Assembly: GCA_024638845.1 (NCBI GenBank)
Contig: JAHEJN010000030.1
Span: 1 to 33,094 of the forward strand
DNA from: Acidimicrobiales bacterium
GTDB taxonomy: Bacteria > Actinomycetota > Acidimicrobiia > Acidimicrobiales > JAHEJN01
Direction of reading: 5' to 3'
Length of the DNA stretch: 33,094 nucleotides
The notes below the pieces were generated by a model. The model did not search any database, had not been told where the DNA came from, and saw only the letters and a program-made list of their open reading frames with translations. This document shows, piece by piece, positions 1 through 33,094 of this stretch. Made by a program: the position numbers and the translations under genes. Numbering within the stretch: the stretch's first letter is position 1; each line of letters starts with the position of its first letter.

Positions 1-1336
1 GGCCTCGACGGCGGAGGTCGGTGAATTCGGCCCGCTCCCGCAGGTCGGCCAGATCAGGGTCGGAGTCGAGCACTTCGGGGTCGGGCAAGCCTCGGTCGAC
101 GGCGGCGCCGATCCACTCGAGGGCGGCGTCGGAGTCGCCGAGTCGGGCCAGTGAGCAGGCCACGTTGAACGCAGTGAGTCCGTCGGCACGAGGTGCGATG
201 CGGTACGCGAGGGCGCCGAGCTCGGCGGCAACGGCGTAGCTCTCGACCTGGTGGGCGGCGTGTTGGGCGCTGGTCACCAGGTCGGCGTCGGCGGCAGAAC
301 GGGCGACGCCGGCGATCACCCCCAAGATGTCGTCGTCGAGGTCGGCCGCATGCAGGCCGAGGACCACGTGCTGCGCGGCGAGCGGCGACGGCGCCCGCCG
401 GAATGCCTCGGTCAGCGAGTCGGCGCCTCGCGCACCGCCCGACTGCATGACCTCGATCAGGAACGTGGCCGTTGGTGTCGCGTTGCCGAGCGCACGCGAC
501 AGCTCGTCGGCATCGGCGGCTCGCCCGTTGCGAGCGAAGTGATCGATCAGCATCGTGCGAACGATGGGCCCGTCTCCGGGATGGTCGACCATGGTCCTGA
601 GCTCTGCCTCGGCTTCGAGGTCGCCCTCGGCGAGGCGCTCGTGGAGGTCGCGGAGCGTGGCCACGCGCTCGACCTGGTGGCCGCGGGCCCGCAACGTACG
701 CCACGCCGTGAACGACTGCGAGGCGAGGAAGCCGAAGAGGATTCCGGCGAAGGGCTCGTTGATCGACAGCAGGAAGAGGGCCACGGCGACACCGAGCACC
801 GCCGACGCCAGGTAGGCCCGTCGACTGCGGGTCATCGGGTCACCCGGTAGCACCTCGGTCAACAGTCGCCCACCGTCGAGGGGCAGCACCGGCACGAGGT
901 TCAGGATGCTCCAGCCGATGTTCATCCACAGCACCGTGGCGAGGCTGAAGGCCCCGAGACCGCGATCGGAGGTGAGCGCCTCGAGATCGGGGCCGGCAAC
1001 GATCCAGACCGCGGCACCCACCGCGAGACCGGCGGCCGGGCCCGCCAGCGACAACAGGGCCGAGCGCAGTCGGTCGGGGCGGGCGTCGAGGCCCGGGTCG
1101 GTGGCACCGCCGAGCCCCATCAGCTGCACCTTCGGCTGTCCCCCCAACGCGAGGGCGACGCCGGCGTGACCCATCTCGTGGACGAGGATGGAACCGACGC
1201 CGATGACGGTCCAGACCCCCACCCTCGCCAACGACGGGTCGACGAGGAACCCGATGACGGCCAACACCACGATGAGCGAGGGTCGGATCGTGACCGGCAC
1301 GGGGCCGATCCGAAACGAGAGCGCGGCCGTGTCCAC
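1..1336 (-). CDS. M50 site-2-protease-like membrane metallopeptidase with long C-terminal region (partial)
   Basis: This gene runs off the left edge; 445 codons are visible. It encodes a polytopic membrane zinc peptidase of the S2P/M50 family, which cleaves substrates inside or near the membrane. The zinc motif HEMGH is at about residues 53-57 in a hydrophobic segment, and the second family motif (Asn-x2-Pro-x4-Asp-Gly-Gly, with Asp near 154) follows in a later membrane segment. About five hydrophobic segments occupy the first 210 residues. The rest is a soluble alpha-helical region of about 230 residues that looks TPR-like and ends with the 'paired short helix' style common in TPR proteins. 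The chosen start is GTG at 1336, 41 bases after the cimA stop, with only a weak GAG-type ribosome site, so it may be read through from leuB-cimA. The substrate is not evident. The peptidase call is firm; the TPR reading is inference. Confidence 0.85.
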   Translation of the reverse strand, partial: MDTAALSFRIGPVPVTIRPSLIVVLAVIGFLVDPSLARVGVWTVIGVGSILVHEMGHAGVALALGGQPKVQLMGLGGATDPGLDARPDRLRSALLSLAGPAAGLAVGAAVWIVAGPDLEALTSDRGLGAFSLATVLWMNIGWSILNLVPVLPLDGGRLLTEVLPGDPMTRSRRAYLASAVLGVAVALFLLSINEPFAGILFGFLASQSFTAWRTLRARGHQVERVATLRDLHERLAEGDLEAEAELRTMVDHPGDGPIVRTMLIDHFARNGRAADADELSRALGNATPTATFLIEVMQSGGARGADSLTEAFRRAPSPLAAQHVVLGLHAADLDDDILGVIAGVARSAADADLVTSAQHAAHQVESYAVAAELGALAYRIAPRADGLTAFNVACSLARLGDSDAALEWIGAAVDRGLPDPEVLDSDPDLADLRERAEFTDLRRRG

Positions 1337-1377
1337 CCGCTCAACGCTATCGCCGCGGCCAGGTGGCCCGAGGCGAA

Positions 1378-3030
1378 TCAAGCCGCGTCGTGCAACAGCC
1401 CGAACACGATCGAGTCGATGAGCGCCTGCCAGCTCGCCTCCACGACGTTCTCGCTCACACCGATCGTCGTCCAGGTCCGACGCCCGTTCGAGCTCTCGAT
1501 GAGCACCCGGGTGACGGCGGCGGTCCCCTTCTCGGCGGCCAGGACCCGCACCTTGAAGTCCGTGAGCTTGATGCGGTGCACCGTCGGGTACTGATCCCCG
1601 ATGGCCACCATGAGCGCCTCGTGCAACGCGTCGACGGGACCGTTGCCCTCGCCGGTGGCGATGATGCGCTGACCCCCGACGTGGAGCTTCACTGTCGCCT
1701 CGGTCTCCATGTCGACGGCGACGTCGTTCCACGCCCGCGCGCCCGAGCCCGATCGGTGCTCGGTGTGGACCTTGAACGACTCGAGATCGAAGAAGGGCTG
1801 CACCCAGCCGGAGGCGCCACGCAAGAGGAGCTCGAGCGATGCGTCGGCGACCTCGAAGTGGTAGCCCTCGTGTTCGAGACGCTTCAGGGTGTCGACAACG
1901 GCGCCCACCTGGGCCTTGTCGAGCGCCAGGCCGTATTCGGATGCCTTGAGCTCGATGGTTGCCCGACCCGACAGATCGCCCACGAGATAGCGGGTGCCGT
2001 TGCCGACCGCCCCGGGATCGACGTGCTCGTAGCTGTCGGGACGACGAGCCAGGGCCGACGTGTGCAGTCCGGCCTTGTGGGCGAAAGCGGAGGTGCCGAC
2101 GTAGGGCAGCTGGTGCTGCTGGGGCATGTTCATCAGCTCAGCGATGCTGTGGCTGATGTCGGTGAGTCGTTCGAGGCGACCCGGCGGCAGGGTCTCGATG
2201 CCCATCTTCAGGGTGAGGTCGGGCACGAGCTGGGTGATGTCGCAGTTGCCGGTGCGCTCGCCGTACCCGTTCATCGTCACCTGCACGTGCGTCGCCCCGG
2301 CAACCACGCCGGCGATGGCATTGGCGGTCGCACATCCGGTGTCGTTCTGGGTGTGCATGCCGATGCGGACGCCGGAGAAGTGCTCCACGATCTCGGCGAC
2401 GATCGGCCCGACCTCGTGGGGCAATGAACCGCCGTTGGTGTCGCACAACACGAGCGTGTCGACTCCAGAGGTCGCGGCGGCCTCGAGCACGCGCATCGCG
2501 AACTCGGGATTGCGCTTGTAGCCGTCGAAGAAGTGCTCGGCGTCGAAGAAGACGTCGAGGCCCTTTCCTTTCAGGAAGGCGACCGACTCCCCCACCATCG
2601 CCACGGCCTCGTCGAGGGTCGTACGCAGTGCATGGGTCACGTGGTAGTCCCACGACTTGCCCACGATGCAGGCCACACCTACTCCGGACGCAGCCAGAAC
2701 CTCCAGGGTCGGGTCCTCGTCGACCCGACCCTTGGGTCGGCGGGTCGATCCGAAGGCGACCAGGCGGGCCGACTCGAGGCGGAGCTCGGTCCGGGCCCGC
2801 TCGAAGAACTCGGTGTCCTTGGGGTTGGCCGCGGGATACCCGCCCTCGATGTAGTGCACCCCGAGCTCGTCGAGCTTGCGGGCCACCCGGATCTTGTCGT
2901 CGGCATTCACGGCGATGCCCTCGAACTGCACGCCGTCGCGCAGGGTGGTGTCGAAGATCTCGACGGCGGTCGGCCATGACGGATCGTGGTGGGCGGACCG
3001 ATCGACCGGCTCGACGGCATCGGCGGCCAT
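1378..3030 (-). CDS. cimA: (R)-citramalate synthase (LeuA/CimA family)
   Basis: The 550-residue protein should condense pyruvate and acetyl-CoA to citramalate, the first step of threonine-independent isoleucine synthesis. The HMGL/LeuA-type TIM barrel begins with DTTLRDG (27-33), and the signature GYGERTGN follows the metal site. A C-terminal LeuA-type regulatory domain (about 390-550) is present, as in CimA proteins. The start is ATG 3030, one base after the leuB stop, with GGTGGA upstream, which indicates translational coupling. Oddly, the metal-binding motif is HTQND (His226-Thr-Gln228-Asn229-Asp), whereas LeuA and CimA proteins normally have His-x-His-Asn-Asp. It sits in an operon with leuB behind an Ile-rich leader peptide, which favours citramalate over isopropylmalate synthase activity. 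A homocitrate or other 2-acyl synthase role is less likely. Confidence 0.9.
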   Translation of the reverse strand: MAADAVEPVDRSAHHDPSWPTAVEIFDTTLRDGVQFEGIAVNADDKIRVARKLDELGVHYIEGGYPAANPKDTEFFERARTELRLESARLVAFGSTRRPKGRVDEDPTLEVLAASGVGVACIVGKSWDYHVTHALRTTLDEAVAMVGESVAFLKGKGLDVFFDAEHFFDGYKRNPEFAMRVLEAAATSGVDTLVLCDTNGGSLPHEVGPIVAEIVEHFSGVRIGMHTQNDTGCATANAIAGVVAGATHVQVTMNGYGERTGNCDITQLVPDLTLKMGIETLPPGRLERLTDISHSIAELMNMPQQHQLPYVGTSAFAHKAGLHTSALARRPDSYEHVDPGAVGNGTRYLVGDLSGRATIELKASEYGLALDKAQVGAVVDTLKRLEHEGYHFEVADASLELLLRGASGWVQPFFDLESFKVHTEHRSGSGARAWNDVAVDMETEATVKLHVGGQRIIATGEGNGPVDALHEALMVAIGDQYPTVHRIKLTDFKVRVLAAEKGTAAVTRVLIESSNGRRTWTTIGVSENVVEASWQALIDSIVFGLLHDAA

Positions 3031-3031
3031 G

Positions 3032-4018
3032 TCAGCGTCCACCGGTGAGCTCGTCGACGATGGCCCGACCGATCTCGGTCGTCGACCCCGGGTGATCGGC
3101 ATAGGCACCACAGGCGGCGCGGATGCGGTCGGCTGCCTCACCCTCACCGAGGTGGTCGAGCATCAGCGCACCGGACAGGATCGCGGCGATGGGGTTGGCC
3201 TCGTCCCGGCCGGCGATGTCGGGCGCCGACCCGTGCACCGGCTCGAACATCGACACCCCACCGGGTCGCAGGTTCGCCGAGCTGGCGAGCCCGATGCCCC
3301 CCGACACGGCGCCGCCGAGATCGGTGAGGATGTCGCCGAAGAGGTTGTCGGTGACGATCACGTCGTAGCGCTGGGGCTCTTGCACGAAGTAGATGCACGC
3401 GGCATCGACGTGGTTGTAGGCGGTGTCGACCCGGGGATACTCCCCTGCCACCTCGTCGAAGGTGCGCGCCCAGAGATCGCCGGAGAACGTGAGCACGTTG
3501 GTCTTGTGCACGAGCGTGAGATGACGGCGCGGCCGACCGTCGGCCAGCTCGAACGCGTAGCGCACGCACCGCTCGACCCCGTGGCGGGTGTTCACCGACC
3601 CCTGCGTGGCGATCTCATGGGGAGAGCTCTTGCGCAGGAAACCTCCTTCGCCGGCGTAGGTGCCCTCGGTGTTCTCACGGATCACGACGAACTCGTGCGA
3701 ACCCTCCAACACGAAGGGCCGCTGGTTGATGTAGAGGTCGAGGTCGAAGCGCATCTTGAGCAGCAACCCGCGCTCGATCACGCCCGGCGGCACGTCGGGA
3801 GTGCCCACGGCGCCGAGGTAGAGGGCATCGAGCTCACGCCACTCGTCGACGATCTCGTCGGTGAGCACGACCCCATCGCGCAGATAGCGCGCACCGCCGA
3901 GGTCGTAGTCGACCGTGTCGAGCTCGACGCCGGTCGCGGCGATCACGTCGAGGCCGACGGCGATCACCTCGGGGCCGATGCCATCGCCGCCGATCACGCC
4001 GATGCGATGAGTTGTCAC
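3032..4018 (-). CDS. leuB: 3-isopropylmalate dehydrogenase
   Basis: This 328-residue NAD-dependent beta-decarboxylating dehydrogenase oxidises 3-isopropylmalate in leucine synthesis and also 3-methylmalate in the citramalate route to isoleucine. The sequence shows the N-terminal IGVIGGDGIGPEV motif, the ENTEGTYAGEGG substrate-site segment, the YDVIVTDNLFGDILTDL motif with metal-binding aspartates, and the C-terminal HGSAPDIAG nucleotide-binding loop, all in the expected order. The start is GTG 4018 because a GGAGG site lies 6 bases upstream. An in-frame codon further upstream (4063) would run through the terminator hairpin and is rejected. It is the first structural gene after the attenuator leader and is followed by cimA one base after its stop. 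Its length is slightly short of the usual 340-360, as in the shorter actinobacterial LeuB type. Confidence 0.96.
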   Translation of the reverse strand: MTTHRIGVIGGDGIGPEVIAVGLDVIAATGVELDTVDYDLGGARYLRDGVVLTDEIVDEWRELDALYLGAVGTPDVPPGVIERGLLLKMRFDLDLYINQRPFVLEGSHEFVVIRENTEGTYAGEGGFLRKSSPHEIATQGSVNTRHGVERCVRYAFELADGRPRRHLTLVHKTNVLTFSGDLWARTFDEVAGEYPRVDTAYNHVDAACIYFVQEPQRYDVIVTDNLFGDILTDLGGAVSGGIGLASSANLRPGGVSMFEPVHGSAPDIAGRDEANPIAAILSGALMLDHLGEGEAADRIRAACGAYADHPGSTTEIGRAIVDELTGGR

Positions 4019-4021
4019 GAG

Positions 4022-4030
4022 TCCTCCAGA
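4022..4030 (-). promoter_or_regulatory. leuB ribosome binding site that fixes the GTG start
   Basis: On the minus strand TCTGGAGGA ends just before the GTG at 4018. It lies downstream of the terminator hairpin, so leuB translation requires read-through of the attenuator. Confidence 0.8.
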
Positions 4031-4048
4031 GGGACGGGTTGCTGAACG

Positions 4049-4076
4049 AACAAAACCGCCCACCAGGGTGGACGGT
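4049..4076 (-). terminator. intrinsic terminator (attenuator) upstream of leuB
   Basis: On the minus strand ACCGTCCAC (4076-4068) pairs with GTGGGCGGT (4063-4055), with one G:U pair and a CCTG loop. TTTTGTT follows (4055-4049). This is a standard Rho-independent terminator placed between a short leader ORF and the leuB ribosome site, where it can only act to attenuate leuB-cimA. Confidence 0.85.
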
Positions 4077-4083
4077 CGGTGAA

Positions 4084-4106
4084 GCGCACGGCGGGTCGCC
4101 GCGCGC
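4084..4106 (-). promoter_or_regulatory. GC-rich hairpin directly after the leader-peptide stop codon
   Basis: On the minus strand GCGCGCGGCG (4106-4097) and CGCCGTGCGC (4093-4084) form a 10-bp stem with one G:U pair and an ACC loop. The first base of the stem is the last base of the leader TAG codon, so a ribosome at the Ile codons or at the stop would cover or melt the left arm. It is the expected pause or 1:2 type hairpin of an attenuator. I see only a 5-bp alternative pairing (CCGCC 4094-4090 with GGCGG 4060-4056) as a candidate antiterminator. Confidence 0.7.
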
Positions 4107-4165
4107 TAACGAATGATGATGATCGCTGCGACGTGCAGGTGGAGAGGGCGCGAGATGCGAACCAC
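4106..4165 (-). CDS. leuB-cimA leader peptide (19 residues, four consecutive Ile codons)
   Basis: The peptide reads MVRISRPLHLHVAAIIIIR from a GTG start. The four Ile codons (ATC ATC ATC ATT) lie one codon before the TAG stop. Val, Leu and Ile make up about half of the residues. A -10-like GACAAT ends 7 bases before the GTG with TTGACG 18 bases further upstream, so the mRNA would be leaderless. A GC hairpin starts at the stop codon and an intrinsic terminator follows about 30 bases later, before the leuB ribosome site. This is the layout of ribosome-mediated transcription attenuation: scarce charged tRNA-Ile would stall the ribosome and favour read-through. The Ile run fits the downstream citramalate route. 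The peptide itself is unlikely to have a function. The sequence layout is direct; the mechanism is inference. Confidence 0.8.
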   Translation of the reverse strand: MVRISRPLHLHVAAIIIIR

Positions 4166-4172
4166 GGCGACG

Positions 4173-4202
4173 ATTGTCGCCGGTTCCGGCTCCGAACGTC
4201 AA
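4173..4202 (-). promoter_or_regulatory. promoter of the leader-leuB-cimA transcript
   Basis: On the minus strand the -35 box TTGACG (4202-4197) and the -10-like box GACAAT (4178-4173) are separated by 18 bases. The leader GTG starts 7 bases after the -10 box, so transcription and translation probably begin at the same base. The -35 box lies about 30 bases from the greA -10 box on the other strand. Confidence 0.7.
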
Positions 4203-4230
4203 CCCGCACGGTGAGGGGCGGCGGCCTCGG

Positions 4231-4236
4231 TACCCT
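4231..4236 (+). promoter_or_regulatory. -10 box of greA (leaderless start)
   Basis: TACCCT matches the TAnnnT form of actinobacterial -10 boxes and ends 7 bases before the greA ATG. There is no Shine-Dalgarno sequence between them, which suggests a leaderless mRNA. No clear -35 box is visible. Confidence 0.6.
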
Positions 4237-4243
4237 TTCGCGT

Positions 4244-4714
4244 ATGGCGTCGACCACCCAGCTCTCCCAGGCGGCCTTCGATCGGCTGAAGGCCGAATTC
4301 GAAGACCTCACCACCCGCGGCCGCATCGACATCGCCCGCAAGATCGAGACCGCGCGCGAGATGGGCGACCTCTCCGAGAACGGCGACTACCACGCCGCCA
4401 AGGAGGAGCAGGGCAAGATGGAGGGGCGCATCATGCACCTCGAGCGCATCCTCGAGAACCACGAGATCGTCGAGGATGCGGGCGACGGAACCGTGAGCGC
4501 CGGCTCGGTCGTGTCCATCCTCTACAAGGGCGACACCGAGCCCGAGAGGTTCCTGGTGGGTTCTATCGAGGAGCGTCGCGACGGCATCGACGTCATCTCC
4601 CCCGGCTCGCCGCTCGGCGCCGCGCTGCTCGGAAGCTCCGTCAGCGACGATGTGGAGTTCGCGTCACCGACGGGTGCCATGCTCACCGTCAAGGTGGTCG
4701 CAATCGGTGAGTGA
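4244..4714 (+). CDS. greA: transcription elongation factor GreA
   Basis: The 156-residue protein is of normal GreA length. GreA enters the secondary channel of RNA polymerase and stimulates cleavage of backtracked RNA. The N-terminal coiled coil (about 5-78) contains the tip segment MGDLSENGDYHAAKEEQ with the two conserved acidic residues (Asp42, Glu45) that hold the catalytic magnesium. The C-terminal FKBP-like domain (about 85-156) contains ISPGSPLGAALLG, typical of GreA. The start is ATG 4244, set by homology of the N terminus and by a -10 box 7 bases upstream. The downstream hydrolase overlaps its end through GTGAGTGA, so the two are likely co-transcribed. Confidence 0.97.
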   Translation: MASTTQLSQAAFDRLKAEFEDLTTRGRIDIARKIETAREMGDLSENGDYHAAKEEQGKMEGRIMHLERILENHEIVEDAGDGTVSAGSVVSILYKGDTEPERFLVGSIEERRDGIDVISPGSPLGAALLGSSVSDDVEFASPTGAMLTVKVVAIGE

Positions 4715-5582
4715 GACGGGCCCTGGCGGCCTCGCCGCCAGCATCACCGAGCCACCCGATCTGCAACCTGCGGGCCGCGTCGATCTTCCCGGTCGAGGCT
4801 CGTTGCCCGTCCGCGACATGGGCCCGGCCGATGCCCCGGTGGTGATGATGCTGCACGGCTGGACGGTCACGGCCGACCTCAACTACTTCGGCCAGTATCC
4901 GGCTCTGCGCGACCGCTACCGGGTGATCGCCTTCGACCACGCGGGACACGGCAGCGGGCTGCGCCCGCGACGTCGGGTGAGCGTGAAGAGCCTGGCCGAC
5001 GACGCCGTTGCGGTGGCCGACGCACTGGACGTGAAGACCTTCGTACCGTTCGGGTATTCCCTGGGTGGCGCCGTGGCCCAGGTGATGGCGCGCCGTCACG
5101 CCGATCGCCTCGCCGGCCTCGTGCTCGCGGCAACCATTCCCCGATTCCGGGCGAGCGACCTGCGGTTGTGGCCCGGCATCATGTTCGGCACCGCCACGGC
5201 GACCCGCATCGTTCCCGACGCCCTCGTCGACCGAGTGTTCGGGCGCATGCTCGCCCGACGCACCGCGGGTCTGCACCCGTGGGGGGTCGATCAGCTGAAG
5301 CACAACGATCCGCGCATCCTGCTCGAGGTGGGTTCGTCGCTGTTCAACCACGACAGCCGCCACTGGCTCCCCGACATCACCGCGCCGGCTGCGGTGGTGA
5401 TCACCGAGGACGACTCGAAGGTCAGGCCACAGATTCAGCGCTCCCTTGCCGAGCTCATCCCCGGTACCACCCTGCATCCGGTGCCCGGTGAGCACGCCGC
5501 CCCGGTCACCGCACCTGCGGAGTTCAACGAGGGTCTGCTCGACGCCCTCGACTCGGTGCACTCGCGTTCAACCGACGGCTGA
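4707..5582 (+). CDS. alpha/beta-hydrolase fold protein
   Basis: This 291-residue protein has the alpha/beta-hydrolase layout: an oxyanion-hole HGW (50-52), FDHAGHG (77-82), a nucleophile elbow GYSLGG with Ser118, a late acidic segment ITEDDSKV, and a C-terminal catalytic His in GEHAAP. The triad is therefore complete. The substrate cannot be told from the sequence; close relatives include esterases, lipases and C-C hydrolases. No signal peptide is present, so it should be cytoplasmic. The start is GTG 4707, which overlaps the greA stop by 8 bases and has AAGGTGG upstream. Its 3' end overlaps the convergent IclR gene by 15 bases. Confidence 0.88.
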   Translation: MSETGPGGLAASITEPPDLQPAGRVDLPGRGSLPVRDMGPADAPVVMMLHGWTVTADLNYFGQYPALRDRYRVIAFDHAGHGSGLRPRRRVSVKSLADDAVAVADALDVKTFVPFGYSLGGAVAQVMARRHADRLAGLVLAATIPRFRASDLRLWPGIMFGTATATRIVPDALVDRVFGRMLARRTAGLHPWGVDQLKHNDPRILLEVGSSLFNHDSRHWLPDITAPAAVVITEDDSKVRPQIQRSLAELIPGTTLHPVPGEHAAPVTAPAEFNEGLLDALDSVHSRSTDG

Positions 5583-6203
5583 GGCGGCGGCGGCCACCGG
5601 CGGACCGAAGCGGGCACCCGGGTCGGTCGTCATCCGCTCGATCGGCCCCGACACGCTGATGGCGGCCACGACCCGACCCTCGACCACGACCGGCGCGCTG
5701 ACCGAGGCCACGCCCGCCTCACGCTCGGCCACGCTGACCACGAAGCCGATATCGGGCTCGGTCTCGCCCTGTAGCACCCGTCCACCCGAGCCCTGGTCGA
5801 GGGGGAGGACCGCTCCGTTCGGAACGATGGTGCGGAGGCCGTGGGGCGATTCCAGCGACGCCACGCACACGCGGCTGTCACCGTCTCGGACGAACAACTG
5901 CACGCTCTCGCCGGTGTCGTCGCGCAGTCGGGCGAGCACCGGCCGGGCGCCATCGATGAGCGGCAGCGACGCCCCCACCCCTCGGGCCAGCGACAGGGCT
6001 CGATAGCCGATGGTGAAGCGGCCGTCATCGTCGCGCCGCAGCATGCCGTGCACCTCCAGCGCCGTGGCCAGGCGATGAGCGGTGGCTCGGCTCTGGCCGG
6101 TGACCACCACCAACTGGGCCAGAGCCAGCGGCTCGACCTCGACCGCCGCGATGATGGCCATGGCCTTGTCGATGACGCCGACGCCGCTTAGAGTACGTTC
6201 CAT
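5568..6203 (-). CDS. ndgR: IclR-family regulator divergent from leuCD (NdgR/AreB type)
   Basis: The 211-residue protein has an N-terminal winged helix-turn-helix (about 5-65, with the recognition segment around QSRATAHRLATAL) and a C-terminal IclR effector domain containing SVQLFVRDGD and VPNGAVLPLDQGSGGRVL. In streptomycetes and corynebacteria, an IclR protein of this kind (NdgR, LtbR) lies divergent to leuCD and controls branched-chain amino-acid genes. The same arrangement here supports the assignment. The start is ATG 6203; an AT-rich -10 box ends 8 bases upstream and there is no ribosome site, so it is probably leaderless. A palindrome overlaps its -10 box, which implies self-regulation. 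It is slightly shorter than typical IclR proteins (about 240). Confidence 0.85.
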   Translation of the reverse strand: MERTLSGVGVIDKAMAIIAAVEVEPLALAQLVVVTGQSRATAHRLATALEVHGMLRRDDDGRFTIGYRALSLARGVGASLPLIDGARPVLARLRDDTGESVQLFVRDGDSRVCVASLESPHGLRTIVPNGAVLPLDQGSGGRVLQGETEPDIGFVVSVAEREAGVASVSAPVVVEGRVVAAISVSGPIERMTTDPGARFGPPVAAAASAVG

Positions 6204-6211
6204 ACCTCGGG

Positions 6212-6240
6212 ATTATTGTCCCAAATAACAAGACGGTCAA
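6212..6240 (-). promoter_or_regulatory. promoter of the IclR (ndgR-like) gene
   Basis: On the minus strand TTGACC (6240-6235) and AATAAT (6217-6212) are 17 bases apart, and the ATG follows 8 bases after the -10 box. The -10 overlaps a plus-strand TATTGT (6214-6219) that is the best -10 candidate for leuC. Confidence 0.65.
6213..6228. promoter_or_regulatory. candidate IclR operator between ndgR and leuC
   Basis: TTATTGTCCCAAATAA has two perfect 5-base inverted arms (TTATT/AATAA) around a 6-base centre, in otherwise GC-rich DNA. It covers the -10 box of the IclR gene and the likely -10 box of leuC, a position suited to controlling both directions. Confidence 0.6.
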
Positions 6241-6257
6241 CGTGAGGCGGCACCGCC

Positions 6258-7670
6258 ATGGGAAAGAAGCCCAGCCAGACGCTCAGCCAGAAGGTGTGGG
6301 ACGACCACGTCGTGCGCCACGGGCACGGCCAGCCCGATCTGCTGTACATCGACCTGCACCTCGTGCACGAGGTGACCTCGCCACAGGCGTTCGACGGCTT
6401 GCGTCTCGGCAGCCGACGGGTTCGGCGCCCCGATCTCACCATCGCCACCGAGGACCACAACATCCCCACGGCGAACATCGACCGGCCCATCGCCGATCCG
6501 GTATCGCTCACCCAGGTGAACACCCTTCGCAGCAACTGTGCCGAGTTCGGCATCCGTCTGTTCAGCATGGGTCAGCGAAACAACGGCATCGTGCACGTGA
6601 TCGGACCCGAGCTCGGCCTCACCCAACCGGGCATGACCGTGGTCTGCGGCGACAGCCACACCTCCACCCACGGGGCGTTCGGCGCGCTCGCTTTCGGCAT
6701 CGGTACGAGCGAGGTCGAGCACGTGTTGGCCACCCAGACGCTCCCGCAGCCGCCGCAGGAGACCATGTCGATCACCATCACCGGTGAGCTTCCCGCCGGC
6801 TCGACCGCCAAGGACGTCGTGCTCGCCGTCCTCGGCGAGGTCGGCACCGGCGGCGGCATCGGTGCCATCGCCGAGTTCCGCGGCCCGGTGATCGAGGCGC
6901 TGTCGATGGAAGGCCGCATGACGGTGTGCAACATGGCCATCGAGTTCGGCGCCAAGGCCGGTCTCATTGCTCCCGATGCCACCACGTTCGACTACCTGAG
7001 GGATCGCCCCCACGCCCCGTCGGGCCCCGAGTGGGACGCTGCGGTCGAGGCCTGGTCGCGGCTACGCACCGACGACGACGCCGTCTTCGACCGCGAGGTG
7101 GTGATCGACGGCTCCACCATCACCCCGCACGTCACCTGGGGTACCAACCCGGGGCAGGTCATCCGCCTCGGCGACACGATCCCGGGCCCCGACGACTTCG
7201 ACGACCCGGCCGAGAAGGACGCCGCCGCACGAGCGCTCGAGTACATGGGCTTCGCCGCCGGCACACCGATCAACGACATCGCCGTCGACACGGTCTTCAT
7301 CGGGAGTTGCACCAACAGTCGCATCGAAGACCTCCGGGCCGCGGCCGCGGTGGCCGTAGGTCGTCGGGTCGCCGACGGCGTGCGCACCCTGGTGGTCCCG
7401 GGTTCGGGACTGGTCAAGGAGCAAGCGGAACGCGAAGGGCTGCACGACGTCTTCGTCGCGGCCGGGTTCGACTGGCGAGAACCGGGTTGTTCGATGTGTC
7501 TGGCCATGAATCCCGACAAGCTCGCGGTCGGTGAGCGCGCCGCGAGCACCAGCAACCGGAACTTCGAGGGGCGGCAGGGTCGAGGAGGACGCACCCACCT
7601 CGTCTCCCCCGCCGTGGCCGCCGCCACCGCAATCGCCGGGCACTTCGCCACACCGGAGGATCTCGCATGA
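6258..7670 (+). CDS. leuC: 3-isopropylmalate dehydratase, large subunit
   Basis: The 470-residue protein is the [4Fe-4S] subunit of isopropylmalate isomerase, which converts 2- to 3-isopropylmalate and also acts on citramalate in the isoleucine route. The cluster ligands are visible as Cys351 (GSCTNSR) and Cys411 and Cys414 (GCSMCLAMN). The family segments [35 protein letters not shown] and NRNFEGRQG are intact. The start is ATG 6258 with TGAGGCGG about 8-9 bases upstream. leuD overlaps its end by ATGA, so the two subunits are made together. Expression is probably controlled by the divergent IclR regulator. Confidence 0.97.
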
Positions 7671-8266
7671 GGGCCGTTCGCATCGTGCAGGGAACCGCGG
7701 TTCCGCTCGACCGCTCCGACGTCGACACCGATCAGATCATCCCGTCGGACTGGCTCAAGCGCGTCGAACGAACCGGATTCGAGAAGGGGTTGTTCTCGGA
7801 ATGGCGCGACGAGCCGTCGTTCGTCCTCAACCGCGAGGAGTATGCAGGCGCCAACATCCTCCTCGCCGGCCCCAACTTCGGCACCGGTTCGTCTCGGGAG
7901 CACGCCGTCTGGGCCATACAGCAGTACGGCTTCGAGGCGGTGATCTCGTCGCGATTCGGACCGATCTTCAAGAACAACGCCACCAAGAACGGACTGGTTC
8001 CGGTCGAAGTGGGCGCCGACATCGCCCAGCGGCTGCTCGAGGCCGTGGCCACCGACCCGAGCATCGAGCTGACCATCGACGTGCAGCGACGCACCCTCGA
8101 GGTGCCCGCCCTCGGCGTCGACACGACGTTTCCGCTCGACGAATCGGTGGTGGAGCGTTTCCTCGAGGGACTCGACGACATCGGCATCACGTTGCGCTCC
8201 GCCGACGCCATCGACGACTTCGAGTCGAGGCGTCCGGCCTGGCTCCCGTCGACTCCGGCCGGCTGA
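7667..8266 (+). CDS. leuD: 3-isopropylmalate dehydratase, small subunit
   Basis: The 199-residue protein is the swivelling small subunit that partners LeuC. It carries the N-terminal [12 protein letters not shown] segment and the conserved [37 protein letters not shown] block, here from about residue 67. The start ATG overlaps the leuC stop (ATGA). Length is normal. A hairpin immediately after the stop is a likely terminator. Confidence 0.96.
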
Positions 8267-8269
8267 TCG

Positions 8270-8297
8270 CCGCTCTGGGCCGTTCGGCCCACAGCGG
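8270..8297 (+). terminator. hairpin after leuD
   Basis: CCGCTCTGGGCC pairs with GGCCCACAGCGG around a GTTC loop, 11 base pairs with one C-C mismatch. It starts 4 bases after the leuD stop. No U run follows, so it may be a U-less actinobacterial terminator or an RNA-stabilising 3' stem. Confidence 0.6.
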
Positions 8298-8378
8298 TGT
8301 CAATTCGCCATACCGGGAACCGACGGAGAGGTCGGCGTCGTCCGAAGGGTGATGACCACCACGCCGGAGATTCCCGTC

Positions 8379-10805
8379 ATGCGCAAGCTCGCCGTCCTTT
8401 CCCTGCTGATCGCTCTGTTCGCCAGCTCGTGTTCGAGCTCGGGCCCCGCCACCATCGGCGCAGGGCCGACTCCGGAGGCGCCCGGCGACGACGACCCGGT
8501 GGTCGTGACCGACGATTTCGTCCTGACCGCGTCACTGGTCCCCTTCGATGCGTGCGCGTCGTTCCTCGATCACGTGCACGCCGAAGCCGCCAAGCGAGTG
8601 GGCCCGTACGGTATCGACGGCTACGGCGGCGGGCCCGTGATCATGGAGGGCGAAATCGCCATCGACGTCATGAGCGACGAGGCAATGGCCGAGGTCGCGC
8701 CCGTGGAGGAACCCGCTTCCCCGCCTCGAGGTGCCCCCGCACCGAGCGCCGACGACGCCGCCTCCAACATCGGACCCGACCAGGCAACGGAAGGGACGGT
8801 CTTCTCGGAGACCAACGTGCAGGAGACCGGCGTCGACGAGCCCGACATCGTCAAGACCGACGGCCGCCGGATCGTCACCATCTCCAACAACGTCATCACC
8901 GTCGTCGACGTCACCGGCGAACCCACCGAGATCGGCAAGGTCCGCCTCGAAGGCGGCTGGGCCCGGGAGGCCTTTCTTGCCGGAGACAAGCTCGTGCTCA
9001 TCAGCGACGGTGACGGCGGCTTCGCCGTTCCGTACCCCCTCGAGGACAGCGTGAGCCGCGAGGTCGAGCCGAGCGGCGACGACGATGCCGAGGCCGGATT
9101 CGCCCCCGAAGAGACCGAACCCGCTCCGCCCATCGTCGAAGCGCCGTACTTCGAGAACTGGCGCGAGACCACCAAGGTCACCACGATCGACCTGGCCGGC
9201 GCACCGACGGTCACCGACGTTCTCGAGATGGAGGGCCGATACCTCTCGGCCCGGGCCGTCGATGGCACCGCACGAGTCGTGTTGACCAGCCGTCCCGACG
9301 ACCTCCCCTTCCTGTACCCGCAGAACCCCTCGGGCGAGGAGCGGGCGGCCGAGGCCAACCGCGACATCGTGAACGAGAGCACCGTGAACCAGTGGGTACC
9401 CGACTTCCAACGTCGCAACGCCGGCGGAACCGTGCTCGACGAGGGTCAGCTCGTGCCCTGCGACCGCATCCACCGCCCCGAGGCCTTCGCCGGTTTCGAG
9501 ATGCTCACCGTGGTCGGCCTCGACCTGTTGGCCGACGACGTGGTGCCCACCGATGCCACCGGCGTGCTCGCTTCGGGTGAGACGGTCTACGCCAGCACCG
9601 AGAGCCTGTACGTCGCCACCAACCGGTGGTTCGACACCTTCCCCGTCGAGGCGGGGGCCGAACGCATCGTGGAAGAGCGCTACACCACCTCGGTGCACAA
9701 GTTCTCCCTCACCGACGGCGGCGGCGCCGAATACCAGGCATCGGGTGCCGTCGACGGACACCTGCTCAACCAGTTCTCCCTCGACGAGGCCGACGGCTAC
9801 CTCCGAGTGGCCACCACCGCCGGTTCGCCGTGGGGCGGCGGACCCGACGCCGAGAGTTTCATCGCCGTGCTCGAACAGAGCGGCGGAGCCTTGACCGAGG
9901 TCGGCAAGGTGGGCGGGCTCGGTAAGGGTGAGCGCATCTTCTCGGTGCGCTTCATGGACGATGTCGCCTATGTGGTCACATTCCGTCAGGTCGACCCGTT
10001 CTACGTGGTCGACCTCAGCTCCCCCACCGACCCCACGGTGGTCGGCGAGCTCAAGATCCCCGGCTACTCCTCGTACCTGCACCCGATCGGTGACGACCTC
10101 GTGCTCGGGGTCGGCCAGGACGCCGACGAGAACGGCCGCACGCTCGGCGCCAAGGTGTCGTTGTTCGACGTCTCGAACCGCGCCGATCCCGTCGAGCTGG
10201 CGGTGTGGACCGGAGGCGGCGAGAGCTACACCGACGCCGAGTGGGACCATCGGGCCTTCACCTGGTGGGGACCCGAGAATCTCGCCATCCTGCCGCTCAG
10301 CTCCTATGGCGACCAGTTCTTCGGCGCCGTCGTGCTCGAGGTGACCCGCGACGGCATCGTCGAGAGAGGTCGGGTCGACCAGGCCGACGACGCCATTACC
10401 GGGGCCACCGAATGTGTGCCGGTCGAGCCGGCACAACGAGCCACGAGCTACGACGACGCCCGCACCGAGCTCGATTACGTGCTCCTCGAGGGCGGCAAGG
10501 TCGTGGTCTGTGAACCGGACCAGGCCGTCGGCAATCCGGTCGAGGGCATGTCGTGCGAAGGCCCGATCCTGGTCTCGGAGGCGTTCGACTACTTCGGTAT
10601 CGGCGAGGACGAGATCATCTCGACCCTGACCGAGCCGGTCCCCGTCGACGGCCATCTGTTCTTCTGCTGGCCCGACTACTACGGCGGAGACCCCGTCGTG
10701 CGGACGCTGATCGTCGACGACGACCTGTTCACGATGTCGTACCGGTGGCTCCAATCGAATGACCTCGCCAGCCTCGAGCTGCTCGCCCGGATCGCCATCG
10801 ACTGA
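8379..10805 (+). CDS. secreted beta-propeller-domain lipoprotein
   Basis: The 808-residue protein begins with MRKLAVLSLLIALFASSC, a lipoprotein signal peptide with the lipid-modified Cys at residue 18. A low-complexity Pro/Asp linker follows. The hallmark of the bacterial 'beta propeller domain' secreted family, ETNVQETGVDEPDIVKTDG, starts near residue 142. The rest shows repeated beta-strand units (for example VSLFDVSNRADPVELA and FYVVDLSSPTDPTVVGELKIPGYSSYLHP) as in propeller blades. It should be anchored on the outer face of the membrane; the ligand is unknown. The start is ATG 8379, where GGAGA lies 8 bases upstream and the signal peptide begins; an in-frame ATG at 8352 adds non-signal residues and has poor spacing. 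It stands alone between two hairpins. Confidence 0.88.
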   Translation: MRKLAVLSLLIALFASSCSSSGPATIGAGPTPEAPGDDDPVVVTDDFVLTASLVPFDACASFLDHVHAEAAKRVGPYGIDGYGGGPVIMEGEIAIDVMSDEAMAEVAPVEEPASPPRGAPAPSADDAASNIGPDQATEGTVFSETNVQETGVDEPDIVKTDGRRIVTISNNVITVVDVTGEPTEIGKVRLEGGWAREAFLAGDKLVLISDGDGGFAVPYPLEDSVSREVEPSGDDDAEAGFAPEETEPAPPIVEAPYFENWRETTKVTTIDLAGAPTVTDVLEMEGRYLSARAVDGTARVVLTSRPDDLPFLYPQNPSGEERAAEANRDIVNESTVNQWVPDFQRRNAGGTVLDEGQLVPCDRIHRPEAFAGFEMLTVVGLDLLADDVVPTDATGVLASGETVYASTESLYVATNRWFDTFPVEAGAERIVEERYTTSVHKFSLTDGGGAEYQASGAVDGHLLNQFSLDEADGYLRVATTAGSPWGGGPDAESFIAVLEQSGGALTEVGKVGGLGKGERIFSVRFMDDVAYVVTFRQVDPFYVVDLSSPTDPTVVGELKIPGYSSYLHPIGDDLVLGVGQDADENGRTLGAKVSLFDVSNRADPVELAVWTGGGESYTDAEWDHRAFTWWGPENLAILPLSSYGDQFFGAVVLEVTRDGIVERGRVDQADDAITGATECVPVEPAQRATSYDDARTELDYVLLEGGKVVVCEPDQAVGNPVEGMSCEGPILVSEAFDYFGIGEDEIISTLTEPVPVDGHLFFCWPDYYGGDPVVRTLIVDDDLFTMSYRWLQSNDLASLELLARIAID

Positions 10806-10823
10806 CCCGCACCGACCCGATCA

Positions 10824-10860
10824 CGGGGCGAGAGGGCCGACCATGGGCTCTCCCGCCCCG
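10824..10860 (+). terminator. hairpin after the beta-propeller gene
   Basis: CGGGGCGAGAG can pair with CTCTCCCGCCCCG with a 2-base bulge and a loop of about 13 bases. It lies 18 bases after the stop. No U run follows it, although a T-rich stretch that forms the next promoter begins soon after. Confidence 0.5.
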
Positions 10861-10869
10861 GATTTGGTT

Positions 10870-10875
10870 TAGGTT
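10870..10875 (+). promoter_or_regulatory. -10 box of the small sunset-domain gene
   Basis: TAGGTT ends 8 bases before the ATG at 10884, with no ribosome site between them. This is a leaderless arrangement. Confidence 0.55.
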
Positions 10876-10883
10876 TGACCGAC

Positions 10884-11249
10884 ATGAAGCGCTGGCTGAC
10901 ACGAGTGTTCGCTCTCGCGGCTGCCCTGGTGGGCGCGTCCTGGTTCAATCAGCGACGCAAACGGCAGGCCTGGGAGGACGAACCCCGGGCGCAGGCCGAA
11001 TGGCCACGCCTGCAGATGGACACCTCCGACACGAACGGGTCGTCGCCGGTCACGGAGGGCAGCTCGGGGTCATGGATCGATCCGCTGCCTGATGGGAACT
11101 GCCCGCCCTCGCACCCGGTGAAGGGCAAGACCCGCTCGGGGATCTTCCACGTCGAGGGCAACATCGCCTACGACCGCACCAACGCCGACCGGTGCTATCT
11201 GTCACCCGAGGCGGCCGAAGCCGACGGGTACCGCGCGGCCAAGAGCTGA
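10884..11249 (+). CDS. small membrane-anchored sunset-domain protein
   Basis: The 121-residue protein has one N-terminal membrane helix or signal anchor (about 5-21), a polar linker, and a C-terminal domain of about 50 residues (72-121). That domain has the pattern CPPSHPVKGK...IFHVEG...YDRTNADRCYLSPEAAEADGYRAAK. It resembles the 'sunset' domain seen at the ends of some secreted nucleases and small actinobacterial proteins, with the paired Cys-Pro and Cys-Tyr segments preserved. The domain is probably extracytoplasmic and the two cysteines could form a disulfide or bind metal. The start is ATG 10884, supported by the -10 box 8 bases upstream; a TTG at 10875 is the alternative. It converges on serA with 3 bases between stops. 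Its function is unknown. Confidence 0.75.
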   Translation: MKRWLTRVFALAAALVGASWFNQRRKRQAWEDEPRAQAEWPRLQMDTSDTNGSSPVTEGSSGSWIDPLPDGNCPPSHPVKGKTRSGIFHVEGNIAYDRTNADRCYLSPEAAEADGYRAAKS

Positions 11250-11252
11250 GGC

Positions 11253-12212
11253 TCAGCCGGCCATCACCGCATCGGCGTTGACCACGCACGGCGCGGGCTC
11301 GCCCGCCAACGCGAGGTTGACCTGCTCGGCCACTTGATCGCCTGCCTTGTGCTGGGCCTCGGCGGTGCTGGCGCCCAGGTGGGGTTGGGCAACCACGTTG
11401 TCGAGGGTGAACAGGGGTGAGTCGGTCGTGGGCTCGGTGGCCCACACGTCGAGTCCCGCGCCGGCGATGGTCCCGGCCGAGAGGGCATCGAACAAGGCAG
11501 CCTCGTCGATGATGCCACCGCGCGAGACGTTGACCACCCGCAACGACGACTTGGCCTTGGCCAGGAAGTCGGCGCCGATCAAGCCGATGGTCTCGGGCGT
11601 CTTGGCGAGGTGAAGGGTGACGAAGTCGCTGGTGCGGGCCAAGGTGTCGAGATCGACCAGCTCGGCGCCGTACTCCGCCGCTCGGTCGGCGCCGATATAG
11701 GGATCGTGGGCGACGAGGCGCATGCCGAACGCCCCCGCCCGCTCGGCCACGAGCCCGCCGATGCGACCGAGGCCGATGATGCCCAGGGTCTTGCCGCTCA
11801 GCTCGACGCCATTCCACCTCGAGCGTTCCCAACGGCCCTGCACCAACGCGGCGTGAGCCTGCGGGACGTTGCGGGCAACGGCCAACAACAACGCCATCGT
11901 CTGCTCGGCGGCCGACACCACATTCGAGTGCGGAGCGTTGGCCACCAACACGCCTGCAGCAGTCGCCGCGGCCACGTCGACGTTGTCGAGGCCCACACCG
12001 GCTCGTCCGACGACCCGGAGGTCGGAGGCTGCGGCGATGACCTCGGCGGTCACCTTGGTGGCCGAGCGGATGACCAGTGCCGCTGCGCCCGGGATCGCCG
12101 ACAGCAACTCGTCGGGCGACAGACCCGTCTGCACGTCGACGTCGTGGCCGGCATCACGCAGACGCTGAAGACCGGACTCGGCAATCTCTTCGGTGACCAG
12201 GATGCGACTCAT
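11253..12212 (-). CDS. serA: short D-3-phosphoglycerate dehydrogenase (no regulatory domains)
   Basis: The 319-residue D-2-hydroxyacid dehydrogenase would oxidise 3-phosphoglycerate, the first step of serine synthesis. It contains RAGVGLDNVD (70-79), the NAD-binding GLGRIG (147-152) and the catalytic Arg231 (NVSRGGI), Glu260 (ATEP) and His278 (QPHLGASTAEAQ). The last motif is typical of SerA rather than of other family members. It ends at the catalytic core, whereas usual actinobacterial SerA (about 530 residues) carries intervening and ACT domains for serine feedback. No remnant of these follows the stop. The start is ATG 12212 without a clear ribosome site. A related 2-hydroxyacid dehydrogenase role remains possible. 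Confidence 0.82.
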   Translation of the reverse strand: MSRILVTEEIAESGLQRLRDAGHDVDVQTGLSPDELLSAIPGAAALVIRSATKVTAEVIAAASDLRVVGRAGVGLDNVDVAAATAAGVLVANAPHSNVVSAAEQTMALLLAVARNVPQAHAALVQGRWERSRWNGVELSGKTLGIIGLGRIGGLVAERAGAFGMRLVAHDPYIGADRAAEYGAELVDLDTLARTSDFVTLHLAKTPETIGLIGADFLAKAKSSLRVVNVSRGGIIDEAALFDALSAGTIAGAGLDVWATEPTTDSPLFTLDNVVAQPHLGASTAEAQHKAGDQVAEQVNLALAGEPAPCVVNADAVMAG

Positions 12213-12309
12213 CCGTGCAGGATGGCGTGACGATCGCCCATCCGAAACCTTCGATCGCCCGACATCGGCCGAATCCGATCCCGCATTCGTCTCCTCGCCT
12301 CGCGTCGGC

Positions 12310-12315
12310 GACAAT
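12310..12315 (+). promoter_or_regulatory. candidate -10 box of mftE
   Basis: GACAAT ends 6 bases before the GTG at 12322. The same hexamer stands before the leuB leader peptide. The call is tentative, since no -35 box is clear. Confidence 0.4.
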
Positions 12316-12321
12316 CCAGGA

Positions 12322-12993
12322 GTGACCGCCCATGGCGAACGGGCCTGGCCCGACGTCGATGCCGCCGCCGAGACCCTGCTCGTGCCCCTCGGCTCGACCG
12401 AGCAGCACGGCCCGCATCTCCCGTTCGACACCGACAGCCGCATCGCGGTTGCCGTCGCGCTCGCCGCGGCCGACCGCGTCGACCATGTCGTCGTCGCTCC
12501 CTGCGTCGACTACGGCTCGAGCGGCGAACACCAGGCGTTCGCCGGCACGCTCTCCATCGGCGGCGAAGCCCTCGCGATGGTGCTCGTCGAGCTCGGTCGC
12601 TCGGCGCTGCCGCCGTTTGCCCGCATGGTGTTCGTCAACGGCCACGGCGGCAATGCGCAGGCGGTTCAGGCCGCGGTCGAGCTGCTCCTGTCCGAAGGCC
12701 GACCGGTGGCCGCATGGCAGCCGGACCTCCCCGCGGTCGAACCTTGCGACGCCCACGCCGGCCACACCGAGACCTCGCTCCTCCTCGCCCTTGCTCCCGA
12801 TGTGGTGCACATCGATCGCGCCGAGGTCGGCAACACCGAACCCCTCGCCGAGCTCGCGTCGCGCCTCACCGCCGACGGAGTGGTCGCCGTTGCAGCCAAC
12901 GGGGTCCTCGGTGATCCGCGTGGTGCGAGCGCCGACCACGGGAGGCGACTCTTCGACCATCTGGTCGACTCGTTGGTCGCGCTTCTCAGCTGA
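12322..12993 (+). CDS. mftE: mycofactocin system creatininase-family peptidase MftE
   Basis: This 223-residue creatininase-fold metallopeptidase matches MftE, which releases the C-terminal Val-Tyr dipeptide from the modified MftA precursor. Metal-site motifs are PLGSTEQHGPHLPFDTD (Glu27, His29, Asp near 36-38), NGHGGN (His108) and HAGHTETS (Glu150). The segment ANGVLGDPRGASADHGRRLFDHLVD also matches MftE. The start GTG 12322 is chosen because the mature-like N terminus begins there and a -10-like box lies 6 bases upstream; earlier in-frame codons overlap the serA start region. Two mycofactocin-type dehydrogenases follow on the same strand, but mftA, mftB, mftC, mftD and mftF are not in the window. 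Confidence 0.88.
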   Translation: MTAHGERAWPDVDAAAETLLVPLGSTEQHGPHLPFDTDSRIAVAVALAAADRVDHVVVAPCVDYGSSGEHQAFAGTLSIGGEALAMVLVELGRSALPPFARMVFVNGHGGNAQAVQAAVELLLSEGRPVAAWQPDLPAVEPCDAHAGHTETSLLLALAPDVVHIDRAEVGNTEPLAELASRLTADGVVAVAANGVLGDPRGASADHGRRLFDHLVDSLVALLS

Positions 12994-13070
12994 GACCGTT
13001 TCGCCCGTCCTTCCCGAGTCGGCTTGACTGGAGTTGCTCCGCCCGACGACATGCGACACAGGGGTGCACG

Positions 13071-14186
13071 GTGAAGACGAAGGCTGCGATCTTGTGGGAG
13101 ACCAAGACCCCGTGGAGCGTCGAGGAGATCGAGCTGGATGCCCCACGCGCGCGGGAGGTCCTGGTGAAGATGGCCGCCGCCGGCCTGTGCCACTCCGACG
13201 AACACGTCCTCGTCGGCGATCTCTCCGCTCCGCTGCCGATCGTCGGCGGTCACGAAGGTGCAGGAGTGGTGGTCGAAATGGGCCCGGGCGTTACGTCGCT
13301 CGAGGTCGGCGATCACGTGTCGAGCAGCTACATCCCCTCGTGCGGTCGTTGCCGGTGGTGTTCCAGCGGCCAACAGAACCTGTGCGATCTCGGCGCCCAG
13401 CTCCTCGAGCCCGGCATGATGCCCGACTCGTCGTTCCGCCACCATGCGTCCAACGGGGCCGACCTCAGCCCCATGCTCAAGCTCGGCACCTTCGCCGAGT
13501 ACATCGTCGCATCGGAGGACTCGCTGGTGAAGGTCGACGCCCACCACGACCTGAAGGCGATCGCGCTGCTCAGTTGCGGGGTGGCCACGGGCTACGGCTC
13601 GGCGGTACACCGAGCAGACGTGCAGGTGGGAGACGTGGTGGTCGTGGCGGGGATCGGGGGCATCGGCGCGGGCGCCGTGCAAGGCGCGAGGTTGGCCGGC
13701 GCGACGCGCATCATCGCCGTCGATCCCCTCGAGAACAAACGGGAGCTGGCCATGGAGTTCGGCGCCACCCACACGGCGGCCAGCCTCGAGACCGCAGCGC
13801 CACTGGCCATGGAGACGACCAACGGCCAGGGAGCCGACAAGGTGATTCTCACCGCCGGGGTCGTCACCGGTGACCTCATTGCGCCGGCCATGGCCCTCGT
13901 ACGGAAGGGAGGCACGTGCGTCGTCACCGGGTTGGGACCCGAGACCGCAACGCAGGCCACGTTGTCGCTGGTCGACCTCACGCTGTCGAACAAGGAGATC
14001 AAGGGCACGTTGTTCGGCTCGGGGAATCCTCGTGCCGACATCCCGCACCTCGCCACCCTCTACGGGAACGGCCAGCTGATGGTCGACGAGATGATCACCC
14101 GCACCTACACGCTCGACGAGATCAACGACGGCTACCAGGACATGCGCGACGGCGAGAACATCCGCGGCGTCATCGTGTTCGACTGA
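13071..14186 (+). CDS. NDMA-type zinc alcohol dehydrogenase (mycofactocin-associated)
   Basis: The 371-residue medium-chain dehydrogenase has the catalytic zinc residues Cys40 (GLCHSDEH) and His61-Glu62 (GGHEGAG), the structural zinc cysteines 91, 94, 97 and 105, and a Rossmann motif GIGGIGAGAVQGA near residue 200. The overall sequence fits the Rxyl_3153 family of N,N-dimethyl-4-nitrosoaniline-dependent alcohol dehydrogenases, whose tightly bound nicotinamide is recycled by a partner carrier, thought to be mycofactocin. Its position after mftE supports this. The start is GTG 13071, with AGGGGT about 6 bases upstream. The alcohol substrate is not evident. Confidence 0.9.
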   Translation: MKTKAAILWETKTPWSVEEIELDAPRAREVLVKMAAAGLCHSDEHVLVGDLSAPLPIVGGHEGAGVVVEMGPGVTSLEVGDHVSSSYIPSCGRCRWCSSGQQNLCDLGAQLLEPGMMPDSSFRHHASNGADLSPMLKLGTFAEYIVASEDSLVKVDAHHDLKAIALLSCGVATGYGSAVHRADVQVGDVVVVAGIGGIGAGAVQGARLAGATRIIAVDPLENKRELAMEFGATHTAASLETAAPLAMETTNGQGADKVILTAGVVTGDLIAPAMALVRKGGTCVVTGLGPETATQATLSLVDLTLSNKEIKGTLFGSGNPRADIPHLATLYGNGQLMVDEMITRTYTLDEINDGYQDMRDGENIRGVIVFD

Positions 14187-14194
14187 GAACGCCC

Positions 14195-14971
14195 GTGCCC
14201 GTCGCCCTCGTCACCGGAGCAGCCCGCGGCATCGGCGCCGCCGTTGCCGCCGCGCTGCACGCCGACGGATGGCAGCTGGTCCTCGTCGACATCTGTGCCG
14301 ACGATCCGCACGTGCCGTATCCGCTCGCCACCCCCGACGATCTGGCGTCGGTGGCCGCCGCCACCGGACAATCGGCCACCGTGATGGCCGACGTACGCGA
14401 CGTCGACGGTCTCCGAGCAGCGGTCGACCTGGCCGAGGAACGCTACGGACGACTCGACGCCGCGGTCGCGGCCGCCGGTGTGGTCATCGGCGGAGAGCCC
14501 GCCTGGGAGATGTCGGGGGAATCCTGGAGAACCGTGCTCGACATCGATCTGGGTGGCGTCCAGAATCTGGTGACCGTCGCCATCCCTGCGATCCTGCGGC
14601 ACACTCACGGCGATGGCCGCTTCGTGGCCATCGCCTCGACTGCGGCGACCACGGGGATGCCCCGGCTGGCCGCCTACAACGCCGCCAAGGCCGGCGTGTT
14701 GGGCCTGATCCGTGGTCTTGCCGCTGATCTCGGCGCCTCGGGAGTGACGGCCAATGCGGTGTGCCCGGGTTCCACCGACACCGACGTCCTCGCGGCGAGC
14801 GCGGAAGTCTACGGCCTTCATTCGAGCGACGACTTCGCCGGTCACCAGTCACTCGGCCGACTTCTGCGCCCCGAGGAGATCGCCGCGGCGGTGGCGTGGC
14901 TCTGCTCCCCTGCCGCCTCGGCCGTCACCGGCGCCGCGATACCTGTCGACGGGGGAATGAGCGCTACCTAG
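14195..14971 (+). CDS. mycofactocin-type short-chain dehydrogenase/reductase
   Basis: The 258-residue SDR has the Rossmann motif TGAARGIG (7-14), the NAG-like motif (94-95 region), catalytic Ser148, Tyr161 and Lys165 (YNAAK). The region after the second strand, VDICADDPHVPYPLATPDDL (31-50), contains the extra segment typical of mycofactocin-coupled SDRs, which is thought to bury the NAD so that it cannot exchange. It begins 8 bases after the stop of the zinc dehydrogenase with a GTG and weak TGAGAA ribosome site, so the three genes are probably one unit. Its end overlaps the convergent ABC gene by 8 bases. The substrate is unknown. Confidence 0.88.
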   Translation: MPVALVTGAARGIGAAVAAALHADGWQLVLVDICADDPHVPYPLATPDDLASVAAATGQSATVMADVRDVDGLRAAVDLAEERYGRLDAAVAAAGVVIGGEPAWEMSGESWRTVLDIDLGGVQNLVTVAIPAILRHTHGDGRFVAIASTAATTGMPRLAAYNAAKAGVLGLIRGLAADLGASGVTANAVCPGSTDTDVLAASAEVYGLHSSDDFAGHQSLGRLLRPEEIAAAVAWLCSPAASAVTGAAIPVDGGMSAT

Positions 14972-16826
14972 CAGCGCGCACCAGACGACGCTGCTCGGCG
15001 TGGTCGTACTCGACGGTTCCATCGCTGCGCACCACGCCGTCGGAGCAGCGGGTCTCGACCCGGCCCCCGTCGAACTGCTCGTCGTACAACGCGCGATAGG
15101 CGCCGCCGAGAGCCAGGAGCTCGGCGTGTGAGCCGCTCTCGACGATCTGGCCCCGATCGACCACGTGGATCGTGTCTGCCGCCTGGATGGTCGACAGTCG
15201 GTGGGCGACGGCCAGAGTCGTGCGCCCCGAGACGAGCTCGCCGAGGGCCCGCTGGATGCGTCGCTCCGACGTCGTGTCGAGCGCAGAGGTCGCCTCGTCG
15301 AGCACCAGCACCCGAGGATCGGCCAACAACACCCTGGCGATGGCTATGCGCTGGCGCTCACCACCGGACAGTCGCGTCCCGCGTTCGCCGACAACCGTGT
15401 CGTACCCGTCGACGAACTCGAGGATCCGGTCGTGGATAGCCGCCCTCCGGGCCGCTTCGACGATGTCGTCGATCGTGGCGTCGCTCCGTCCGTACGCGAT
15501 GTTGGCACGGAGGCTCCCGGCGAACAGATAGCTCTCCTGGGTCACGAAACCGACGCTGTTGGCCAGCGACGAGAAGCTGAGATCTCGGAGATCGTGACCG
15601 TCGATGGTCACCGACCCCTCTCGAGGGTCATAGAGCCGGGCGACCAGCTGCAACACCGTGGACTTGCCCGCTCCCGAGGGCCCGACCAGGGCTATGAGCT
15701 GCCCGGGCTCGGCGGTGAAGTCGATACCGTCGAGCGCAGCCACGTCGGCTTCGGGATAGGCGAAGCGCACGTTCTCGAACGCCACCACGCCGGTGATCGT
15801 GCGGCGATCGAGCTCGATCGCCGACCGCTCCTCGACGATCTCGGGTTCGACGTCGAGATAGGCGAAGATACGACCGAAGAGCGCCTTGGCCGAGCTGAGC
15901 TCCACGATCGTCTCGAGCATGCGGGCCACCGGGAAGAACAGCCGGGACTGGAGCGTGGTGAAGGCCACGACCGTGCCGGCGCTGATGTCGGCGCCACCGT
16001 CGATGGCGAAACCCGCCGCCAGATAGACCACCACCGGTGTGATGCCGAGAAACGTCTGCACCATCGTGAAGAACGTCTGGCCGATCACCTGCTGGCGCTG
16101 CGATGCCTCGGCCAGCTGTGCGCTCGCGTCCTGGAACCGATCGATCTCGCGCTGCTGCTGACCGAAGAGCTTCGCCAGGGTGATGCCCGACACCGAGAGT
16201 GTCTCCTGGGTGATCACCGACATCGCGGCCGTGTGTTGCTGGGCCTCACGGGTGTACTGCTTGCGGCGGGCGCCCACCCACCGGGTGGCAAGGACGAACA
16301 GGGGTACGACCAGCAGGGTCACGATCGTGAGCTGCCACGAGAGGATGAGCATGGCGACGACGGCGCTGGCGAAGGTGATCGCGTTCGACAGGATCGACGA
16401 CAGGGTGGTCGTGACGGCGTTCTGGGCGTTCGAGACATCACTCGACAGCCGGCTCTGGAGATCCCCGGTCCGGGCACCGGAGAAGAACGAGAGCGACTGG
16501 GACTGGAGGTGCACATACAGTCGATCGCGGAGATCGCGCAGAACGGTCTGACCCAGCCGGTTCGTCTCGATCGTCTGCAGCACACCCAGCCCGCCCGACA
16601 CCAGCGCGATGGTCACCATGGCCACGACGAGTCCGACGAGCAGGCCGAGCCGCACCCCGTCGGCGCCGAACAAGGCTCGATCGAACACCGCCTGAACGAG
16701 CAGCGGATTGGCGATTCCGATGACCGACGAGGTGACCACCACCACCACCACGTAGATCACCCGACGGCGATGGGGGTGGAACAGCGCCGCTATCCGTTTC
16801 CAGGAAACTTCGTTCGCTTCGACCAT
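14964..16826 (-). CDS. ABC exporter half-transporter (fused membrane and ATPase domains)
   Basis: The 620-residue protein has six predicted membrane helices in the first 320 residues (exporter type 1) followed by a nucleotide-binding domain. That domain contains GPSGAGKST (Walker A), LSGGERQRIAIARVLL (signature), VLVLDEATSALD (Walker B) and AVAHRLST (H-loop). All catalytic residues are present. It should work as a homodimer or with a partner and export a lipid, drug or peptide. No partner half-transporter is adjacent, so a homodimer is more likely. The start is ATG 16826, with no strong ribosome site. The charged C-terminal tail of about 35 residues is a divergent extension. Confidence 0.92.
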   Translation of the reverse strand: MVEANEVSWKRIAALFHPHRRRVIYVVVVVVTSSVIGIANPLLVQAVFDRALFGADGVRLGLLVGLVVAMVTIALVSGGLGVLQTIETNRLGQTVLRDLRDRLYVHLQSQSLSFFSGARTGDLQSRLSSDVSNAQNAVTTTLSSILSNAITFASAVVAMLILSWQLTIVTLLVVPLFVLATRWVGARRKQYTREAQQHTAAMSVITQETLSVSGITLAKLFGQQQREIDRFQDASAQLAEASQRQQVIGQTFFTMVQTFLGITPVVVYLAAGFAIDGGADISAGTVVAFTTLQSRLFFPVARMLETIVELSSAKALFGRIFAYLDVEPEIVEERSAIELDRRTITGVVAFENVRFAYPEADVAALDGIDFTAEPGQLIALVGPSGAGKSTVLQLVARLYDPREGSVTIDGHDLRDLSFSSLANSVGFVTQESYLFAGSLRANIAYGRSDATIDDIVEAARRAAIHDRILEFVDGYDTVVGERGTRLSGGERQRIAIARVLLADPRVLVLDEATSALDTTSERRIQRALGELVSGRTTLAVAHRLSTIQAADTIHVVDRGQIVESGSHAELLALGGAYRALYDEQFDGGRVETRCSDGVVRSDGTVEYDHAEQRRLVRAAR

Positions 16827-16876
16827 CGGGCCAGCATGTCAGAACGACTCGGCTCCCCGGCAGGACCGCATGCCTG

Positions 16877-17920
16877 TCACCGCATGAGTGCCAGCAAGGT
16901 TTCGGGGATCTTCGACGGTGACACCAGCTCGACATAGCGCCCGCCGCCGACGCGGGCGAGCTCGGCCGCCTCGGGTGGCGAGTCGGGCGGGGCGATCACG
17001 TGCAACTCGTCGAGCAGGCGCGCCGCGGCGACGGGATCGCCGCCCACGGTGGCGTTGCCGTCGGACAGCAGCACCGCCACCTTGCGACTCGATCTCGAGC
17101 GATTCAACTGATCGATCGCCGCATGCACTCCCAGTTCGAGATTGGTGGTGCCGAATCCCCGTAGCGACAGGACGTCGTCGATCACGTCGTCTACCGGCCG
17201 CGCTTCGTTCTGACCCTTGACGATCACCGCGTCACGAGCGATGGCGACGACGCTGTAGTCGTCGGGCGCGCGAAGCGCGATGACTGCCGCTGCGAGCGCG
17301 GCGGCAGCCAGGCGGTCGCCGCCCATCGAGCCGCTCCAGTCGACGATGAGACACAAGGCGTGATCCGAGCGCGCCCACGAACGGGCGGTGAGATCGTCGA
17401 GATCGGTGGCGGTACCTCGGCCGCGGGCTTCGGCCACGGCGAGCAACGAGGAATCGAGGTCGAGGTCGGCGCCCTCGCTCCAGGGTTCGCGGCGGAGTCG
17501 ATCGACGCCGCGGCGGCGCCCGTTCCCCCTTCGAGCCAGATCGAGCACCACCCGCCCGGCCAATCGGCGAGCGAGGTCGCGTAGGGCGCGATCGGAGGAG
17601 CCATGGGCGGCGACCAGCGTGATGAGCGCCTCGTCGGGATCTTCGGCGAAGGCCTGCGACCAGGCATCGAGGTCGAGCATCCCCGCCTCGGGTGAGAGCT
17701 CGTTGAACGCAGGCTGCTGCATCAGCTGCGGTCTCGGCACCGTTCGCTGGCGGGCCTCGGCGACGGCCTGTTGGGCATCGGCGCCTTCGAGGATCTCGCC
17801 GTCATCGAGGGAGTTGCCCCGCGGCGGTTGGCCTACGGGGTCGGCGCTTTTCCCGAAGGGGGCGCCTTGCCCGAATCGGCACCTGCCTCGGCGATGCGCT
17901 CGGCGAAGGCGGCCCGCCAC
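16877..17920 (-). CDS. VWA-domain protein paired with MoxR ATPase
   Basis: The protein carries a C-terminal von Willebrand A domain (about 185-345) with a complete MIDAS site: DWSGS (Asp194, Ser196, Ser198), a Thr in GFGTTNLELG, and LLSDGNAT. It resembles the subunit-D-like partners of MoxR/BchI-type AAA+ ATPases, which act in metal insertion or protein-complex assembly. It follows the MoxR gene, with which it overlaps or nearly abuts. The start is uncertain: GTG 17920 lies 85 bases inside moxR with AGGAG just upstream, and the first 28 residues look like out-of-frame moxR sequence. The next in-frame start is GTG 17740, but the reading frame between looks coding. Confidence 0.82.
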   Translation of the reverse strand: MAGRLRRAHRRGRCRFGQGAPFGKSADPVGQPPRGNSLDDGEILEGADAQQAVAEARQRTVPRPQLMQQPAFNELSPEAGMLDLDAWSQAFAEDPDEALITLVAAHGSSDRALRDLARRLAGRVVLDLARRGNGRRRGVDRLRREPWSEGADLDLDSSLLAVAEARGRGTATDLDDLTARSWARSDHALCLIVDWSGSMGGDRLAAAALAAAVIALRAPDDYSVVAIARDAVIVKGQNEARPVDDVIDDVLSLRGFGTTNLELGVHAAIDQLNRSRSSRKVAVLLSDGNATVGGDPVAAARLLDELHVIAPPDSPPEAAELARVGGGRYVELVSPSKIPETLLALMR

Positions 17921-18771
17921 AGCTCCTCGACGACCTCGTCGGCCGAGCGGCCCGATCCCTCGTACAGACGGATGCGACCCGACAACGCGGTCTTGGCGGC
18001 GTCGAGGGAGACGGCCAGGTCGTCGACATCGGTCGATCGGAGGGCGGCCAGTTGCTGGGTGACGAGCTCCATGTCGATCGCACCGCGAACCGACGATCCG
18101 ACGCGGATGTCGGCATGCGACCGCGTGCTGCGGGCGAGGGCAACCGTGAGCCGGGTCCGTTCTGCCTCGACCGGTTCACCTTCGGCCTGATGCACGGCGG
18201 CCGCCACGATGTCGACTTCGTCGACGTCGGTCTGGTAGCCCATCTCGACGCGACAGGTCCGGTCGTAGATCGCGGCCGAGATCCGACCGGTTCCGACCGC
18301 GTCGAAGGGATTCATGGCCGCAACCATGCGAAAGCCGTGCTCAGCGGGGAAGATGCCGACGCGCGGCACGTGTACTTCGCGCTCGGCCATGACGGTGACG
18401 AGCACGTTGAGGGTCTCCTCGGGTACCCGGTTGATCTCCTCGACGTACAGGAGCGATCCGGCGCGAAGCGCGGTCAGGAGCGGTCCGTCGACGAACGTGT
18501 CGGCGCTGTACCCGCGTTCGAGCACCTGGGCGGGGTCGTGTGATCCGAGCAACCGGGCCGGGGTGAGCTCGGCGTTGCCCTCGACGAAGACGAACTCGGT
18601 CCCGATCACCGAAGCCACGCTGCGCAGGAGCGTCGACTTCCCGGTGCCGGGCGGGCCTTCGAGCAGCACGTTGCGCCCCGCGGCGAGGGCGGCGAGCACC
18701 AGCTCGGTCTCGCGTCGGCGACCGACCACCGCGGTTTCGACCGTTGCCAGCGCCGACGGTGCGAGGTTCAT
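17833..18771 (-). CDS. MoxR-family AAA+ ATPase
   Basis: The 312-residue ATPase has Walker A GPPGTGKS (39-46), a Walker B/sensor region SLLYVEEINRVPEETLNVL and the following MAEREVHVPRVG and MVAAMNPFD segments seen in MoxR and Mg-chelatase I-like proteins. It probably forms a ring that works with the VWA protein encoded next. The start is ATG 18771 because a perfect TAnnnT box (TATGGT, 18784-18779) ends 7 bases upstream, giving a leaderless mRNA; ATG 18783 would overlap that box. The C terminus has a short Gly-Lys-Ala-Pro repeat tail. The target complex is unknown. Confidence 0.88.
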   Translation of the reverse strand: MNLAPSALATVETAVVGRRRETELVLAALAAGRNVLLEGPPGTGKSTLLRSVASVIGTEFVFVEGNAELTPARLLGSHDPAQVLERGYSADTFVDGPLLTALRAGSLLYVEEINRVPEETLNVLVTVMAEREVHVPRVGIFPAEHGFRMVAAMNPFDAVGTGRISAAIYDRTCRVEMGYQTDVDEVDIVAAAVHQAEGEPVEAERTRLTVALARSTRSHADIRVGSSVRGAIDMELVTQQLAALRSTDVDDLAVSLDAAKTALSGRIRLYEGSGRSADEVVEELWRAAFAERIAEAGADSGKAPPSGKAPTP

Positions 18772-18778
18772 CGCGGTG

Positions 18779-18784
18779 ACCATA
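18779..18784 (-). promoter_or_regulatory. -10 box of the MoxR-VWA operon
   Basis: On the minus strand TATGGT ends 7 bases before the moxR ATG. No ribosome site is present, so it decides the start. Confidence 0.6.
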
Positions 18785-18873
18785 GATGCTGGCCTCAGCC
18801 GACGACGAACAGCGAGCTCGGCCTCGCGGTAGTTTCGTCCGAGCCACTGCGTGTCGACCCGACGAATGACCTC

Positions 18874-19176
18874 ATGACCGACCCCGACGAAACCGAGCCC
18901 GAGAAGTCCGGGCCCGGTGCTCACGACCCGACCGAGCCCCTCGACGACACCACTCCGCTTCCGTCCCCAGAGCCGACCGCGGCCCGCGAAGAACCCGACC
19001 CCGACCGAGTCGATCAGGCCGAGGTGCTGCGCTTCATGGCTCGGCGGTTGCTCATCTGGGGGGTGCCGTTGGTCCTCATCGGCGTCCTGCTCGTCGCCCT
19101 CGGTCTGCCGGTCTGGATCATCGTCGTCGCCCTGCTGGCCGCGCTGGCGATCGTGGTGTTCGAGCTCGACCTCTAG
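18874..19176 (+). CDS. small membrane protein with acidic Pro-rich N terminus
   Basis: The 100-residue protein has a polar, acidic, Pro-rich N-terminal half (1-52) and two closely spaced hydrophobic segments near 58-76 and 78-96, ending FELDL. This suggests a small integral membrane protein with a cytoplasmic acidic tail. No family is recognised. The start is ATG 18874; a -10-like TAGTTT lies at 18830-18835, divergent from the moxR promoter. Its stop is one base from the stop of the convergent diguanylate cyclase gene. Confidence 0.7.
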   Translation: MTDPDETEPEKSGPGAHDPTEPLDDTTPLPSPEPTAAREEPDPDRVDQAEVLRFMARRLLIWGVPLVLIGVLLVALGLPVWIIVVALLAALAIVVFELDL

Positions 19177-19177
19177 G

Positions 19178-20416
19178 TCAGGTGTTGTCGGGCGAGGGAG
19201 CGCTCACGGTCACCCTTTCGGCCTCGGCTCGCCGGTCGGGGCGGGCCGCGACCTGCTCCTTCGCTCGGGTGATGCTGTCGTTCAGCGGAGCTCGCACCCT
19301 GTTCTTCTCCGCGTACATGAGCGTGTCGGCGGTCTTGAACAGCTCGGCGATGGATACCCCGTCGACCGGCGACCAGGCCGTTCCCACGCTGGCCGTGACG
19401 CGGACATCGGCCGCCGACGAGAACCTGACCGGGATCTCCAGCGCCGCTCGCACACGCACGGCCAGCGCCTCGAGCTCCGAACGTCGGTGCACGACCGGGA
19501 CGAGCACGGCGAATTCGTCGCCACCGACGCGCACGGCCAGTTCGCCGCGTCGGGTGATCTCGAGCAGGCGACGAGCGACCTCCACCAGTACCCGGTCACC
19601 CAAGGCGTGGCCACCCGTGTCGTTCACCGCCTTGAAGCGGTTCAGGTCGATCAACACGAGCCCGACGTGGCCGCCCTGTCGTAGCGCGCTGGCGATGGCG
19701 GCACCGCCGCGTTCATTGAGCGCAGATCGGTTCGCCAACCCGGTGAGGGGATCGATCATGGCAACCCGGCGCTGGGTCTCGGTCTCGCCCCAGCTCTGGC
19801 GCAACAGCCCCCGGGCCAGCGCAAGACCCAATCCCCAGGCCAGCAGCACGCTGCCGACGATGATCGCGATCGACCCGATCGGATACCGCGACCCGAGGGC
19901 CGCGACATCAGGGTCGGCAACGGTGGCGGTGAGTATCGCTACCGGCTGGGACACCAGAGGCGGCCGAATCGGGAGCCGGTAGGTGACCCACGTGATGCTC
20001 GTCTCGTCCGAGCGTGCCATGGTCGCGGTCGGTGAGGTGAACCCAGCGTCGACGGCTTCGAGGCCGACGGCTTCACCCCATGTCCAGATCGGTGTTCCGT
20101 CGGCGTCGGTCAGCATCGCGCCGACGAGACTCGAGCGCGCACCGAAGGACGTCGGCACGATGCGATCGAGATCGCCGACCGCACCCGGCGCCAGCGGACC
20201 CTGGAAGTCGTCGGCGTTCAGGACCGACCAGAGATCGTGCTCGATGTCGCCTTGGCGAACGGTGGCGGCCGCGTCGAGTCCGCTGCTTCGCGCCGAACCG
20301 GTGGCGACGAACCCGATCACGACGCTGAGTGCGCCCGCACACACGACCATGAGCACGAAGAACGTCAAGAGCTTGGCTCGGGACGCCCGGCTCGGGCGGC
20401 GCTGGTTCGCGGTCAC
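19178..20416 (-). CDS. membrane diguanylate cyclase (GGDEF domain)
   Basis: The 412-residue protein should make cyclic di-GMP from GTP at the membrane. It has two membrane helices (about 15-38 and 180-203) that flank an extracytoplasmic region of about 140 residues with no recognised sensor fold. A GGDEF domain (about 218-385) follows, with the intact active-site loop GGDEF (298-302) and the substrate segment IDLNRFKAVNDTGGHALGD. The inhibitory I-site position reads RRGE (289-292) instead of RxxD, so product feedback may be weak. The start is GTG 20416, with a -10-like GATACT ending 6 bases upstream. A cyclic-nucleotide-binding protein lies divergent to it. Confidence 0.9.
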   Translation of the reverse strand: MTANQRRPSRASRAKLLTFFVLMVVCAGALSVVIGFVATGSARSSGLDAAATVRQGDIEHDLWSVLNADDFQGPLAPGAVGDLDRIVPTSFGARSSLVGAMLTDADGTPIWTWGEAVGLEAVDAGFTSPTATMARSDETSITWVTYRLPIRPPLVSQPVAILTATVADPDVAALGSRYPIGSIAIIVGSVLLAWGLGLALARGLLRQSWGETETQRRVAMIDPLTGLANRSALNERGGAAIASALRQGGHVGLVLIDLNRFKAVNDTGGHALGDRVLVEVARRLLEITRRGELAVRVGGDEFAVLVPVVHRRSELEALAVRVRAALEIPVRFSSAADVRVTASVGTAWSPVDGVSIAELFKTADTLMYAEKNRVRAPLNDSITRAKEQVAARPDRRAEAERVTVSAPSPDNT

Positions 20417-20422
20417 GGGTGG

Positions 20423-20428
20423 AGTATC
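20423..20428 (-). promoter_or_regulatory. -10 box of the GGDEF gene
   Basis: On the minus strand GATACT ends 6 bases before the GTG start, with no ribosome site. It implies a leaderless transcript. Confidence 0.45.
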
Positions 20429-20551
20429 GCGTTCTCCCCTCGCTCGAGCCGGGTATGTTCCCGAAGTACCCGGGGTCGATGAGTCGATCGGCCCAGAGAC
20501 CCTTGCCTTCGGGGATCGCGGAGAGTCTTCGCGTCGCCCGGATCGCTCCGC

Positions 20552-20557
20552 TACGCT
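20552..20557 (+). promoter_or_regulatory. -10 box of the cyclic-nucleotide-binding gene
   Basis: TACGCT fits TAnnnT and would start the mRNA about 20 bases before the GTG at 20585, leaving room for the GGGAGA ribosome site at 20575-20580. Confidence 0.45.
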
Positions 20558-20584
20558 GCCCAGGTCCTCGTCTCGGGAGAAGAA

Positions 20585-21007
20585 GTGGCCAAGAACGACA
20601 TCGACGCACACCTGGCGGCCAATCCGCTCTTCCAGGGCCTGTCGAAGAAGGAACTGCGCACCGTCTCGCAGCTCATGACCGAGATCACGGTGGCGGCCGG
20701 CACCACGCTCATCGAACAGGACACCGTCGGTCGCGAGTGCATGATCATCGTCGACGGTGTCGCAGTCGTCCGCCGCAACGGCCGCAAGATCGCCACTCTC
20801 GGGGCCGGCGACATCATGGGTGAGCTGTCGATCCTGTCGGGCCTGCCCCGCACCGCCACCGTCGTGGCCCAGACCGACCTGGTCGTCGAATCCCTCAATC
20901 GTCGAGAGCTCATGTCGCTGCTCGACGACAGCCCCCTCATCGCGAAGAAGATCCTGTTGCACGCAATCACGTCGCTGCATGATCTCGCCACGAGCCACGT
21001 GTCCTGA
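20585..21007 (+). CDS. single-domain cyclic-nucleotide-binding protein
   Basis: The 140-residue protein is one CRP/PKA-type cyclic-nucleotide-binding domain with no DNA-binding or enzyme domain attached. The phosphate-binding cassette GELSILSGLPRTATVV (79-94) retains the key Glu80 and Arg89, so it is likely to bind cAMP or cGMP. The N-terminal HLAANPLFQGLSKKEL is the usual helical lead-in. It may act as a regulatory subunit in trans. The start is GTG 20585 with GGGAGA 4-5 bases upstream. The divergent neighbour is a diguanylate cyclase, which suggests a nucleotide-signalling pair, but this is only context. Confidence 0.87.
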   Translation: MAKNDIDAHLAANPLFQGLSKKELRTVSQLMTEITVAAGTTLIEQDTVGRECMIIVDGVAVVRRNGRKIATLGAGDIMGELSILSGLPRTATVVAQTDLVVESLNRRELMSLLDDSPLIAKKILLHAITSLHDLATSHVS

Positions 21008-21028
21008 CACCACCCCGCCGTCACTGCG

Positions 21029-21058
21029 GTTGTCGCCCCCTCAGAAGCGCAATAGGGT
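21029..21058 (+). promoter_or_regulatory. promoter of the 93-residue membrane protein
   Basis: TTGTCG (21029-21034) and TAGGGT (21053-21058) are 18 bases apart. The ATG lies 10 bases after the -10 box, so the leader is at most a few bases. Confidence 0.6.
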
Positions 21059-21068
21059 TCCATCTCTC

Positions 21069-21350
21069 ATGCCATTGTCCGTACTACTGATCGCCGCCGC
21101 CGTCGTTGCGCTCACCACGTTGTTGCTGTTGCGCGTCTCGGGCGCCGGCCGTGAGCTGTTCGGCCGTGACTCCTGGATGCTCGGCTCGCGTCACGACAAC
21201 GACGGATTCTTGCGAGACGCCCGGGCCTTCATCGAAGACCACGCGTTCTGGTCACTCGACCCCGAAGCCGAACGCGACTTCTGGCACGAGGTTCCCGACG
21301 ACGAGGACGACGACGGCGAGTCCGGTATCGCCGCTGCCTCCGGCGACTGA
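21069..21350 (+). CDS. small membrane protein, unknown
   Basis: The 93-residue protein has one N-terminal membrane helix (about 3-21), a basic stretch (RVSGAGRELFGR), and an acidic C-terminal tail with runs of Asp and Glu. I recognise no family. A good promoter lies directly upstream and there is no ribosome site. It sits between the cyclic-nucleotide-binding gene and a convergent methyltransferase. Confidence 0.65.
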   Translation: MPLSVLLIAAAVVALTTLLLLRVSGAGRELFGRDSWMLGSRHDNDGFLRDARAFIEDHAFWSLDPEAERDFWHEVPDDEDDDGESGIAAASGD

Positions 21351-21372
21351 GCAATCACCCGTCAGGGGCGAT

Positions 21373-22266
21373 TCATCGACGAATGATCCACAGCTGAGCG
21401 CCCGGATTGGCAGCGGCGGCCGGTATCGCTCCGAGGTAGCGTCGGCGATCGCGGGCATGGAGCCACGACGTGAACAACGTGACGGCGAAGGCGTCGTTGA
21501 ACTGGAGAAACGCTCGGAGCAGATAGGCCTCAGACCACGCCCTGCGCTCCTCGACCCACTTCCGCGGGTACTCGAATCCGTCGAAGACATCGTGCACGTG
21601 CACCGAAACGCCGGGAGCCAAGCGCGGCAACACCTCGAACACGAGGTGATTCACGTCGGCACCGGCGCGCACGACGTGGGTCGAGTCGATGAACAACACA
21701 TCACCCGCCTCGAGTTGCTCGAAGACGGCAGAGGCCGTGTCCTGCACCGCCTCCCTACGGAGCGAGAAGTCGGCCGGAACCTCGCCGGCGAGAGCTTCGA
21801 GCAACCGTGACGGATGGGGATCGATGCACACGATCTCGGTGTGGTCCAAGAAGCGGTCGCGCACGTCGAGGGCGACCGCCGTCGACCAACCCGAACCGAC
21901 CTCGACATAGCGACGGGGGGACAGATGGCGCAACATGGCCCCCAACACCACGGCGTCGCCGACGACGTAGGGCCGGTTGTCGGCGCGGTATCGAGTGGCG
22001 GGGGACGACGACGGATCGGCGAAGGGCAGGGACGCGGCCAACCCACCGAGCTCGTCGAGCAGCGACCACTGCTCGGCCTCGCGCAGGTCGATGCCTGGCG
22101 CCTTCTCCAATGGGCTCCAGATGCTGTCGGCGCGGCGGGCGATGTCGGCCAGGTCTGGGTACGGCGAGTAGTAGTGACCGGGTCGGGTCCGTGCAAGGTA
22201 CCCAGCCCGGCGGACCGGCGTCGGCAGGTGGGCGTAGAGCTGTTCGATCCATTCAGGAACCGGCAC
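21373..22266 (-). CDS. class I SAM-dependent methyltransferase
   Basis: The 297-residue protein has the SAM-binding motif YVEVGSGWSTAVALDV (120-135), an acidic end of the second strand (IDPHP), and a later VLFIDSTHVV strand followed by HVHDVFDGFEYP. This is the layout of the Methyltransf_24 group, often found with glycan or secondary-metabolite genes. The N-terminal 100 residues are a separate helical region. The start is GTG 22266 because TACGGT (22279-22274) ends exactly 7 bases before it; GTG 22284, 18 bases earlier, would overlap that box. The acceptor is unknown. Confidence 0.83.
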   Translation of the reverse strand: MPVPEWIEQLYAHLPTPVRRAGYLARTRPGHYYSPYPDLADIARRADSIWSPLEKAPGIDLREAEQWSLLDELGGLAASLPFADPSSSPATRYRADNRPYVVGDAVVLGAMLRHLSPRRYVEVGSGWSTAVALDVRDRFLDHTEIVCIDPHPSRLLEALAGEVPADFSLRREAVQDTASAVFEQLEAGDVLFIDSTHVVRAGADVNHLVFEVLPRLAPGVSVHVHDVFDGFEYPRKWVEERRAWSEAYLLRAFLQFNDAFAVTLFTSWLHARDRRRYLGAIPAAAANPGAQLWIIRR

Positions 22267-22273
22267 GGGCCGA

Positions 22274-22279
22274 ACCGTA
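22274..22279 (-). promoter_or_regulatory. -10 box of the methyltransferase gene
   Basis: On the minus strand TACGGT ends 7 bases before GTG 22266. It favours this start over the longer frame. Confidence 0.5.
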
Positions 22280-22312
22280 GCCACCGGGCACCGGCCTCGC
22301 TCCCGTGAGTTC

Positions 22313-22318
22313 TACACT
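22313..22318 (+). promoter_or_regulatory. -10 box upstream of the 22364 gene pair
   Basis: TACACT fits TAnnnT and would give a leader of about 38 bases. A small CCGGC-CATCA-GCCGG hairpin lies inside that leader. Confidence 0.45.
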
Positions 22319-22363
22319 TGTTCGCTGCCGGCCATCAGCCGGACCCTTCTCCCCGATGATGCC

Positions 22364-23131
22364 ATGACCAACTCCGAGATGATCGTGCTGTTCGCGCTGG
22401 CGATGCTGGCCCTCGCGTTGGTGGCGATCGCCGTCGATTGGGTCGGCAAGCCGATCCACCGACGGTTCATTCCCAAGATCTACCGCTACCCCGAAGAGCT
22501 CGCCCCACCGCCCGATCCGAGCCTGACCCAGTGGTCCGACGACACCTTTCGCATTCCCGAGAATCCGCCTGACGATGCCCCCATCGAGTACGCCGACGGT
22601 TCGACGGAATGGACCGATGCCGTTCTGGTGATTCCGGAGATCACCGACGCCACCGCAAATACCCCGCCCCTGTTCGCGGAGATCCCCGACCAAGCCACCG
22701 AAGAAGATCAGGCCGTCGAAGAAGAGGCACCAGAAGCCGAGTCGGCGGGGCCGGAACCGCAATCGGACGCTGTCGATTCCGAGCTCGGCGAGGCGGCCGA
22801 GCCGGTCGATCCACCCGACCTTCCCCCCCGGAGCACCGGATGGCGCCCCGGCCAGTACGTGTTCAACCGCACGCGAAGCGGCAACGAACCCTCACCCAAC
22901 GCGATACGCCGCCGGTTCTGGAAGAACGTCGGTGTCAGCGATCACGTCGTCGCCTTCGGAGCCCTGAATGCCGAACGACTGGCCGCCGGCCAGCCACCCA
23001 TGCGGCGCAACGCCCGCACCGGAGCCATGGAGACCATGACGTTGCGGGTCACCGACTACCGCCGAGCATCGGGCCGTGCTCCGTCGCCGACGTGGAACGA
23101 CAACGCAGTCGATCCCTACGCCGTCTCATGA
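22364..23131 (+). CDS. membrane-anchored protein with acidic linker, unknown
   Basis: The 255-residue protein starts with a membrane helix (about 5-25), followed by a Pro-rich region, an acidic low-complexity linker of Glu, Ala and Pro (about 105-150), and a compact C-terminal region (about 155-255) that includes WRPGQYVFNRTRSGNEPSPNAIRRRFWKNVG. The C-terminal part looks folded and basic. I do not recognise the family. The start is ATG 22364. The next gene overlaps by ATGA, so the two are probably translated together. Confidence 0.7.
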   Translation: MTNSEMIVLFALAMLALALVAIAVDWVGKPIHRRFIPKIYRYPEELAPPPDPSLTQWSDDTFRIPENPPDDAPIEYADGSTEWTDAVLVIPEITDATANTPPLFAEIPDQATEEDQAVEEEAPEAESAGPEPQSDAVDSELGEAAEPVDPPDLPPRSTGWRPGQYVFNRTRSGNEPSPNAIRRRFWKNVGVSDHVVAFGALNAERLAAGQPPMRRNARTGAMETMTLRVTDYRRASGRAPSPTWNDNAVDPYAVS

Positions 23132-23592
23132 GCGACGCCTCCGACATCGATCTCGCGGCTCGCTTCGCCGAATCGGGCCACGACGTGCTCGATGTCGACG
23201 GTCAGGACGTCCAGCTGTTGCTCACGCTCACAGTGGATCCCGGCGACGTGCTCGAGATCACCAGACTCACCGCGAGCCGCCAACGCCCCCAGGCGCTGCG
23301 GCTGGCGGTCCACGCCGGACAGCTGATCGTGTCGTCGACCTCCGCCGACGAGGTCGCTCTGTGGACCACGACGGCCCCGCGCAAGGCTCGTGCACGCGTC
23401 GACGCCTCGGAGCCCACGTCGCTCGACATCTGGAACTCCTGGCGCTTCGGTGGTCTGGAGCATGCCTGGATCGGCAACGCCGGAATGGTTGTCCACTCCG
23501 TAGGCGACCGGCACACCCTCCAGTGCAGTGACGGCATCGGCCCGGTCGACTTCACGGATCTGGTCGTGACCGTGCAGGTCATCGGTTCTTGA
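23128..23592 (+). CDS. hypothetical protein coupled to the membrane-anchored protein
   Basis: The 154-residue protein is soluble, without a signal peptide or membrane helix. It has alternating strand-like segments (VLEITRLTASRQRPQALRL, LIVSSTSADEVALWTT, GMVVHSVGDRHTLQ) that suggest a mostly beta fold. I do not recognise it. The start ATG overlaps the stop of the previous gene (ATGA), which suggests the products act together. Its end is 14 bases from the stop of the convergent gene. Confidence 0.65.
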   Translation: MSDASDIDLAARFAESGHDVLDVDGQDVQLLLTLTVDPGDVLEITRLTASRQRPQALRLAVHAGQLIVSSTSADEVALWTTTAPRKARARVDASEPTSLDIWNSWRFGGLEHAWIGNAGMVVHSVGDRHTLQCSDGIGPVDFTDLVVTVQVIGS

Positions 23593-23606
23593 TCGTTCGG
23601 GGTCGC

Positions 23607-24089
23607 TCAGCGGACGGCGATGATCGCCACCCAGTCGTCGTCGACGATCACGCCGCTGAGAGCATCGGATGCGGCCACGAGGAAATCGACCGCAGTCAAC
23701 GGATCGTCTCCGTCGGGCACGATGAAGGTGAGGCCGCGTTTGGGGTGGTCCTGTTCGACCTCCCAGCCCTCGGGCACCATCACATTCGCCTGACTCAGCT
23801 TCGTTTCGGCGTCGTGGCGTTGGGCATGCGTGATGCCCGCACGTACGGGCGATCGCCGGCCGCGACGGTTGATCGAGGTGGGTACCCACGTTGCGGTCGG
23901 GATCCGGGGACCACGTCCGGAGAAGACCGAAGGGCGCCGGTCGAGAGCAGCCATGAGATCGGCGTCGAGATCAGGCCGGATGTTGATCCATCGTCGCCCG
24001 TCGGCTCGTCGCAGCATCTCCTGCATGTGTTCGACGACGCGGTCGGGTTCGTCGCGCCGGAACGGCAGGGGGAAGTAGTCGATTCCCAT
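23607..24089 (-). CDS. hypothetical protein, unknown
   Basis: The 160-residue protein has no signal peptide or membrane segment. It begins MGIDYFPLPFRRDEPDRV and contains a central basic stretch (NRRGRRSPVRAG) and a C-terminal region rich in Asp and Val. I recognise no family. The start is ATG 24089 because the TAnnnT box TACATT (24102-24097) ends exactly 7 bases upstream. It is divergent from the secreted-protein operon. Confidence 0.65.
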   Translation of the reverse strand: MGIDYFPLPFRRDEPDRVVEHMQEMLRRADGRRWINIRPDLDADLMAALDRRPSVFSGRGPRIPTATWVPTSINRRGRRSPVRAGITHAQRHDAETKLSQANVMVPEGWEVEQDHPKRGLTFIVPDGDDPLTAVDFLVAASDALSGVIVDDDWVAIIAVR

Positions 24090-24096
24090 CGACCTC

Positions 24097-24102
24097 AATG
24101 TA
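24097..24102 (-). promoter_or_regulatory. -10 box deciding the start of the 160-residue protein
   Basis: On the minus strand TACATT ends 7 bases before ATG 24089, and no ribosome site is present. Confidence 0.5.
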
Positions 24103-24231
24103 CCGAGCGACGTCTCGCCGATCGGCGTCGGTCACCTGAGGTCGGGCCGGCGGTCTCCACCTCGGTGGCTTCGACACGGGAGTGATCTCCAGCCGCCACC
24201 GGTGGCCGCCGCCAGCACACCGCGGGTCCAT

Positions 24232-24247
24232 CGAGACGGTAGTCTCG
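24232..24247. promoter_or_regulatory. perfect inverted repeat overlapping a -10-like box
   Basis: CGAGAC and GTCTCG are perfect 6-base arms around GGTA. The plus-strand TAGTCT (24240-24245), a -10 candidate for the gene starting at 24268, lies inside it. It could be an operator or a chance repeat. Confidence 0.4.
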
Positions 24248-24267
24248 CCCACGAGGTGGAGAACGAA

Positions 24268-25293
24268 ATGGGCCGACGATTGACCCGGACGAGTAGAGGT
24301 GGAGTGGCGGGCCTGTTGTTCGCTGCGGCCATGGCGTCGACGGGCCCTGCGGCCGCGCAACAGATCGGCCTCGATGCCGACAGCGGAGCGATCTGCGTGC
24401 TCGACGCCGGTGCAATCGATGTCGAATCGGGAAGCTCGGGTCAGGGCATCGAGATCGGCGGCCTCATCTGGCGGGTGTCCTACCGAGAGCAGCGAGTGAC
24501 CGCTCTCGACCCCAACTCGCTCGAACCGGTGATCGACAAGGAGCTCGGGCAGACCACCGCGGCAGTCCTGACTCCGCTGTCCGACGTCGGCGGGCTCGTT
24601 GCCGTGTCGATCTCGGGGCCGGGCCAGGGTGCCGTGCAGTTCCTCGAATCCCAGACGGGGAACGCAGTGGCCACGATCGGTCTCGGTGCCGCGCCCGCGG
24701 CACAGCGCGATGCGTTCCAGCTCGTCACCGGCGTGGTCGCCATCGGAGATCTGGCCTACGTGGCCAGCGGTGAGCACCTCACCGTGATCGACATCGATGC
24801 GCTCGGTGCCCTCGGTGACGAGCGCGCCGTGGTCGAACGGATCCGCGTCGATCATCCCATCGCCGAGCTCGGCGTGGTCGACGACACCCTCGTGTTGCGC
24901 GAATTGATGAGCGACCGTGTCTGGTCGCTCGGCGTCTCGGCCGTCGAACCCTACGACGGACCAGTGCCGTGGTCATCGGTTCAGGTCGAAACCGATCGCT
25001 TCTCGATCAGCGGGGGCGACCTCGTCCACCTCGGTGAGCCCGGTGTCGACGACATCGACATCTCCGTCATCGGTCGGCCCACCTCGATCGCCGCCACTGC
25101 CGCTTCGTTGTGGGCGTCCTCGCGGTCCGACGACTCCTGGTTCGTCTCTCTCGTCGATCCCGCGACGAGCTCGGTGACCGCCACCGTGAACGTCGATGGT
25201 CCGATCTGGTGGTTGTGGGCGACTTCCGACACCCTCTTCGTCGAAACCCCTGACCAAGCGTTCGCGCTCACGGCCTCGCGCTGTCGCCCATGA
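24268..25293 (+). CDS. secreted protein with repeated beta-strand pattern
   Basis: The 341-residue protein has a signal peptide of about 32 residues ending GPAAAQQ. The mature part alternates short strands and turns (for example LAYVASGEHLTVIDIDALG and DTLVLRELMSDRVWSLGV), suggesting a beta-propeller-like fold similar in style to the lipoprotein at 8.4 kb. I cannot place it in a family. The start is ATG 24268 with AGGTGGAG about 6 bases upstream; earlier in-frame codons lie upstream of the -10 candidate. It is the first gene of a compact operon; the NUDIX gene overlaps its stop by ATGA. Confidence 0.75.
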   Translation: MGRRLTRTSRGGVAGLLFAAAMASTGPAAAQQIGLDADSGAICVLDAGAIDVESGSSGQGIEIGGLIWRVSYREQRVTALDPNSLEPVIDKELGQTTAAVLTPLSDVGGLVAVSISGPGQGAVQFLESQTGNAVATIGLGAAPAAQRDAFQLVTGVVAIGDLAYVASGEHLTVIDIDALGALGDERAVVERIRVDHPIAELGVVDDTLVLRELMSDRVWSLGVSAVEPYDGPVPWSSVQVETDRFSISGGDLVHLGEPGVDDIDISVIGRPTSIAATAASLWASSRSDDSWFVSLVDPATSSVTATVNVDGPIWWLWATSDTLFVETPDQAFALTASRCRP

Positions 25294-26011
25294 CCGGACC
25301 AGATCGGCTTGCCGGGCTCGGCGACGGACCCGGCGACCCTCGTCCGCCTGCCGACGCCGCCACCGTCATCGTCGCCCGCGATACCGACGAGGGCATCGCC
25401 GTGCTCATGACCCGCCGCAACTCGGCCACCGCCTTCGGCGGCATGTGGGTGTTCCCCGGCGGCAAGGTCGACCCGTCCGATCACTCACCGCATGCGCCAG
25501 ACGACCTCCTGCTCGCCAGCCGAGCAGCGGCTGTGCGCGAGGCGAAGGAAGAGGCCGACCTCGACCTCGTAGCCGACGCCCTCGTGCCCTACTCGCACTG
25601 GACACCCCCAGTCGAGGCTGCCCGTCGGTTCCTGACCTGGTTCTTCGTAGGCCCCGCTCCTGGGGGAGTCGCCGGAGAAGTGACCATCGACGACGGCGAG
25701 ATCACCGATCACGCCTGGCTCGCGCCCCACCGCGCCCTCGAGCGGCACGCCGCCGTCGACATCGAGCTCGCTCCCCCGACCTTCGTCACGCTGCACCACC
25801 TCGCAGAGTTCGCCACGGTCGCCGAGCTCCTGGATCACGCGTCGACCAACGAACCGAAGCGGTATCGAACCGTTCTGGCCCGAGGAAACGGATTCAGGGC
25901 CCTGCTGTGGGAGGGCGATGTGGCCCATGACACCGGCGACCTCCGGGCCGACGGTCCGCGACACCGGGTGGAGATGTCGGTCGACGGATGGAAGCTACTG
26001 GTCGATCATCC

Positions 26012-26015
<4 letters not shown>
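25290..26015 (+). CDS. NUDIX hydrolase (NUDT19/CoA-pyrophosphatase-like)
   Basis: The 241-residue protein has a NUDIX core with FPGGKVDPSD (about 55-64) and AAVREAKEEADL (about 79-90). The box is interrupted by about 16 extra residues between the Gly-Gly and Arg-Glu parts, as in NUDT19-like proteins that act on CoA or acyl-CoA. The metal-binding REAKEE residues are present. It would cleave a nucleoside-diphosphate linkage in the cytoplasm; the substrate is uncertain. The start ATG overlaps the previous stop, and its own stop overlaps the ATPase start, so the three are translationally coupled. Confidence 0.85.
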
Positions 26016-28375
<2,360 letters not shown>

Positions 28376-28378
28376 CGC

Positions 28379-29503
28379 GTGGTCGCTCCCGCCACGGCGG
28401 TGCGGCCCCTGCGGGTCGGGCTCAACCTCTTGTTCCTGCCACCGGGCCGCATGGGCGGCACGGCGACCTACGTGTGGTCATTGCTCGAACGGCTCCAGCA
28501 TCGACCCGATCTCCGGTTCGTGGTGTTCAGCCCGGACGGCTACCTCGACCCTGCCATCGACCAGTCGTCGGTCGACCTGGTGCGCTGTCCGTCCTTCGAC
28601 AGCACGGTCAAACGGGTGGCATGGGAGCACATGGTGCTGCCATGGCGCGCCCGTCGACACCACCTCGACGTGGTGTGGAGTCCCGGCTTCGTTGCGCCGA
28701 GATTCATGCGGGGAGCCCGCGTGGTGACGGTGCACGACCTGCACTACATCCGGGTGCCGGCCGCGGTTCCGTTCCTGCGCCGCCAGTACTACAGCCTCGG
28801 GGTTCCGTGGTCGGTGCGCCATTGTGCCGCCGTGCTCGCCGTCTCGTCGACCACCGCCGTGGATCTGGCCCGCGAGATTCCCTCATCGGTCGACAAGACC
28901 ACCGTGATCCACCTGGCCGCACGAAGTGACCTCGCCGCGCTCGACGCGTCGCCGTTCGCGGCGAACGAGCCCTACTTCCTCATGGTCGCCTCCGTGACAC
29001 GCAACAAGAACGTCGACACGGTCGTCCGAGCCGCGATCGACCTGCACGACCGCGGCCGCGACTTCCGGGTGCGCATCGTCGGTGCCGACCCTCACGGCAT
29101 CCTGGCCGAGGCTCTGGCGACACCGAGAGCCGCCGACGTCGTCGCTGCGTTGGGCGAGGTGAGTCCCGAAGAGCTCGCGGCGCTCTACCGGGGAGCGGTG
29201 GCCGCCATCAACCCGTCGGTTTACGAGGGATTCGGCCTGCCGGTGCTCGAGGCGCAGGCTCTGGGTGTGCCGGTGATCTCGTCGCGAGGAGGGTCGCTGC
29301 CCGAGGTCGCCGGCGATGGCGCACTGTATTTCTCCCACGACTCCCCGGCCGAGCTGGGCGCGGCCATGCAGAGCCTCCTCGACGAGCCGGCGCGGCGCAC
29401 CGAATTGATCGAGCTCGGTGCCGAGAACGTGGCGCGGTTCTCGTGGGACCGGGCCGCCGACGAGACCGCCGGCGTCCTCATCCACGTCGGCCGTTCCCGT
29501 TGA
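28379..29503 (+). CDS. GT4-family glycosyltransferase
   Basis: The 374-residue GT-B enzyme has the N-terminal glycine loop PGRMGGTATYV, a TVHDLHY segment, SVTRNKNVDTVV, and the nucleotide-sugar motif EGFGLPVLE with Glu283 and Glu291 (EX7E), followed by SRGGSLPEVAGDGALYF. This is typical of mannosyl- or glucosyltransferases that use an activated sugar and retain anomeric configuration. It is cytoplasmic. The start is GTG 28379, three bases after the ATPase stop, so it closes the operon. The acceptor is unknown. Confidence 0.9.
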   Translation: MVAPATAVRPLRVGLNLLFLPPGRMGGTATYVWSLLERLQHRPDLRFVVFSPDGYLDPAIDQSSVDLVRCPSFDSTVKRVAWEHMVLPWRARRHHLDVVWSPGFVAPRFMRGARVVTVHDLHYIRVPAAVPFLRRQYYSLGVPWSVRHCAAVLAVSSTTAVDLAREIPSSVDKTTVIHLAARSDLAALDASPFAANEPYFLMVASVTRNKNVDTVVRAAIDLHDRGRDFRVRIVGADPHGILAEALATPRAADVVAALGEVSPEELAALYRGAVAAINPSVYEGFGLPVLEAQALGVPVISSRGGSLPEVAGDGALYFSHDSPAELGAAMQSLLDEPARRTELIELGAENVARFSWDRAADETAGVLIHVGRSR

Positions 29504-29654
29504 AAACCCACTACCACGAGTACGAACGCAGCGAATGCAACACGATCGTCAACCGGACGTCACTCAGCGGACACCAACGCCTGCTTGACTCGAGCATGGA
29601 GTAGGGGGCCGTAAGGGCCCTGTGGCGCTTTCGGATGCAAGCGGAGTGATGACC

Positions 29655-29807
29655 ATGGAGTGGGCCCGACAAGAGAGCGACTTTCTTCCCGAGAACGGTG
29701 ACGACTTCGACGATGCCGAGCTGGCCTCGGCCATCGAGTCGGAGCGCAACCGTCAGTACGCGGCACTTTTCGAGACTGCCCCCCGCTGGCTCGAGGACGT
29801 GGCCTGA
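29655..29807 (+). CDS. 50-residue acidic protein, unknown
   Basis: The frame encodes a strongly acidic, helix-prone peptide beginning MEWARQESDFLPENGDDFDDAEL. ATG 29655 is chosen because GGAG lies 8 bases upstream; an in-frame ATG at 29649 is only 2 bases from it. Codon use is like the neighbours, with G or C at most third positions. It lies alone between the glycosyltransferase and the thiolase. No family is recognised, and a chance frame cannot be excluded. Confidence 0.5.
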   Translation: MEWARQESDFLPENGDDFDDAELASAIESERNRQYAALFETAPRWLEDVA

Positions 29808-29887
29808 GAAATCCCCACCTGAGTTGTGTCGGGCGGGATCAACGGCGAAGCTACCCGGGCAGTCGAACGCACCCTGGGAGTAGACCA

Positions 29888-31099
29888 ATGGCCGAGGCCG
29901 TCATCGTTTCCGCATCACGCACGCCGATCGGGCGGGCGGTGAAGGGTTCACTCGTCGATGCGCGTCCCGACGACATGTCGGCGTTCATCATCGACGACGC
30001 CATCGGCAAGGTTCCCGGTCTCGACAAGGAGGCGATCGAGGACGTCATCTGGGGCTGTGGCCAACCTGCGGGCGAGGGCGGGTACAACGTGGGCCGGGTC
30101 GCCGCTCTGCTCGCCGGACTCGAGAACGCTCCCGGCGTCACCGTCAATCGCTACTGCTCCTCGTCGTTGCAGACCATTCGCATGGCTGCTCACGCCATCA
30201 AGGCCGGCGAGGGCGACTGCTTCGTCGCCGGCGGGGTCGAGACCGTCAGCCGCTACGTGCACGGGGCGTCCGACACCGGACCGCACAACGAGGGTTTCTC
30301 CGCGGCCGAGGCTCGCACCGCCGAGCGCACCGAGGCTGACGCCGCCGAGTGGACCCCGCTGGCCGGCGAATTGCCCGACATCTACATCGCCATGGGCCAG
30401 ACCGCCGAGAACGTCGCCCAGCTCAAGGAGGTCAGCCGACAACGCCAGGACGAGTTCGGCGTCCGCTCGCAGAACCGGGCCGAAGCGGCGATGAATCGCG
30501 GGTTCTTCGAGCGAGAGATCACGCCCTACACGCTTCCCGACGGCACCGTGGTGTCGACCGACGACGGCATCCGTCCCGGCACCACCCTCGAGAAGGTGTC
30601 CGAGCTCAACCCCGTGTTCCGGCCCGACGGCACCGTCACCGCCGGTAACGCATGCCCGCTCAACGACGGCGCGGCTGCGGTGGTCGTGATGAGCGGCACC
30701 CGTGCCAACGAGCTCGGCCTCACGCCACTGGCCCGCATCGTGGCCTCGTCGGTGGCCGGGCTCAATCCCGAGATCATGGGTCTCGGGCCGGTGCCCGCAG
30801 TGCAGAAGGTACTGGCCACCGCGGGGATGACCATCGGCGACATGGACCTCGTGGAGATCAACGAAGCCTTCGCCGTGCAGGTGCTGGCCTCGGCCGACGA
30901 GCTCGGCATCGACATCGACGGCCAGTTGAACCTCAACGGTGGCTCCATCGCCCTCGGACACCCCTTCGGCATGACCGGTGCCCGCATCATGGCCACGCTC
31001 ATCAACGGCCTCGACGATGCCGACAAGCAGTTCGGTCTCGAGACGATGTGCGTCGGTGGCGGTCAGGGCATGGCCATGATCATCGAGCGTCTGAGCTGA
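29888..31099 (+). CDS. acetyl-CoA acetyltransferase/3-ketoacyl-CoA thiolase
   Basis: The 403-residue thiolase has the nucleophile Cys90 (NRYCSSSLQ), His358 (GGSIALGHPFGMTGAR) and Cys388 (CVGGGQGMAM), so all three catalytic residues are present, plus the EINEAFAVQ motif. It would either cleave 3-ketoacyl-CoA in beta-oxidation (FadA-like) or condense two acetyl-CoA. No fatty-acid oxidation genes are adjacent to decide between them. The start is ATG 29888 with GGGAG 7 bases upstream. A tail-anchored protein follows after 10 bases. Confidence 0.93.
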   Translation: MAEAVIVSASRTPIGRAVKGSLVDARPDDMSAFIIDDAIGKVPGLDKEAIEDVIWGCGQPAGEGGYNVGRVAALLAGLENAPGVTVNRYCSSSLQTIRMAAHAIKAGEGDCFVAGGVETVSRYVHGASDTGPHNEGFSAAEARTAERTEADAAEWTPLAGELPDIYIAMGQTAENVAQLKEVSRQRQDEFGVRSQNRAEAAMNRGFFEREITPYTLPDGTVVSTDDGIRPGTTLEKVSELNPVFRPDGTVTAGNACPLNDGAAAVVVMSGTRANELGLTPLARIVASSVAGLNPEIMGLGPVPAVQKVLATAGMTIGDMDLVEINEAFAVQVLASADELGIDIDGQLNLNGGSIALGHPFGMTGARIMATLINGLDDADKQFGLETMCVGGGQGMAMIIERLS

Positions 31100-31109
31100 C
31101 GGGCCGATC

Positions 31110-31904
31110 GTGAGCGACGAGTTCGAGCTCGCAGAGGCGGCGCCCTCGCTCCAGGAACGCTATGCGATCACCGGACCCGTGCCGATCCGCTCCGGCGACG
31201 TGAGCGATCTGACCGACGGAAGCATCGAACCCGCGGCGCTCTGCTCGTCGTTGCGAGACTACGTCTCCACCCGTCCCGAGTGGGCGCCGGCCTTCACGCC
31301 GGTGATCGCCCGGGTTGCGGTCGACGCCAGTCAGGCCGCGCTCGAAGCCGGCGACTGGGACGCCGCCGCCGATTTCGCGACGGTCATCCTCGACGAACGT
31401 CCCGACGATCAGGAGGCCACCGCGATGCTCGTCCGCGCCCTCCACGGCGGCCGACAGTATGCCCGAGCTGCTGACCTCGGTGATGTACTGCTCGAGCAGA
31501 CCGACGACGACGACCCGAGCCTCGTGGTGTGCACCGCCGAGGCCTACGAGAAGTCGGCCCGAGTGACCCACGCGCTGCGTCTTCTCGACCGATACATCAC
31601 CGCGGACCCCGGACAAGACGCCTACCCGCGAGCACGAGCAGCCATCGTCGAGCGGCTGGCGGCAGCCGCCGATGCCGACCAGCTCGCTACTCCGCCGAGA
31701 CTCACCACCAACCGCGACGCCGGCGGCAGGGAACCAGCCGCGCGCCCGGCCGTCGTCGACAGCAACCCATCTCCGGTCGACGCCGTCGCGGCGCCGCCGG
31801 ACACGGCGGTCGAGGCGAGGTCTCGGCCGCTGTCGGTCCTCATCGTGTTGGCCGGCCTGTTGGCGGGTGCCGGCGTCGCTCTCGTCGTGTTGGCGCTGCT
31901 CTGA
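31110..31904 (+). CDS. tail-anchored TPR-like protein
   Basis: The 264-residue protein has a helical region (about 60-175) with TPR-like spacing (AALEAGDWDAAADFATVILDERPDDQEATAMLVRAL), a Pro/Ala-rich linker, and one membrane helix at the C terminus (about 240-262). It should be a cytoplasmic domain anchored by its tail. It begins with a GTG 10 bases after the thiolase stop, without a clear ribosome site, and is probably co-transcribed with it. The partner protein is unknown. Confidence 0.7.
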   Translation: MSDEFELAEAAPSLQERYAITGPVPIRSGDVSDLTDGSIEPAALCSSLRDYVSTRPEWAPAFTPVIARVAVDASQAALEAGDWDAAADFATVILDERPDDQEATAMLVRALHGGRQYARAADLGDVLLEQTDDDDPSLVVCTAEAYEKSARVTHALRLLDRYITADPGQDAYPRARAAIVERLAAAADADQLATPPRLTTNRDAGGREPAARPAVVDSNPSPVDAVAAPPDTAVEARSRPLSVLIVLAGLLAGAGVALVVLALL

Positions 31905-31928
31905 GACCCCCCGGGCGCCGGCTCGCGA

Positions 31929-32132
31929 TCAGCTCTCGCCGGCGCTCTCGTCGTCACCGAGCTTGTCGGCCATGTCGTCGACCTTCTCGAGGTGATCGCC
32001 GTACTTGCCGCCGGTCTTGTCGTCGACGAAATCGGTGGCCTTGTCGACGCCCGTGGCAATGTTGTCGCCCTGCGACTCCATCAGGTCCTTGGCCTTGTCG
32101 GTGTGCTTCTTGAACTTGTCGAACAATCCCAT
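31929..32132 (-). CDS. MT0933/Rv0909-type small protein (annotated as antitoxin)
   Basis: The 67-residue protein begins MGLFDKFKKHTDKAKDL and contains VDKATDFVDDKTGGKYGDHLEKVDD, matching a family of small helical, charged proteins named antitoxins after a mycobacterial toxin-antitoxin pair. No toxin gene is adjacent: the neighbours are a TPR-like protein and a HerA-like ATPase. It may act in something other than toxin control. The start is ATG 32132, with GGAGG 8 bases upstream and a -10 box TAGAGT (32168-32163). Confidence 0.8.
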   Translation of the reverse strand: MGLFDKFKKHTDKAKDLMESQGDNIATGVDKATDFVDDKTGGKYGDHLEKVDDMADKLGDDESAGES

Positions 32133-32162
32133 GGCGGGAACCTCCGTGATTGACTGGCGCCG

Positions 32163-32168
32163 ACTCTA
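32163..32168 (-). promoter_or_regulatory. -10 box of the MT0933-type gene
   Basis: On the minus strand TAGAGT fits TAnnnT. The mRNA would begin about 24 bases before the ATG and include the GGAGG site. Confidence 0.5.
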
Positions 32169-32225
32169 GGAGCCCCCAGGCCGACTTGCGACGCTCCGGA
32201 CCGCATCGGCTGACAGCACAGTGCC

Positions 32226-32231
32226 TACACT
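32226..32231 (+). promoter_or_regulatory. -10 box of the HerA-like gene
   Basis: TACACT fits TAnnnT. The start would fall just before the strong AGGAGG site at 32241-32246, which is 8 bases from ATG 32255. Confidence 0.5.
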
Positions 32232-32254
32232 CGCTGCGGCAGGAGGGAGAGGAC

Positions 32255-33094
32255 ATGGACGTTCCAACAGGTGAGCTCTATCTCGGTGGCATCATCGATG
32301 CCGCCAGTCACGACCGGACCGGCGAGCCGGTTCTCTACGAGGCGTCGTCGTTCACCACCCATGGGGTGATCGTGGGCATGACCGGTTCGGGGAAGACGGG
32401 TCTGAGCATGATCCTGCTGGAGGAGGCCCTCCTCCAGGGTGTACCCGTTCTCGTGATCGACCCCAAGGGCGACATGGGCAACCTGGCGCTCACCTTCCCC
32501 GACTTCTCCCCTGGCGCCTTCGAGGAGTGGATCGATCCGGTACTGGCCGAGCGCGAAGGGGTCACCGTCACCGAGAAGGCGACCGCCACGGCCGCGATGT
32601 GGCAGAAGGGCCTCGAGTCGTGGGAGATCGACACCGAGCGCATGCATCGGCTGAAGGCCGCCGCCGACGTCACCGTCTACACGCCAGGCAGCACCACCGG
32701 TGTCCCGCTGAACATCATCGGGTCGATGGATTCACCGGGAGCCGAGCTCGACCCCGAGAGCCTGCAGGACGAGATCGACAGCCTGGCTTCGAGCCTGCTC
32801 GGACTGGTCGGCGTCGACAGCGACCCGATGAGCGGCCGCGAGCACATCCTGTTGTCGAATCTGTTCCAGCACGCCTGGACCGCGGGCCGTGATCTCGATC
32901 TCGGTGGCCTGATCGCCCAGATCCAGGAACCCCCGATGCGCAAGCTCGGCGTGATCGAGCTCGAGAGCTTCTTCCCGGCCGCCGATCGCATGAAGCTGGC
33001 CCTGAAGATCAACGGTCTCGCCGCGTCGCCGAGCTTCGCCGCTTGGACCGCTGGTCCACCCCTCGACATCGACGAGCTGCTGTACGACGCCGAC
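32255..33094 (+). CDS. HerA-like P-loop ATPase (partial, runs off right edge)
   Basis: The first 280 codons are visible, open to the window end. The protein has a Walker A motif GMTGSGKT (41-48) and a strand with DPKGD (69-73), as in the HerA/FtsK group of hexameric DNA-pumping or ATP-binding proteins (DUF87-like). It is preceded by a strong AGGAGG ribosome site. The segment SLLGLVGVDSDPMSGREHILLSNLFQHAW follows. No membrane segment is seen, and NurA or other partners would have to lie beyond the edge. Assignment to the HerA-like fold is good; the cellular role is open. Confidence 0.8.
   Translation, partial: MDVPTGELYLGGIIDAASHDRTGEPVLYEASSFTTHGVIVGMTGSGKTGLSMILLEEALLQGVPVLVIDPKGDMGNLALTFPDFSPGAFEEWIDPVLAEREGVTVTEKATATAAMWQKGLESWEIDTERMHRLKAAADVTVYTPGSTTGVPLNIIGSMDSPGAELDPESLQDEIDSLASSLLGLVGVDSDPMSGREHILLSNLFQHAWTAGRDLDLGGLIAQIQEPPMRKLGVIELESFFPAADRMKLALKINGLAASPSFAAWTAGPPLDIDELLYDAD

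Follow-up and report, generated by a model that had tools for sequence, protein, structure and literature searches.

The genes leuB and cimA lie on the minus strand of a 33,094-nucleotide stretch of Acidimicrobiales DNA, the whole of which is referred to below as the window. The likely start codon of cimA almost touches the stop codon of leuB, so the two genes probably form one operon; LeuB also acts in the citramalate route. Upstream of leuB there is a promoter, a GTG-started reading frame of 19 codons rich in isoleucine, a hairpin abutting its stop codon, a terminator and the ribosome-binding site of leuB (Table 1). These parts had been proposed in the original prediction, and each was recovered at the position assigned to it. 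The terminator was likewise present, although its stem, given there as 9 bp, was found by the scan to contain 10 pairs.

Table 1. Features of the leuB leader region and neighbouring genes, in window coordinates.
Feature	Position	Strand	Remarks
-35 hexamer TTGACG	4197..4202	-	read directly; leader promoter
-10 hexamer GACAAT	4173..4178	-	read directly; 7 nt 5′ of leader GTG
Leader peptide ORF, MVRISRPLHLHVAAIIIIR-stop	4106..4165	-	GTG 4165-4163, TAG 4108-4106; 19 sense codons
Four Ile codons, ATC ATC ATC ATT	4112..4123	-	followed by CGT and TAG; the last, codon -2 from the stop, is the best conserved
Hairpin 1	4084..4106	-	10 pairs; its first base is the G of the stop codon TAG
Intrinsic terminator	4049..4077	-	stem 4077-4054, T-rich tail TTTTGTT to 4049
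Shine-Dalgarno GGAGG of leuB	4023..4027	-	read directly
leuB, 3-isopropylmalate dehydrogenase family	3032..4018	-	GTG start at 4018; NF002898, 455 bits (cut-off 393); PF00180
cimA, citramalate synthase	1378..3030	-	TIGR00977, 637 bits; likely ATG at 3030
greA-like gene, divergent neighbour	4244..4714	+	142 bits, under the 161 cut-off of NF001262; context, outside the attenuator

The spacer between the promoter hexamers, read directly on the minus strand, is 18 nt long, and the TTGACG-N18-GACAAT arrangement is the sole promoter-like site between positions 3900 and 4400, where shuffled sequences would be expected to give 0.0. A string of four isoleucine codons, any codon and TAG had a single match across the 3.7-Mb genome; its reversed control had none. 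With a genome pattern for the hairpin only, the control matched as often as the real pattern; thus the hairpin alone is not diagnostic. The 67-nt RNA folded with a free energy of -37.9 kcal/mol as against -24.7 kcal/mol for shuffled sequences (z = -4.0; 0 of 200 shuffles).

No threonine deaminase scored over the family cut-off in the genome of the window, which is ~97% complete, so citramalate looks like the only evident isoleucine route of this genome. A close ilvE is also absent from it, the best match to the ilvE of a relative being 33% identical (C213:36965-37813), and a different aminotransferase therefore probably performs that step. Elsewhere in the window, leuC-leuD (6258-8266) diverge from the gene of an IclR-family regulator (5568-6203), with about 55 bp between them and no leader seen; on this layout, control of the leucine branch may differ from that of the isoleucine branch.

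Of 148 genomes from the order, 141 had LeuB, and 110 regions upstream of leuB were sampled from this order regardless of their content. Using a terminator pattern followed by a covariance model, the element was found in 73 of these 110 regions, with one (L031) cut by a contig end; about one third had no recognisable element. Within the class Acidimicrobiia, the covariance model R1 matched 236 of 395 genomes; across the phylum it matched 45 of 396, and some of these phylum matches are due to chance. The weak phylum matches L203, L205, L207 and L209-L213 were set aside as chance or ordinary terminators, since no branched-chain leader was visible in them. The named relatives are Acidimicrobiia MAGs, including Microthrixaceae and Ilumatobacteraceae, and in most relatives the leader is 10-19 codons long. 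Conservation in relatives, on which the original prediction had been made to depend, was borne out without contradiction: the terminator, the stop-abutting hairpin and isoleucine at codon -2 are kept across the class.

Two observations on individual records were made during this survey. In genome G027 (L009), the region upstream of leuB contains a repeated stretch around CTTGCTATGTCAGACTTGACCCC where relatives have the attenuator. Public MAG records titled Bifidobacterium breve (L228, L233, L235, L275, L296) encode a LeuB that shares 71-78% identity with the Acidimicrobiia protein studied here, and the attenuator also occurs in three of them (L228, L235, L275); the titles look wrong.

Compensatory changes, which the original prediction had named as a check, were indeed present. 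In the alignment of relatives, 96.2% of cells were paired and two-sided changes occurred at 10 of 20 pairs, in both helices; pairing of the whole structure was as high in none of 500 shuffles, and all slid versions were lower too. Hairpin 1 was paired in 93.6% of cells and showed changes on both sides in 7 of its 10 pairs. The terminator stem was almost invariant in sequence, an invariance inflated because the first element set was picked by terminator sequence, and two-sided A-U to G-C changes were found at the foot of the stem.

The leaders were first selected by the terminator pattern alone and not by their codons. Among the 72 leuB-type leaders, codon -2 from the stop is isoleucine in 65 and the stop is TAG in 64, and valine or isoleucine is common at codons -5 to -3. 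In families with cimA apart from leuB, the element precedes cimA and not leuB; isoleucine occupies codons -4 to -2 in 17 of 17 such cimA-first leaders (two of the separate cimA genes were verified against TIGR00977). The product of ilvE serves valine, leucine and isoleucine alike. In most leuB-type operons a gene-sized gap of ~950-1100 bases separates leuB from cimA, and in the one operon read this gap contained ilvE (TIGR01122, 433 bits). Valine codons were found in 58 of 62 leaders with an ilvE-sized gap vs 1 of 20 without (Fisher 8e-14, phylogeny ignored), the 20 comprising leuB operons with no gap, the window included, and cimA-first operons. The group lacking valine was drawn from several families. 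The difference is also seen within the family of the window, where the family mate G052 combines the gap with the codons Ala-Val-Val-Ile, and the window lacks the gap and carries four isoleucine codons.

In 63 of 72 leaders, the nearest in-frame start had a -10 box 5-10 nt upstream of it, compared with 1-16 of 72 in shifted windows, and with a stricter -10 cut the numbers were 53 of 72 and 0-2, respectively. Because of this spacing, the leader mRNA is predicted to be probably leaderless or near-leaderless.

The same design was found before other genes. In the window's own genome (G000), a Val/Leu leader, MAHASTLVVVLR-TAG, precedes ilvB (contig C189:5426-5504, L113), with a GCGCAC..GTGCGC hairpin and a terminator unlike that of the leuB version. 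Similar leaders precede ilvB and leuA in other classes. Outside the class, at about position 1500 from the match start, the design was seen in L197, where the leader MSFSQVVIIR precedes a leuB-like gene, and in L204, where a leader ending in NLLLT precedes a leuA-like gene. Hairpin 1 adjoins the stop codon in the leuB, cimA and ilvB contexts alike. Terminator sequence varies among these three versions, and the codons and hairpin 1 are retained. It is conceivable, if rather speculative, that this is a design of the Actinomycetota at large, in which a leaderless peptide, a stop codon joined to a hairpin and a terminator would suffice with no conserved antiterminator helix, and in which codon exchange would retune the response among Ile, Ile plus Val, and Val/Leu as operon content changes.

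Comparison among relatives establishes the conserved leader, its isoleucine codons, both hairpins, the position of the promoter and the association with cimA. As in ribosome-mediated attenuators, a short predicted leader ORF bears codons for the product of the operon, and an intrinsic terminator lies between the leader and the first gene. On this sequence evidence the element is likely to act as a ribosome-mediated attenuator of transcription, with charged tRNA-Ile as the signal and the citramalate route to isoleucine as the target, and the leader would very probably let the cell make isoleucine only when isoleucine is short. The original prediction of an attenuator of leuB-cimA responding to Ile-tRNA is supported by the conserved leader, the association with cimA and a valine content that tracks the ilvE-sized gene.

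Ribosome stalling, read-through and the direction of the response, as we infer them, would proceed as follows. RNA polymerase would start at the leader GTG or a few bases from it, so that the ribosome would load at the 5′ end without a Shine-Dalgarno sequence. When Ile-tRNA is plentiful, the ribosome would get to the UAG codon and leave, hairpin 1 would form just behind the stop and the terminator would stop transcription. When Ile-tRNA is scarce, the ribosome would stall with an isoleucine codon in the A site, the conserved one being codon -2. A ribosome stalled with codon -2 in the A site would cover the transcript roughly to +6 of the stop. This leading edge would open hairpin 1 at its base and release the C-rich apical arm, which would compete for the terminator's G-rich 3′ arm, and transcription would continue into leuB and cimA. 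Pairing of the apical arm with the terminator 3′ arm as the switch, in the geometry put forward for Corynebacterium, is a tentative, weakly supported proposal. In the leuB type this duplex, the sole one to exceed its null, gave -9.1 vs -8.4 kcal/mol (p = 0.013), a marginal value as one of six uncorrected comparisons, and in the cimA and ilvB types it was not significant.

The original prediction had found no clear antiterminator, and this held: none was conserved by any of four approaches, namely consensus folding, expected segment 2:3 pairs, conserved alternative helices and six duplex energies. RNAalifold gave no antiterminator when the terminator 3′ arm was left out and the footprint of the ribosome was masked, and the terminator 5′ arm had no pairing partner once hairpin 1 was masked. 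The conserved helices of at least 6 pairs were hairpin 1 and the terminator only, with no alternative, and the segment 2:4, leader:3 and leader:4 pairings did not rise above chance against shuffles. These results bear on a classical four-segment attenuator, in which the 5′ arm of hairpin 1 would be covered by the stalled ribosome, leaving the 3′ arm of the hairpin free to pair with the terminator 5′ arm. Such an arrangement is the textbook layout, and masking of the 5′ arm leaves single sequences with a mean of 4.5 such pairs; however, the strength of this segment 2 with segment 3 pairing did not exceed that obtained after shuffling of the 3′ arm in the leuB, cimA or ilvB types and no such helix was found by RNAalifold, and we regard the arrangement as improbable. 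The conserved segment 2/3 antiterminator that marks the trp-type four-segment class was not found. The same lack of a conserved alternative helix favors a mechanism based on timing, in which hairpin 1 would pause RNA polymerase or gate the ribosome, and a ribosome near the stop would alter the efficiency of termination. That hairpin 1 adjoins the stop in each of the three gene contexts also speaks for timing, whereas a pause at hairpin 1 is hypothetical; such a mechanism is possible, though we hold it with reserve.

Two further explanations concern the signal itself. If the terminator were constitutive or controlled by a protein, the hydrophobic codons would be incidental, and a stem near-invariant beyond the needs of folding is what a protein site might look like. 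Codon identity nevertheless follows the downstream genes, and it is the terminator sequence that differs across the leuB, cimA and ilvB versions while the codons and hairpin 1 stay constant, which leaves this explanation very improbable. Valine, or branched-chain amino acids generally, might be sensed in place of isoleucine, as valine and isoleucine codons are mixed in most leuB-ilvE-cimA leaders; against this, the leaders of the window and of cimA-first operons run in isoleucine with almost no valine, and such a signal is unlikely.

No covariance model of Rfam 15 gave a relevant match in the window or in eleven related loci. In the literature searched, outside which most subscription papers lay, we found no earlier report of an attenuator or leader for citramalate synthase or of a case from the Acidimicrobiia, a class known mostly from metagenomes. 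The natural changes of leader codons with downstream genes provide a ready comparative experiment on what the attenuator senses. With no conserved antiterminator found here, an old doubt about the branched-chain attenuators of actinobacteria (PMC1262725) can be tested directly.

In its mode of action the element appears to resemble actinobacterial branched-chain attenuators (PMC1262725, PMC10272879, PMC13236596), yet it fails the classical antiterminator test. The LEU element of leuA (PMC1262725) likewise places a leader containing branched-chain codons ahead of an actinobacterial leucine gene. That element is a pseudoknot whose base stem consists of the Leu codons and the Shine-Dalgarno sequence; here there are two simple hairpins, the second being the terminator, and no leucine run, and the LEU element was rejected as an identification. 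Candidate ilvB leader peptides with terminators were described in Actinobacteria in the same study (PMC1262725), for ilvB only and with the codons overlapping the terminator. They share with the present element a short Ile/Val/Leu ORF and an intrinsic terminator before a branched-chain operon in the same phylum; leuB, cimA and the Acidimicrobiia were not covered there. The ilvB1NC attenuator of M. tuberculosis, with LVVI codons, an intrinsic terminator and a short leader RNA seen experimentally (PMC13236596), is alike in its branched-chain codons and intrinsic terminator and differs in its predicted antiterminator, its target and its long, non-leaderless transcript.

The Corynebacterium ilvBNC and ilvB-II leaders share further traits with the element described here: a leader peptide with branched-chain codons whose reading begins at the extreme 5′ end, a first hairpin, and a terminator with U residues after it. 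In C. glutamicum, translation of the ilvBNC leader is described as needing no ribosome site (Morbach et al. 2000, cited in PMC10272879; PMC11857589), and the antiterminator proposed for ilvB-II pairs the right shoulder of the terminator with the loop of the first hairpin (PMC10272879, PMC11857589). The ilvB-II trait of a leader with neither a 5′ untranslated region nor a ribosome site is predicted here too, from the start expected by the -10 position. The ilvBNC system differs in its target, ilvBNC itself, and in its first hairpin, which shares sequence with the reading frame there but comes after the stop codon here; unlike both Corynebacterium leaders, the present one has codons specific for isoleucine.
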